Positions 1-48,716 of a DNA stretch of 48,716 nt are shown here, one piece after another. Source of the stretch: a virus; the IMG/VR virus record IMGVR_UViG_3300038548_000125, positions 1 to 48,716 of that record; one strand, given 5' to 3'. Each line of letters starts with the position of its first letter. Within the stretch, counting starts at the first letter, position 1. Below the pieces are notes generated by a model. That model saw nothing but the letters and a program-made list of their open reading frames with translations, did no database searches and was not told where the DNA came from. Made by a program: the position numbers and the translations under genes.

Positions 1-127
1 TCAATGTCTGCGTCGGCAACCTGTTTTATTTTAATGAGGCTAGTTATCTCGTCATAAAACATCGTTAAGTCACCATTTTTAATCAGCTCGTCAATGAGTT
101 TCTTAACTGCGGTTGGCTTGTTGATGT
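1..127. repeat. Terminal direct repeat, copy 1
   Basis: Bases 1-127 are identical to 48590-48716. An overlap of exactly 127 bases is the usual sign of a circular contig opened by an assembler using k=127, not of a biological terminal repeat. The non-redundant genome is therefore 48,589 bp. The repeat lies inside the hub gene, whose reading frame continues unbroken across the join. Confidence 0.97.
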
Positions 128-1310
128 TTCTTGTTAACGTGATGGTTGATGTTGCGGCTTTTACGGCTGTGTAATCATCTAAAAATGCTGATGGTATGCC
201 GGTAAAATCAGTTAATAATGTCTCGATTATTTCAACAACATTCACATCGTCAAATACAAGGCACTCTTGAATCGTTGCGTTAACATCGTGATCTGCTTGC
301 TCAGTGCCACCAATGGCTCTGTTATCAATAGTTAAAACAAAGTCACTTAATACAGTGCATTCGATCACTTCGGAGTCGATACGCACGAAAGCTTTAGACG
401 TTGCTGATCCATAATCAAAGGCTGGTGCGCCTTCGTATGTTATCGTGCCGCTCGCGTCTATTATGGCAATCGTATTAGTGCCTTTTGATGCTACTGGCGC
501 TTTTGATTTGGCATCGTCAGATAATATAAGAGGGTCCAAGAATGAAACATTAAATACGCCATTTTTTAACTGGGCTTTATCCATTATGTATTCGCGGGTA
601 ATAAAGTTATCAAGATTAAAATTAAGAGGGTCAAATCCTTGGTGAATTTTAATTGGCCTCCCTTCAAAATTTGGGTGCCTAGCTATCCACTTGGTTACCA
701 ATGTCCCCCTGCTTGTTCGCCTGTCTGCGTAAGGAACATATACATCATTATCAATACTATCAAGTATGCTTAATGATCCACCTGCACGCTTTCCCATCGA
801 TTGCCCCGGGTCTACAACGGCGGGTTTATGAGTCCATGATTTAAAACCGTTATAAAACACCTGATCTAAATCAAGCTGTGTTGATGGGAATCTAAATAAT
901 AGCTTAGTGTTAGCCTCAAATGAGTCAGGGCTATTGCAGGTAAAAGGAGTTCCATAACATGAGCCATCAGCCTCGCCTAAGTGCTGCAATATTGCCGCGC
1001 TTGGTGAGTGAGCAGCATCTATTGTCCCAAAGTGGCCGCGACTAATAACCGTTAGTTGAATATTTGAATCAACAGTAACTTTTATAACTTCGCTATCCCA
1101 CAGTATAAACGGCGTCGAGTTAACGAATGAAAGAGCTGTGCCGCCTGTTATGGCTAGGGTTGTTGTCGCGCCCTGCGCTAGTGAGTCGCTTATGGTTATC
1201 GCGCCATCAAGCACAGATTGGGCCGTAGTGTGTCGACAGCGGTCCAGCTCTATGTCTGCTATAGTTATAATTTTTTGACCGGCTTTTATTTTTAAGTCGT
1301 TAAATGACAT
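1..1310 (-). CDS. J-like tail hub / receptor-binding protein, N-terminal part
   Basis: The frame opens with ATG at 1308-1310 (MSFNDLKIKAGQKIITIADI) and runs without a stop to base 1. It continues at 48589 and ends at 47281, giving 872 residues in all. It follows the distal tail gene and precedes the tailspike, the place of the central hub/host-specificity protein at the tail tip. Readable segments include YGTPFTCNSPDSFEANTKLL (residues about 119-138) and TKWIARHPNFEGRP. Similar proteins occur in marine and pseudomonad siphophages. Role is inferred from position and general resemblance; the continuity of the frame is seen directly. Confidence 0.85.
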   Translation of the reverse strand, partial: MSFNDLKIKAGQKIITIADIELDRCRHTTAQSVLDGAITISDSLAQGATTTLAITGGTALSFVNSTPFILWDSEVIKVTVDSNIQLTVISRGHFGTIDAAHSPSAAILQHLGEADGSCYGTPFTCNSPDSFEANTKLLFRFPSTQLDLDQVFYNGFKSWTHKPAVVDPGQSMGKRAGGSLSILDSIDNDVYVPYADRRTSRGTLVTKWIARHPNFEGRPIKIHQGFDPLNFNLDNFITREYIMDKAQLKNGVFNVSFLDPLILSDDAKSKAPVASKGTNTIAIIDASGTITYEGAPAFDYGSATSKAFVRIDSEVIECTVLSDFVLTIDNRAIGGTEQADHDVNATIQECLVFDDVNVVEIIETLLTDFTGIPSAFLDDYTAVKAATSTITLTRNINKPTAVKKLIDELIKNGDLTMFYDEITSLIKIKQVADADI

Positions 1311-2116
1311 TATGCATATCCATTAATAACGAATGTCACGTCTGAATGGTTAGACGTGACATAAGACGGTTTGTGTAATCTATTAGGTGGTTGAATTCCA
1401 AAAATCACCTGATCCTTTATATTTGACCACTTGAAAAACACTGGTTTAGAGTCTAAAACGTGGTTAGCAAAATCCTCCCAAACCTCCTCTATGTCAGTGA
1501 AATTTACGAATCTAAACGTCCCTTTCGACTCGAAGCCCCTTACCTCCCTTCGCCCTGTAATAAAGCTATTACCGTCCGTGGTAAATTGCTCGGCGGTATC
1601 TAATGAGCTGAATCTTGCAGGCTGGAAACCCAATGACGGCGTCCGGTTGAAGACTACGGCGCGACCAACATAGATAGCGCCAATGAATAATTTTGATGTA
1701 AAGTTCAGGGTTAGCCTTTGTTGTATTGAGTTTTTTGTTCCGAAGAATTTAAGGAATGGGCGGTTATTTTTTAGGCCATTAAATTCAGCGACAACCTCAA
1801 AGCCCGAGCCTGAATCAACCTCAAGTTGACCGGACAAGGCGGCTTCTTCTGAGTTATGAATTGCAAAGCCGAAATAATCTATGTCCGTCGGCACGGTCTG
1901 AACAAATGTGATAACAACGCTTCCGCTGGTGGCTAACGGGCTGTATTTCGTGTTGTCTCGAAAATCGATAGTGTTAGCAAATGGGAATAGCGGATCTTCT
2001 GCCTCGCCAGTTATAGTTGACACATCAAGAACGGTCCTAAACCCAAGAATACTAAAATCATTAGCTTGTTGCGTTGCTTGTAGACTTGTGTCAACTACTA
2101 AAGTATTGCCGCTCAT
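1310..2116 (-). CDS. Putative distal tail / tail-tip protein
   Basis: A 268-residue protein between the tape measure and the hub, sharing single-base stop/start overlaps with both. It is rich in beta-prone segments (VVITFVQTV, LTLNFTSKLFIGAIYVGRAV) and has no membrane segment. Position directly after the tape measure is that of the distal tail protein (lambda L/M or Dit equivalents), which joins tail tube to hub. A Dit-type beta-sandwich and a carbohydrate-binding domain both fit by eye. Function rests mainly on gene order. Confidence 0.6.
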   Translation of the reverse strand: MSGNTLVVDTSLQATQQANDFSILGFRTVLDVSTITGEAEDPLFPFANTIDFRDNTKYSPLATSGSVVITFVQTVPTDIDYFGFAIHNSEEAALSGQLEVDSGSGFEVVAEFNGLKNNRPFLKFFGTKNSIQQRLTLNFTSKLFIGAIYVGRAVVFNRTPSLGFQPARFSSLDTAEQFTTDGNSFITGRREVRGFESKGTFRFVNFTDIEEVWEDFANHVLDSKPVFFKWSNIKDQVIFGIQPPNRLHKPSYVTSNHSDVTFVINGYA

Positions 2117-4041
2117 TAAGTCGCCCCTGTTCTAACAGCTTCAGCCTGAGCGTTAGATATGTTTATTGCAATGTCTGAGTCTGATTCTAACACACTATTA
2201 AGAGCCTCTTTAAACATAGCTCCCGTCAGCAAGGCGTTATCATCAATCCTAATGTCGATGGCTCTGGTTTGCTGTGGTAGGTCTTGTGCCGTGGCTGTTG
2301 GTGCTTGCTGCCCTCCACCGCCTCCGCCGATGGATGGTGACGAACCGCCAATACTAGCCGCCTGAGCCAAGCCGGTGGCCGCAATTAATCCGGCTGAAAT
2401 CTTGCCAAAAGTTAATATAGAGGCGGCGGCTGGTGGTCCTGCTATTGGGCCAAGCACAGCAAGAGCTTTAGTTGCTCCAACTTGTGAGTTAACCAACGTC
2501 TGAGCAATGCCTAGCCCTTTCTCCACCGCTATTAGTGCTATTGCTGCTTTCTTTGAGTTGCCAACCAGTAATCTCGCTAGTCCGATGGCCTGTTGGTTTA
2601 CGGTTGCTTTTATTGCTATTATTTGTTGGGCTGAGTCTTCTTCTGCGCTTATTCTTATGCCTGACATTAAAAGTTCATGCTCGGTAAGTGCTGCGGCCTG
2701 TGCATGATCAAATGATTTTCTTAACTCAACTTTCGCCGCTTCGTTGGCCCCCAAAGCCTCAAGCTCTATTGCGTTTCTATCCTGAAGTTTAGCTACCTTA
2801 TCTAAAAATCTATTTTCCTCATTAATTTGCGCTTCCGAGGCGATCCCGTTTTCTAGGTCGAGTATATTTCTCAAATGGCGCTCTGATAATTGGGTTTCTC
2901 GCTCAAAAAACGCAACTGAATCTTCAAACTGCTTCTGCTGTGCGTCTAACCTTCTTTGACGCCTTTCTGCCTGCGCTGCCGTTTCTGGCTTGTCAGGTAT
3001 AACAACCGCCGCGCCTGACTTTTTATCCCCACCAAAGACGCCCTTTAATATGTCGGTTTTGGAAACGCTAGACTCAAGCGAAAACAGCTCTTCCTTTGCT
3101 GTTTTTATGTCATTGATCAGGCCTTGTATAACGGTTTCTGGTGCGCCACGGACTTGCGCAAGCTGAAGGGACTCGGTTAAATCCACGATGTCATCGGTTA
3201 GTGATTTTATGTTTGCCTCGCCGGTTATCAAGACGGTTATGTCGTTGGCTAACTCACCAAGGAACGACGAAAACGCATTACCCGCGCCGGTCACCTCGTT
3301 TAGCCGACCAACAGCAAGCAGGATCGCATCGCTAAGTTGTGTGATACCTTGCGCCACAGTTGGTATAGTTTGGCCGAAATCTTTTTCTATCGCTTCGCCT
3401 TGGTCTTTTAATGCCTGAACGACAACATCTGCCGTGATTGCTCCTTGAGCCGCCAACTCTCTAAGCTCGCCGCGTGTCTTTCCTGTGGCGTCTGCGAATG
3501 CCTGCATTAACCTTGGCGCTGATTCTGCCACTGAGTTAAACTCATCACCACGTAAGACGCCACTAGCAAGAGCTTGGCTTAATTGTGTTATGCCAGCGCT
3601 CGCCTCGGCAGAGCTTGCGCCTGATATGATAAACGCCTGCGTGATTGATTTGGTTATGCCAAGAAGATCTTCCTGAGTTACGCCTAAGTCCCTTGTTGAC
3701 CTCTCGAGTCTTGCGTATAAGTTGGCCGTAGCCTCAAATGATGATCTTGTTTGATTTGATATTTCTAGCAAGTCAGTTGTTACTTTCGTTAGCTCTTCGG
3801 TCGAACTGGTAGCTAATTTAAGTTGTGACTGTACGTTTGACCAAGCATCAGCATAGGCTACAACCTTTTGCGCGACAAGCGCGGCAGATACCGCCCCCGC
3901 AACCTTGGACAGGCTAAACATAGACTTTTCAACCGTATCAGTTGTTTTGCCTAGTCCCTTCATTTTCTTATCAAGGTTTTTTACGTTTCTTTCTGCTTTT
4001 TTAGAGCGTAGTTTTATGTCAATGAATCGTACGGTGGCCAT
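2116..4041 (-). CDS. Tail tape measure protein
   Basis: 641 residues, the longest uninterrupted frame in the tail cluster. The first about 270 residues match the tape-measure N-terminal domain (TIGR02675-like): TSSTEELTKVTTDLLEISNQ, then ITQLSQALASGVLRGDEFNS and PRLMQAFADATGKTRGELRE. A charged coiled coil follows (about 370-470), then hydrophobic stretches near the C terminus (GKISAGLIAATGLAQAASIG) that could enter the host membrane. At roughly 1.5 angstrom per residue the tail would be about 95 nm, typical of a siphophage. It directly follows the frameshifted chaperone gene. Confidence 0.92.
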   Translation of the reverse strand: MATVRFIDIKLRSKKAERNVKNLDKKMKGLGKTTDTVEKSMFSLSKVAGAVSAALVAQKVVAYADAWSNVQSQLKLATSSTEELTKVTTDLLEISNQTRSSFEATANLYARLERSTRDLGVTQEDLLGITKSITQAFIISGASSAEASAGITQLSQALASGVLRGDEFNSVAESAPRLMQAFADATGKTRGELRELAAQGAITADVVVQALKDQGEAIEKDFGQTIPTVAQGITQLSDAILLAVGRLNEVTGAGNAFSSFLGELANDITVLITGEANIKSLTDDIVDLTESLQLAQVRGAPETVIQGLINDIKTAKEELFSLESSVSKTDILKGVFGGDKKSGAAVVIPDKPETAAQAERRQRRLDAQQKQFEDSVAFFERETQLSERHLRNILDLENGIASEAQINEENRFLDKVAKLQDRNAIELEALGANEAAKVELRKSFDHAQAAALTEHELLMSGIRISAEEDSAQQIIAIKATVNQQAIGLARLLVGNSKKAAIALIAVEKGLGIAQTLVNSQVGATKALAVLGPIAGPPAAASILTFGKISAGLIAATGLAQAASIGGSSPSIGGGGGGQQAPTATAQDLPQQTRAIDIRIDDNALLTGAMFKEALNSVLESDSDIAINISNAQAEAVRTGAT

Positions 4042-4778
4042 TTATTTACCCTTATTCATTTTACGGCGCATTTCATCGCAAGTTTGAGTTATATATTCTT
4101 GATCTACCTCATGAATTGCCATGATAAATAAATCAGGTGCGCAACCATGTGAGCCGCTGTGATGTTGATAATAATGAATGTCACGGTCTTTAATCGGCAT
4201 AGGTCCGCCATTTTCTAATCTGCGCTCCTGGCTTAATCGGTTAAACGCATTGAGTAACATCATTTGCTTATTTGATAGCTTAGGCTTTAGTTTGTAAAAA
4301 TCATCAGCGTTGCCCATTCGATCGTACATCAGCCTTATTTGCTCTTCCTTTTCGCCATAGCCTACTTCTAGTCTATAGCTTAGCTCTTTTTTATTTCCTT
4401 AATATCCTCGCTAACTTCGTCAAATAAGTAATTGGCATAATTAGCGGCGTGGTTAATAAGTAGCGCGTTAAGACTTAATTTGTAATTAGGGTTAAGGAAT
4501 ACAGCTCTTGCGTTTGACCGGCTAAACACTAGTTCTTTGTCGTCGTCTAATATGCCGCTCCACCCAGTTACGCCGTGCTCAGCAAGCCAATGCGCCGTGA
4601 TTAGGTTCTCGTCAATATCATTAGGTGAAAACCCGTATATGCTGTTTCTAATCGATTCACGCTGTTTGTTATATTCGACCGTGTGGATTCGTTTAACGCA
4701 GATAAAACCGTCATCTAAATATAGCGGCGATCCGCTTTCTTGTTTGTCGGGGCATTCTGCGAAGTTTGATAGTTGCAT
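4042..4778 (-). CDS. Tail assembly chaperone GT fusion made by -1 frameshift
   Basis: The frame of the 132-codon upstream chaperone ends at TAA 4382-4380, but slipping back one base on A-AAA-AAG (4392-4386) enters an open frame. That frame reads ELSYRLEVGYGEKEEQIRL and then the ATG-led 95-codon segment to 4042. The product would be 245 residues, sharing 131 with the short form. This is the lambda G/GT arrangement, conserved immediately upstream of tape measure genes. The T-like part carries no domain I can name. The segment at 4042-4329 should not be called as an independent gene. Confidence 0.85.
4354..4392 (-). promoter_or_regulatory. Programmed -1 ribosomal frameshift signal
   Basis: Minus strand, 5' to 3': slippery heptamer A AAA AAG at 4392-4386 in the phase required for -1 slippage, a 6-base spacer, then a stem-loop at 4379-4354. 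The stem pairs GCTATAG with CTATGGC (7 bp, one G-U), then an A-G mismatch, then CTA/TAG closing a GAAG loop. Slippery site, spacing and hairpin match the classic dnaX-type signal, and the -1 frame is open to the end of the T-like segment. Confidence 0.88.
4380..4778 (-). CDS. Tail assembly chaperone G-like protein (unshifted product)
   Basis: 132 residues ending ...EIKKS. It is the short product of the frameshift pair upstream of the tape measure, expected in excess over the fusion. Acidic with scattered aromatics; no named motif is visible. The start is ATG at 4778, preceded within about 35 bases by an extended -10 promoter, so the chaperone/tape measure block can be transcribed independently of the endonuclease-like gene upstream. 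Confidence 0.85.
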   Translation of the reverse strand: MQLSNFAECPDKQESGSPLYLDDGFICVKRIHTVEYNKQRESIRNSIYGFSPNDIDENLITAHWLAEHGVTGWSGILDDDKELVFSRSNARAVFLNPNYKLSLNALLINHAANYANYLFDEVSEDIKEIKKS

Positions 4779-4803
4779 GGTTATTCCAATTAAGTATTAC
4801 GAA

Positions 4804-4812
4804 ATTATAACA
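4804..4812 (-). promoter_or_regulatory. Extended -10 promoter for chaperone/tape measure genes
   Basis: Reads TG-T-TATAAT on the minus strand, a perfect extended -10 with no recognisable -35. It is one of at least nine such elements in front of virion operons. It lies directly downstream of the terminator that ends the preceding endonuclease-like gene. Confidence 0.75.
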
Positions 4813-4813
4813 C

Positions 4814-4834
4814 GAAAAAGAGGCCGTAGCCCCT
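4814..4834 (-). terminator. Rho-independent terminator after endonuclease-like gene
   Basis: Minus strand AGGGGC-TACG-GCCTCT (6 bp, one G-U pair, tetraloop) followed by TTTTT. It begins six bases past the stop of the gene at 4841-5479, separating it from the tail chaperone genes. Confidence 0.8.
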
Positions 4835-4840
4835 TGGTGA

Positions 4841-5479
4841 TTATTGGTAGTATTCGCCTCGGGCTATTTCGCCTGATATCCTGATTAGCGCCTGCTTTAA
4901 TCGCTCGTCAGTTTGCTGTAATGCTATTTCGTGAACGTGGGTAGATTTGAATTTTAGATAAGCGGCGTGGGCTTTCTTTGGTGTGTCATACTTTCCTAAA
5001 TTGTTGTTATTTCCATGCGAGCCACATTGAGATAAAAACATACCATCCCTGCCGCAAATGCTAACGCCTTGGGGTAGCGTTCTTTTTGTTTCGCGCTTTC
5101 TTAAAATTAATTTATTTATCTTCTGGTCGACAAAAATACATAGCTCTGGGCTGTATATTTTGTTGTTTGTTTTTATAATATCCTTATCGTTTTGCTTGCC
5201 AATCCAGTTTTGATCTTTTACCCAGTCGTAAAAATTAGAAAAAATAAGCCACTCATCACAAACCAAGCAGTCTTTGTATTCTAATTGTTTATTTATGAAT
5301 TCGGGGTCATAACACCTTTGGATCATGTTTTTCCATGTGTCGTATATTGGGCAGTTATATTGCTTACCATTTAATCTAATGGTTACTTTGTAGCTCGCGT
5401 CGTTAGTTGCAACGCCAAGTATTAACTTTCTTCTTGAAAGGCTTAGTTCGCTTGCGGTTATTTCTTGAAATGAATACAT
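4841..5479 (-). CDS. Homing-endonuclease-like protein with AP2-type tail, copy A
   Basis: 212 residues and one of four related genes in this genome (others at 9513, 16525 and 33104). Shared order: G[VI].xNDxxY, an xRCY motif (IQRCYDP), a DEWLIFSNF block, then KDII..NNKIYSPELC. A degenerate AP2-like DNA-binding region follows (LPQGVSI...LGKYDTPKKAHAAY). Such proteins are free-standing, HNH/AP2-type selfish nucleases in phages; cleavage is inferred, not shown. It sits between tail tube and chaperone genes with its own promoter, structured leader and terminator. It is the most diverged of the four. Confidence 0.62.
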   Translation of the reverse strand: MYSFQEITASELSLSRRKLILGVATNDASYKVTIRLNGKQYNCPIYDTWKNMIQRCYDPEFINKQLEYKDCLVCDEWLIFSNFYDWVKDQNWIGKQNDKDIIKTNNKIYSPELCIFVDQKINKLILRKRETKRTLPQGVSICGRDGMFLSQCGSHGNNNNLGKYDTPKKAHAAYLKFKSTHVHEIALQQTDERLKQALIRISGEIARGEYYQ

Positions 5480-5574
5480 ATTGAATCCTCGGTTAAAGGC
5501 GGTCGATAAGTATGTGGAAATCTGAGACCAATCAGACGTTCGGTAATGAGCCTATCCACATATTTATTATACTA
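5480..5574 (-). promoter_or_regulatory. Promoter and structured leader of copy A nuclease gene
   Basis: The minus strand has TAGTATAAT (5574-5566) as a -10. The following leader pairs TATGTGG with CCACATA (7 bp) around an inner TCTGA/TCAGA hairpin. The ribosome site GAGGA lies after the structure, 7 bases before ATG 5479. Two of the other three nuclease genes have a similar promoter-plus-leader layout. Confidence 0.55.
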
Positions 5575-5582
5575 CATTTTAA

Positions 5583-6770
5583 TTAAAAGTTTCTGAAGAT
5601 CTGAACTGTTTTAGATGTTACCGAGTCCTCTTCTAGTGTCATAGTCATATCGTTGCTTGCTATAACATTTGAACCATCGGCCATTGAATGATCTGTAACA
5701 AGTGCCTGCATCAATTCAATAATCATCCACCTGGTAGTTCCTGAAAATTCAACCAGCATAGCGATAGAAAACGGGGTGCTATTTCTATATTTATCTCTCC
5801 ATAGAAATGTATTAGATATTACAGCTCTGGTAACAAGCGCCCCAGACACTTCGATATCCCCGAAGGCATAACGCGCCCCACTACAAGCTGCTGATCTATC
5901 CTCACTGTAACCGTTATTGAATTCCAAACCGAATGATTTTACTTCACAAGCAGAATCAATCCCATCAACATAAATAGCTGTAATGTTATTTGTTGAGCTG
6001 ACGACGCTTGATGTATCGATTGCTGAATCGGTTTGACCAGCTATAGCTGCATTACCTGAAACCAATGATTCAATATTTAGCGCGAAATTTCCTGTAACAA
6101 TTCCCGTCTCTCCGATTTCCAATGCGCCGGTGTTTATAACGGCATCGAGGAAAGTATCATGGCTTAAGTCGCCCGAGGCTGATTTGTCCAAGGTTCTAGT
6201 TTGAACCGTGAAATATGTAGGGTCACTACCGGATGATGTTTTCTGGCTTTCGATTGTCACTGATGCGCCAGCGGCTTCTACAGCAGGAGGAACCGGCAAC
6301 GTTTCAATATCGCCATCACTGTTTTTAACTGAAATTCTATAAAACCCGTCAATAGATGAATCGGCAAAACCGGTGATGTTAAACCAATCACCAACAATTA
6401 GCCCGGTAAAGCCATTAGCGCTATCTGTAAACCCATCGGCATCTGAAGCGATGGTTACGGCCGGCGCAACACTATTGTCGACCTTGTTGCCGTGGAGCAT
6501 TGCGTCTAAGTATAAAGCTGTTGACTCATTGAGTTCAAAACTTAACTCAGCAGCGTTAGTTGTAGATTCTTGGATCTGCATTCGCGCTTGGCGATTTGTC
6601 TTAACTTCATTTGAATTTGTGTAAGCAACTGTTTTTACTGGCTTACCTTCAACGCGCCTAAATTGGTCAAAGACGGGACTTGTATCTATTACGCCTTTTG
6701 CCGTTTGTGGGCTAGTAAATACGCTAATATCACTGCCAGATAATGAACGATCCGCAACTGTGGAACTCAT
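5583..6770 (-). CDS. Major tail tube protein
   Basis: 395 residues, in the tail-tube position between neck genes and tail chaperones. Sequence character fits the large two-domain tube proteins of siphophages: an N-terminal tube core (FRRVEGKPVKTVAYTNSNEV), an inserted Ig-like segment at about 95-170 (GFTGLIVGDWFNITGFADSS), then the remaining core ending MTLEEDSVTSKTVQIFRNF. No membrane segments. It should be one of the most abundant virion proteins. Its promoter carries an inverted repeat. Confidence 0.8.
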   Translation of the reverse strand: MSSTVADRSLSGSDISVFTSPQTAKGVIDTSPVFDQFRRVEGKPVKTVAYTNSNEVKTNRQARMQIQESTTNAAELSFELNESTALYLDAMLHGNKVDNSVAPAVTIASDADGFTDSANGFTGLIVGDWFNITGFADSSIDGFYRISVKNSDGDIETLPVPPAVEAAGASVTIESQKTSSGSDPTYFTVQTRTLDKSASGDLSHDTFLDAVINTGALEIGETGIVTGNFALNIESLVSGNAAIAGQTDSAIDTSSVVSSTNNITAIYVDGIDSACEVKSFGLEFNNGYSEDRSAACSGARYAFGDIEVSGALVTRAVISNTFLWRDKYRNSTPFSIAMLVEFSGTTRWMIIELMQALVTDHSMADGSNVIASNDMTMTLEEDSVTSKTVQIFRNF

Positions 6771-6792
6771 ATTTTCACCTTATTTGGTTTAG

Positions 6793-6842
6793 TGGCGAAA
6801 CCGCCAAATTTAATCTATTTTACCACAATAATATAAATTGTG
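6793..6842 (-). promoter_or_regulatory. Tail tube promoter with overlapping palindrome and leader hairpin
   Basis: Extended -10 TG-G-TAAAAT at 6825-6817. The inverted repeat CACAAT-N7-ATTGTG (6842-6824) overlaps its TG element, so it could be an operator. The predicted transcript begins just before a TGGCG-GTTT-CGCCA hairpin (6806-6793). The ribosome site is AAGG before ATG 6770. Confidence 0.6.
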
Positions 6843-6850
6843 TTATTAAG

Positions 6851-7255
6851 CTAAATCGCACCTTCTAGATAGAAGTTGGTACTAATTTGAACGTGATACC
6901 AGCTCTCAGTTTCGCCAATGGTTTGAATCGATGTTTCTTGAGTTTTGGTTTGTCCAAATTCAACATTTTGAAACGTTGCTCTTAATAATTCAGCGTCAGA
7001 CAATTGAGCTTGATCTCCGCTACCTTTTGGAACAAATGAATCTATGACAAATATCCCGAAAATTCGCTGGTAAAGATCCGGGGTTACATTGGCAGCTTCT
7101 TCAAATAACACCGTCGCTCTAAGCCATTTTGTATTTGTTGGGGTATCGAACGGCGCGTTAGGCTTTTTTAATGTTGCATCTGTGTAGCCAGCAGGCAAGT
7201 TACTTCTTAGCCTATTTATTAAATCTTTTTGCGTTTCTAGTGGTGAATTTGCCAT
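6851..7255 (-). CDS. Putative tail terminator / tail completion protein
   Basis: 134 residues, the last of four tightly coupled neck genes. Its start overlaps the preceding stop at 7255. Residues LRATVLFEEAANVTPDLYQR and WYHVQISTNFYLEG fit the alpha/beta tail terminator type that caps the tail tube before head joining. Assigned mainly from order: adaptor, closure, HK97 gp10-like, terminator, tube. Confidence 0.6.
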   Translation of the reverse strand: MANSPLETQKDLINRLRSNLPAGYTDATLKKPNAPFDTPTNTKWLRATVLFEEAANVTPDLYQRIFGIFVIDSFVPKGSGDQAQLSDAELLRATFQNVEFGQTKTQETSIQTIGETESWYHVQISTNFYLEGAI

Positions 7256-7620
7256 TATCTTGTCACTCGATTGATTACCATTTCAATAAATTTTGCTGGA
7301 GCTTGGAGGCTTGAACCATCGTTTAATTTTTCAATGTAAGGCTTGCTATTCGATATTGTAACGGTTGGGATGTTTTTACCTGTCACGCTTTGCATCTTTG
7401 TAGTGCCTTCGCTTAATGCCTGTCCCGCTCGCCTACCCTCGGGCGTGTCTCTTTGTGCCTTCTCGCTTAAAGTAACCTGCCAAGCGCCCCTAGCCTCGCC
7501 CGTATCTACTGGAGTCCCTAGTACAACACCATTCAATACCTGAAACCCAGTTATGCGAACGTCTTCAGCTAACTCATTGTTTAAATCGTCTAGTATTGAA
7601 AGTGTTTTTTCAAAGCCCAT
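7255..7620 (-). CDS. HK97 gp10-like neck protein
   Basis: 121 residues. The segment VLNGVVLGTPVDTGEARGAW is the hallmark of the HK97 gp10 family of head-tail joining proteins (the TPVDTGxxR motif). Overlaps neighbouring genes at both ends by single bases (TAATG junctions), implying coupled translation. Confidence 0.78.
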   Translation of the reverse strand: MGFEKTLSILDDLNNELAEDVRITGFQVLNGVVLGTPVDTGEARGAWQVTLSEKAQRDTPEGRRAGQALSEGTTKMQSVTGKNIPTVTISNSKPYIEKLNDGSSLQAPAKFIEMVINRVTR

Positions 7621-7979
7621 TATTTCACCCTAGCCTGGATAGTGTAAATAGCCTGAGCCGAATCTTCAGACACAAACTCTATGCTTACCGGTACGCCATT
7701 AAATGTCATGGCAGTATTATCCGCTCTAACATCTACGGTTATGCTTTGTTGCAATACTAAAATTCTAAAATCACCCACCTGAACTTTTTGCCCGTCAATT
7801 TGGGTTTTGTCGAATTCAGTCCTAATGCCTTTAGTGTTGTTAACTATGTCGCCGGTGGTCCCCTGGGTGTCATAATCAAACGTGCCCAGCTGAGTTAATA
7901 CAACATCATCCCTAAAATCACCAAACACGTTGTTAATTAAGTTGCTTGCTAACTGCTGAAAATCGACGCGAGTTACCAT
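7620..7979 (-). CDS. Putative head closure (stopper) protein
   Basis: 119 residues. It lies between the adaptor and the gp10-like gene, with one-base overlaps on both sides. The middle (QVGDFRILVLQQSITVDVRA) and end (FVSEDSAQAIYTIQARVK) are beta-rich, as expected for small-barrel head-closure proteins. Gene order is the main argument. Confidence 0.55.
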   Translation of the reverse strand: MVTRVDFQQLASNLINNVFGDFRDDVVLTQLGTFDYDTQGTTGDIVNNTKGIRTEFDKTQIDGQKVQVGDFRILVLQQSITVDVRADNTAMTFNGVPVSIEFVSEDSAQAIYTIQARVK

Positions 7980-8470
7980 TATAAAATCCTTACGGTACGG
8001 CCAAAGCCGCCAGCAATCACCAGCTCTTTAAGCGCCGCGTTAACTCTATCAAGCCTGGCTACTGACCATGATCCACCCTCAAAGAACTCTTGCTCAAGAG
8101 TGTCCAGCCTATTACGTTTGACGTTTTGATTGGTTTCGTTGGTGAGTAGTGATTGGCCGTTAGAGGCTGCGGCTGCTTCTGCTTGGCTGTTCTTTAATTG
8201 AATCGGAATAGAATCTTGATCGAATAAATCGCTAAATATAATTACATTTCGACGCGGATAGAGCAATGATTGGTCTGATTCGACTCTGGTGCCTTTGAAT
8301 CGCTGCTCGATAGACGTAAGGTAGTCGACGGCTAGTATCAGCTCGATTTCTCTTGTTGGTGCGTCTACGCCTATGGTTAGGTTGCGAGCCGCTGCGTATG
8401 CAACATAGAAAGCATCGTCAATAAAAGTATTTGACCCAGCAACTTGACTACCATCTTCAATTATTAGCAT
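7979..8470 (-). CDS. Head-tail adaptor protein
   Basis: 163 residues, helical with an early TFIDDAFYVAYAAARNL segment and LYPRRNVI in the middle. These are typical of the gp6/gp15-like adaptor group often mislabelled DnaT-like in databases. It begins the neck operon. The ATG at 8470 has no Shine-Dalgarno sequence and follows a hairpin with a T-run directly. Confidence 0.68.
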   Translation of the reverse strand: MLIIEDGSQVAGSNTFIDDAFYVAYAAARNLTIGVDAPTREIELILAVDYLTSIEQRFKGTRVESDQSLLYPRRNVIIFSDLFDQDSIPIQLKNSQAEAAAASNGQSLLTNETNQNVKRNRLDTLEQEFFEGGSWSVARLDRVNAALKELVIAGGFGRTVRIL

Positions 8471-8476
8471 TAAAAA

Positions 8477-8509
8477 AGCCCGATAAGTTAATATAGGGCT
8501 ATTGTAACA
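8477..8509 (-). promoter_or_regulatory. Neck operon promoter with 5' leader hairpin
   Basis: Extended -10 TG-T-TACAAT (8509-8501). The predicted RNA then starts at the hairpin AGCCC...GGGCT (8500-8477), followed by TTTTTTAATG where ATG is the gene start. The hairpin plus T-run can also terminate upstream transcription. The same layout, including the shared TATCGGGCTTTTT, precedes the gene at 18428. Confidence 0.65.
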
Positions 8510-8529
8510 CTTATTGGTGCTTAGGTTAA

Positions 8530-9459
8530 TTATGCGTTTTCTATTCGCTCTAATGCAACATTGAAGTAGTCCAAATCAAGCTCGATGCCGATGAATTTTC
8601 TATTTAAGTTTTTGGCCGCAACTCCTGTTGATCCGCTACCCATCGTGAAATCCAAAACGGTTTCGCTTTCGTTGGTGTAGGTTTTTATTAAATCCTCTAA
8701 AAGTAATACTGGCTTTTGTGTTGGGTGCAGTCCTTGGTAGTCTTTTTTGTATTCAAGCACGTTTGATTTAAATTTCTTTCCTTGCAAGTTAAACTTTCGG
8801 TTAAACTTTCGGTTAAACTTTCGGTTAACGTCGACCAAATATCCAAAAGGCTTAAACCATTTTTGTTTGTCTATTTCATATATACCAATTAATTCGTTAT
8901 ATGTTTTCTCTGTGCAAAGACCAAATTGCATCGTTTCGTATCTCATAAAATGGCAAACTCCTTGGTGCCCCATCTCTTTAAATAACTGCTTTTTATTTTT
9001 TCCTATAAACTCAAATAATGTAAACACATAATCTCTTAAAGGATGCTGGTTTAAATTGTCATACTTCTTAAAGAATACGCAAACGTCCTCGGTATAGTTA
9101 ACAGGCGCTTTTTTTGCTATTAGCGCATTGGCAAAATGATCTTTTAACCATGTTAATCGGTAACTAAAAGGTAAGTTCCCATGCTGTTTTGTCATTAACT
9201 CGCCAGTAAATGGATCTTGAGAAAATAATATTAAAGATCCGTTAACCCGCAAAACCCTGTTGCATTCGATTAACATTGCTTTTTGATCAATTAAATTATC
9301 CCATTTTGTTTTGTCATCGTCCCACCCATCAAGACCAGCTCCGTTCATTGTGCCATAAGGCGGATCAGTAAGAATCATATCGACACTACCTGCAGGTATC
9401 TCTTTCATGCGCTCAAGGCAGTCGCCCTGCATTAACCATTTATTTTTAGTATCGAACAT
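8530..9459 (-). CDS. DNA methyltransferase (DPPY class, adenine-N6 or cytosine-N4)
   Basis: 309 residues. Catalytic motif DPPYG at residues 32-36 precedes the AdoMet-binding motif DFTMGSGST at about 270-278, an order of the beta class of amino-methyltransferases. LHPTQKPVLLLEDLI just before the second motif is also characteristic. No partner restriction gene is visible, so it is an orphan that may protect phage DNA. It contains a run of three NRKF units (about 213-224) from a 12-bp tandem DNA repeat. SD AGGAG precedes ATG 9459. It lies in an island that interrupts the head genes. Confidence 0.9.
   Translation of the reverse strand: MFDTKNKWLMQGDCLERMKEIPAGSVDMILTDPPYGTMNGAGLDGWDDDKTKWDNLIDQKAMLIECNRVLRVNGSLILFSQDPFTGELMTKQHGNLPFSYRLTWLKDHFANALIAKKAPVNYTEDVCVFFKKYDNLNQHPLRDYVFTLFEFIGKNKKQLFKEMGHQGVCHFMRYETMQFGLCTEKTYNELIGIYEIDKQKWFKPFGYLVDVNRKFNRKFNRKFNLQGKKFKSNVLEYKKDYQGLHPTQKPVLLLEDLIKTYTNESETVLDFTMGSGSTGVAAKNLNRKFIGIELDLDYFNVALERIENA
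8788..8828. repeat. 12-bp tandem repeat inside the methyltransferase gene
   Basis: Three perfect plus-strand copies of GTTAAACTTTCG (8788-8823) plus a partial fourth. A 12-base unit changes copy number without shifting the frame, adding or removing NRKF in the protein. Confidence 0.92.
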
Positions 9460-9512
9460 ATCTATTTGCTCCTATTATTTTTAAGTTCCTGAATTGCCCA
9501 AGCTGGCATGCG

Positions 9513-10154
9513 TCATTTGGTTATTTTGTTTATAGATCCAGATATCAATATTTCAGCATGAAGTCGCAACCCATTGGCCACCCTAACGTCTGATTGGATC
9601 TTTACTGCATCTAGTATCATTTCCAACTTAGCGTTAATATAAGCCTGACTAGCTTCTTCTTTTGAATCGTAACGACCAAGACTCACCCTTTTGCCATCTA
9701 CCCTAATTCCAGATTGATATTTCTTTCTTTCCTCATTCCATGTCGCGCCTCTGAATCCTTTCCCTTTAAGGGTGCCGCAATTGTTTAGTAGTGTATTTAA
9801 TTGCCTTGTTATAAATGCGCAAGTTTCTGGCGAATAAATCTTATTACTTGGTAGTATGACGTCTTTATCAAGCTGTTTATCTTGCCAGTCTTGATTTTTC
9901 ATCCATGCGCGAAAATTAGAAAATAATAACCACTCGGGACAAACAGAGCAGCCAATGTATGTAGGATTTCTTGCTTTTAACTTGCTTGAATAGCATCTGG
10001 TAAGCATGTCGTGCCACCTTGCGTAGTATGGACACATTATTTTTTTGCCGTTTTCTACATAGCCGGTTAAATATTCGGAATCATTAATGCCAATACCGTG
10101 AATTGGCCTTCTTCGAGTAAGGTATGATTTATTGAATGGGATTTCTTTGAACAT
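9513..10154 (-). CDS. Homing-endonuclease-like protein with AP2 domain, copy B
   Basis: 213 residues from ATG 10154, chosen because AAGG lies 8 bases upstream; an in-frame GTG at 10163 is less likely. Same family as copies A, C and D: GIGINDSEY, LTRCYSSK, PEWLLFSNFRAWMKNQDW, DKDVILPSNKIYSPETC. A clear AP2 domain follows at about 140-190 (GFRGATWNEERKKYQSGIRV, then LGRYDSKEEASQAY). Next to the methyltransferase in the accessory island. Nuclease activity is inferred from family resemblance. Confidence 0.65.
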   Translation of the reverse strand: MFKEIPFNKSYLTRRRPIHGIGINDSEYLTGYVENGKKIMCPYYARWHDMLTRCYSSKLKARNPTYIGCSVCPEWLLFSNFRAWMKNQDWQDKQLDKDVILPSNKIYSPETCAFITRQLNTLLNNCGTLKGKGFRGATWNEERKKYQSGIRVDGKRVSLGRYDSKEEASQAYINAKLEMILDAVKIQSDVRVANGLRLHAEILISGSINKITK

Positions 10155-10159
10155 TTTAC

Positions 10160-10229
10160 GCACCTTCTAGAATGGAAGAAATTGCCATATTTCTATGGCG
10201 AAAGGTGCTGGCGTTTATTTAGTATAGCA
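10160..10229 (-). promoter_or_regulatory. Promoter and ribosome-site-sequestering leader of copy B nuclease gene
   Basis: Extended -10 TG-C-TATACT at 10229-10221. In the leader, GCACCTT (10208-10202) pairs with AAGGTGC (10166-10160), burying the AAGG ribosome site. Inside is a second hairpin GCCATA-GAAA-TATGGC with a GNRA loop (10199-10184). T4 homing endonucleases are known to be restrained by similar ribosome-site hairpins. Confidence 0.7.
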
Positions 10230-10245
10230 ACTGTCGATGAGTTTG

Positions 10246-10428
10246 TTAATAATATTTTCTATCCTTTATTAATCTTACTAGCCAAGCTGGTGCGCTAGTG
10301 AAGTGCCAGCCTGAACAGTGATCACATTTGTATATTCTTAGCTTAATTTTTAATCCTCCGCTTTTCCTTTTTTTAAGTATTTTCTTTGCGTGTTTCCTTG
10401 AGTATAGATAAGCTTTTCCGCATGGCAT
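10246..10428 (-). CDS. Small zinc-ribbon-like protein
   Basis: 60 residues, very basic. Pattern KAYLYSRKHAKKIL...YKCDHCSGWHFTS is a CxxC-containing family common in phages (YxCxxCxxWHLTS), also represented at 25672. One CxxC pair plus WH could bind metal. Start ATG 10428 has SD AAGGA; it begins nine bases after the preceding stop. Function unknown. Confidence 0.65.
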   Translation of the reverse strand: MPCGKAYLYSRKHAKKILKKRKSGGLKIKLRIYKCDHCSGWHFTSAPAWLVRLIKDRKYY

Positions 10429-10437
10429 TGTTATTCC

Positions 10438-10746
10438 TTATATCAATTTAAAGTGCTTAGCTATGCCGATGGCGTGAAACTTTGTTATCTCTCCGTTAAT
10501 ATTAAGGTCGCCACTACCTTCGTTTGCGATGTAAGGCTGCTGAGCTTCATGTGCGTTATCCGATTCTAGATACTGACTAATATCAAACACTTTGCGCGGG
10601 ATTGGCTCGGCTTTAAAGAAAAAATCATCATGCTCAACCAAAAAACAATCTCCCATATACCACTCAATATCACCATGATCGTCAATAGTGTAACCATCAG
10701 CCCAATCAGGCGCTTGATCAATTTCTTCCTGCGTTAACTCTCTCAT
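10438..10746 (-). CDS. Hypothetical phage protein
   Basis: 102 residues, acidic N terminus (RELTQEEIDQAPDWADGYTI), a type seen in other phage accessory regions. No enzymatic motif. SD GGAG lies 7 bases before the start, directly downstream of the gene-free region that holds ncRNA 1. Confidence 0.6.
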   Translation of the reverse strand: MRELTQEEIDQAPDWADGYTIDDHGDIEWYMGDCFLVEHDDFFFKAEPIPRKVFDISQYLESDNAHEAQQPYIANEGSGDLNINGEITKFHAIGIAKHFKLI

Positions 10747-10789
10747 TTTATTTCTCCATTGTGGTCATTAGATAGCTTAGGGACACTTA

Positions 10790-11167
10790 CCCACTGAGCT
10801 AATCAATATAATTATATAAGCATGTATCAATATTAAACTTTATCAGAAACGGTCAACATCCATATAATGCCGTCACAAACCTAAAAGTGCCCACTGAAAC
10901 TATTTATCACTCTACATTTGCAGTGTAAGTGCGTCCGCTATCAAAGACGATTTAATATTGATTTGTACATATAAGCTATTTTGGTAAACGTTTCTGCTTT
11001 TGGTGGCTTATGCCTAGGGGAAACTTTGTAAAGCGCCTAGATGGCTGGAATTAAACTTGAGGCATTAAAAAAGGCTTAGTGGGTAACTGTTCGAGCGGGT
11101 ATGGTTAAATGACCCCAGTTACTTACTAAACCTTATCTACTGTCTTTTGGGCTCGAAACCAATCAAC
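10790..11167 (-). ncRNA. Structured noncoding RNA 1 (pseudoknot family)
   Basis: No gene in about 460 bases. Downstream of an extended -10, the minus strand reads GTTGATTGG and then a pseudoknot. TTCGAGC (11157-11151) pairs with GCTCGAA (11096-11090). A 17-nt helix lies at 11132-11116/11089-11073. An inner hairpin GGGT/ACCC (11115-11112/11100-11097) abuts it without gaps. TTTTTT follows. RNA 2 has the same fold with different bases. Beyond it, CCAGCCATCTAGGCGCTTT and TTTCCCCTA are conserved with RNA 2, and a perfect 12-bp helix (10962-10951/10837-10826) spans the 3' part. The 3' end is not defined; it could be a regulatory leader for the gene at 10746. Confidence 0.72.
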
Positions 11168-11173
11168 AAACCA

Positions 11174-11182
11174 ATTGTACCA
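11174..11182 (-). promoter_or_regulatory. Extended -10 promoter of ncRNA 1
   Basis: TG-G-TACAAT on the minus strand, followed by TGGTTTG and then the shared start TTGATTGG. The promoter of ncRNA 3 has the identical nine bases. An ACCGCT/AGCGGT inverted repeat lies just upstream, between it and the stop of the gene at 11214. Confidence 0.75.
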
Positions 11183-11213
11183 CCGCTAAGATTATTAATC
11201 AAAGCGGTTGGGT

Positions 11214-11498
11214 TTATTCTTCAAACTCTATGACTTCTGTAATGGTGGCAAATCTGCCCTCATGTGTGATTTTAGCCCTATAGCCTGGATATTTACATTC
11301 AATTTCGTAGATAGTCATGCCTTTTGCGCTAACCAACTCAGACCTTGGAGGCTTGCCGTAAATAGCTTTCTTTAGCTTTGACTGATCAATCGATGTTATG
11401 CTGGCAGATTCTCCGCCGATGATCACGCTGTTAGTGGTTAGGATATCTGGGCTTGTTAATATCTCCAGCAACTCAGCAAGCGTTGGTAGTTTTCTCAT
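11214..11498 (-). CDS. Hypothetical protein
   Basis: 94 residues from ATG 11498 with SD AAAGGAG six bases upstream; an upstream in-frame GTG at 11516 overlaps that SD and is rejected. Contains LPTLAELLEILTSPDIL and YPGYRAKITHEGRFATI. No recognisable domain. Lies in the accessory island between ncRNA 1 and a zinc-binding protein gene. Confidence 0.6.
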   Translation of the reverse strand: MRKLPTLAELLEILTSPDILTTNSVIIGGESASITSIDQSKLKKAIYGKPPRSELVSAKGMTIYEIECKYPGYRAKITHEGRFATITEVIEFEE

Positions 11499-11553
11499 TT
11501 CTATCTCCTTTGCCACGAAGGACGTTGTTTGTTAAATTGATTAACCTGACTAG

Positions 11554-11823
11554 CTAAAATCCGGTGTCTTTAGTTTGTATTTCGCAACCCTGACTCTTGA
11601 GCCAAGGAATTAGTTTTTCTTGAAAGCATTCACCACATAAATCAATTGAATCCTCTTCTGTAAAACCACCCTCTGGAAATTGAGACCCATGATTATGACT
11701 TACCTCAACTTCGTCAACATCATAAGTTCCATTTTCGATTTTCTTCTTGCACATATCACAAATCGTTTCGACTAGAACCTTTTTCATCAACTCAGGGATC
11801 ACTTTGTTTTTATATTTTTTCAT
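11554..11823 (-). CDS. Putative zinc-binding small protein
   Basis: 89 residues with two cysteine pairs, CDMCKKK (about 22-28) and CGECFQEK (about 63-70), a spacing able to hold one metal ion. SD GGAG six to seven bases before ATG. First gene after the terminator of the head-gene unit; element 1 of the TGGTCGGATATG series lies about 54 bases upstream. Confidence 0.62.
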   Translation of the reverse strand: MKKYKNKVIPELMKKVLVETICDMCKKKIENGTYDVDEVEVSHNHGSQFPEGGFTEEDSIDLCGECFQEKLIPWLKSQGCEIQTKDTGF

Positions 11824-11876
11824 TTTCGCTCTCCAATTAGTTATAAATCCAACCTTACATTACTTCACTGATTGAG

Positions 11877-11888
11877 CATATCCGACCA
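11877..11888 (-). promoter_or_regulatory. TGGTCGGATATG element 1
   Basis: Perfect 12-base match, directly downstream of a terminator and about 54 bases upstream of the ATG at 11823. The hexamer 22 bases past TGGTCGGAT is TAAGGT, preceded by ATG. See the finding on this six-copy series. Confidence 0.6.
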
Positions 11889-11903
11889 GTCAGGCAGGTA
11901 CAA

Positions 11904-11927
11904 AAAAGCCGCGGTTAAACGGCTTTT
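11904..11927 (-). terminator. Terminator after the 285-residue virion gene
   Basis: Perfect 8-bp inverted repeat AAAAGCCG/CGGCTTTT; on the minus strand the stem is followed by TTTTTTG. It lies 20 bases past the stop at 11947. Confidence 0.85.
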
Positions 11928-11946
11928 GTTTTGGTGGTTAGGTTAT

Positions 11947-12804
11947 TTAACCTTGCAATTCGTGACCTTGGGCGGTTATTTTAAACTTGGTGTTTACGCC
12001 TAAAGTTAAATCATCTTGTATGACAACTTGTAGCTGCTCATTAAGCGAACCGTCAAGCCTGATTACAACACCATGCTTTGATTGACCACCCCACGTAACG
12101 CGAGAATTAAACGCTCTCGTATTGTTGCCGGGCACTCTTGGCTGTAAAAATGTATGATCAAACCCTTGAGATAAAAAATCACCATTAGTTTTAAAGTTAA
12201 ACAGGTTTTTAAAAGTTCCACCTGGCTCAGATACTCTTATAACGCAACCATTTGTTAATGCTACGTCACTCCCAAATGATGCAGAATCCATATCCGCATC
12301 ACCTTCAATTTCAAGGATGATTCTGACCATGTCGCCCGCCTGAGATGGTAAGGGTAATATAGAAAAAACTTGAGGTGTTACAGAGCCATTAATCAACATG
12401 ACATCAGATGATCTTTGCGCTATGGCTGTTGCTGCAAAATAAACACGATTAACAGGTTGATCCAAGGTTATTACGTTTACATTTACGTTAATGACTTGTG
12501 ATTGCATGAACTTTAAAGCTTCGGGGTCTGCAAGCTCTATAATTTCGCCAACCAAAGTTCCATGACCCCCATTTAAAGTTATTGTTCTGCTTTCTAGTAC
12601 AGTATCAACAGCTAACGATACGGACGCCCTACCCTGTAAAAACGGTACAGTTAAAACGGGCGTGGTTTGATCTTGAGCGAATATGCCTAAAGCAGTTGTT
12701 CCCCTGTCAGATGTTTCAAAAGATGCTTTCCAGTCATCTAAAATATCAGACCACGTGCCAGGGACAATGGTTCTATCTGCCGGAACCGGCTTTTTAAAGG
12801 TCAT
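11947..12804 (-). CDS. Putative virion protein (head-associated), unknown role
   Basis: 285 residues in the cluster after the coat protein. Beta-rich with a jelly-roll/Ig look (GDMVRIILEIEGDADMDSAS, VIRVSEPGGTFKNLFNF, VTWGGQSKHGVVIRLDGSLN), no membrane segment. Its ATG shares a base with the previous stop (TAATG). Position suggests a head decoration, fibre or vertex protein, but nothing in the sequence decides this. Confidence 0.6.
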   Translation of the reverse strand: MTFKKPVPADRTIVPGTWSDILDDWKASFETSDRGTTALGIFAQDQTTPVLTVPFLQGRASVSLAVDTVLESRTITLNGGHGTLVGEIIELADPEALKFMQSQVINVNVNVITLDQPVNRVYFAATAIAQRSSDVMLINGSVTPQVFSILPLPSQAGDMVRIILEIEGDADMDSASFGSDVALTNGCVIRVSEPGGTFKNLFNFKTNGDFLSQGFDHTFLQPRVPGNNTRAFNSRVTWGGQSKHGVVIRLDGSLNEQLQVVIQDDLTLGVNTKFKITAQGHELQG

Positions 12805-12944
12805 TATTTATCCGCCTTTTTGTCCTTCGCTGGGCTCGCTTTCTTCGTTGGCTTTTTAAACTCGTCATATAAATGAGCGTCTTCTTCATTTACGGTCACG
12901 TCATTACCGGCCTTGTCTTTTACTTTTACAGTTGGAATTTGCAT
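12804..12944 (-). CDS. Small lysine-rich protein after the coat gene
   Basis: 46 residues, MQIPTVKVKDKAGNDVTVNE... ending KDKKADK. SD AAGG precedes the ATG at 12944-12942. Stop overlaps the start of the 285-residue gene. Sits where small head-completion or decoration proteins are encoded. Function unknown. Confidence 0.72.
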   Translation of the reverse strand: MQIPTVKVKDKAGNDVTVNEEDAHLYDEFKKPTKKASPAKDKKADK

Positions 12945-12958
12945 GATACTTACCTTTT

Positions 12959-12989
12959 AATTAAAAATAAGGGAGCCGTTAAGCTCCCT
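12959..12989 (-). terminator. Terminator downstream of the coat protein gene
   Basis: Minus strand AGGGAGC-TTAACG-GCTCCCT (7-bp perfect stem) followed by TATTTTTAAT. Begins about 25 bases past the coat stop. It probably reduces read-through so that coat exceeds the following products. Confidence 0.85.
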
Positions 12990-13013
12990 ATGCCGCTAGC
13001 TTGTACCAACCAA

Positions 13014-14153
13014 CTATCCTAATAGGATCGAGGTATGCTCTGGTTTTATGTTCTTGAAACCGTAGGCGATAGCAATCTCATAACGCACTTTGCGATAGCC
13101 CGGATAGATTGACACTTCAAATGTTAATCCTGACCGGTCATCCTGAATCAGCATTCGATCAATCGCCATGTCGCCTTCTTCCGGTAACGCTGGCGCACGA
13201 GTTACTAGCTGTAATGCGCTACGAGAGAACCCCATGTTAGCCACATAATCATCACCGATGGTCATTGCAACAGCAGACGCCGCGATAGCTTCACGAAGGC
13301 CGGGAGCCGCAAGCGTGATAGCGCCGGGAGCCGCAACACCAACTTCGACAACGTACTTATTAGTATCGCCTGCAAATGTAACAACGTCACCAGCTAATAC
13401 GGTGCCAGAGCCAGTAATTAGCGTGATAACAGTAGCGCCAACAGCATAGCCTGCGGTATCGCTCGTATAAGCCGTACCAGTGCCGTTTACGACATTTGCT
13501 GTTTGAGCTGACTCGCGAATTGCAAAGCCATGAACATCAAGCAATACACCTTGGCGCAATAGTGACGCATCAGCCGCTTCGTTAGCCTTAGTTAACTGCG
13601 TTAATGTACGCATTTTGGCGCCAGCGGTTGAATCAATAACTAATTGTAGGTCACCAAGTGGTGCGCCGTTGTCAGATAAAATTTTACGAATCTGCGCGGT
13701 ATCTTGCAGCGTTGAAGCGAATGGAGTTACGCCAGCCGTGCCGAAAGCGCGAGAAGTTGCTTTATATAAGCTTGCAACGTCGGTTTCGATTTCATTGGTT
13801 AGGCTTCGCATCGCTTGGGCCATTTGGCCTGCACGAATGGATAAATAGCCTGGGCCGTTGTTTAAGCCTTTTTGCTCCTCACCAACCCAGCCAAACTCAG
13901 CGGCTCGGGATTTAGTGATGATAATTTCGGTGTTTGTTACTACTTGATCAGTTGGTTCGGGAGTTACCATTGCTGGGGTTACGTCAACAACGTTAGCAGC
14001 GCCGGTAATCGGAACTCGAACGCTCTCACCAACCGAGGCGCGACCATCTGTTGCGTTTAAAGTTACAGCAGGAATAAAGCCAACCTGCTCGCGTGATACA
14101 ACGTCTAGCGCTGCGTATAAATCCGGAATTAGATCCGTTAGTGTGTTAGCCAT
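13014..14153 (-). CDS. Major capsid protein, P22 coat type
   Basis: 379 residues. The N-terminal pattern (TLTDLIPDLYAALDVVSREQ, VRVPITGAANVVDVTPAMVT, KSRAAEFGWVGEEQKGLNN), the inserted domain (about 225-285, GSGTVLAGDVVTFAGDTNKY) and the end (YPGYRKVRYEIAIAYGFKNI) match the P22 gp5 coat family found in many siphophages and podophages. HK97 fold is inferred from the family. Preceded by its scaffold gene and followed by a terminator. Confidence 0.9.
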   Translation of the reverse strand: MANTLTDLIPDLYAALDVVSREQVGFIPAVTLNATDGRASVGESVRVPITGAANVVDVTPAMVTPEPTDQVVTNTEIIITKSRAAEFGWVGEEQKGLNNGPGYLSIRAGQMAQAMRSLTNEIETDVASLYKATSRAFGTAGVTPFASTLQDTAQIRKILSDNGAPLGDLQLVIDSTAGAKMRTLTQLTKANEAADASLLRQGVLLDVHGFAIRESAQTANVVNGTGTAYTSDTAGYAVGATVITLITGSGTVLAGDVVTFAGDTNKYVVEVGVAAPGAITLAAPGLREAIAASAVAMTIGDDYVANMGFSRSALQLVTRAPALPEEGDMAIDRMLIQDDRSGLTFEVSIYPGYRKVRYEIAIAYGFKNIKPEHTSILLG

Positions 14154-14164
14154 TATTTTTTACC

Positions 14165-14920
14165 TTAATCAATTATTTTAATGCCGCTTCTTATGGCTGT
14201 ACTTTTTTCGTGAGCAGAAAGTTGTTTAAATGCGCCGCGAGACATTGTTTTGCCGTTAGCACCATCTGAACCACCCTTGCCACCATACGCGCCTTTTGAA
14301 CCGGGGAATTTAGCAAAATGTTTTAAATTTGGGTCCTGGTTTAAAACTTCCATAACCCGATCTATGTCATTGTCTACCGCATCGCCACTGGCATTAGTAA
14401 AAACTGACTTACCCTCAACGTTCTTGATGTGGCTCATCATTAGCAACTTGCTGAATGAGTCAACCATTTCTGCCGGGACGTACTTACTAGCAATTTCTGT
14501 AGCTAGCGTTTTGTTGCTCGTCTCTACTAGAGATGTCTGCAACCCTGTAAAACTTTCCTGCAACTTTTCGTTAGAATCAAATAACGATTTGTACTTATCG
14601 GCGGACTGTTGCATTTCTAGCTTGTGTAGCTCGCTAGTTTTGCCACTATCCTTTAGCTCTGCCATTTGTTTAACTAACGCTTGTTCTTGCGCTAACTTGG
14701 CAGCAGATTCTTGCTCTTGCTGCTTGACGGTGATACCGCTTTTAAATGATTCAAAATCATTTTGTAACGAGGTTAACTGTCCTCGTTGGCGAAATCCTGA
14801 AATCTTGGATTCAGCTAAATCCTTGTGCATCCAGATTTGTTTATCGCCGTCTTTGTACTCGATGAAACTTGCTTCGTCCCCACTGGGAATATCAGCTTGG
14901 TTATTGTACTGAAGTTGCAT
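14165..14920 (-). CDS. Scaffolding protein
   Basis: 251 residues immediately upstream of the coat gene, with a long predicted coiled coil at about 45-135 rich in Q, E, K and A. A Gly-rich basic C terminus follows (GSKGAYGGKGGSDGANGK). This composition and position are those of P22-type internal scaffolds, whose basic C terminus binds coat. No protease motif, so it is probably recycled rather than cleaved. Confidence 0.82.
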   Translation of the reverse strand: MQLQYNNQADIPSGDEASFIEYKDGDKQIWMHKDLAESKISGFRQRGQLTSLQNDFESFKSGITVKQQEQESAAKLAQEQALVKQMAELKDSGKTSELHKLEMQQSADKYKSLFDSNEKLQESFTGLQTSLVETSNKTLATEIASKYVPAEMVDSFSKLLMMSHIKNVEGKSVFTNASGDAVDNDIDRVMEVLNQDPNLKHFAKFPGSKGAYGGKGGSDGANGKTMSRGAFKQLSAHEKSTAIRSGIKIID

Positions 14921-14959
14921 TATCGGACTCCGAATTATTGCAGTTGTTTAATTTATGTC

Positions 14960-14968
14960 ATTGTAACA
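14960..14968 (-). promoter_or_regulatory. Extended -10 promoter for scaffold and coat
   Basis: TG-T-TACAAT on the minus strand about 40 bases before ATG 14920; no -35. The same nine bases occur in front of the neck operon at 8509. Confidence 0.75.
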
Positions 14969-14995
14969 CTTTGACTAATTAATGGCGAATTTGAC

Positions 14996-16480
14996 CTATT
15001 CGCCGTTAGTTTCTGACCGATTTAATAATTCTTCGGCCTCGCTTATTAGCGCTCCGCCTTTTTCTAACTGAGCCAATGCCTCTGCTCTATCAATTAATCC
15101 CATAGTGAAATTATCGAGTATCGCCTTTTGCTCTTGAGGAGTTAATTTAACCTTGTTGAATTCTTTGTTTAGAACGATTTCAATTTCAGGCTCGTTTGTG
15201 CTGGTAGACATAAAGTTAAAGCACCAGCCTAATACGCGAGTGTATGACTCTTCGATTGACGACTGGATGTTCATTAACGCGCTTAACTCTTCAGCGCTGC
15301 GAATCTTAGCAACGCCTACGGCTTCATCTTTCGGATCTGAAGTATCAAACCTAGCACCTAATGCTTTAGCCTCTTTCTGGTTCTCTTCCATGTATTTAAA
15401 CATTGCATTACTGTCAGCATCCCATTGTAAGTAGCCAATTTCCGCATCTTTAGGTAGCGGTATATGTGAGGACGCACCGGTTGCTATGTGCTCGTTGCCG
15501 GTTAGATTTTTATATATTTCGAATGCTTGATTGGTCCAGCCGCTTGACCACATGGTTGGTTGTGCTGACCTGTGGATCGACTCCTTTAAATCGGCGTTTA
15601 CCTGGTAGCGGGCAATGGCTTTTAGGCAAATAGGGTATAACAACCCTAGCGCCTTTGGGATTGATGATGACTTTTGCTTTTGGTCTATAACGATTTCAAA
15701 CGGGATCATATTCAATCGACCAGTGTTATTTTCAGGATACAATTTGTCGCTGATTTCGTCCTCACCCTCGGCCGTCTTGGTTATTTGTTGCTGATAGTAT
15801 TCGCCGTTTTCATCTAGCGCTAGCACTAATTGATTTTCAACTTCAACTCGCTTCAATGTGTCGCGGTTGATTTCGCTAGTCTTTTCCGCGAGCTTTATGA
15901 ATGTTAACTGGTTTTGATTATTAACCACTCCGTAATCCCAGTCGACAATCGACTCTCGCGGATAATGCTTGATGGTTGCTTTTAAGTCTAGAGCTTTAGC
16001 CTGTGCATTTGTTAGCTGCGGCGAATCGTCATTGATATCAACCTGAGTTAACCCGTTAAAGTCCACTAGTAATCCGTGAAACTTAACTTCAAGCAAATTA
16101 GCCTGGGTGATTTCGATTGATTCTGATAGCGTGAGGTTGTCGCCGTCTGAATTAATTAGCAAGTACTCAATCTCGGATGGTATCTCAGCGAAGTCGGGCG
16201 GCGTTGATTTTAAGGCGCCAATAAGCCCGCTTTCTGTTCTTGATGGAAATCCGTCAAATTCAGCTCTATCTTTGTATGCTTTATAGCGATTACTAGCCTC
16301 CACAAAATCTTGACCGGTTAAAATATCTAAATCAGTAGGATTTGGCAGGTAGATTTTAGACCGGTCGCCGTTCTTGATGGCGTTCGAGCCATCCATGCAA
16401 TCCCTTACTGTTTTCACTTCATCGATAGTGAAATCGTATTGTGGATGATGGATGCCCATCATATCGCCATGTTGTGTCAT
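14996..16480 (-). CDS. Portal protein (DUF4055-like)
   Basis: 494 residues. The stretch YKAYKDRAEFDGFPSRTESG (about 68-87) followed by LIGALKSTPP is typical of the DUF4055 portal group that accompanies P22-type coats. The C-terminal helical region has EEQKAILDNFTMGLIDRAEA. The portal forms the 12-mer DNA channel at one head vertex. The gene order MuF, nuclease, portal is inverted compared with the usual portal-MuF order. Confidence 0.85.
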   Translation of the reverse strand: MTQHGDMMGIHHPQYDFTIDEVKTVRDCMDGSNAIKNGDRSKIYLPNPTDLDILTGQDFVEASNRYKAYKDRAEFDGFPSRTESGLIGALKSTPPDFAEIPSEIEYLLINSDGDNLTLSESIEITQANLLEVKFHGLLVDFNGLTQVDINDDSPQLTNAQAKALDLKATIKHYPRESIVDWDYGVVNNQNQLTFIKLAEKTSEINRDTLKRVEVENQLVLALDENGEYYQQQITKTAEGEDEISDKLYPENNTGRLNMIPFEIVIDQKQKSSSIPKALGLLYPICLKAIARYQVNADLKESIHRSAQPTMWSSGWTNQAFEIYKNLTGNEHIATGASSHIPLPKDAEIGYLQWDADSNAMFKYMEENQKEAKALGARFDTSDPKDEAVGVAKIRSAEELSALMNIQSSIEESYTRVLGWCFNFMSTSTNEPEIEIVLNKEFNKVKLTPQEQKAILDNFTMGLIDRAEALAQLEKGGALISEAEELLNRSETNGE

Positions 16481-16507
16481 TAGTTGATCTCGCTAAAGGT
16501 TTAGTTA

Positions 16508-16516
16508 ATATTACCA
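16508..16516 (-). promoter_or_regulatory. Possible extended -10 promoter for portal
   Basis: TG-G-TAATAT on the minus strand, 28 bases before ATG 16480. A weaker match than the other members; the leader can form CTAAA/TTTAG. Confidence 0.5.
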
Positions 16517-16524
16517 TTTAGTGG

Positions 16525-17163
16525 CTAATCAGACAAACCCTCTAATAATATTCCAGCGTGAAGTCGTAAGCCGTTTGCTATTCGTTCGTCGGTTTGTTGG
16601 CTTGCTGCCTCTAATATGATTTCAACTTTTTTGTTTATGTACGCGTCTGACGCCTTACTTGCACTATCAAAGCTTCCTATATTTATGCTCTTGCCGTTGT
16701 AATTAACTCTAGCTCTAAATATGTGCTCGCGCTTATTTATACAAACGCCTCGGGGCAGAAGTCCCTTTAGAGATGACCTAAAAGTTAATAACGTATTTAA
16801 AGACTTTTTTATAAACGCACAATTTTCTGGTGAGTAAATTTTATTGCCCGGCTCAATGACATCTTTGTCGATCTCTTTACCTTGCCAGTCTTGTTTTTTC
16901 ATCCAGTTTTTAAAGTTAGAGAAGTAAATCCAATCTTCACAAATTGAGCATCCTATATACGTAGGTTGTCTTTTTTGATATTTAGATGAGTAGCAACGAG
17001 TTAAGATTTTAGTCCACCTTTCATAGTAAGGGCATACTAATTTATTTCCGTTTACTTTTTGATATACTTCATAATTTGCATCATTAATTCCAACGCCCAA
17101 AATTGGCCGCCTCAGCGAAACAGATCTTTTTGTTGTTGGTTTTTCCACGAATTTATTTGTCAT
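16525..17163 (-). CDS. Homing-endonuclease-like protein with AP2 domain, copy C
   Basis: 212 residues from ATG 17163 (MTNKFVEKPTTK); SD GAGG is seven bases upstream, whereas an in-frame upstream start at 17247 would translate the structured leader. Family blocks: GVGINDANY, LTRCYSSK, CEDWIYFSNFKNWMKKQDW, DKDVIEPGNKIYSPENC, then AP2 residues LPRGVCINKREHIFRARVNY and IGSFDSASKASDAY. Inserted between MuF-like and portal genes. Confidence 0.65.
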   Translation of the reverse strand: MTNKFVEKPTTKRSVSLRRPILGVGINDANYEVYQKVNGNKLVCPYYERWTKILTRCYSSKYQKRQPTYIGCSICEDWIYFSNFKNWMKKQDWQGKEIDKDVIEPGNKIYSPENCAFIKKSLNTLLTFRSSLKGLLPRGVCINKREHIFRARVNYNGKSINIGSFDSASKASDAYINKKVEIILEAASQQTDERIANGLRLHAGILLEGLSD

Positions 17164-17262
17164 AACAACCTCACAGTAGGTATCACAGAGGAAGGTTTCG
17201 TGCCGATCAGTCTGTGGGCTGATTGTTCCCCCGCTAAAGGTAGGCACATGGTTATTATAGCA
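17164..17262 (-). promoter_or_regulatory. Promoter and structured leader of copy C nuclease gene
   Basis: Extended -10 TG-C-TATAAT (17262-17254). The leader can pair GTGCC with GGCAC around an ATCAG/CTGAT hairpin. Closer to the gene, AACCT pairs with AGGTT, covering the ribosome site GTGAGG. This parallels the copy B leader although the sequences differ. Confidence 0.55.
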
Positions 17263-17276
17263 TAGTTAATTTAGGA

Positions 17277-18428
17277 TCATATACCCGCCCGATTAAACGC
17301 TGCTGCATCAAGTTTTTTAAGTTGTTTCAAATCAAGAGTCCTACCAGTGGCGTCGACAAATCTTTTTAACGTAAATTTACCGTCAAGAAAAAGTTTAGCC
17401 TTTGCAGTTCCCAGCGTGTTTTCTACGAATGCGCGTGACTGGCGACGAAGGAATTGATCGCTCGATGTATCAGCAGCTACCTGTTTTATGTTGTAAATAT
17501 CAGTATCTTTTTTGCCCTTAAACCTTCGGGTGAAATCTGACTTGCTAGCTCCTGGCTGCGAACCAACTGAAGGCTTCAATCCTTCTAATGGATCAGTGCC
17601 TTTTATGCGCACAATATAAATACTCCGCTCACCGAAATGAAACGGCAAGCGAGGATAACTTGGATCGTCAATTTCCCACTCTCGCAAGTTACGACTCATG
17701 CAAATAAAGGTTGTGCGATTGTCCAAGGTGGCAATTAGTATTCGAGATTGAATAACATCTTTGTTAGCGGCATAAGTTCTATCACGCGCACCATTTGAGA
17801 AGTGACTAACTCCGGTTCTTACTAACGCCTCTGATTGCGCCCTAACCCTGCCTTGCAATATGCCACCCTGGTAAAGCTTAGTCGATCGGTTAAACGTGCC
17901 GCGTATTGATTGGGCTATTTGCTGATTGGTTAAGTCTGATGTGTAGCCAGACCAGATGGCACCATTAATTGATTTGGTGGCCGCGTCGGTATTATCTTTG
18001 ATGAACTTAGCCCATACCCCAGCTGTAACATTTTTACCAGATGTGAGCGTCATGATTGAGTTGGCGATGTGACCCAATAGAATTGAATCAGCTGGCAATG
18101 TTAGGGACACGCCTAATAGATGGTCATAAACACCAGCAACGTGAGCGGCGTCCATTACAGCCATTTCGCCAAGCTGCTCAGTGATATCCGCCCACATGTT
18201 AGTCCATAGCGCGGCCATTTCTACAGTGACGGCTTTAGTTACCGCCCTGCGCTCGCCTAGATTTAAATCCTGCGCATCACCAAACTCATTAAGCAATGAT
18301 GGTAGTTTACGAGAGAAGGCCTGTATTGTGCCGTCCACTTCTTTATTAACGAGGAAAGACGCGAATCTTTGTAAGAAAAATTCACGCCTTAAAATAGCAT
18401 CTGATATTGAGTCTGTTTCGTGCGCCAT
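17277..18428 (-). CDS. MuF-like head morphogenesis protein
   Basis: 383 residues. Helical N-terminal two thirds; then GRVRAQSEALVRTGVSHFSN (about 195-214) and LIATLDNRTTFICMSRNL with RLPFHFGERS, the typical MuF core (ARTxV..., LDxRTxxxC). MuF proteins sit inside the head with the portal. Its order before the portal is unusual. It starts at ATG 18428 without a Shine-Dalgarno sequence, just after a hairpin. Confidence 0.8.
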   Translation of the reverse strand: MAHETDSISDAILRREFFLQRFASFLVNKEVDGTIQAFSRKLPSLLNEFGDAQDLNLGERRAVTKAVTVEMAALWTNMWADITEQLGEMAVMDAAHVAGVYDHLLGVSLTLPADSILLGHIANSIMTLTSGKNVTAGVWAKFIKDNTDAATKSINGAIWSGYTSDLTNQQIAQSIRGTFNRSTKLYQGGILQGRVRAQSEALVRTGVSHFSNGARDRTYAANKDVIQSRILIATLDNRTTFICMSRNLREWEIDDPSYPRLPFHFGERSIYIVRIKGTDPLEGLKPSVGSQPGASKSDFTRRFKGKKDTDIYNIKQVAADTSSDQFLRRQSRAFVENTLGTAKAKLFLDGKFTLKRFVDATGRTLDLKQLKKLDAAAFNRAGI

Positions 18429-18434
18429 TAAAAA

Positions 18435-18467
18435 GCCCGATATGATTAGTATCAGGCAATTGTATCA
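18435..18467 (-). promoter_or_regulatory. MuF promoter with 5' leader hairpin
   Basis: Extended -10 TG-A-TACAAT (18467-18459), then GCC-T-GATA...TATC-G-GGC (18457-18435), then TTTTTAATG containing the start codon. Same architecture as at 8477-8509. Confidence 0.65.
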
Positions 18468-18503
18468 CGGTTTGATTGGGTGGCTAATTATTTGCTTTTA
18501 ACG

Positions 18504-18746
18504 TTAATAATCTCCAGTTAACGGACCTGTTCCGTTTTTGCTTGAATCCCAGCCCTCACTACCATGTGTGGTGACTATTGTTATAGCCCCAGTCGCGTCA
18601 ACTAACATAATCTCATTATCTGACATTTTTGGTATTGGCGTGCTACCACCCGCGAAGTGAGTATCAAACGAATGTACTTCTACGTAATCGATTTCTCTAT
18701 ACTCCGTTTCGCCAGTGTCACCGTTAATTACTTTTATCTTATTCAT
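18504..18746 (-). CDS. Hypothetical protein
   Basis: 80 residues, EIDYVEVHSFDTHFAGGSTP in the middle and a Gly-rich end. SD GGGAG before ATG 18746, which overlaps the stop of a 20-codon frame. No recognised domain. Last gene of the small operon read from the HTH gene. Confidence 0.55.
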   Translation of the reverse strand: MNKIKVINGDTGETEYREIDYVEVHSFDTHFAGGSTPIPKMSDNEIMLVDATGAITIVTTHGSEGWDSSKNGTGPLTGDY

Positions 18747-18805
18747 TTCTTTCTCCCAAATATTTTATCGAATTGCTCTTGGAGTTCGCGGGGTAGGCCA
18801 GTCAT
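18743..18805 (-). CDS. Possible 20-residue peptide
   Basis: Reads MTGLPRELQEQFDKIFGRKK with an AAGG ribosome site. Its TGA overlaps the next ATG (ATGA), and it fills the only gap between two genes. Shortness makes it uncertain; the overlap supports coupled translation. Confidence 0.45.
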   Translation of the reverse strand: MTGLPRELQEQFDKIFGRKK

Positions 18806-18807
18806 TA

Positions 18808-19047
18808 CTAAGCCTTATAATCATAAATTTCATAACCCGGGTATACCTTAGAGAATTGAATTTCACTCATTAGCGAGTAAGGCACCTCTATCAAATCTAT
18901 CTTTATGCCACGCAAACCATGGTATAAAACAGTTTTCTTTCTCAATAATACAAATTCAGGGTCGGGATGTTCAGCCTTATACTCACGCAATACACGCAAC
19001 ACTGCCTCGCCATTATTTGTAAATAAACTTTTAATAAATTTAATCAT
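18808..19047 (-). CDS. Hypothetical protein
   Basis: 79 residues from ATG 19047 (MIKFIKSLFTNNGEAVLRVL); SD GGAGAG supports this over an in-frame GTG two codons earlier. Contains RGIKIDLIEVPYSLMSEI. Unknown function; part of the accessory operon between HTH/YopX and MuF. Confidence 0.58.
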   Translation of the reverse strand: MIKFIKSLFTNNGEAVLRVLREYKAEHPDPEFVLLRKKTVLYHGLRGIKIDLIEVPYSLMSEIQFSKVYPGYEIYDYKA

Positions 19048-19060
19048 TTTCACTCTCCAA

Positions 19061-19264
19061 TTAGTAATACATATTCTTGTTTGTGAATTCCTGCCAGCTA
19101 ACCGTCATAATAAAAGCATCAAACCCCATACTGTCGGCGCACATTCCGTAAGTTGGCTGGATGCCCCAGCTATGAACGCCTATTGACTCGCCTACATTAA
19201 GGTCTGGTTTATCATCAATCATTGTGCAGGAAATGTCTGATATTGACTCGAATGTTATATTCAT
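19061..19264 (-). CDS. Hypothetical protein
   Basis: 67 residues, start overlapping the YopX-like stop (ATGA) with SD GGAG. Contains MTVSWQEFTNKN near its end. No domain recognised. Confidence 0.55.
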   Translation of the reverse strand: MNITFESISDISCTMIDDKPDLNVGESIGVHSWGIQPTYGMCADSMGFDAFIMTVSWQEFTNKNMYY

Positions 19265-19794
19265 TGTTTATTCTCCAAAAGCTCAGGGTTCTGATGGATA
19301 TTGCCGATTGTCTCTATCTCGGATAGGCCTTTTGATAGTGGTCGCGATACGCCCCTTTCGTAGCAGTCGTAAACAAATTCTTTCAATGGAAAGTCAAAGT
19401 TTCCCATGTAGTAATTTTCAATTACTCTATCTTTACTAATCGAACCTATATCAAAAATACAAATGCCATTAACTTTAAATGCTCCATTTTCAAATTTAAT
19501 AACACCGGTTTTTAATTCAAAAAACACCTCATGAACAGGAAAGTTATTTTCAGGTTCAACTCCGAAATAATCCACAGCATCAGAATGGCACTCATATAAA
19601 TCCCAATATCGAATAATATCACCCTCGTAACTATCAGCGCCGTTATTGTCGGTTAGTCCGGTGAATTGCTTGATATCCATATTCTTAGTGTAATAAGTAT
19701 CACCATTTTTGCTTTCCACCTCCCAAGGTATCCACATATCAAAAAAGAACATTTCTTTTAACACTGGGTGATAGCCTCTGAATTTAAGTTCCAT
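19261..19794 (-). CDS. YopX-family protein
   Basis: 177 residues from ATG 19794 with SD GGAG, overlapping the end of the HTH gene by 11 bases. Family hallmarks are ELKFRGYHPVLKEM at the start, IKQFTGLTDNNGADSYEGDI (about 60-79) and GVIKFENGAF. YopX proteins are widespread phage proteins of unknown molecular role, folding as small barrels. The longer in-frame start at 19839 lies inside the HTH gene and lacks an SD. Confidence 0.85.
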   Translation of the reverse strand: MELKFRGYHPVLKEMFFFDMWIPWEVESKNGDTYYTKNMDIKQFTGLTDNNGADSYEGDIIRYWDLYECHSDAVDYFGVEPENNFPVHEVFFELKTGVIKFENGAFKVNGICIFDIGSISKDRVIENYYMGNFDFPLKEFVYDCYERGVSRPLSKGLSEIETIGNIHQNPELLENKQ

Positions 19795-19957
19795 TATTTT
19801 TATTCTCCAATTCATCAATCCACAAAACCAGATTGGCATGTTGAGGGTGGCTCTCTTTCTCGTATTTCCGGTGAGTACTTAGTGAAAGCCCAAGTGCCTT
19901 AACCCCTTCCGCCAGCGTGTAACCCTTAGCTTTAATTCTACGTGTTAGCTCGTTCAT
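19784..19957 (-). CDS. Small HTH DNA-binding regulator
   Basis: 57 residues from ATG 19957 with SD GAGGA. The segment LTRRIKAKGYTLAEGVKALG followed by LSLSTHRKYEKE reads as a helix-turn-helix of the Cro/antirepressor kind. It is first in its operon and faces a divergent plus-strand unit. Two upstream copies of TGATGTYAAATA are candidate operators. A control role is inferred. Confidence 0.6.
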   Translation of the reverse strand: MNELTRRIKAKGYTLAEGVKALGLSLSTHRKYEKESHPQHANLVLWIDELENKNNGT

Positions 19958-20054
19958 ATATCCTCGCATATTTAACATCAATTAAAACTACTATATACTA
20001 TTTGACATCATTTGCAAGTATGTTATTGTTGGTTTTTAACTGAGGAGAATGAAG
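19958..20054. promoter_or_regulatory. Divergent control region with repeated operator-like boxes
   Basis: On the minus strand TGATGTCAAATA and TGATGTTAAATA recur about 30 bases apart. The minus promoter may be TTGCAA-N16-TATAGT. On the plus strand TTGACA-N17-ATTGTT overlaps the first box. SD GAGGAG at 20042-20047 serves the plus gene. This is a plausible switch for the HTH/YopX operon and the plus-strand pair. Confidence 0.5.
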
Positions 20055-20186
20055 ATGGACGACGAATGCAAGTGCAGCGAAAATGAAGGGAACTACAATT
20101 TATGCCCTGCCAGTGATGAGTTTGATGAGTGTGAGTGCTGTAGTTATTGCAGAGATAGATGTAACGCATCCGAACCAACAGGCTAA
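20055..20186 (+). CDS. Cysteine-rich acidic mini-protein
   Basis: 43 residues with nine cysteines, including CKC, CECC and CSYCRDRC patterns; very acidic. SD GAGGAG eight bases before ATG 20055; another ATG at 20049 is too close to that SD. Could be a metal-binding or redox mini-protein. Transcribed against the surrounding minus-strand genes. Not recognised. Confidence 0.6.
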   Translation: MDDECKCSENEGNYNLCPASDEFDECECCSYCRDRCNASEPTG

Positions 20187-20197
20187 GGAGTGAGAGA

Positions 20198-20401
20198 GTG
20201 CCAGAATTTACATTAAGAAAAGATGGTATGCCGTGGGGTGGTTATGAAGCTAAAACCTTAAAAGATGCCGTTGACGCCTTTAAAAATGACGAATTTTTTA
20301 AACGCAAACAGATTGCCCTTTTGTTTATTACTGATATCGCCGTTTTTGAATCTAAAAACGGTCACAAATATCATATTGCCAATGAGAGCGATCAGAAGTG
20401 A
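20198..20401 (+). CDS. Hypothetical protein
   Basis: 67 residues from a GTG start with SD AAGGAG seven bases upstream. N terminus PEFTLRKDGMPWGGYEAKTL, then FFKRKQIALLFITDIAVFES. Its 3' end overlaps the convergent large terminase gene by ten bases, so both transcripts run into each other with no terminator visible. Unknown function. Confidence 0.55.
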   Translation: MPEFTLRKDGMPWGGYEAKTLKDAVDAFKNDEFFKRKQIALLFITDIAVFESKNGHKYHIANESDQK

Positions 20402-21951
20402 CGAATACGTGGTGGCATTGATGGCTGACGAATTAATGACGTAGCGCGGTAACGTAGCGCGTCATAGTCGTGATCCTCGGCATCTGTATCAATGTCTTCA
20501 GGGTTTTTACTGTCTCTTGGCAGTATCGGGAACCTAGCAATAATACCCCTCACATGCTCCATGAAGTAAATAGCCGGCCTTTCACCTACGCCGCTTTGAG
20601 ACTCTTTAGCTTCTAGTGCTGCCTCTAGCATTTCACACAGCAACGAAGCCCCAGCAACACGACTGCCGGGCTTCTTGTCTGACTTTTCCCATGTAACGCC
20701 TTGTGCCTCCATCTTGTCAGCGAGTGATATTTGCTCGTCATTGTCATTGTTGACTGAGTTATCCGCTGGCCCTGGCCAAACTCTACCTTTCACCATGCCG
20801 GGTATAATATTTAATTCGCCTTTGATATCGAATGGCTCGTCGACTTCTTTACCTTCGAGTCTTTGATCTACCCACTTCACCACCTTGGCAACGTTTGACG
20901 CTGACATCTTTAACCCGGTGTTAACCTGGTCAACTTCACAGCCATAATATTCACCTATGCAAATAACTGAGCCTCTTGCTGGCGTCCATTCTTTGCCGTC
21001 AACCTCTACTGTCGTGCCGTCCGCCTCCGCAAACCATAAGTTGCTGAACGGCTTTGACTCGCCCCAGTCGTGAGAACGGTCAACGTGCCAGCTCTTAGGT
21101 ATATCAAACGCCTTGATAACGTGAACTGATGCATTCCATAGGTGATCGAACCGCCCGCCGCTTGTTACGTCCCATGAGCCATCAACCCATGCTTTGCGCT
21201 TATTTGGATCGCGTATAGCCATTAGACCAGCGATATATTTAACCGATAAGAATTTATTCTCTTTCCATGTGCCGTGGATTGCGACCCGAGTCGTTATGAC
21301 TTTTTCATCTTCTTTCGTTGCCGGGTTAAAAACTATTGTTGATGTTCTATTTATAGATCCTCTTGGCACTGGATCTATAAAACGCTTTTTAACCCAACTA
21401 TGACCAACGCCGAAAGGATTTGTTGTACTGAAGCACATCAAGGGGATTAGCGGCAATAATGACCCGTTCGGTGTTGGGTAATCTTCTGGCCTAAACGATG
21501 ATCGAATACACGAAAACATACTTAGATAGAATTCATCATCATGTCGCTTTGTTAGTTCATTATAGCCAACAAACGGTATCTCTTGGCCGTGATATTTCCA
21601 GTAATCATCAGCTTTTGCCGCGTACCTAAATAGCAGTTCCTCACCTGTGGGCCATACCCATTTCAATGCGCTAGGTGATGAGTGAAACTTTGCGCCATCT
21701 TCGAATAGACTGTAGAGCTTCTTTGACTGGGCGATTATGTCGTCAAGGTTCTTATATTCTAAATCGAATATAACTCCTTTCCAAAACGCACCATAACCTA
21801 ACCCAACGTATGACCTGAATTTCATTAGTTGCGTTGCAGTCTTCATGCTGCCACGCGTGCCTTCAAAGAGGATCTCATCTGCGGGACATGATAACGCCAG
21901 ACATTGACCACCAGGCTGCGGCTCTATGACTACATTAAATTCAATTGGCAT
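20392..21951 (-). CDS. terL: Terminase large subunit
   Basis: 519 residues. ATPase: Walker A GTRGSMKT at 31-38 and Walker B-like FVGYNELT at about 127-134, with Asn where Asp is usual; the same GxNELT occurs in a known TerL clade. Nuclease: DRSHDWGESKPFS in the middle and EDHDYDALRYR near the C terminus supply the acidic cluster. It packages DNA through the portal. Overlaps the small subunit gene by 11 bases. Confidence 0.92.
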   Translation of the reverse strand: MPIEFNVVIEPQPGGQCLALSCPADEILFEGTRGSMKTATQLMKFRSYVGLGYGAFWKGVIFDLEYKNLDDIIAQSKKLYSLFEDGAKFHSSPSALKWVWPTGEELLFRYAAKADDYWKYHGQEIPFVGYNELTKRHDDEFYLSMFSCIRSSFRPEDYPTPNGSLLPLIPLMCFSTTNPFGVGHSWVKKRFIDPVPRGSINRTSTIVFNPATKEDEKVITTRVAIHGTWKENKFLSVKYIAGLMAIRDPNKRKAWVDGSWDVTSGGRFDHLWNASVHVIKAFDIPKSWHVDRSHDWGESKPFSNLWFAEADGTTVEVDGKEWTPARGSVICIGEYYGCEVDQVNTGLKMSASNVAKVVKWVDQRLEGKEVDEPFDIKGELNIIPGMVKGRVWPGPADNSVNNDNDEQISLADKMEAQGVTWEKSDKKPGSRVAGASLLCEMLEAALEAKESQSGVGERPAIYFMEHVRGIIARFPILPRDSKNPEDIDTDAEDHDYDALRYRATSLIRQPSMPPRIRHF

Positions 21952-22561
21952 TTAATATTTTCTCTTGCTGGGCTTTTGCTGTGGCTTCCCAATCATTAAT
22001 GCTCGCAGCGCTTGGCACTGGCATGATGTTTTGAATAACTGTTTTAGGAGCTTCGGTTTCTTTATCCCACGCTTTAACGCTAACATGGCGACCTATCATT
22101 TCGAGGTTCTTAACCTTGTCGGGCCATTTAATTTTCTCGATGATTGTTTCTAAATCGACACCTTCGCCAACCGTTGTGATCATTCGCTTCATATCGATAG
22201 AGCTAATCGAAGTGCGCCAAACTTTAGGCCACTCACTAAGCAGCTTGAAGCCGCTCATGTCGTCTTTGATTATATCTATGACGTCTAGCTCATCTATTTC
22301 CTTTAAGCGCCTTAAAACGAATTCAGAGTCTATTTTAAACTCTTTTTCAGCTATATTGTCTTGGGTTTCTTGCAATTCTGCTATTCTTAGCGATATCTTA
22401 GCGTGATTGTATAACTTATCAGCGTCAACGCCTTGTGATGGGTAACTCATTTTTGTGCTGTAACCTGCGGCGGCCCTTGCTTTAACCTTATCGCCACCAT
22501 TCAATACAACTTCTTGCGCAAATTTCTCCTGTTTAGGATTTAACGTTCTTTCTTTTGACAT
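21941..22561 (-). CDS. terS: Terminase small subunit
   Basis: 206 residues. LNPKQEKFAQEVVLNGGDKV then KARAAAGYSTKM form the classic terminase_2-type HTH (residues 7-38), and HAKISLRIAELQ continues the helical bundle. It recognises phage DNA to begin packaging. First gene of the packaging unit, behind its own promoter. Confidence 0.9.
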   Translation of the reverse strand: MSKERTLNPKQEKFAQEVVLNGGDKVKARAAAGYSTKMSYPSQGVDADKLYNHAKISLRIAELQETQDNIAEKEFKIDSEFVLRRLKEIDELDVIDIIKDDMSGFKLLSEWPKVWRTSISSIDMKRMITTVGEGVDLETIIEKIKWPDKVKNLEMIGRHVSVKAWDKETEAPKTVIQNIMPVPSAASINDWEATAKAQQEKILNAN

Positions 22562-22607
22562 TTAAGTGACCCACTTTTATTTGTCCAGGCAACTTGCCTA
22601 TTGAGCC

Positions 22608-22616
22608 ATTGTATCA
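22608..22616 (-). promoter_or_regulatory. Extended -10 promoter for terminase genes
   Basis: TG-A-TACAAT on the minus strand, followed by a small hairpin AGGCA/TGCCT in the leader. It lies immediately after the terminator of the upstream unit. Confidence 0.75.
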
Positions 22617-22631
22617 TGTTTTGTTTAGCCA

Positions 22632-22653
22632 ATAAAAAACCTCAATTAAGAGG
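22632..22653 (-). terminator. Terminator between appendage and packaging units
   Basis: Minus strand CCTC-TTAATT-GAGG followed by TTTTTTATT. Short 4-bp core stem but strong T-run. Confidence 0.7.
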
Positions 22654-22671
22654 CTGATTATGCTGACTGAA

Positions 22672-22776
22672 TTATCTTTTTCGTCGACGTTTATTTGCGA
22701 TAATCTTTTTCTCTCTGGCCTTCTTGTTTTCTTTTGCGCGATTTTTTGCTGCTTTTGTTTCAATATGTTTAGTCAT
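22672..22776 (-). CDS. Very basic 34-residue protein
   Basis: MTKHIETKAAKNRAKENKKA, then an Arg/Lys-rich tail ending KRRRKR. Start ATG at 22776-22774 follows the stop of the 109-residue gene closely with SD GAGGT. Nucleic-acid binding is possible from charge alone. Last gene before a terminator. Confidence 0.6.
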   Translation of the reverse strand: MTKHIETKAAKNRAKENKKAREKKIIANKRRRKR

Positions 22777-22787
22777 GATAATTTACC

Positions 22788-23117
22788 TCAATTGAATTTT
22801 TGTAGAATAGTAAACTCGGCTCTCGCTCCGAAAAATAACTTTGGCGATGAGTCTTGGTATTCAATTACAGCATACCACAAGCCGCTCTTCACAAAGTCTG
22901 TGCCGGTTGTTACGTACTCGACATAAGTCCCAGCCGTTAATCTACCCAGTGATTCATCGATAACATCAACGACTGGAACTGTAATAGTAGGCATTGAAAC
23001 ATTAAACCCTTCACCGCTGTTGTGCTCGAATGTTAGTTTTATCCCGCTTGCAGATAGTAAGTTGAAATTAGTCGCGCACCTAAATATTTTCCCGACTTCT
23101 GTTTGTGTTATAGCCAT
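22788..23117 (-). CDS. Hypothetical virion-associated protein
   Basis: 109 residues with a beta-rich pattern (GKIFRCATNFNLLSASGIKL, LWYAVIEYQDSSPKLFFGAR). Its start shares a base with the stop of the large repeat protein gene. It probably works with it as a chaperone or structural partner; inference from coupling only. Confidence 0.55.
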   Translation of the reverse strand: MAITQTEVGKIFRCATNFNLLSASGIKLTFEHNSGEGFNVSMPTITVPVVDVIDESLGRLTAGTYVEYVTTGTDFVKSGLWYAVIEYQDSSPKLFFGARAEFTILQKFN

Positions 23118-24874
23118 TAAAGGTTTCCTCGTATACTTTGCCCACTAGCGTCAATGATAGAGCTAAATGATTGACTCGTTTTTATTTCACACATTACAGA
23201 AGTTGAATAATCGCCGATGCTTACTATCTCGCCTATCGATGGGCGCCCAAACTCCTCACCGCTAGCAATCCCAACCACTGATATTAATATACCACTTTCT
23301 ATTGATGCCTGCCCGAACGCTTCGGTTGATGGAATTCCCGTTGGTTGTATGCTTACGAATCCTGTTGTGATGGTTGCGGCGCCAAACGCCTCTGACGACC
23401 CTATACCCACAGGCTGTATAGTTGAAGTCCCGACTGTTATCGATGGTGTTCCAAACGCCTCTAAAGATGCAATACCTTCAGGGCGTATAGTTACCGACCC
23501 CGTTGTGATGGTTGCCACACCAAACGCCTCACCTGATGGAATGCCTGATGGAGATATTCCAACCGCCCCAGTTGTTATCGAGGCCACTCCGAAAGCTTCT
23601 GATGATTCGATTCCAGCCGGTGTTATCGTTTGGGTTCCGGTGGTTATTTCTGCATTACCAAATGTTTCAGATGAGCTTATGCCCACAGGGTTAATGCTAA
23701 CTGTGCCGGTAGTTATTGACGCGCTACCAAACGCCTCGCCGGATGCGATACCAATCGGTTCGATACTAGCCGTGCCAGTTGATATAGTTGCAACACCAAA
23801 TGTTTCAGATGATGGGATCGAACTTGGTAATATCTCAAGACTTCCGCCGCCAGTGTCTACCCATGCGCTGGATGTACCCCAGTTATCAGGGTCTGACTGA
23901 TTAGCGTACTCAGTTGTAATTAGGTCAGCAGTCGACTTGCTACGTTTAGCCTTTAATACACCTATGCGTCCGTCTAGTCTTGCGCCTGCGGCATTGGCAT
24001 GGTAAGTACCTATTCTGTAAGGTCGGTTAGTTGGTGTGTTTACTCCGCCCAAGTTAAATATAGATATGTCTGAGCCTGTGACAATAGCATCTGTGTATGC
24101 TACTAGTGATACATCATCGAAAGCAGCAACAACATAATGGTTCACACCTAGGCTGTGAGCGGCGGAATCACCAGCCCCATCTTCCCCGGAACCTTGCTTA
24201 ATTGATGCTTTACGGCTTGTCTGCATTTGTACCCAATTCGTGTCACCACCACTGTACCTGCTACCAAAGGCACCACGGGAGTTAACAGATGAATCGAAGT
24301 TAGCCCAAAAAGATAATGTTAAGTCCGAGAAGTTTAACATTGGCCCCGAGTCCGTCAGGGTCATAGCTTGACTGGTATCCATATCCGGCCATGCGCCACC
24401 GAATGGGTGCGACGTTGTTACTGTAGGTAACGTTGCACCAGTAGTAAGCGTTGTATCATGTCCTTTACCTGTTGAGTCGACGAAGACACCGTCAGTTCCA
24501 GTCTCATTGGCATGTATCACCGCTTCATAATCAGACCAAACCGAATTACGACCAAAAGAGGCAGTAAATGCAGGCTGGCTAGTAGCTACACCGTCAGCCT
24601 CAAGATAAATAGTACTACCAGTGATAGCAGATGGTATTTTGACCCAAACCTGAATGTTAGGGACACCACCAGTTACAAAAGAAACAATCTCAATTGATAA
24701 TTGGGTTGCCTTAGTATCATCGGTATACGCCCGTAAATTACCGCCTCCATTATCAATAGAGTTACTCCCACCATCAATAGCAGTGGCAGGAAACGAACCA
24801 GCCACCAACAAAACCGGGAGGTCTGTGTGGCTACCCGTTATCGTCGGTAATGTTCTAGTGAATCCAAATGCCAT
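23117..24874 (-). CDS. LamG-like appendage protein with 23-residue repeats
   Basis: 585 residues. The N-terminal about 110 residues resemble DUF2341 (ITGSHTDLPVLLVAGSFPAT). A concanavalin/LamG-like domain follows (about 115-330: HANETGTDGVFVDSTGKGHD, LTLSFWANFDSSVNS, YRIGTYHANAAGARLDGRIG). Residues about 349-552 are nine tandem 23-mers of the type P.GI.S.EAFG.A.ITTG..SI, known from other phage and bacterial surface proteins. Probably a tail or head fibre that binds glycans; it lies upstream of the terminase rather than among tail genes. Confidence 0.75.
   Translation of the reverse strand: MAFGFTRTLPTITGSHTDLPVLLVAGSFPATAIDGGSNSIDNGGGNLRAYTDDTKATQLSIEIVSFVTGGVPNIQVWVKIPSAITGSTIYLEADGVATSQPAFTASFGRNSVWSDYEAVIHANETGTDGVFVDSTGKGHDTTLTTGATLPTVTTSHPFGGAWPDMDTSQAMTLTDSGPMLNFSDLTLSFWANFDSSVNSRGAFGSRYSGGDTNWVQMQTSRKASIKQGSGEDGAGDSAAHSLGVNHYVVAAFDDVSLVAYTDAIVTGSDISIFNLGGVNTPTNRPYRIGTYHANAAGARLDGRIGVLKAKRSKSTADLITTEYANQSDPDNWGTSSAWVDTGGGSLEILPSSIPSSETFGVATISTGTASIEPIGIASGEAFGSASITTGTVSINPVGISSSETFGNAEITTGTQTITPAGIESSEAFGVASITTGAVGISPSGIPSGEAFGVATITTGSVTIRPEGIASLEAFGTPSITVGTSTIQPVGIGSSEAFGAATITTGFVSIQPTGIPSTEAFGQASIESGILISVVGIASGEEFGRPSIGEIVSIGDYSTSVMCEIKTSQSFSSIIDASGQSIRGNL
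23215..23830 (-). repeat. Nine 69-bp repeats encoding 23-residue units
   Basis: Units begin at LPSSIPSSETFG and continue with conserved GI.S.E.FG and TTG. DNA copies are diverged, so the array is old rather than a recent slippage product. One unit (eighth) is a residue short. Confidence 0.88.
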
Positions 24875-24880
24875 AGTGGA

Positions 24881-25093
24881 TTAAATCCCTAATGCAGCCT
24901 GCAATTGTGAGATAAACGCTGTGCGCTTTGCATCTAAAATGGCTTGATTTTCAGCGGATACATCTGCTCGCAGTGAAGTAAAAGTACCTTGAAAAGAAGT
25001 TGCTTGGGAGACTATACCGGCCGCTTGCTGTTTAATTTGCTTAAACTGGGACAGATTGTTTTCGTCTTGCTCTTGAGTGTCTAAATTTGCCAT
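24881..25093 (-). CDS. Small helical protein
   Basis: 70 residues, Gln-rich and helical (NNLSQFKQIKQQAAGIVSQA), ending KRTAFISQLQAALGI. SD GGGGG before ATG 25093. Located between two virion-type genes; might be a chaperone or minor structural protein. Confidence 0.58.
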   Translation of the reverse strand: MANLDTQEQDENNLSQFKQIKQQAAGIVSQATSFQGTFTSLRADVSAENQAILDAKRTAFISQLQAALGI

Positions 25094-25102
25094 AACAACC
25101 CC

Positions 25103-25510
25103 CTAACCTTTAAATATTTTGTTGGCGCCATTATCCCAAACAATTGGAACGTCAGTACCATTGAGTGTGACAGGCAGGCCGGTGGCAGAATCGATGTAGG
25201 CGATCAACGTGCTAGTTGCTGCGTTGCCAGTGTCTAAGTATAAGACAAGAGCTTCGGATGTATCACCAGAAACAGAAGGAAATGTTATATCGGCCGCATC
25301 AAATACGCCTAAAGTGGTTGTTTTTGACGTCAGATTGGCAGACGTTGCCACTCTCTCACCGACGGCTATATCACTAAGGAACTCATCAACGTCAATATTA
25401 ACCGTATAAGTAGCCGTATCGACCAAGACAACCTTAATATCACCCGTCAAGAGGGAAATTAACCCCTCAAGTCGTTTCTGCTTGTAAAGCCCATATAATG
25501 AATTAGCCAT
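25103..25510 (-). CDS. Phage structural protein of a conserved small family
   Basis: 135 residues, NSLYGLYKQKRLEGLISLLT at the start, FLSDIAVGERVATSANLTSK in the middle and VPIVWDNGANKIF at the end. This pattern recurs in virion genes of many siphophages and is usually annotated as capsid or tail-associated. First gene of a unit driven by an extended -10 promoter. Confidence 0.7.
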   Translation of the reverse strand: MANSLYGLYKQKRLEGLISLLTGDIKVVLVDTATYTVNIDVDEFLSDIAVGERVATSANLTSKTTTLGVFDAADITFPSVSGDTSEALVLYLDTGNAATSTLIAYIDSATGLPVTLNGTDVPIVWDNGANKIFKG

Positions 25511-25541
25511 TAGTTTCTCATTGTGTTATTTAATTGCGTTA

Positions 25542-25550
25542 ATTGTATCA
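25542..25550 (-). promoter_or_regulatory. Extended -10 promoter for appendage unit
   Basis: TG-A-TACAAT on the minus strand about 35 bases before ATG 25510. Its first bases coincide with the TGA stop of the 40-residue gene upstream. Confidence 0.75.
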
Positions 25551-25670
25551 TATTTGAGCGATAGGTATAATCCTCGTATCGTAATCGCTGGAAGTAACAC
25601 AAATGTCAAACCAATGGTCATCACAATTAACCCAGTATTTACTGTTTATTTTTCTGCATTGTTTTTGCAT
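25548..25670 (-). CDS. 40-residue protein
   Basis: MQKQCRKINSKYWVNCDDHW...PIAQI, three cysteines. SD AAAGGGG seven bases upstream lies within the end of the preceding gene. The stop codon forms part of the next promoter. No family recognised. Confidence 0.55.
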   Translation of the reverse strand: MQKQCRKINSKYWVNCDDHWFDICVTSSDYDTRIIPIAQI

Positions 25671-25671
25671 G

Positions 25672-25887
25672 TTATACCCCTTTCTTCTTTAAGTTATTCC
25701 GTAATGCGTTCTTGCGTGATTTTGATTCTTTCGGCGTTTGCGAGGTTAAATGAAATCCGTCACACTTCGAGCATCGATATGGCCTGCATTTGTGCATAGC
25801 CTTCTTGCCCTTGCGCCGCCGGCTCGTTCGAATGAATGTGTTTGCCTCTTTTCGTGAGACAAACACAATCTTTGAGCAATTACTCAT
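25672..25887 (-). CDS. Small zinc-ribbon-like protein, paralog
   Basis: 71 residues, strongly basic. VSRKEANTFIRTSRRRKGKK then YRCSKCDGFHLTSQTPKE: same family as the 60-residue protein at 10246 (shared CxxC.[GW].H.TS). Overlaps the preceding gene by eight bases. Function unknown. Confidence 0.65.
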   Translation of the reverse strand: MSNCSKIVFVSRKEANTFIRTSRRRKGKKAMHKCRPYRCSKCDGFHLTSQTPKESKSRKNALRNNLKKKGV

Positions 25888-26176
25888 TAGCCTGGATGAT
25901 GCATTCTATTATTGCCCGAGGCAGTGAATTACCAACGAAAACCACTGTCGGTTCCGTGGGCTTGTCGATGTGAAAAATTGTACATTTGCTGGGTTTAAGA
26001 TAATCAATCTCAACATTATATTTAAACATCAAATCCAATAGCAAAGCTTTCCCCATTACCCCACCCTTACCATCCACAACAGCCGATAGCGCTCCGACGT
26101 TTGTTATAGTATCAACTCCAGACCAGCCATCAATGTCAGCTACTTTTCTGCATAGCGATAATGTTAATGCGTCCAT
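25880..26176 (-). CDS. Hypothetical protein
   Basis: 98 residues. Includes WSGVDTITNVGALSAVVDGK and VFVGNSLPRAIIECIIQANE, resembling uncharacterised phage proteins that report on locus-specific metadata. One-base overlap with the upstream stop, SD GAGGTGGG. Confidence 0.55.
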   Translation of the reverse strand: MDALTLSLCRKVADIDGWSGVDTITNVGALSAVVDGKGGVMGKALLLDLMFKYNVEIDYLKPSKCTIFHIDKPTEPTVVFVGNSLPRAIIECIIQANE

Positions 26177-26412
26177 TATTTACCCACCTCAGTTACGTTA
26201 ACTGTTACGCCTTCAATCAATGGCGGCAAATCAATTCCGTACTCCTCTTTGATTAAGTCGGTTAGATCGCTCCACTCCCCAAGCATTCCTATTGCATCTT
26301 TAGAGGTCATTAGCCAAAGTGTTTGCGTCTTACCGCTTTCATTTATGGCTTTCTTAACATCTGCCCGAGCTTCTTTTACTAGCTCGTCAATCTGATTGTT
26401 TATGTCATCCAT
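26176..26412 (-). CDS. Hypothetical protein
   Basis: 78 residues, helical N terminus (QIDELVKEARADVKKAINES), then TLWLMTSKDAIGMLGEWSDL. SD AAAGGGG. Unknown. Confidence 0.55.
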   Translation of the reverse strand: MDDINNQIDELVKEARADVKKAINESGKTQTLWLMTSKDAIGMLGEWSDLTDLIKEEYGIDLPPLIEGVTVNVTEVGK

Positions 26413-26415
26413 AAT

Positions 26416-27216
26416 TTACCCCTTTAATGCGATTGTGAATTTAGCTAGTAAATCATCAATTAGCGGAATCAAATCAGCGTCACCAATTTGCGGTGTGGCT
26501 ATTTGTGCGTAAATAGCATCACGCAATTTATCTTCGGCTGTCTGGATTGGTTTGAACATGTTTGAAACCCCTGTTCCTGTGTTGTTCGCTCTCTCCTTGC
26601 AAAACACAGCAACGCTACCACCGCCGAAATCAGCATGCCCACCAATCAATACTTCGTCGCCTTCCTTTAGGTTTTTGTCAAAAATACCGTCACAGGTTAA
26701 TAAAGCCTTACTGCCAACCCCCGGCAACTCACCAGCATCAGATTGAGCTTGTGTGAATGTTGGCTTGCTTAGCTCATCATTAAACATTTTAATATCCTCA
26801 AGGCTGCAATCTTCACGCGGCATAGGGATAGCATCAAACTCCTTAAGCGCATCATCGAAATCAACACCTGGGTTAGCTTGCTCTGCTTGCCATTGTTTTA
26901 GCATTGCTGCGTGGTTAGGTTTCCATGAGTCATCACGCTGATATTCACTAGACCAAGATATAGATTTAGCCTTCTCTGGATCGCAAAGGCAATTCATATC
27001 AACAATCACATCATCACCCACTGGCTGCTTACCTGTGTTTGTGCGGTCCGCGAATGATACGACGAAATACTCATCATATGCCCCGGTTTTTACTAGCTCA
27101 ACACCTGGCGCTTGCAGTGTATATTTATTACCTAAAGGGTGAGCAATCACATCTCCAGCAACCGCTGGCGTAATCTTTCGGCTAAAACTGATTGGTATTA
27201 ATTTTTCTGTGTTCAT
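26416..27216 (-). CDS. Hypothetical protein with internal domain duplication look
   Basis: 266 residues. An N-terminal piece (SFSRKITPAVAGDVIAHPLG), a helical middle, and a globular C-terminal part (SKALLTCDGIFDKNLKEGDE, HADFGGGSVAVFCKERANNT). The last resembles small phage beta-barrel proteins. Start has SD AAAGGA; element 2 of the TGGTCGGATATG series lies about 53 bases upstream. Not recognised. Confidence 0.6.
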   Translation of the reverse strand: MNTEKLIPISFSRKITPAVAGDVIAHPLGNKYTLQAPGVELVKTGAYDEYFVVSFADRTNTGKQPVGDDVIVDMNCLCDPEKAKSISWSSEYQRDDSWKPNHAAMLKQWQAEQANPGVDFDDALKEFDAIPMPREDCSLEDIKMFNDELSKPTFTQAQSDAGELPGVGSKALLTCDGIFDKNLKEGDEVLIGGHADFGGGSVAVFCKERANNTGTGVSNMFKPIQTAEDKLRDAIYAQIATPQIGDADLIPLIDDLLAKFTIALKG

Positions 27217-27268
27217 TTGTCATTTTCCTTTTGTTGGTGCTTTACTATTGCATTAAATTTGGGTTTAG

Positions 27269-27280
27269 CATATCCGACCA
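27269..27280 (-). promoter_or_regulatory. TGGTCGGATATG element 2
   Basis: Perfect match, starting two bases after the stop TAG of the gene at 27282. Then 19 bases, TG-C, and the hexamer AATAGT. The AATAGT hexamer and spacing are identical in element 3. Confidence 0.65.
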
Positions 27281-27281
27281 G

Positions 27282-27644
27282 CTAGGCGTTTTCTTTTTTA
27301 ACGCAATCCAATATCCAATTAACAATCCATGCTATTAAATAAGCCGTTTCTTCGTTGCTTTCCGGTGTGGGCTTTAGCCCGACCATTCCGCCTATCTCCA
27401 TTGCGCAATGAAATGCTTCATGTGCCAGCGTTGATATTGGCAGCGTTCCGTCTTCGTTTTTCCCAATAAATATACCAACGTTTCTAAGCTCACCGTCAGA
27501 AGCAAAGAAACCCTTGGCGCTATCAGCCCATTCCTTGTCAATATCGTACTGCTCAGCCATTGCGCACTGGTCGGTGCTGAATGTTATAGCTACCCCATAA
27601 AGAGGAACGTACTCATAATGTATTTTGTTTTTAAACTTCTTCAT
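27282..27644 (-). CDS. HExxH metalloprotease-like small protein
   Basis: 120 residues with LAHEAFHCAMEIGG (about 78-91), a HExxH zinc-binding motif, and a downstream glutamate in SNEETAYLIAWIVNWIL. These features suit a minimal zincin, as in several uncharacterised phage proteins. Substrate unknown. SD AAAGGA. Confidence 0.62.
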   Translation of the reverse strand: MKKFKNKIHYEYVPLYGVAITFSTDQCAMAEQYDIDKEWADSAKGFFASDGELRNVGIFIGKNEDGTLPISTLAHEAFHCAMEIGGMVGLKPTPESNEETAYLIAWIVNWILDCVKKENA

Positions 27645-27646
27645 TG

Positions 27647-27916
27647 TTATTCCTTTATCTTTTCCAGCTCAGCTATCACGTCCGGCGTGAAGTTGTCTTC
27701 ATACATAGACAGCTTATCCTCAACCAACTCTCTGAATTGAGCTAATCCGTGACGCATTACGCCAAAATGAATAACCTCACGTATAAACGAATCGGCGTTG
27801 TTTTTACCTGTCTTAAGGCTAACCCTTGGTACTTCTGTTGTTAATGATGATCCGTAACCAGTTTTTATTTTTATTACACACTTTCCGCCAAGCTCTACAA
27901 CTTTTGATTTTGTCAT
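27647..27916 (-). CDS. Hypothetical protein
   Basis: 89 residues; GGKCVIKIKTGYGSSLTTEV then FIREVIHFGVMRHGLAQFRE. SD TAAGGA, start two bases after the previous operon g ap of about 50 bases. No domain recognised. Confidence 0.55.
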   Translation of the reverse strand: MTKSKVVELGGKCVIKIKTGYGSSLTTEVPRVSLKTGKNNADSFIREVIHFGVMRHGLAQFRELVEDKLSMYEDNFTPDVIAELEKIKE

Positions 27917-27968
27917 TATTTATTCCTTATTTATTTTTAAACATTAGTTATTGAAGGGATAGGTACAG

Positions 27969-28151
27969 TTAAAACTCTAATCTAGTTGATGCGATTATTG
28001 TGTTTAAATGATGAAAGGCCCACATCGTTTCGTTTTCAAATACAGTTCGCCCCCTTAACTCACCTATCCACTGAGGGTTTGCATATTCGGATTTAGTATG
28101 CCCGTCGATAAATCTCTTAATTAAAAAATATGGAATATCACCAATAGCCAT
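27969..28151 (-). CDS. Hypothetical protein
   Basis: 60 residues from ATG 28151 (MAIGDIPYFLIKRFIDGHTK); SD GGAGAATAAA is placed for this start, not the in-frame ATG four codons earlier. NPQWIGELRGRTVFENETMW in the middle. First gene downstream of ncRNA 3. Confidence 0.55.
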   Translation of the reverse strand: MAIGDIPYFLIKRFIDGHTKSEYANPQWIGELRGRTVFENETMWAFHHLNTIIASTRLEF

Positions 28152-28174
28152 TTTATTCTCCAATAATTAATTTT

Positions 28175-28857
28175 AGACATAGATAAGCCATTTTCCCCTA
28201 ACTGATATCTACACAGCTAGTTAACTAAAGGACTTAACCATCACTGGCAAAGCGTGTATCTAGTTAAATATGAATCAAATTACAATCCATAGGTACTAAT
28301 TGATCCCCTAACCCGATTACTCGGTGATTAACATAAATGCTAACCCTGACACTCATAGAGTTTCATGATGGGGCCAAGTTGACATGGCGGGTCAGTGCTT
28401 GGACTTTGTATTGAGTTGCATTTTGAATCTGCGTGATTATCGAATTTCGTGGAATAGATCGTGGTCTAAATCGGTGATAAGTCTGTATATAAGAATGAGC
28501 TAGTGATTGTTATTTCTAAGGTGCGTTTCGAACCGCAAACAATCCAACCCACGTTTTACTAACTCACTCATATATACAGGCTTTAACTACTTGAAAGGTT
28601 GTGCCTGGCAGTGTTATCTCACGCTATTACACTAGGGACGTATCCACCAGACACACAAAGGGTATTTAAAAAACATGTAACCCTTGTTGAATAAGGGGTG
28701 AAATCAGTTGATAGAAAGCCCACCAAGAGATTACACGTTATTTAAATACCCTGTTCAACTAATTTCAAATTCAAGTGGTATTCACGCCACTATGACTGGA
28801 TTTAAGTTGGTTGGTTAATTTAATAACGCCAACAAAAACGAAGTAGTGCCCAGTCAA
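28175..28857 (-). ncRNA. Large structured noncoding RNA 3 (about 680 nt)
   Basis: No gene in about 700 bases. Starting at TTGACTGG behind an extended -10, the minus strand has a pseudoknot. Helix A is 28766-28755/28711-28700 (12 bp, one U-G). Helix B is 28751-28731/28680-28660 (20 of 21 paired). Helix C is 28579-28558/28504-28483 (21 of 22), and helix D is 28655-28647/28608-28600. A CCGA-GTAA-TCGG hairpin (GNRA loop) is near 28320. All wobbles in A-D are G-U on this strand and would be A-C on the other. Size and style recall GOLLD/ROOL-class phage RNAs, but no identity is claimed. 3' end uncertain. Confidence 0.82.
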
Positions 28858-28863
28858 TAACTA

Positions 28864-28872
28864 ATTGTACCA
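28864..28872 (-). promoter_or_regulatory. Extended -10 promoter of ncRNA 3
   Basis: TG-G-TACAAT on the minus strand, identical to the ncRNA 1 promoter, followed by TAGTTA and TTGACTGG. Confidence 0.75.
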
Positions 28873-28904
28873 CGGACCATGAATAATCAAAAGTCCGAGT
28901 TTAT

Positions 28905-29225
28905 TTATTCCGAGATAAGCACCCAATTACTATTCCATGCCCATACGTTAATTTCACGAACGCCCCATTCGCCATTCATCTTTTTCTTGACGCCTTTTAT
29001 TCCAGGCTGTCTTGATTGGTCTTCTTTAGGGAAAACGGCGGCAACTTTAACTAGATCGCCCGTGCCGTTATCTTCTTTTATTATTGAGCCTTTCTTTACC
29101 TTGTGAATCTTTAGGCATTCAGCAGAAACCAAGTGCACTATATCCAACCTTGCTAATTCAAGTTCAGTTTTTAAATCTGAGTGACTCTGCTTTAGTTTTG
29201 CCAGTGTTTCTTTGTAATCTTTCAT
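28905..29225 (-). CDS. Hypothetical protein with coiled-coil N terminus
   Basis: 106 residues. Helical charged start (ETLAKLKQSHSDLKTELELA), then a beta-rich part (KGSIIKEDNGTGDLVKVAAV, INVWAWNSNWVLISE) of a type seen in small phage proteins. SD AAGGA. Ends about 30 bases before the ncRNA 3 promoter. Confidence 0.58.
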   Translation of the reverse strand: MKDYKETLAKLKQSHSDLKTELELARLDIVHLVSAECLKIHKVKKGSIIKEDNGTGDLVKVAAVFPKEDQSRQPGIKGVKKKMNGEWGVREINVWAWNSNWVLISE

Positions 29226-29272
29226 GTCATTTCCTTATTTGTTACGGACTCCGTAAAGTCCGTGGGGTTTGG

Positions 29273-29593
29273 TTATGCTTTATCCATCAAATTAAGCGAT
29301 GTTTCGATTGCCTCGGAGAAACAACAGCCGCCGTTGTAATACTTAACTTCAAAATCAATGGTTCCATCTTCATTTTCTGAAGCCATCATTACGTCATCAT
29401 AAGGATCGATGCTTTCCTTTTCAATTTCGTACACAACAAGCTTGTGCGCCGCGTGAGTCAAGCTAAATTCTTCAGAGAACCATTCATCGACATTGTCGTA
29501 AAAGCTCGGCATTTCGCCTTTATCAGCCATGAATCCGCTTATCGTCTTACCCGTTGGTGTTAACTTGCCTTTGTGATGTTCAGTTTCGCTCAT
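29273..29593 (-). CDS. Hypothetical acidic protein
   Basis: 106 residues, acidic; FSLTHAAHKLVVYEIEKESI and DFEVKYYNGGCCFSEAIETS. Start ATG 29593 with SD AGAG. Its long leader (about 110 bases after element 3) contains a TCAGC/GCTGA-closed structure. Confidence 0.56.
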   Translation of the reverse strand: MSETEHHKGKLTPTGKTISGFMADKGEMPSFYDNVDEWFSEEFSLTHAAHKLVVYEIEKESIDPYDDVMMASENEDGTIDFEVKYYNGGCCFSEAIETSLNLMDKA

Positions 29594-29708
29594 GTCATTT
29601 CTCTTTAGTTGGTTGGTTAGGTCAGCAGGTACGGTTTAATTATTCAATAGCCATATTAAAGTAACCGCCCCGCTGATGTATTAACTATTGCATGGTTTTG
29701 CTTGGGGA

Positions 29709-29720
29709 CATATCCGACCA
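29709..29720 (-). promoter_or_regulatory. TGGTCGGATATG element 3
   Basis: Perfect match located directly after a strong terminator, so it can only serve the gene at 29593 downstream. Followed by 19 bases, TG-C and AATAGT as in element 2. This is the best single argument that the element is part of a promoter. Confidence 0.68.
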
Positions 29721-29734
29721 GTGGAATTTTACGC

Positions 29735-29764
29735 AAAAAAAAGACCCGGACTTTAATCGGGTCT
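29735..29764 (-). terminator. Strong rho-independent terminator
   Basis: Minus strand AGACCCG-N9-CGGGTCT followed by eight T. It ends the membrane-protein operon at 29844-30616. Confidence 0.92.
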
Positions 29765-29771
29765 AGTTGCT

Positions 29772-29808
29772 TAGATAAATCACCTCCTTAGCTAGTTAGG
29801 AGTATCTA
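29772..29808 (-). other. Hairpin carrying a perfect anti-16S sequence without a gene
   Basis: In the 3' untranslated region on the minus strand, TAAGGAGGTGAT (29790-29779) is complementary to the 3' end of bacterial 16S rRNA over 12 bases. No start codon follows within useful range. It is folded: TAGATA-CTCCT pairs with AGGAG-bulge-TATCTA. Could be a ribosome decoy, a 30S-loading site or chance. Confidence 0.5.
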
Positions 29809-29843
29809 CCTTGTTGTGGACCTGGTAGCGATGCCCGGCCCGG

Positions 29844-30137
29844 TTATTCTTTATCGTCTTTCTGAATTTTTAACAGTTGAATTTCTAAATAAGTTTTTCG
29901 TGCGCTAACAATGTTTTTAATGATAAACGTTATCGTGCCAATTACTGCCAAAAATGACAACCAATCGAACGCCCCCCAGGTTTCAGACAATGACGAGGCC
30001 AGTTCTATTGCTCCAGCTTGATCTGCTACGCTTATACCTAATGTGGTCATTATACTCGCAATACCAACCCGATCTACAGTGTCACCGATCATCTCTATTG
30101 CTTGACTGCTGATCGCATTTAGTATCATTACTTTCAT
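29844..30137 (-). CDS. Single-span membrane protein, possible holin
   Basis: 97 residues. One membrane segment at about 57-76 (FDWLSFLAVIGTITFIIKNI) and a charged C-terminal helix ending QLLKIQKDDKE. Overlaps the preceding four-span gene by four bases. Size and topology suit a class III-type holin or antiholin, but another holin lies beside the lysozyme, so the role is open. Confidence 0.5.
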   Translation of the reverse strand: MKVMILNAISSQAIEMIGDTVDRVGIASIMTTLGISVADQAGAIELASSLSETWGAFDWLSFLAVIGTITFIIKNIVSARKTYLEIQLLKIQKDDKE

Positions 30138-30616
30138 TGTGAAGCCTTTTTAACACTAAACAAATAAATGCCAAGCCTGCTATTGACGCGACTAAGATAG
30201 AAATCAACTCTAAGAGAAGCAGCAAGTCCATTTAACAACCCCTCCGGCCAACAGGCGAGAAGAATAAGAAGAAAAGCAACCACATTACTAGCTGGCGCAT
30301 ACATTAAAAATAACTTGTCGTGAATAACATCAACGATAGCAAAGTTAAAATTAGTTCCGACCCATGCAGCCATTGTATAGGGGATTGTATACAAAACAAA
30401 CTGTAATGATAATACGCAGACCATAAAGCGCTGCCTATTAATGCTAAACCTGGAGTTGATTATCACGTAAATACACACTAATTCCATAGAGCCAAGTAGT
30501 AAAATATTACTCCAAGTTCTAATAGGGATAAGGGCTGACACCGAGAAGCTAACTAGCACGAAAGTAATAGCTATGATGATTGGCAATAGGATATTTTTAA
30601 CTTTTTTACTGTTCAT
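30134..30616 (-). CDS. Polytopic membrane protein
   Basis: 160 residues with about four membrane segments (ILLPIIIAITFVLVSFSVSA, ILLLGSMELVCIYVII, FMVCVLSLQFVLYTIPYTMA, NVVAFLLILLACWPEGLL). No family recognised. Coupled to the 97-residue membrane gene; they may form a complex acting on the inner membrane. Confidence 0.6.
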   Translation of the reverse strand: MNSKKVKNILLPIIIAITFVLVSFSVSALIPIRTWSNILLLGSMELVCIYVIINSRFSINRQRFMVCVLSLQFVLYTIPYTMAAWVGTNFNFAIVDVIHDKLFLMYAPASNVVAFLLILLACWPEGLLNGLAASLRVDFYLSRVNSRLGIYLFSVKKASQ

Positions 30617-30708
30617 TATCGCGCCTTAAATCTGCCGTTATCTTCCCTCTTCCGGTCTTTGAATGATCGTTTTTGTGGTTTCTTACCTCTAGTGCCGATT
30701 GTTAGCAT
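30616..30708 (-). CDS. Basic 30-residue peptide
   Basis: MLTIGTRGKKPQKRSFKDRK...FKAR. Stop TAA shares a base with the next ATG. No clear SD (AACTGAG region), so translation may be coupled to the upstream membrane peptide. Function unknown. Confidence 0.45.
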   Translation of the reverse strand: MLTIGTRGKKPQKRSFKDRKREDNGRFKAR

Positions 30709-30715
30709 GGTTAAC

Positions 30716-30841
30716 TCAGTTAATTGTGTATCTATACATAATAACACATAACAGAATCACCGCCAAAACCGGCGCGAGCAATATAATAAATGCTCTTTCT
30801 TTCGGGCTGCAATCATCCTTTTGTGCGCTTCTAATTAACAT
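30716..30841 (-). CDS. 41-residue single-span membrane peptide
   Basis: N terminus with charged residues then FIILLAPVLAVILLCVIMYR and a short tail. SD AGGAG six bases before the ATG. First gene after element 4. Small membrane peptides are common next to phage membrane proteins; role unknown. Confidence 0.6.
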   Translation of the reverse strand: MLIRSAQKDDCSPKERAFIILLAPVLAVILLCVIMYRYTIN

Positions 30842-30887
30842 GATATTTCTCCTATTTAAATCAGCGTATCATATTCGTTGGGGCTTA

Positions 30888-30899
30888 GTAATCCGACCA
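30888..30899 (-). promoter_or_regulatory. TGGTCGGATATG element 4 (TGGTCGGATTAC variant)
   Basis: Nine of nine core bases kept; begins right after the NinG-like stop TAG. The box 22 bases past the core is TG-A-TACGCT, with TATGAT overlapping it. Confidence 0.58.
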
Positions 30900-31484
30900 C
30901 TAGGCGTTTGGCGTTACACCGTTTTCTCTGAGTAGCTTCCTGTATCTCAATATTTCCAATTCAATATCTTGCCAGTTCGGGAATTGCTCTTTAAGTGGCG
31001 CTTTTTCAAGTATCAGCCAGTCAAGGTGATCTTGTCCGTACTTTTCAATTATAAACTTTTCGTGCTCGTTCCGCATTCCTGAGCCGTGCTGATTGCATCT
31101 AACCGAGCATTGTTTATGAATGTTTGTTAGCTCGAATCTAATATCACTTCGGGCGGCTCTTGTGAAAAAATGCCCAGCATCATACTTTATAGATGGGTTT
31201 GAGGTGCCGCAGGTACAGCATGGTTCGTTAATATCTCTAACCAGCCTGACATATTGATTAACTAATCTTTGTAGCCTGTCGTACCATTGCGAGCGCGTCA
31301 TAAGCTCTTTCTTGCGCTGCTTAGTTTCCGATCGTTCTTTTTTCTGTTTGGTCTTGGCAGTCTTCTTGTTGGCGTATTTAATGGCGTGATCAAAGTCACA
31401 GAAGAAACCAGCGGGATGCTTAACGCCATCGGTCGCTAGCTTGTATTCTTTGCAGTAAGTACAGCGCCGATTCTTGTTGGCCAT
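30900..31484 (-). CDS. ninG: NinG / Rap-type recombination protein
   Basis: 194 residues from ATG 31484 (TAATG overlap with the upstream stop). N-terminal CTYCKEYKL zinc-type pair, a basic coiled middle, then PCCTCGTSNPSIKYDAGHFF and HKQCSVRCNQHGSGMRNEHE, the hallmark of lambda NinG/Rap, a Holliday-junction-active protein that promotes RecBCD-independent recombination. C-terminal helix EKYGQDHLDWLILEK also fits. Confidence 0.9.
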   Translation of the reverse strand: MANKNRRCTYCKEYKLATDGVKHPAGFFCDFDHAIKYANKKTAKTKQKKERSETKQRKKELMTRSQWYDRLQRLVNQYVRLVRDINEPCCTCGTSNPSIKYDAGHFFTRAARSDIRFELTNIHKQCSVRCNQHGSGMRNEHEKFIIEKYGQDHLDWLILEKAPLKEQFPNWQDIELEILRYRKLLRENGVTPNA

Positions 31485-31951
31485 TAAGCGCCCCACTTTG
31501 CATCATGGCCATGCTGCCAAGGCTTGCGCGCCCAAGGGTTATCTCCGACGCGATAAGGGTTTGAATCTTCTTCTAGCGAACTAAAGCCCTTGTCGTAATA
31601 TGCCTTTTCATCTTCTGCGTTTTTGACCTCACACTTTTTTACTTTTTCTAACAATTCAATTGATCGTAAATAACAAATAGCCACGGCCTTACCTAACGAC
31701 TCTTCGATTGGTTGATTGATATCTTCCATGTTTATATCGCCAAAATAAAGAAGTGATACGCAATCATTACTGATCACTATCTCGAAATCATTAGTGATAG
31801 TTTCGATTAAAGAAGTCCAGTTGGCTATCGGATCATAACGACCACTAACGCCATATAAGTTTTCGACACATTCAACATTGCCCTCCATGTGAATACAGTC
31901 GCCTTTAAGTTGAGCGATCTTTATGCATATTTCTAGATCTGTTAATTCCAT
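31484..31951 (-). CDS. DUF2591-like protein with Rmf/CrpP-like tail
   Basis: 155 residues from ATG 31951. The central block (about 28-70, YGVSGRYDPIANWTSLIETI) matches the phage DUF2591 style. The C-terminal NPYRVGDNPWARKPWQHGHD resembles the ribosome modulation factor/CrpP signature (NP...W..GH). The second similarity is by eye and tentative. SD AGGA. Confidence 0.55.
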   Translation of the reverse strand: MELTDLEICIKIAQLKGDCIHMEGNVECVENLYGVSGRYDPIANWTSLIETITNDFEIVISNDCVSLLYFGDINMEDINQPIEESLGKAVAICYLRSIELLEKVKKCEVKNAEDEKAYYDKGFSSLEEDSNPYRVGDNPWARKPWQHGHDAKWGA

Positions 31952-31959
31952 AATCATTC

Positions 31960-32397
31960 CTAAAAAAAGTTATAAAGTTTGTCGGTTGTTGCCTGGTCTG
32001 CGTCCTTAAATACATGCACGATCGCCGCATTAATTAAAGCGCTGTATAGCTTCTCGAATTCATCTTGTGACATTTTCCCATAGCTAATTGATTTGGCTTC
32101 AACTCTAACCCTGCCATCTATGCCAGAATATGAATCATAGAACCCAGCAAGCACAGTTAAGTGATCCCGAAAAACTTCTGATTGCTTTTGCTCGCATTGA
32201 AACTCGTTGTCACCTTTCCAGAATTCAAAGCAGAAATTAAAAAACGCGAATACTTTTCGGTGAAACGCGGCGTTCCTGGTTAGCTTAATTTCAACTTCGT
32301 ACATCTCACCAGTTTTAAAGCGAACTAGCTTCTCAGCTTCAAGGTCCGATGCGGGAACCAACGTTCCGCCAGCGCATTTTACGAAGTTAACTTTCAT
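31960..32397 (-). CDS. DUF1367 family phage protein
   Basis: 145 residues from ATG 32397, which overlaps the upstream TGA. MKVNFVKCAGGTLVPASDLE, then NAAFHRKVFAFFNFCFEFW, is the DUF1367 signature. Family members are found in the nin-like regions of lambdoid phages, near NinG as here. Molecular role unknown. Confidence 0.82.
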   Translation of the reverse strand: MKVNFVKCAGGTLVPASDLEAEKLVRFKTGEMYEVEIKLTRNAAFHRKVFAFFNFCFEFWKGDNEFQCEQKQSEVFRDHLTVLAGFYDSYSGIDGRVRVEAKSISYGKMSQDEFEKLYSALINAAIVHVFKDADQATTDKLYNFF

Positions 32398-32606
32398 TTG
32401 CTTCTTAGCTGCCATTCAAGATTGCGAACTTTGTCAACTAGGCAGTTAATTCTCGCAGCCTCCATATCCATAAATATTTTATGAGTTTCTTCTAAGAGTC
32501 TAATTTTCTCATCGTGACCGTCCGAAACTTCGCGCTCAAATTTTAATTGACTTTCTAACTCCTGGATGTGCTGGTTTAACTCTATTACTTGATCAATGTT
32601 TGGCAT
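32394..32606 (-). CDS. Small coiled-coil protein
   Basis: 70 residues, almost entirely heptad-like (QVIELNQHIQELESQLKFER, IRLLEETHKIFMDME). SD GGGGG. Tail overlaps the DUF1367 start, head overlaps a 42-residue gene. Confidence 0.6.
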   Translation of the reverse strand: MPNIDQVIELNQHIQELESQLKFEREVSDGHDEKIRLLEETHKIFMDMEAARINCLVDKVRNLEWQLRSK

Positions 32607-32721
32607 TTTTCCCCCTGAATTCCTTTAGCAAAATATCTTTTGGTGAGCCAGGCAGATAAACACCACTCTTTGATTTAAATGCTTTCAACGATTCTTTAAT
32701 CTGCCGCTTGCTTAACTTCAT
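32593..32721 (-). CDS. 42-residue basic protein
   Basis: MKLSKRQIKESLKAFKSKSG...NAKH. SD AAGGTGG before the ATG at 32721. Overlaps the next gene by 14 bases. First gene downstream of element 5. Unknown. Confidence 0.58.
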   Translation of the reverse strand: MKLSKRQIKESLKAFKSKSGVYLPGSPKDILLKEFRGKNAKH

Positions 32722-32771
32722 ATTAACCACCTTAATTCAATACCTCACTATCTCACATAATGAGGCCGCGA

Positions 32772-32783
32772 CATATCCGACCA
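32772..32783 (-). promoter_or_regulatory. TGGTCGGATATG element 5
   Basis: Perfect match immediately after a TAG stop; 22 bases past the core is TG-A-GATAGT. A CTCA...TGAG inverted repeat overlaps the -10 region. Confidence 0.62.
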
Positions 32784-32876
32784 CTAGCCGCTGAATATTT
32801 CTGACCATACTCCGCCGGGCTTCATTGCTTCAACGCTGCCGAATACGTACTTATGACCACCGTAAGTATTACTCAT
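32784..32876 (-). CDS. 30-residue peptide
   Basis: MSNTYGGHKYVFGSVEAMKP...SEIFSG. Start ATG 32876 lies eight bases past the previous stop, with a GGCGG ribosome site. A longer frame upstream of it is shadow of the 75-residue gene. Confidence 0.5.
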   Translation of the reverse strand: MSNTYGGHKYVFGSVEAMKPGGVWSEIFSG

Positions 32877-32886
32877 TTTTAGCCGC

Positions 32887-33114
32887 CTAAATTTGTTTAA
32901 GAGGTGGTAGCGATTTAGGATCCGCACCGGCGGCGATCTCTGCTTGGCGTGCATCCCATGAGACCTTGAATTTATCGGGTCGGGCGCAGTTAAGGGCATT
33001 GTTTAGCGCGACAATCTTGTTGCCTTGCTGCTTAACTACATCTTTAAGCGCCTGGACGTTCTCAACTGGTTTGATTAGCGGCGCTATGAATAGTACGCTT
33101 CCATTAAATAGCAT
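32887..33114 (-). CDS. Hypothetical protein with N-terminal hydrophobic segment
   Basis: 75 residues. MLFNGSVLFIAPLIKPVENV may be membrane-associated; then a helix (QALKDVVKQQGNKIVALNNA) and a Pro-rich end. Starts inside the last codons of the nuclease copy D gene. Confidence 0.55.
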   Translation of the reverse strand: MLFNGSVLFIAPLIKPVENVQALKDVVKQQGNKIVALNNALNCARPDKFKVSWDARQAEIAAGADPKSLPPLKQI

Positions 33115-33697
33115 TATTTTGCTCCCTGAGTCTGTTTGCGTGCAATCTAAGTCCGTTAGCGATTAACGGGTCAGTTTGTTCTTGTGCTGCTTGTAGTATT
33201 AATGATGTCTTGGCTTTAATGTATGCTCGGCTTGCTGCCTCGGAGGTAATAAAATAACCTAGGTGTTTTCTCTTTCCGTTTAGCATAATTTTTGCGTGGT
33301 ATTTTCTGTGTTGCCTATGCCAGCAAATGCCTTGAGGTAACAACCCTCGTTGCGCCGCACTATCGCATAGTAAGCTGTTTAACTCGTGAGTAATAAAGCG
33401 ACAATTCTCTGGCGAATAAATTTTATTACCTGGATTGATTATATCCTTGTCTAGATCCATCCCTTCCCATTCTTGATTAACCATCCAAGATCTAAACCCA
33501 CTAAATAATAACCACTGCCTAACCACAGAACAACCTCGATATGTTGGGTTTTTTTCTTGATACTTAGGATCGTAGCAACGTCGAATCATACTATGCCACC
33601 TTTGATAGTAAGAGCACGTAACTCCCTTGCCGTTAACTATTGGACGAACCATATAATCAGCATCATTGATCCCAACTCCAAAAACAAGTTTACGCAT
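33104..33697 (-). CDS. Homing-endonuclease-like protein with AP2 domain, copy D
   Basis: 197 residues from ATG 33697 with SD AAAGGA seven bases upstream; an in-frame upstream start at 33739 overlaps the HTH gene and lacks an SD. Family blocks GVGINDADY, IRRCYDPK, RQWLLFSGFRSWMVNQEWEG, DKDIINPGNKIYSPENC, LPQGICWHRQHRKYHAKIML and LGYFITSEAASRAY. Unlike copies A-C it has no own promoter or leader and is embedded in an operon. Confidence 0.65.
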   Translation of the reverse strand: MRKLVFGVGINDADYMVRPIVNGKGVTCSYYQRWHSMIRRCYDPKYQEKNPTYRGCSVVRQWLLFSGFRSWMVNQEWEGMDLDKDIINPGNKIYSPENCRFITHELNSLLCDSAAQRGLLPQGICWHRQHRKYHAKIMLNGKRKHLGYFITSEAASRAYIKAKTSLILQAAQEQTDPLIANGLRLHANRLREQNNAI

Positions 33698-33707
33698 TTC
33701 ATATCCT

Positions 33708-33860
33708 TTATTTAGTCTTTGGCGCATAAACCCGCCCATCGTGCCAGATACAGTCTAATTTAATCCAGCGTTCGACTTGTTGCCTGCGCTCGTTTATTGA
33801 TTTAGCAAACGCCGTAACGTTGCCGTTAAAGTCTTCTTTGATGTGTTGTTTAAGTTTCAT
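33708..33860 (-). CDS. Small Cro-like HTH protein
   Basis: 50 residues: VTAFAKSINERRQQVERWIK is a helix-turn-helix, and the end GRVYAPKTK is typical of tiny phage Cro-type regulators. Overlaps the upstream gene by 11 bases. A candidate for binding the GTGTTG-containing control regions at 34432 and 39445. Function inferred. Confidence 0.65.
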   Translation of the reverse strand: MKLKQHIKEDFNGNVTAFAKSINERRQQVERWIKLDCIWHDGRVYAPKTK

Positions 33861-34023
33861 TTGTAACCCCAAGAGCTTCCTTTAACTCTTCAATTAATAA
33901 CTCCATGCGTGCGAACTCGCCATTACTTAGCGTGTTTCTTTGCTCAAGGACGTCGTCAATAACTTTAATTAAAGAGTGGCAGGTGTGAAGCAGCGCTTCC
34001 TCTTTTACTGTTTCTACTTTCAT
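33850..34023 (-). CDS. Small helical protein
   Basis: 57 residues, MKVETVKEEALLHTCHSLIK then DDVLEQRNTLSNGEFARMEL; all-helical, acidic. SD AAGGA. Stop overlaps the HTH gene. Unknown. Confidence 0.6.
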   Translation of the reverse strand: MKVETVKEEALLHTCHSLIKVIDDVLEQRNTLSNGEFARMELLIEELKEALGVTNET

Positions 34024-34075
34024 TTCAAGTCCTTACGTCATGTCGGCGACATTGATGTCGTTGACATACTCCTGA

Positions 34076-34225
34076 TTATAATTCGTCGTACCTTTTCCGA
34101 CTGATGCCTTTTGGGTTTAACAGCCAAAACCTTTGCGCTGTTTTGTGGTTTCCTTTTGATTTTTCGGACCGGATAAATGCTATGCGGTCCTTTACTGGCT
34201 TGTCTATCGGGTAGCCATCAAACAT
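34076..34225 (-). CDS. 49-residue basic protein
   Basis: MFDGYPIDKPVKDRIAFIRS, then KTAQRFWLLNPKGISRKRYD. Starts three bases after the previous stop (GTAATCATG). Unknown. Confidence 0.58.
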   Translation of the reverse strand: MFDGYPIDKPVKDRIAFIRSEKSKGNHKTAQRFWLLNPKGISRKRYDEL

Positions 34226-34227
34226 GA

Positions 34228-34389
34228 TTACATACCGTAAGCATCAAGGAACTGATCAAACTTGTCTTCGCCAATCTTAGCTTCAAGCAAATCAAAAGCT
34301 AACTGGTAAGCGGCTAAAGCTTCGTTTGTCTTGTTGCTGTAAAGCTCAATCATCGCGTCTTTAAGTTGCTTGGTTGTTAAGTTGCTCAT
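34228..34389 (-). CDS. 53-residue helical protein
   Basis: MSNLTTKQLKDAMIELYSNK, then AYQLAFDLLEAKIGEDKFDQ. SD AAAAGG. First gene behind the promoter at 34432-34460. Its leader resembles that of the plus-strand gene at 39578 (GAAACGAAACG... AAATGACATG). Confidence 0.6.
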   Translation of the reverse strand: MSNLTTKQLKDAMIELYSNKTNEALAAYQLAFDLLEAKIGEDKFDQFLDAYGM

Positions 34390-34431
34390 GTCATTTACCT
34401 TTTGGTTAGTTCGTTTCGTTTCAGTAGGTAT

Positions 34432-34460
34432 ATAATAGCAACACTTTCGTTTCGGTGCAA
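34432..34460 (-). promoter_or_regulatory. Sigma-70 promoter with direct repeats
   Basis: TTGCAC-N17-TATTAT on the minus strand. AAAGTGTTGC occurs twice, once covering the -35 and once just before the -10. The same GTGTTG core occurs in the control region at 39423-39577, suggesting a shared regulator. Confidence 0.7.
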
Positions 34461-34468
34461 CACTTTTG

Positions 34469-34642
34469 TTAATTTAATTTCAATAATTCCCATTTTTCCA
34501 TATTCCAGTTATATCTGAATCTTGGCTTGGCGTTTTTTTGCTTGACGGAATTTGAAGTAATTAATAAATCGCGCTTCCATTTTGGCCATGTCTTAACTAT
34601 TTCGCTGCATTTATTTAAGTTTTCTGTAAATGAATCACTCAT
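34469..34642 (-). CDS. Hypothetical protein
   Basis: 57 residues from ATG 34642, overlapping the upstream TGA; SD GGAG. KCSEIVKTWPKWKRDLLITS resembles a widespread tiny phage family (WPxWKxxxL). Unknown function. Confidence 0.6.
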   Translation of the reverse strand: MSDSFTENLNKCSEIVKTWPKWKRDLLITSNSVKQKNAKPRFRYNWNMEKWELLKLN

Positions 34643-34953
34643 ATATTTTTGCTCCATAATCCACAAGAACTGTTATATTCGCGCTTACCCTTTGGCTTAA
34701 TAACCGCTTTAGGCTTCAGCTTAATAACCCGCTCTGGGCGCTCTGGTCGATACTCATTTGCTACTGCTTGAAGGTACTCGTTAGCCTCCTTTCGCCCACT
34801 GCAACCATCGTTAAACTTTAGCAACTGCTCATATTGATTAGTAACCTCGCGCCGCCTATCCTCCGGTATGACTTTCATCTTCTTAATTATCCAATAGATG
34901 TCATTAACACCTCGGCGGCAAAAGAACATGATTGGTCTAATTAGTTTTGTCAT
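34639..34953 (-). CDS. Hypothetical basic protein
   Basis: 104 residues; GVNDIYWIIKKMKVIPEDRR at the start, Lys/Pro-rich C terminus (RVIKLKPKAVIKPKGKRE). Coupled by ATGA to the gene upstream. Gene neighbourhood is replication-related. Confidence 0.55.
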   Translation of the reverse strand: MTKLIRPIMFFCRRGVNDIYWIIKKMKVIPEDRRREVTNQYEQLLKFNDGCSGRKEANEYLQAVANEYRPERPERVIKLKPKAVIKPKGKREYNSSCGLWSKNI

Positions 34954-35288
34954 TGGCGATCACCTAACTTCCTCAGCCTTAACGACTCTGTTAGCCTGAA
35001 TGATTCCTTGCCGATCTTATACCACTCAAGCAACAAGTCTGGGTATCTGTGGGTTGCGATGTAGCTTGCCCTCGTTGCTATTCTATACATGTGGTTTCTT
35101 CTCTGAGCTTTGGTTGTTATACCTAAGAACTCGCCAAGCTCCTTTCTCCTATTGGCAATCATTTTAGCCCTCTGCTCGTCAATCTCGTGTGGAGACGCGC
35201 CACAATCTTCATTTGACACTCCACGCTGAGAGGTAACAAGCGAAGCTGTTTTATTGACTGGATTTAAGCTGTAAATGTCTATACTCAT
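34950..35288 (-). CDS. Hypothetical protein
   Basis: 112 residues with a basic helical centre (MIANRRKELGEFLGITTKAQ, RIATRASYIATHRYPDLLLE). SD AAGGGG. Lies directly after the DnaT/O-like gene and may be a DNA-binding partner; not recognised. Confidence 0.55.
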   Translation of the reverse strand: MSIDIYSLNPVNKTASLVTSQRGVSNEDCGASPHEIDEQRAKMIANRRKELGEFLGITTKAQRRNHMYRIATRASYIATHRYPDLLLEWYKIGKESFRLTESLRLRKLGDRQ

Positions 35289-35308
35289 AATTATTTACCC
35301 CTTAGTTT

Positions 35309-35869
35309 CTAAAGTATAAAGCCGATGTTTTGCAGTGCTTTTAAGCTCGCTGGCTTTTTAATCCTGTCAAACCTAACCATGCTTTCTATCTCCTTTCTGA
35401 CTGGGAATGGCACATGAGCTATTGAAGTTATAGCACCAGACATTATTTTTGGCATAACATTGTTAATGGTTATCTCATCAGCTTCGGCTGGCTCTGAGTC
35501 GCTCTGTAATTGATTTTTAACCCAATCAAACTTTATGACGCGCCAACCACTAGCCGTAGCGACTTCGAGTGCTTGATTGACGCTTATATTGGCCCCTGCT
35601 AGCTGTATCAGTTGTTGAGAGACAGTATCTACCCACGCCTGAGTCATTAGCGTACCGTGTTTTTTCTTTCTTACTCTGTCGTAGTCGCCAAATAAAGACT
35701 TGTCGGGGATTGATGGCCATGAGCTAAAATCAAAGCCGTCGAATCCCTTGTCAGGCTCAACCTTTGGCGGCTCTATTAATTGAATAGCCCATGTTATTGC
35801 GTCCCTATCTGTTTTAGATAGGTGAGCGCATTGTGATAATAGGGTAAGGCGTTTTATTTCTTTGCACAT
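35309..35869 (-). CDS. DnaT/O-like replication-associated protein
   Basis: 186 residues from ATG 35869. C-terminal region GDYDRVRKKKHGTLMTQAWV followed by SGWRVIKFDWVKNQ (about 95-160) matches a segment common to phage O-type and DnaT-like primosomal proteins (W..Y.R..RK...MT...GW). It is the only replication candidate visible and presumably recruits host helicase. Upstream start at 35896 lacks an SD. Confidence 0.6.
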   Translation of the reverse strand: MCKEIKRLTLLSQCAHLSKTDRDAITWAIQLIEPPKVEPDKGFDGFDFSSWPSIPDKSLFGDYDRVRKKKHGTLMTQAWVDTVSQQLIQLAGANISVNQALEVATASGWRVIKFDWVKNQLQSDSEPAEADEITINNVMPKIMSGAITSIAHVPFPVRKEIESMVRFDRIKKPASLKALQNIGFIL

Positions 35870-35871
35870 AA

Positions 35872-36069
35872 TTAAATTCCGAATTTCTTGCCGCATTTAT
35901 GGCATTTGTATGTATGGAAATGACAAGGGTGTCCGTCTCCACCCTTCCTTACCGTGTAGTCGTGCGCGGAAGGTATCCCACTGAATACGCTATCATACCA
36001 ACAGATTGATCCGTCCTTTACAGAGCCAAACCCAGCAAAACATTTTATAAACCACCATATCTTTAGCAT
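35872..36069 (-). CDS. Small zinc-ribbon protein with hydrophobic start
   Basis: 65 residues. Start MLKIWWFIKCFAGFG, end HTYKCHKCGKKFGI with one CxxC pair. Resembles a frequent phage family with a single C-terminal zinc half-ribbon. ATG overlaps the upstream TGA. Confidence 0.6.
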   Translation of the reverse strand: MLKIWWFIKCFAGFGSVKDGSICWYDSVFSGIPSAHDYTVRKGGDGHPCHFHTYKCHKCGKKFGI

Positions 36070-36353
36070 CACAAACCCCCAATAAAAACAAACGATTCGT
36101 TGAAGTCGGTCACAACCAAATACTTAAATCCAGCCCTGATGTAGCGCTTTTTTGAAACGAAATCCTTAATCATCGCCTCATAATCAACCCAACTAGCTAT
36201 TTCGTTATTATCTATCTCGTGAAGCGGAACAGGATTAAACCAATCAACCAATTTAAATTCAACCGCATGACCACCACCAAAGCAAAAATCTGTTGGCATT
36301 TTTTCTGGAAACTCAAAAACTCTTGCAAAATTATTATCGTCATTAATATTCAT
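36069..36353 (-). CDS. Hypothetical protein
   Basis: 94 residues; CFGGGHAVEFKLVDWFNPVP then AGFKYLVVTDFNESFVFIGG. SD GAGGG. About 53 bases downstream of element 6. Unknown. Confidence 0.56.
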   Translation of the reverse strand: MNINDDNNFARVFEFPEKMPTDFCFGGGHAVEFKLVDWFNPVPLHEIDNNEIASWVDYEAMIKDFVSKKRYIRAGFKYLVVTDFNESFVFIGGL

Positions 36354-36405
36354 TTTTCTTACCCTCTTAGTTAAAGTATTAAATTACCCTAAAAACGCTG
36401 CCCGA

Positions 36406-36417
36406 CAAATCCGACCA
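36406..36417 (-). promoter_or_regulatory. TGGTCGGATATG element 6 (TGGTCGGATTTG variant)
   Basis: Starts two bases after the TAA of the 60-residue gene. The hexamer 22 bases past the core is TAATTT. The TG extension is replaced by GG. Confidence 0.55.
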
Positions 36418-36418
36418 G

Positions 36419-36601
36419 TTAACCATCTAAATTAATCAGGTCAAATAATCGCTTCTCGATTACGCAGATCTTGTCTAACAATTCTGCCATCTCTTTACCA
36501 GATACGCCCCAGTCATCACCAGTTGAAACATCAAATAGGATTGTCTTTGCTGCCGAAATCCTAACTCTGTTTGTCGCGATCAAGTATTCGTCTTTAGTCA
36601 T
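36419..36601 (-). CDS. 60-residue helical protein
   Basis: TKDEYLIATNRVRISAAKTI, then KEMAELLDKICVIEKRLFDL. SD GTGAG before ATG 36601. First gene downstream of ncRNA 2. Unknown. Confidence 0.56.
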   Translation of the reverse strand: MTKDEYLIATNRVRISAAKTILFDVSTGDDWGVSGKEMAELLDKICVIEKRLFDLINLDG

Positions 36602-36614
36602 AATATTCTCACTT

Positions 36615-37069
36615 GTTGATTAATTATTTAAAAATAAAGTCACTAAGCCCTTTTTCCTCCAAGATTGGAAACGAACCTAGCTGGCTCTAATCTTGTCTAG
36701 TTATTAGTAATTAATATTACCGCCAACTTAGAAACATTTCTGTCGAGTACTAAAAATCCTCCAACTTGCCGAAACAAGTGCTTCGCTAAAAGCAGATTCC
36801 AAATAAATGGTATCTTGTCCTAGGTTGTGAATGGGCACACACATTGCCTAGACTGTTTTGATTGCTAAATCGCTTAGCGGGGATCTTTTCTGCTTTTTGG
36901 AGCTATCCATAGGGGAAATGATTACAAAGCGCCTAGATGGCTGGGGAGGGAACTGTAGACAATAAAAAAGGCTCTGATAGTAACTGGTCGAATAGACAAA
37001 TTATCGAAATCTGCCTCAGTTACTATCAAAACCTTATCTAACTATCTCTTGGATTCGACCCCAATCAAC
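36615..37069 (-). ncRNA. Structured noncoding RNA 2 (pseudoknot family)
   Basis: No gene in about 590 bases. The RNA begins GTTGATTGG and folds as ncRNA 1. GTCGAAT/ATTCGAC (37059-37053/36993-36987) is knotted through a 17-nt helix (37033-37017/36986-36970). AGGCAGAT/ATTTGTCT (37016-37009/37001-36994) stacks between, with no unpaired base. TTTTTT follows. Wobbles are G-U on this strand. CCAGCCATCTAGGCGCTTT and TTTCCCCTA are shared with ncRNA 1. Further helices: AAAAGCAG/CTGCTTTT (36897-36890/36795-36788) and CAAGATT/AATCTTG near the 3' end (36695-36660). The 3' end is not defined. Confidence 0.78.
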
Positions 37070-37075
37070 GAGTCA

Positions 37076-37084
37076 ATTATATCA
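37076..37084 (-). promoter_or_regulatory. Extended -10 promoter of ncRNA 2
   Basis: TG-A-TATAAT on the minus strand, followed by TGACTCG and TTGATTGG. Spacing to the shared start motif equals that of ncRNA 1. Confidence 0.75.
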
Positions 37085-37140
37085 AACTATCAGATTAATT
37101 ATATAATTATTTTACGGTCAACACTTTGATTGATTTATTG

Positions 37141-37166
37141 GCAAAAGAAAACCCTCGGGGTGAGGG
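37141..37166 (-). terminator. Terminator of early small-gene operon
   Basis: Minus strand CCCTC-ACCCC-GAGGG followed by TTTTCTTTT, 30 bases past the stop of the gene at 37196. Isolates ncRNA 2 from the early operon. Confidence 0.82.
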
Positions 37167-37195
37167 CTTGGGTTAATCGGTTAAGTGATGTAAAT

Positions 37196-37384
37196 TTATA
37201 TCTTTCTGAATTCAATCATTCTCTCGACAATCTCAACACTATGTTTTTGATCGCCATTAATTTTCCTAGCGAACGCCTCTGCTTTGTCTTTTGAATCAAA
37301 GATACATAGCGTTTTGCTATCCAAATCTGTCTTTATTAGCCCAAGTTCTTTATCTATTATTACAAATACTGACTTGTCCATCAT
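37196..37384 (-). CDS. Hypothetical protein
   Basis: 62 residues; KSVFVIIDKELGLIKTDLDS then CIFDSKDKAEAFARKINGDQ, a small beta-beta-alpha look seen in several tiny phage proteins. SD GGGGAAG. Last gene before the terminator. Confidence 0.56.
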   Translation of the reverse strand: MMDKSVFVIIDKELGLIKTDLDSKTLCIFDSKDKAEAFARKINGDQKHSVEIVERMIEFRKI

Positions 37385-37416
37385 TCTTCCCCTTTATCGG
37401 TCATAGTGGGTGGTGG

Positions 37417-37542
37417 TTAGCATCCTATACAGATGCCGCCAAATAGTGACAAGAACCACGATACAAAGTTGATGGCCGCATACCCCACACAGCCAACAAT
37501 CAAAGCTCCCGCTAAAAAGTTTAACATTGCTAATTGTTCCAT
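37417..37542 (-). CDS. 41-residue membrane peptide
   Basis: Almost wholly hydrophobic (LNFLAGALIVGCVGYAAINF, then VSWFLSLFGGICIGC) with three cysteines. SD GGAGG seven bases before ATG 37542, which overlaps the upstream stop. Could be a small inner-membrane or superinfection-related protein; not recognised. Confidence 0.65.
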   Translation of the reverse strand: MEQLAMLNFLAGALIVGCVGYAAINFVSWFLSLFGGICIGC

Positions 37543-37742
37543 TATTTATCCTCCGGTTTAATTGTGCCACGCCGTACCGCCATCACCGAACCAAAGCCCT
37601 GCCGCCCGTCGCTGAATTCAACTGTTACGTTGTTATAGCCGCCATACATTGTGATCGTTACCTGGTCGTCAGAGTGGTTGTTGTCGAATTTGTCGCCCAC
37701 TTTGATTGATGGTTGGTTGCGTTTCATTTTATTGCTGAACAT
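37542..37742 (-). CDS. Hypothetical protein
   Basis: 66 residues, KRNQPSIKVGDKFDNNHSDD and YNNVTVEFSDGRQGFGSVMA: a small beta-barrel (SH3/KOW-like) pattern. SD AGGAG. Confidence 0.56.
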   Translation of the reverse strand: MFSNKMKRNQPSIKVGDKFDNNHSDDQVTITMYGGYNNVTVEFSDGRQGFGSVMAVRRGTIKPEDK

Positions 37743-37745
37743 AAT

Positions 37746-37934
37746 TTACTCCTGTAATCCGCCGAATTCGCCAAGTGGATCTAAAATAGCTAGATCCCTG
37801 GTGTCATTTAATAGTTCAATTTCACGCATTCTTGATTTGGCTTTAGGTCCAACCGGGCGCTCCTTTGCTACTATTTCTGACCGTCGCTTTCTTTCGGCTA
37901 TTATTTCTGCGTAATCCGCTGTGAGTATGCTCAT
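37746..37934 (-). CDS. Hypothetical protein
   Basis: 62 residues from ATG 37934 (MSILTADYAEIIAERKRRSE); SD AAAGGGG is spaced for this start. The longer in-frame start lies inside the upstream gene. Junction AAAGGGGTAACACCATG is identical to the one before the gene at 38488. Confidence 0.55.
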   Translation of the reverse strand: MSILTADYAEIIAERKRRSEIVAKERPVGPKAKSRMREIELLNDTRDLAILDPLGEFGGLQE

Positions 37935-37938
37935 GGTG

Positions 37939-38247
37939 TTACCCCTTTGATTCAAGTTTGGATATGTATTCATTCACTCTTTCCGCAACTTTTCTTTCTA
38001 TTTCCTTCTCTGTTGCGTCCATTATTCTGTAAACAAGCTGATCAACACATGGCTTGAAGATGTTGTATACTATTGGCGATGAATTATTATATATTTCCCA
38101 ATTACCACGGTACTCATCAAGCCATCCACTACTGAACTTTTCAAAATCCACAGTCGCACTTGTAAGGTTTATTTCCTTGTGATGCGTGTAATAATAAAAA
38201 GAAGCTCCTACCGCTTCCACTAAACTGATGTGGTATTGCTTACTCAT
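37939..38247 (-). CDS. Hypothetical protein
   Basis: 102 residues from ATG 38247 (MSKQYHISLVEAVGASFYYY), SD GAGGAG. Ends with a charged helix (ATEKEIERKVAERVNEYISK). Unknown. Confidence 0.55.
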   Translation of the reverse strand: MSKQYHISLVEAVGASFYYYTHHKEINLTSATVDFEKFSSGWLDEYRGNWEIYNNSSPIVYNIFKPCVDQLVYRIMDATEKEIERKVAERVNEYISKLESKG

Positions 38248-38248
38248 G

Positions 38249-38488
38249 TTATTGCTCCTCGCATTGTTGCATGGTGTAAGTGTGATGGTCATCGATAGAG
38301 ACCGCCATTAAATCAACGATTCCATTAGTTACCGTGGTCATTACGTAGTCGGGGTAAGTTGCAGTTGATTTGATAGCCCACTCACTAACTCCTCCGGTTG
38401 ACCGTACCGCCATTGTGTGCAGCATAACCAGTAGCGTGTAAGCCTCGGTTTTGTTGTCGCTGTCTGCTGTAATTGTTTCTATTGGCAT
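38249..38488 (-). CDS. Hypothetical protein
   Basis: 79 residues, ITADSDNKTEAYTLLVMLHT at the start and histidines near the end. SD AAAGGGG inside the previous gene's end. Unknown. Confidence 0.54.
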   Translation of the reverse strand: MPIETITADSDNKTEAYTLLVMLHTMAVRSTGGVSEWAIKSTATYPDYVMTTVTNGIVDLMAVSIDDHHTYTMQQCEEQ

Positions 38489-38492
38489 GGTG

Positions 38493-38699
38493 TTACCCCT
38501 TTATCATTAATAAAATTGCTTCGTCTGCTTCATCTCTAGCTCTGGACATAACTCGTTTAACTAAAGTTAGCTCAGACCCTATAAAAATATCCTCACCGAT
38601 GAAGTAACAGTGTTTAGTTCCCAATTCGGTTATGATTCCGTTTTTAATTTGTCTAACGCCGTCGTCTGCGTCGACCATGTCGCCTATGTCAAATATCAT
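38493..38699 (-). CDS. Hypothetical protein
   Basis: 68 residues; IFDIGDMVDADDGVRQIKNG suggests a small SH3-like barrel, then a helix (RDEADEAILLMIKG). ATGA overlap with the 34-residue membrane peptide. Confidence 0.56.
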   Translation of the reverse strand: MIFDIGDMVDADDGVRQIKNGIITELGTKHCYFIGEDIFIGSELTLVKRVMSRARDEADEAILLMIKG

Positions 38700-38800
38700 T
38701 GCGTCACCTCGATTATATTAATGAAAGAATAAGCCTCGACAATTACCAGCACAGCAAACAAGAACCAAAACCAGCGCTTTAAATGTTTTTTATATGGCAT
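38696..38800 (-). CDS. 34-residue membrane peptide
   Basis: MPYKKHLKRWFWFLFAVLVI then VEAYSFINIIEVTQ: a basic start followed by one membrane span. SD AGGAG. Coupled at both ends. Confidence 0.58.
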   Translation of the reverse strand: MPYKKHLKRWFWFLFAVLVIVEAYSFINIIEVTQ

Positions 38801-38870
38801 TGATAGCTACTCCTATAATGACAGCGCAAACTATGCACCACGGCGAGTTCCAGAATTTATCTAAGTTCAT
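38790..38870 (-). CDS. 26-residue hydrophobic peptide
   Basis: MNLDKFWNSPWCIVCAVIIG, ending VAINAI. SD GGAG seven bases before its ATG, which lies within the last codons of the gene at 38857. Overlaps the next peptide by 11 bases; the two may act together. Confidence 0.52.
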   Translation of the reverse strand: MNLDKFWNSPWCIVCAVIIGVAINAI

Positions 38871-39267
38871 TTGCTAGCTCCTTTAGTAACTGGTCGGCGT
38901 AATAAGTTCTCCATGCAAAAAATGATTTTACATTTCGCTCATTTTCAACCTGGTCCATATATGAATTTAATTCACTAAGGACGCGCGAACCTATCTTGAA
39001 TTCTGATTCATCAAGGCCGTAATTTTCCGATTGATATTCGCTTGCAAACCTAAGTTCGTCGTCAGTGTGGGTTATCGGGTCAATATCACTAACCACCACC
39101 TTGAATGATAAGGCAAACCATTCTGGCATTTTAGGCGCTAACGATGCGAAGTGCTCCCTCTTTGTCAGGCCGTAACCGTAACCATTAGAATTTGAATCCT
39201 CCACGCACCCATCGCCATTTGATATCGCTGATGGGTGAGCTGGCATACTTCCGTTTATATTTTTCAT
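38857..39267 (-). CDS. Hypothetical protein
   Basis: 136 residues. MPAHPSAISNGDG and YGYGLTKREHFASLAPKMPE form a pattern (GLTKRExFA) common in early phage proteins of unknown function. The C-terminal helix includes FFAWRTYYADQLLKELANEL. Confidence 0.62.
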   Translation of the reverse strand: MKNINGSMPAHPSAISNGDGCVEDSNSNGYGYGLTKREHFASLAPKMPEWFALSFKVVVSDIDPITHTDDELRFASEYQSENYGLDESEFKIGSRVLSELNSYMDQVENERNVKSFFAWRTYYADQLLKELANELR

Positions 39268-39422
39268 TTGTTCAATTCCTTCCGTAGTTCTCTATCAATT
39301 AATGAAGCGACTATTGCCGCTGGTGTTTTGTGGTCGCCTCGTTTATTTGCTATTTCTAATAGCTTATTAAGCTGGCGTTGCGTTGTTAGGAATATTGGAA
39401 TTTGGCTGGCTATCTTAAACAT
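39264..39422 (-). CDS. Small helical protein, possible ribbon-helix-helix regulator
   Basis: 52 residues: FKIASQIPIFLTTQRQLNKL then KTPAAIVASLIDRELRKEL, which would suit an Arc-like ribbon-helix-helix. Strong SD AAGGAGG. First gene of the early minus-strand operon and so well placed for control; inference. Confidence 0.5.
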   Translation of the reverse strand: MFKIASQIPIFLTTQRQLNKLLEIANKRGDHKTPAAIVASLIDRELRKELNK

Positions 39423-39577
39423 GGTGCCTCCTTGGTTTTGAATAACACTACTCGCACTTACCTATATAGTCAACACTTATCTATCACAAATAAATCACAA
39501 ATATGTGTTGCATTAAAATATCATAGGAGTAAAGTGGCTCTATCGAAACGAAACGTTAAAACAAAAAGGAAAATGAC
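39423..39577. promoter_or_regulatory. Divergent early control region
   Basis: Minus promoter TTGACT-N17-TAGTGT at 39473-39445. On the plus strand, ATCACAAATA occurs twice in tandem between CAACAC and GTGTTG, which form a palindrome's ends; this is a likely operator. A plus promoter is less clear (TAAAAT near 39511 as -10). GAAACGAAACG and AAATGACATG before the plus gene are shared with the leader at 34390-34440. Confidence 0.6.
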
Positions 39578-40378
39578 ATGTCACATTTTACAGTTCTAGT
39601 CTCAATAAAAGACGAAACAGAAAGCGCGTTAGAAAAAGCATTACAACCATTTCATGAATACGAATGCACAGGCATAAAGGACGAGTTTGTTAAATTTGTT
39701 GCTTGCGATGAAACCGAAAAAGAATTGCGCATTGAATTCGAATCATGTGACGACGGTGATTATGACGACTTTGAGGAATTCATTAAAGATTATTACGGCT
39801 ATGAAATGGTTGACGGGGTAATAGGCGGCTATACCAATCCAGATAGAAAGTGGGACTGGTGGGTGGTTGGCGGCCGGTGGTCAAATAGCTTAATTACAAA
39901 AAGCGGTAAGGTGTGTGATTCTGCCAAAAAGTCTGACATTGATTTTGATGCAATGATGAAGCGATCTGTAGACGCTAATTTGCCAGACTTTGATAAGGCA
40001 GTTGAAATAATCGGCGGCGAAACATTCAAATCATGGGATGAAGTTAGAAGTATCGATGGTAAGGATATGCAATGGAAGCGCGAGTTTTACAACGGGCAGT
40101 CAGCAGTAAAAAAGCTTAGAATTAAATTCGACAATCCGTTTTGCTCTTTGGATCAGTTCTTATCTAGCCGAGAGGATTACATTAAATCAATGGAGTTTTC
40201 AGGCATATCAATGTTCGCAGTGCTTCACGATGGTAACTGGATTGAAAAAGGTGATATGGGATGGTGGGGCTGTGTATCTGACGAGAAAAAACCATCAGAG
40301 TGGCGAGAGGTTTACATGAAAGCCATCGATCAAATCCCAGATGATCACACGCTAGTTGTGGTTGACTGTCACATTTAA
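39578..40378 (+). CDS. Conserved phage protein of unknown function
   Basis: 266 residues. MSHFTVLVSI at the start, then YTNPDRKWDWWVVGGRW (about 87-103), is a family seen in many phages and some bacteria (SHFTVLV...KWDWW..GGRW). The end holds GDMGWWGCVSDEKKPSEW. SD AAAGGA. First gene of the plus-strand recombination/lysis operon. A GCGCC-TTCG-GGCGC hairpin follows its stop. Confidence 0.65.
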   Translation: MSHFTVLVSIKDETESALEKALQPFHEYECTGIKDEFVKFVACDETEKELRIEFESCDDGDYDDFEEFIKDYYGYEMVDGVIGGYTNPDRKWDWWVVGGRWSNSLITKSGKVCDSAKKSDIDFDAMMKRSVDANLPDFDKAVEIIGGETFKSWDEVRSIDGKDMQWKREFYNGQSAVKKLRIKFDNPFCSLDQFLSSREDYIKSMEFSGISMFAVLHDGNWIEKGDMGWWGCVSDEKKPSEWREVYMKAIDQIPDDHTLVVVDCHI

Positions 40379-40410
40379 TAATTAAAGCGCCTTCGGGCGC
40401 AGAGGTAACT

Positions 40411-40596
40411 ATGTCATTACAAATTAGAATTACATTAGACGATGATCAAGAGCGCAAGTTTAAAGCCGTTGCTGGTGCGTCTGTAGGCAACAAGACGTAT
40501 ATAAAGCAAAAGCTGTTCAATGAGGCTTTGAGCGCTGCTTATAACAGGCTCCCGCAATCAGTTTTGGATAACTTAGCGAGTGATAAAAATGAGTAG
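40411..40596 (+). CDS. Hypothetical protein
   Basis: 61 residues; QIRITLDDDQERKFKAVAGA then YIKQKLFNEALSAAYNRLPQ resemble a ribbon-helix-helix-type DNA-binding protein. SD GAGGT. Tail overlaps the next gene by eight bases. Confidence 0.55.
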   Translation: MSLQIRITLDDDQERKFKAVAGASVGNKTYIKQKLFNEALSAAYNRLPQSVLDNLASDKNE

Positions 40597-40720
40597 CTAC
40601 ATTTGCCCGATGTGCGGTGCATCAATGACAGTTAGACCGGTTGCTGATGGCCAGGTTATTGATTGCGATAACGATAACCAAGAATGTAATTATCAAGTTG
40701 ATAAGGAAGATTTAACATGA
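40589..40720 (+). CDS. Small zinc-ribbon protein
   Basis: 43 residues with CPMCG near the start and paired Cys lacking in the usual C-terminal position (CDNDNQECNY). ATGA overlap with the exonuclease gene. Probable single zinc ribbon, nucleic-acid or protein binding. Confidence 0.62.
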   Translation: MSSYICPMCGASMTVRPVADGQVIDCDNDNQECNYQVDKEDLT

Positions 40721-41457
40721 AAATATTAGAACTAAGCCAAGGTAGCGATATTTGGCACGAGCACCGCTGGGCCTGTGTTACCGGTACAAGAATCGAATCA
40801 GCGGTTGGTGCTTCATATTCTAACGCTACCAAGTCATGGAAGTTAGGCGGTAAAACTTGGATCATGGATGGCGAAAAGCTGGTCATTGATGAATCAAAAA
40901 AAGCTGTAGCAATCGACCGCAAGAAGCAGCAAACGCTATTACTTGAACTGGTTTCTGAACGCCAAAGCTCTTTGGAGATAGATGATTATTGCTCTGCCGA
41001 TATGGAGCGAGGAAATGATTTAGAGCCGTTTTCGTTAGTTGCAGCAAGTGAGCGTCATAAAGTAAAGATAGAGCCTTGCGGTATGCTTCAAAGCGATAAT
41101 TTGCCTCGCTTTAAATTTAGCCCTGATGGTGTTTGCTTTAATAAAGATGGCGTAATAGTTGGCGGTTACGAAACTAAATCAAAGGCTGGCAAAAAGCACA
41201 TTGAATACATGATGGCTAATGAAGTACCAAGCGAGCATTTGTTGCAATGTCTTTGCCCAATGATTATGGATGACTGTGTTAAATGGTGGATATTTGGCCA
41301 TTTCGATGACCGTAATAATATTGAAAACTTATTTACGAAAGGTATTAAGCGCGAGAATTACGAAGATTTTATTAATGAGGCTCGGTCATTGTTAATTGAG
41401 TTTTTATCTCAGGTAGATTTTGCAGTTGAAAAGTTAGGAGGTGAATATCATGGCTAA
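40717..41457 (+). CDS. YqaJ-type phage exonuclease
   Basis: 246 residues. PD-(D/E)xK nuclease core: E97 in MERGNDLEP, D137 in FSPDGV, then E152-x-K154 in GYETKSKAG, followed by a Gln-containing helix (EHLLQCLC). This is the lambda Exo/YqaJ recombinase arrangement, a 5'-3' exonuclease for single-strand annealing recombination. Followed by a probable partner gene and SSB. Confidence 0.88.
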   Translation: MKILELSQGSDIWHEHRWACVTGTRIESAVGASYSNATKSWKLGGKTWIMDGEKLVIDESKKAVAIDRKKQQTLLLELVSERQSSLEIDDYCSADMERGNDLEPFSLVAASERHKVKIEPCGMLQSDNLPRFKFSPDGVCFNKDGVIVGGYETKSKAGKKHIEYMMANEVPSEHLLQCLCPMIMDDCVKWWIFGHFDDRNNIENLFTKGIKRENYEDFINEARSLLIEFLSQVDFAVEKLGGEYHG

Positions 41458-41971
41458 TGTTAAACAGGCAATGCAATCAAAATCTGATCAATTGAATTAT
41501 GTTGATATTGGCAATGGTAGCTTGATCGCGCTTATCGAGCGTGTTGACGTTACAAATTCAGATAAACAACCAGTGATAGTTCATTTTGCTGGATGCAATG
41601 GCAAGCCATACAAGCCCAACAAAGGCATGATCCGAGTGTTAGCCGGTGCCTGGGGTGAGGACTCAGACGATTGGATTGGTAAAACAATTAAAATAACCGG
41701 CGACCCAACGGTTAAATGGGGCGGTGAAGAAATTGGCGGTTTAGTTGTTGGCGCTTTATCCGATATCCCGACAGGCGGCTATACTGCCTATATTCAAAAG
41801 AATAAGCGGGTTAGAGTCAAACAAACTATACCTTTGTTTAAGCCTGAACCTGTTCAATTGACAGATAACGATAAATCTTGGATCGATGCTGGCAACGCTG
41901 ACATAACAAATCTTGATCAGTTAACAGATCCACAATATAAACAATTCATCATCAATAATTTAAAAGGGTAA
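41450..41971 (+). CDS. Recombination-cassette protein, possible ssDNA-binding partner
   Basis: 173 residues from ATG 41450 with SD GGAGGTG; an upstream in-frame GTG overlaps that SD. Beta-rich core ([40 protein letters not shown]) with an OB-like look. Between YqaJ exonuclease and SSB, where an annealing or accessory protein is expected; no Erf, Beta or RecT motif is visible. Identity unknown. Confidence 0.58.
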
Positions 41972-41975
41972 CATC

Positions 41976-42545
41976 ATGACTAGTAAAGGCGTAAACAAAG
42001 TAATTCTAATCGGCAACTTAGGTCAAGATCCAGAAATTCGATACTTGCCTAATGGTGGCGCAGTGGCTAATTTGACATTGGCAACGTCTGAATCGTGGAA
42101 AGATAAGTCGACGGGCGAACAGCGCGAGAAAACTGAGTGGCACCGAATAGCGATCTTTGGCAAGCTGGCTGAAATTGCCGGTGAATACCTTCGCAAAGGT
42201 TCGAGCGTTTATATTGAAGGCGCATTACAAACCCGCAAATGGAAAGATCAAAGCGGCCAAGACCGTTACACCACTGAAATTGTCGTACAGGGATTTAATG
42301 GTGTTATGCAAATGTTGGGCGGTGGCCAACAGCAAGTTAAGCCAAATGACGGCCAAGGAAAGCAACAGGCCGCACCACAACAACAGGGAGGCTATCAACA
42401 GCAAGCACCAAGACAGCAAGCGCCGCAGCAAAGCGCACCGCAACAGCAACCAGCTCAAGCGCCACACCTGGATGGCGAATGGGACGATGATATACCATTT
42501 GCCCCGCTGTGTTTGCAGTATCCAGCGTTAATGTACACGCTTTAA
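41976..42545 (+). CDS. ssb: Single-stranded DNA-binding protein
   Basis: 189 residues. OB fold at 1-112 ([60 protein letters not shown]), a Gln-rich linker (about 115-160), then the acidic tail DDDIPF. The tail does not end there: 14 residues [14 protein letters not shown] follow. Similar extensions occur in some prophage SSBs. It may alter binding of host partners that need a free C-terminal Phe. Confidence 0.93.
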
Positions 42546-42640
42546 CCAACAACAGCCGCTCTAACGGGCGGCTGGTCTAATCAGTCAATCGAGTGAATTG
42601 GCGTAATATAAGATTTTAACAAATGGGAATGATGAAATGA
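42543..42640 (+). repeat. 98-bp intergenic regulatory cassette, copy 1
   Basis: Runs from the SSB stop to the next ATGA. About six mismatches to the copy at 43717. Contains an AGCCGC/GCGGCT hairpin, a promoter-like GTAATATAAGAT box and the ribosome site GGGAATGATGAA. Confidence 0.9.
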
Positions 42641-43719
42641 GCAATGAATTATTAGTAATCGAAAAGCTTGAACTTGTACCTTTCTTCACTAAGGGTGATC
42701 TGCTTGATGACACGCTTGATAAGATAGCTAAAGAAGCTCGAGCGCACGTTCCTGACGCCTCAACGGATAAGGGCCGCAAGGCTATCAAGGCTAACGTTAC
42801 AAAAGTAACTAAGTCAAAAACGTTCCTTGAGGGTCACGGCAAAGAGTTGGCCGCTGAATATAAAGCCATCCCAAAAGCTATCGACGCAAACCGAAAGAAA
42901 TCAAAGGACTTTTTAAACGCTCTTGTTGAAGAAATACGCGAGCCGTTAACCGCATGGGAAGTTATCGACAAAGCAGAAAAGCAGCAAGTGATCGACACTG
43001 AGGCTTTCTTGGCTGAGTATGAATTAAAGCATGAAGATGGTCATCGAGATAACGAGCTATTCGATTTAAAAGCTGCACAAGCCGAAGCCGATCGCCAAGC
43101 TGAAATCAAAGCAGCATCAGACAAAGCGGCCGCCGAAGCTAAAGCGCAAGCAGAGGCCGAAGCATCTGAACTAATCGCACAAGCCGAGCGTGAGAAGATA
43201 GCAGCTGAACAGCGCGAAATAGCAGCCAAGCAAGCCGTAATTGATGCTGAAGCTAAAGCGGCCCAAGATGCGATTGACGCTGCAGCCCGTGAAGCTAAAG
43301 CTAGGCAAGATGTTATCGACGCAAAGGAGCGCGCACGATACGAAGCTGAACAGGCAGAGCAACGAAGAATCTTAGCGGAACAACAAGCCAAGCAAGATGC
43401 CATTGACGCACAAGAACGCGAAATACTAGCGACTCAACAGACTGAAACAAACAGAATACTAGCAGCGCAACAAGCCAAGCGTGATGCTGATGCCGCCGCC
43501 GAAAATGCACGAAAATGCGAAATAAGAAAGCAGGAAGTTGCAGCCCATCAAGCAAAGGCTGACCAAGACGCGAGAGAAGCAAATAAGCGCCACGCCGGAG
43601 GCATCAACACCAAAGCTATGAATGACTTTATATCATGCGGCCTTGATGAAGCTAGCGCCCGTTTAGCGGTTAAAGCATTGGCGGCTGGTAAGATTCGCAA
43701 CGCTGGCATTAATTACTAA
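42637..43719 (+). CDS. Coiled-coil phage protein (DUF1351/TolA-like look)
   Basis: 360 residues. N-terminal about 120 residues (VIEKLELVPFFTKGDLLDDT, VTKSKTFLEGHGKELAAEYK) resemble phage DUF1351-type proteins that sit in recombination cassettes. A 170-residue Ala/Gln/Glu coiled coil follows, then a conserved C-terminal domain (NTKAMNDFISCGLDEASARL, LAAGKIRNAGINY). The long charged helix makes low-complexity matches to TolA unreliable. Confidence 0.62.
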   Translation: MSNELLVIEKLELVPFFTKGDLLDDTLDKIAKEARAHVPDASTDKGRKAIKANVTKVTKSKTFLEGHGKELAAEYKAIPKAIDANRKKSKDFLNALVEEIREPLTAWEVIDKAEKQQVIDTEAFLAEYELKHEDGHRDNELFDLKAAQAEADRQAEIKAASDKAAAEAKAQAEAEASELIAQAEREKIAAEQREIAAKQAVIDAEAKAAQDAIDAAAREAKARQDVIDAKERARYEAEQAEQRRILAEQQAKQDAIDAQEREILATQQTETNRILAAQQAKRDADAAAENARKCEIRKQEVAAHQAKADQDAREANKRHAGGINTKAMNDFISCGLDEASARLAVKALAAGKIRNAGINY

Positions 43720-43814
43720 CCAACAGCAGCCGCTCAAGCGGGCGGCTGGTCTAATCTGTCAATCGAGTGAATTGGCGTAATATATAATTTTAACAAATGG
43801 GAATGATGAAATGA
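43717..43814 (+). repeat. 98-bp intergenic regulatory cassette, copy 2
   Basis: Same length as copy 1, about 94% identical. The -10 region is improved to TATAAT here. Like copy 1, it exactly spans the stop-to-start interval, so it looks like a duplicated control unit. Confidence 0.9.
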
Positions 43815-44467
43815 ATGTTACAGAATATTTGAATAAAGTTGCATATATTGCAGACTCTGAAATCCAAGACGATGACGGTAAAATTTATTACAGTAAATTC
43901 GACAAAAGTTATATTACCCGCGTTGGAATGGAAGATAACATTAAGTATCTTGCAAAGCTGGAAATAACCGACGAATTAACTCACGGAGTAGGGTTTAGCC
44001 CTAAAGATAATAAATGGTATGGCTGGTCGCACCGCGCTATTTATGGTTTTGAAATTGGGTCGACCTGCAAGAAAGGCGATTGTCATTACAGCCCTGCTAA
44101 TAAAAAAGACTTCATGGAAAACTGCCTCGCGTTCTGGGGCGAGGATGAATGGCGCGAATCGTCTAAGGCTTGTTTCGGGGTGCATGCCGAAGAGTTTTAT
44201 GAATGTACCGCTGTTGACCCCTCGATAGAAGGTGCCGAAGTGTCAGACGCTCCCGAGATCCCTGACAAGTTGGTGAGCGACGAACCCAAAGAGGGCGTTT
44301 GGGTTCACTATCGTTACAATAACAAGGTGCCTAATGAAAAGCTGCGCGGCGAGTTGGGATCTCACTTCACGCCATTCCCTGACAGCTTCGGACTCGGAGA
44401 GTGGGCTGCTAAAACCCTAGGAGATGCCAAGCAAATGGCTATCGATTTTAACGAAGGCGTATCTTAA
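43811..44467 (+). CDS. Conserved hypothetical phage protein
   Basis: 218 residues. Block GVGFSPKDNKWYGWSHRAIY (about 60-79) followed by GFEIGSTCKKGDCHY recurs in phages of many hosts. FTPFPDSFGLGEWAAKTLGD near the end. No known activity. A GCGCC/GGGCGC hairpin follows the stop. Confidence 0.62.
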   Translation: MNVTEYLNKVAYIADSEIQDDDGKIYYSKFDKSYITRVGMEDNIKYLAKLEITDELTHGVGFSPKDNKWYGWSHRAIYGFEIGSTCKKGDCHYSPANKKDFMENCLAFWGEDEWRESSKACFGVHAEEFYECTAVDPSIEGAEVSDAPEIPDKLVSDEPKEGVWVHYRYNNKVPNEKLRGELGSHFTPFPDSFGLGEWAAKTLGDAKQMAIDFNEGVS

Positions 44468-44526
44468 CTAACACAACTAACGCGCCTACGGGCGCAATCA
44501 CTTAACCGATGTTAAACGAGGTAATA

Positions 44527-44652
44527 ATGAGCATTAAAGATTGGTTAGAGTTCATACTGTATGTGTTCCTGATATCCGGCACCATTATGGGCGTCGTCAG
44601 TGGGTTTATATTTATTATTGATAGAAAAATGAGGAATTATGATGATGAGTAA
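44527..44652 (+). CDS. Small single-span membrane protein, lysis-associated candidate
   Basis: 41 residues: SIKDWLEFILYVFLISGTIM, GVVSGFIFIIDRK, with a charged tail. SD GAGG before ATG 44527. Overlaps the lysozyme start by 11 bases, hence probably a lysis accessory, for example an antiholin or pinholin-like peptide. Inference from position. Confidence 0.6.
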   Translation: MSIKDWLEFILYVFLISGTIMGVVSGFIFIIDRKMRNYDDE

Positions 44653-45058
44653 ATTACTAGAGCAAATAAAGTTTCATGAAGGTTTACGGTTAAAGCCTTA
44701 TGTATGTCCAGCCGGTAAGTTAACTATCGGTTACGGCCGAAACATTGAAGATTGCGGCATAACGAAGTATGAGGCTGAACTTCTTTTAGCCCACGACATT
44801 ACAGCGGTTGAAAGTGAGCTGAAGGATAAGCTTGAGTTTTGGGCCACTCTCGATCCTGTTCGCCAAGCTGTGTTGATCAACATGGCTTTCAATATGGGCG
44901 TTAATGGCCTGATGAAATTCAAGAAAACTTTAGCACTGGTAGGTAATGGCCATTACTCCGATGCTTCAATTGAGATGATGGATAGTAAATGGGCCCGTCA
45001 AGTTTCTAAGCGCGCACTTGATTTGAGTGTGCAAATGGATTTGGGGATTTTCTCATGA
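44642..45058 (+). CDS. Phage lysozyme, P1/R21 type (GH24)
   Basis: 138 residues. Catalytic triad E-x8-C-x5-T: HEGLRLKPYVCPAGKLTIGYG gives E, Cys and Thr in the spacing known for the P1/R21 endolysins. AFNMGVNGLMKFKKTLALVG is the conserved middle and KWARQVSKRALDL the end. No signal-anchor segment, so release should need the holin. Three ATGs occur in a row; that at 44642 is best spaced from SD GAGGA. Confidence 0.9.
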   Translation: MMSKLLEQIKFHEGLRLKPYVCPAGKLTIGYGRNIEDCGITKYEAELLLAHDITAVESELKDKLEFWATLDPVRQAVLINMAFNMGVNGLMKFKKTLALVGNGHYSDASIEMMDSKWARQVSKRALDLSVQMDLGIFS

Positions 45059-45465
45059 GCTGGTTTAATTTTTGGAGCAGTAAAAATGCTAATGATGTTT
45101 TAGATAAAGACAACGGACTATTGGCCCAAGTGGGTAACTGGATTGGAAACATGGACCTAACCAAAGAGGAAGTAATCGAGTTTAATAACGCCACTGTTAC
45201 AAGCGTTCAAACATTTGTTAAGGCGACACTAAGCGAAAGCACCGGACGCTCCAAAACAAGGCGCTCAATCGCTGTGCTGTGGATTAAATCACAGTTAGCT
45301 CTAGTGTTGATGTGTGCTATTTCTGCGCCGTGGAATATGGCCCTTGCTGAGTTCTATTTTAGACTGGCAACGTCAACATTGATGATATCGGTAACGACTG
45401 CTATTTGTATTTTCTTTTTCGGTAGCCATGGCCTAGCTAGATTAAATGAGAGTAATAAAAAATGA
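45055..45465 (+). CDS. Holin, 3TM (GTA-holin-like) family
   Basis: 136 residues. A soluble N-terminal helix (DLTKEEVIEFNNATVTSVQT), the TGRSKTRRSIAVLWIKSQLA motif, then membrane spans LVLMCAISAPWNMALAEFYF and LMISVTTAICIFFFGSHGLA. This is the GTA_holin_3TM pattern. ATGA overlap with the lysozyme gene. It makes the membrane lesion for lysozyme release. Confidence 0.82.
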   Translation: MSWFNFWSSKNANDVLDKDNGLLAQVGNWIGNMDLTKEEVIEFNNATVTSVQTFVKATLSESTGRSKTRRSIAVLWIKSQLALVLMCAISAPWNMALAEFYFRLATSTLMISVTTAICIFFFGSHGLARLNESNKK

Positions 45466-45479
45466 CGCCTAACAAGCTT

Positions 45480-45514
45480 GGCCACGCTAAATAACTAGCG
45501 TGGCCTGGTTTTTT
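45480..45514 (+). terminator. Strong terminator ending the plus-strand operon
   Basis: Perfect 10-bp stem GGCCACGCTA-AATAAC-TAGCGTGGCC followed by TGGTTTTTT. It lies 15 bases past the holin stop and just before the convergent tailspike gene. Confidence 0.95.
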
Positions 45515-45518
45515 GCTG

Positions 45519-47231
45519 TTACCTCTGAAATCTTAGATGAACATTAATATCAACACCTGATGTGGATATGGGACTGCCTGTTGATAACGAACGCAACTGA
45601 ACCTGAGTGACGCCTGAGAATGTTATAGTTTCTTGTCCTGAGTTAGTGCCTCCGTCCAATACGTTAGCGAAAATTCCTTTTGGATTCGCGCCAAGAATCG
45701 CCGGTACACTTGGATGTGTTACGCTTATTTTTCCGTTTGCGTCGGTCTGGTCTGAAAAATAGAAATCTTGAAAATCTGGAAATGCAATCTTCCCCGTAAC
45801 CGTTCCTGATGTTGTTACAATTGAATTTTCGTCTACGTCAGTACCCTCAAATGTGTAACTATTCCCCGGCCTTCCTGTGCCGCCCTCATTTATTAGGGAT
45901 AAAGCATTGTTTGTTACGTTTGTTAATTTAAGACCTTTTAACCACAGCTTTGTTGGCCCATCAACAACTCTAATAACGTAATGAGTTGATACACTTGTCA
46001 TTTCGGCGGCGAATATATTGTTTATATGTACATTTTCGCAGCTGTCTAATCTTATGTATGCTCTTTCCGTTGATGATCCAAAATCGCCGTTTTCAAGATG
46101 GAAATTATTAATAATTAAACTTGTTACGTTTGTTGCTAACACAGGAAAGTTACCAGCTAAATCACTAATTAAATTATCAACGACAACTTCGTGTATATCA
46201 TTAAAGAAAAAGTTCGCCCCAGAGCAATTGTTTGCATAAATAGTGCCTAGTTGCAATGTTGTTGCGTTACCGGCCCCCTCTATTGATAAGCAATTCACAC
46301 CTTCATTCGATCTGATTTGATCCATAGCCATAGCGAAACAACCAGCCCCGGTTTTAATTCCTTTATTTGCTAACGTTGTTTCTATATTTGTACCGAAGAA
46401 GTTATGGCACAGATTACCAATTGACACAGCATTGCCAGTGCCTAGCGATGGGTATATAACAGAGAAAGCGCCGAACGCAAAGAAATCACTATCGTTAGGC
46501 CATGTTACGGCGTCGAAGTTGTTTGCTAACGGTCTGATTATTGTTTTTCTCATCCCGGCCCCGGTGAGATTATCATCGTTTACCACTAAGCCAGATCCTA
46601 TAGATATATCACCTTTCCCAATTTTATTTGTTGTCTTCACATTATCTACATACGCCTGTAGCGCTAGAATGTCATCGCCACCATCAAATTTTGCGCCAAA
46701 TTCTCGACTCGTTGTGTCATCATTAATTCTCAATACCCAAGTTAACGTATTGGCGGTATTTGCAACTTTATCAGACCCGTTAGCCGTTACTGCTCCTGCT
46801 ATTACATCGCCAGTCGCGCCGCCTCCGGTGTTTGCGCTGCGCTCTGCCGTGGTCACCACATCACCAGCTAATGCCGATGTGTCAGCTTGCCATACTGCTA
46901 GCGTTGCGGGGTTTAGACGGTCAATAGCTGAAGCGAAAGCGACGGTGGTCAATCCCACGTCAATCGCTGATATAACTGGCGTTCCATTATTATCAAATAC
47001 TGCATTGTAAGGCGCGGGCGATGCGTAAAATAAAAACTGGCCTAATGAATCGGTCGTTGCGCCTGTTTGTGTTATAGGCGTTGTTCCTGCCGCATCTGAG
47101 AATATAGATGCTAACGTGCCGCTGGTTCCATTTGCTAGCCTGTTTCGTATTTCGAGAGGAGCCAATGGTAATGTATTGTGGGGAGCGTCATCTAGAGTCA
47201 CGATCGTCACGGTGAATGCTGATAGGGTCAT
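45519..47231 (-). CDS. Tailspike / pectate-lyase-like fibre protein
   Basis: 570 residues. N-terminal about 130 residues attach to the tail (LEIRNRLANGTSGTLASIFS, LGQFLFYASPAPYNAVFDNN, a short-repeat type of fibre anchor). REFGAKFDGGDDILALQAYV (about 177-196) is the classic start of a right-handed beta-helix of the pectate lyase superfamily. Asn/Ile-rich coils follow to about 480, then a C-terminal receptor-binding or trimerisation region ending VDINVHLRFQR. Probably digests or binds host polysaccharide. Confidence 0.82.
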   Translation of the reverse strand: MTLSAFTVTIVTLDDAPHNTLPLAPLEIRNRLANGTSGTLASIFSDAAGTTPITQTGATTDSLGQFLFYASPAPYNAVFDNNGTPVISAIDVGLTTVAFASAIDRLNPATLAVWQADTSALAGDVVTTAERSANTGGGATGDVIAGAVTANGSDKVANTANTLTWVLRINDDTTSREFGAKFDGGDDILALQAYVDNVKTTNKIGKGDISIGSGLVVNDDNLTGAGMRKTIIRPLANNFDAVTWPNDSDFFAFGAFSVIYPSLGTGNAVSIGNLCHNFFGTNIETTLANKGIKTGAGCFAMAMDQIRSNEGVNCLSIEGAGNATTLQLGTIYANNCSGANFFFNDIHEVVVDNLISDLAGNFPVLATNVTSLIINNFHLENGDFGSSTERAYIRLDSCENVHINNIFAAEMTSVSTHYVIRVVDGPTKLWLKGLKLTNVTNNALSLINEGGTGRPGNSYTFEGTDVDENSIVTTSGTVTGKIAFPDFQDFYFSDQTDANGKISVTHPSVPAILGANPKGIFANVLDGGTNSGQETITFSGVTQVQLRSLSTGSPISTSGVDINVHLRFQR

Positions 47232-47259
47232 TTTAAATCCTTAAATTAATATTTTACTA

Positions 47260-47268
47260 ATTTTAACA
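47260..47268 (-). promoter_or_regulatory. Extended -10 promoter for tailspike
   Basis: TG-T-TAAAAT on the minus strand about 30 bases before ATG 47231; SD AAGGA follows. Confidence 0.68.
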
Positions 47269-47280
47269 TGTATCGAGCCT

Positions 47281-48716
47281 TCACAGTATTGCGCCCTTTA
47301 TATTGATGGGATTAGCTCCTGATGTAATTGTCACGGCGTTACCATTTGTTTTTATTGCCAGCCCAGCGATGCCTCCGACGCCACCGACACCCGGCAATGA
47401 AGGATCTGAAACTGGTGTGTCGCCTTGCCCTCCAAAGTCGCCGCCTGACACTCCGGCCAATACTACCACGCCGCCGATGCCACCATTTAAGCCGTCGACT
47501 GATATTGACTCAAATGTTCTGAGTGCGTTAAAGCCTGAGTGCGTAACGAACCCCCTATCCCCACCTAGACTGGCTACATAACCAGCGCCGCCGCTGCCGC
47601 CGTTACCCTCGAATGTGTTAATTTGTTTTGCACCTCCAAACGTAAGACTGTCAATAAGTGCGGTCCTTGTTCCGCCAGCGCCGCCACCTCCAGACCATAT
47701 CGCGCCGGAGCCTGTATTTATAGTGCATGGAACTGTAGCCTCAAACGCTACCCCTCCGTCAAAGCCTGCACCACCATCGTCACCATCAACTAGGTCATCA
47801 CCGAACGTGATCGCTTGAGGTGTGCGGTTAAGTATTACCCCGCCAATACCACCAGCGCCACCAGCACCAAGAATTGAGCCTTTACTAATGAAATCAAATG
47901 TTACGCCTGCCGCCTGCGTTCCGGTTGTGAATGCGGAGATTGCTGTTGATGTTGATCCAATCGTAACGCCGGTATCAATTAGTATTACGTAATTACCAGC
48001 GGCCGGTGCGAATTCTGTTGCCAGATCGTAGTCTTCTTTATCAACCGAGATAGTGAAGTCGACATTAACGCCTGCAAGCGGATCTTGAAACAGCTTGGTT
48101 TTTATTCTGTATCGCATGCCGCCTTTGTCTTTAATGCTCAAGACTTGGTGGTTTGCTGCTCTATTCGTTCCGTCAACGTTTACAGCTCGACCACTAGACA
48201 AGTTGATGATTGAACCTAATTCAAGGTTGCCGCCCTGCGTAGAAAATACGCTTTCAACGTCTAAATCGAACTCGGCAATGATTGGAACGCTTTCAACTCG
48301 ATCAATAACGCGTTGAGCAATCGCGGTGCCTTTTGTTGTGTCGGCGCTTGACGTTGTTAGCCATGGGTTGAAGAATGTTTTCTTTTCGTTAATTTCTCCA
48401 ATAAATTTAGGCTGTTCGTTACCTAGGTTTACCGATTGAAATACCACCGAGAAGTTTTCTAGGCCATCATCTTCAGTTATATCGTTTGGCCCCCACGCAA
48501 CCGTATATCGAGTAAACTGGTTCTTAGTGTCTCGCGTGAACTCAATTGAATCTTGACCAATGTGATCATCTTCGTTGATATTAATAGGTTCAATGTCTGC
48601 GTCGGCAACCTGTTTTATTTTAATGAGGCTAGTTATCTCGTCATAAAACATCGTTAAGTCACCATTTTTAATCAGCTCGTCAATGAGTTTCTTAACTGCG
48701 GTTGGCTTGTTGATGT
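47281..48716 (-). CDS. J-like tail hub / receptor-binding protein, C-terminal part
   Basis: Continuation of the gene starting at 1310; bases 48590-48716 duplicate 1-127. The apparent ATG at 48651 is internal. The last about 220 residues are glycine-rich: AGGAGGIGG, SGGGGAGG, GNGGSGGAG, GLNGGIGG, GVGGVGGIAG, separated by more variable segments. Such alternating glycine motifs are known in T-even gp38 adhesins, where variable loops between them recognise receptors. So the hub may end in an adhesin. Ends TGA 47283-47281. Confidence 0.85.
   Translation of the reverse strand, partial: INKPTAVKKLIDELIKNGDLTMFYDEITSLIKIKQVADADIEPININEDDHIGQDSIEFTRDTKNQFTRYTVAWGPNDITEDDGLENFSVVFQSVNLGNEQPKFIGEINEKKTFFNPWLTTSSADTTKGTAIAQRVIDRVESVPIIAEFDLDVESVFSTQGGNLELGSIINLSSGRAVNVDGTNRAANHQVLSIKDKGGMRYRIKTKLFQDPLAGVNVDFTISVDKEDYDLATEFAPAAGNYVILIDTGVTIGSTSTAISAFTTGTQAAGVTFDFISKGSILGAGGAGGIGGVILNRTPQAITFGDDLVDGDDGGAGFDGGVAFEATVPCTINTGSGAIWSGGGGAGGTRTALIDSLTFGGAKQINTFEGNGGSGGAGYVASLGGDRGFVTHSGFNALRTFESISVDGLNGGIGGVVVLAGVSGGDFGGQGDTPVSDPSLPGVGGVGGIAGLAIKTNGNAVTITSGANPINIKGAIL
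48590..48716. repeat. Terminal direct repeat, copy 2
   Basis: Identical to 1-127. Drop one copy to obtain the circle. Confidence 0.97.

Follow-up and report, generated by a model that had tools for sequence, protein, structure and literature searches.

The window, i.e. the whole stretch of DNA that was analysed (48,716 nt), is a 48.6-kb phage record with genes for a P22-coat-type capsid protein, a portal protein, a terminase and tail proteins, among which four HNH endonuclease genes are found. An identical direct repeat of 127 bp at both record ends makes it probable that the phage genome is complete and was assembled as a circle. No tRNA genes were found in the window. Two RNA loci, nc1 and nc2, are each located in a gene-free gap. 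A within-genome comparison identified them as paralogues (71% identity, E=1e-16), and nc2 matches itself and nc1 and nothing else in this genome. Two further direct repeats were noted (Table 1). The longer one flanks a 360-aa gene of unknown function (PHROG 1376) and looks, together with this gene, like a duplication or insertion unit.

Table 1. Features of the window related to nc1 and nc2, HNH genes and direct repeats
Feature	Position	Strand	Remarks
Terminal direct repeat, 127 bp	1-127, 48590-48716		identical copies
HNH endonuclease genes (four paralogues)	4841-5479, 9513-10163, 16525-17247, 33104-33739		interspersed among phage genes
nc1 3′ region	10747-11066	-	gene-free; shares 93% identity with the G003 copy over 350 nt
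nc1 5′ domain	11067-11167	-	strand order as in nc2
nc1 T6 tract	11072-11067	-
nc1 strand b′	11089-11073	-
nc1 strand a′	11096-11090	-
nc1 inner hairpin	11115-11097	-
nc1 strand b	11132-11116	-
nc1 strand a	11157-11151	-
nc1 promoter-like site	11174-11202	-	TTGATT, 17 nt, TACAAT preceded by TG; 6 nt ahead of predicted +1
Inverted repeat enclosing the nc1 promoter	11174-11202		-35 box in the loop
Direct repeat, 38 bp	11811-11848, 19035-19072		84% identity
nc2 3′ domain	36749-36853	-	helix with inner hairpin, then multi-hairpin junction; common to G003b, G007, L156, L169
nc2 5′ domain	37069-36964	-
nc2 T6 tract	36964-36969	-	terminator-like; invariant in alignment A6
nc2 strand b′	36970-36986	-	from the covariation alignment
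nc2 strand a′	36987-36993	-	ATTCGAC, partner of a; 7-nt bulge reaching the start of b′
nc2 inner hairpin	36994-37016	-	AGGCAGAT/ATTTGTCT, directly against b
nc2 strand b	37017-37033	-	long helix; b/b′ 90.8% paired
nc2 strand a	37053-37059	-	GTCGAAT, inside the P0 loop
nc2 5′ hairpin P0	37049-37069	-	GTTGATTGG, 8-nt loop, CCAA; predicted 5′ end 37069
nc2 extended -10 element	37076-37084	-	TGA TATAAT, 6 nt ahead of predicted +1 at 37069; from spacing in homologs
Intrinsic-terminator-like hairpin	37149-37169	-	between the preceding gene and nc2; pattern match only
Direct repeat, 98 bp	42543-42640, 43717-43814		94% identity

Occurrence of the RNA in other phages

The single-sequence fold of nc2 was far better than those of shuffled sequences (z −6.7); that of nc1 was not (z −1.4), and the b/b′ helix of nc1 contains two A.C mismatches. 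The original prediction had regarded the compensating changes between the two copies as strong evidence for RNA structure. Because of the poor z-score and the mismatches of nc1, the two copies alone are suggestive only, and the argument gained its strength from an alignment of 19 sequences.

For the identification of homologs IMG/VR was searched with patterns for the terminator, P0, the promoter and the U-tract, by the capsid protein, and, as the original prediction had proposed, with a covariance model, which was built from ten copies. The 5′ domain is present in at least 31 viral contigs with at least 34 copies, the window included, in phages sampled from the environment, as retrieved by pattern scans that were anchored on the family's own sequence and will miss more distant members. 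The window phage and two relatives, G001 and G003, have a pair of copies each, of which one is at an early position and the other within the structural region. The covariance model also recovered members in other phages that had been left out of its building, namely L124 (56 bits), L156, L169, L170, L227, L206, L212 and L285-L288. A second group of about 47% G+C (L180, L195, L197, L199, L202, L223, L265, L294, L299, L308) is unrelated in sequence and keeps the knot topology as well as the TTTTTTATTGCCTC end. HNH genes lie downstream of some RNA copies in other contigs, too.

Blastn searches of INPHARED with six family regions and of PLSDB with one family region gave no match, nor did an exact search for CCAGCCATCTAGGCGCTTT in IMG/VR. 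When 84,980 species genomes were scanned for one pattern, two matches were obtained, both of them chance matches without the structure. A Sak-like protein encoded beside a second-group RNA shares 66% identity with a protein from a Methylophilales phage; Venkman, a Methylophilales phage that encodes a related Sak-like protein, gave no covariance-model match.

The 5′ domain and its predicted knot

The 5′ domain begins with a G (predicted +1), followed by the hairpin P0 (stem TTGG/CCAA, 8-nt loop), a short linker, strand b, the inner hairpin, the 7-nt bulge a′, strand b′, the T6 tract and the motif A(A/T)TGCCT. The strand order a, b, inner hairpin, a′, b′ on the minus strand, as originally predicted for both regions, was recovered with all strands in place. 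In nc2 and nc1 alike a′ ends exactly where b′ starts and the inner hairpin abuts the long helix. Strand a corresponds to positions 2-8 of the loop of P0, a conserved 4-bp hairpin. Since strand a thus lies in an 8-nt loop, the knot is a contact between a hairpin loop and a bulge.

Pairing was counted in alignment A6, which comprises 19 distinct sequences. In total 94.4% of the cells are paired. The a/a′ helix reaches 99.2%, and two-sided changes occur in 6 of its 7 pairs; for the inner hairpin the value is 96.5%, and each of the 6 counted pairs shows such changes. The P0 stem is paired to 98.7%, with a G-C to A-U change in three sequences. Two-sided changes were found in 21 pairs, compared to 12.6 ± 1.7 in shuffled alignments (0/500 as high), and the covariation score of 0.412 was reached by none of 500 shuffles (0.146 ± 0.012), while slid versions gave at most 0.08. 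Strand a occurs as 17 different 7-mers, each with seven Watson-Crick partners in a′; exceptions are G003a with 6/7 pairs and G001a and its copies with about 5/7 (by eye). In L124, L156 and the L180/L199/L202 group the sequences of b, b′ and the inner hairpin are also replaced, and the topology is kept. A sequence-free scan of 3.3 Mb for this topology found the 7/7 pattern in family members only, and shuffled sequence gave one match at the 6/7-pair threshold. As judged from the alignments, the homologs are decisive for a conserved, covarying RNA structure of the 5′ domain, whose pairing bases vary between phages and yet match in nearly all cases. The claim of a selected RNA structure was therefore borne out, and the helices, whose loss of pairing in other phages was to count against it, stay paired.

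The alignment contains about 49 G-U cells, and one U-G pair is kept in 18 of the 19 sequences. On the opposite strand these conserved pairs would turn into A.C mismatches, which assigns the RNA to the minus strand of the window. An alternative pairing of the 3′ end of nc1 (10783-10799) with b′ was no better than that with b.

The contigs L206, L286 and L287 share 97-98% identity over 2.8-3.9 kb (1.6-3.2% mismatches over aligned kilobases) and 99.5% in the 370 nt after the RNA. Within the RNA core, 9-16 of 87 positions differ (10-18%), mostly paired positions that stay paired, and these contigs are thus natural near-equivalents of compensatory mutants. Selection for change, paralogue exchange or weak constraint on base identity may be responsible.

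The covariation of a with a′ fits pairing between two molecules as well as pairing within one. In the former case loop-bulge kissing would lead to homodimers or higher oligomers of the RNA, and sequence change would keep the two copies of one phage apart. In line with this, the two copies within the window phage (G000), G001 and G003 differ in their a/a′ sequence, and the phage RNAs ROOL and GOLLD use covarying intermolecular loop-junction pairing (PMC12286853). Nevertheless, a and a′ are also able to pair within one molecule over a linker of 9-12 nt, and we consider kissing between molecules rather unlikely, albeit the best surviving alternative.

Promoter, U-tract and 3′ regions

A -10-like hexamer was located by script precisely 6 nt upstream of the G of P0 in 14 of 23 copies, L156 among them, mostly with TGN ahead, and at 7 nt in three copies. 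In the remaining copies, including L206, L286 and L287, the best hexamer found by the script is displaced or weak (4/6). By eye, the sequence TAAGAT, preceded by TGA, is likewise spaced by 6 nt in the L199 group. The predicted start at 37069 fits the -10 box, whose position is uniform in most members. Some copies have an inverted repeat enclosing the promoter, in the window at nc1 and at the same place in L007, L003 and L112. Its arms differ yet pair (CACCGC/GCGGTG, CACGGAC/GTCCGTG), and it is perhaps an operator or the end of an upstream transcript.

The 17-bp stem followed by the invariant T6 tract has the stable stem and U-tract of an intrinsic terminator. An intrinsic terminator and nothing more was ruled out, since the knot covaries and the 3′ domain of nc2 covaries in five members. 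Wherever a member runs on far enough, a gene-free region of 149-478 nt follows the U-tract; none was called for G001a. Sequence comparison of homologs confirmed that stretches beyond the T6 tract are kept. In the subgroup of nc2, G003b, G007, L156 and L169 a 105-nt stretch yields closely similar minimum-energy architectures from each sequence alone. In this 3′ domain 88.6% of the cells are paired and 12 of 21 pairs show two-sided changes, a value reached in none of 500 shuffles, and slid controls had at most three such pairs. As two of the five sequences are near-identical and the structure was drawn from these same sequences, the covariation is good but not final, and formally it applies to the nc2 subgroup only. 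G003b and G007 (92% identical in the 3′ region) differ by one compensated pair, TGTC/GACA to TGAC/GTCA. For the nc2 subgroup, the stretch past the U-tract supports the suggestion of an RNA longer than a terminator. Single-sequence folds of 3′ regions were mostly no better than shuffles and were discarded as evidence.

Other subgroups have other, unrelated 3′ sequences. A given 3′ module recurs behind more than one 5′ variant, and 5′ variants that resemble each other are joined to different 3′ modules, which points to an exchange of modules. Moreover, the RNA region is kept and the next gene differs in the pairs L195/L199, L202/L299, G003b/G007 and G005/G001b. The different 3′ regions together with near-identical units ahead of different genes argue for a modular RNA unit and not for the leader of one gene. 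This bears on the view that the 5′ domain is a cis-acting attenuator, i.e. that it acts as a terminator and that its knot controls whether transcription continues into the gene behind it. The stem with its T6 tract and the genes at the end of the gene-free regions would suit such a function, and since a′ is transcribed ahead of b′, knot formation could compete while the RNA is being made. Nevertheless, near-identical units are followed by different genes, the members have no downstream gene family in common, and in nc2 the conserved 3′ region has a structure of its own, so that attenuation appears unlikely.

The strong terminator-like end and the exchangeable 3′ regions, unrelated in sequence, would also be expected if the RNA were only an sRNA of about 105 nt with a knotted terminator, and the 3′ regions were separate second RNAs or other adjoining elements. 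The U-tract behind the 17-bp stem could indeed end all transcription, with the 3′ region served by another promoter. However, a gene-free region lies past the U-tract in almost every contig that runs on, and in neither nc1 nor nc2 was a convincing promoter detected between the 5′ and the 3′ part, so we regard this explanation as a little less probable still. An element acting as DNA (origin, recombination or packaging site) through its inverted repeats is very improbable: two copies per genome, inverted repeats and module exchange at the borders would suit it, but only a one-strand RNA is expected to show conserved G-U pairs, long-range covariation of the knot and a constant promoter distance.

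The contig of the relative L004 (MCP 92% identical) has no RNA copy that could be found in its 40.6 kb. At about the nc1 position (13706-15990) it carries a gene with a phosphoribosyltransferase domain and a NAPRTase/NAMPT-like gene. Such a gene pair serves phages for the resynthesis of NAD+ against NAD-depleting defences. Since a contig in which the RNA was not detected has this NAD+-resynthesis-like pair there, the nc1 locus is regarded as accessory. The gene pair is also a weak hint, and the sole one, to counter-defence.

Relation to known RNAs and proposed function

The Rfam 15 covariance models gave no match at the gathering score for the window and ten homolog loci, and below it only chance-level matches to unrelated families. 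This covers GOLLD, ROOL, HDV-like, HEARO, ToxI and C4 RNAs as far as Rfam includes them. The family is new to Rfam, in agreement with the original prediction, which could assign it to no named family. HDV-like ribozymes have the strand order P1, P2, P3 hairpin, P1′, P2′ with a P1 of 7 bp, and P4 and the catalytic J4/2 lie between P1′ and P2′. The RNA resembles them in strand order and in its first helix of 7 bp. Unlike in these ribozymes strand a lies within a hairpin loop and no Rfam match exists; the assignment was rejected because aligned members have zero bases between a′ and b′ and thus lack J4/2 with the catalytic C. The C4 and CI antisense RNAs of phages P1 and P4 have short complementary segments, whereas the complement in nc1 and nc2 sits within the same 105-nt domain, again without an Rfam match. 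A tRNA-like T-arm in nc2 was dropped as the loop is the hypervariable strand a, and tmRNA was dropped after a tRNA/tmRNA-type scan of the window. ToxI-type antitoxin RNA and phage pseudo-ToxI are small pseudoknot RNAs on phages or plasmids (PMC3475682, PMC5772629) and to that extent similar. ToxI was rejected as tandem repeats of about 35 nt are absent from 36600-37200 and Rfam gave no match; no toxin gene was recognised beside the RNA when the neighbours were viewed without a ToxN model.

The RNA also resembles ROOL and GOLLD, large structured phage ncRNAs with covarying kissing contacts and unknown function (PMC12286853). These are 600-800 nt long. The family described here has lengths from about 105 nt, for the 5′ domain, up to 540 nt; in addition it lacks tRNA genes in the window and a match in Rfam, and its conserved part is the 5′ domain, the 3′ part being exchangeable.

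We favour, with a probability of about 0.5, an undescribed modular phage ncRNA family with its own promoter, a knotted 5′ domain and exchangeable 3′ regions, which acts in trans as an accessory RNA. On this reading the nc1 and nc2 RNAs represent a new family of structured phage ncRNA, which is probably accessory and trans-acting. Each would be transcribed from its own host-type promoter. In the 5′ domain of about 105 nt the 8-nt hairpin loop would pair over 7 bp with the bulge of a long second hairpin. The resulting kissing helix would meet the long helix and the inner hairpin at a junction without unpaired bases, and the U-tract comes next. Behind this domain lies one of several 3′ regions of about 150-480 nt, which are unrelated to each other and of which at least one appears to be structured. 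A partial stop at the U-tract may give rise to a form of about 105 nt besides a longer one. The knotted domain may stabilise the RNA or present it to a partner, and the 3′ domain would carry the specific activity. As accessory phage equipment the RNA may act in trans, plausibly against a host function or defence; counter-defence is the weakest step of the proposed mechanism.

Furthermore, one self-complementary, fast-changing kissing domain might be combined with interchangeable 3′ effectors, the a/a′ pair serving as a copy-specific address for recognition of the own type. This idea is tentative. If it were true, the RNAs would assemble with their own kind only, or would escape a host factor that reads their sequence.

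Large structured phage RNAs such as GOLLD and ROOL are a long-standing puzzle. The nc1/nc2 family is a smaller example, with two paralogues in a phage of about 48 kb, a compact knotted domain, 19 covarying sequences and distant relatives. Owing to the compact domain, the exchangeable 3′ domains and the natural variants L206, L286 and L287, kissing within or between molecules and copy-specific pairing are directly testable in this family.
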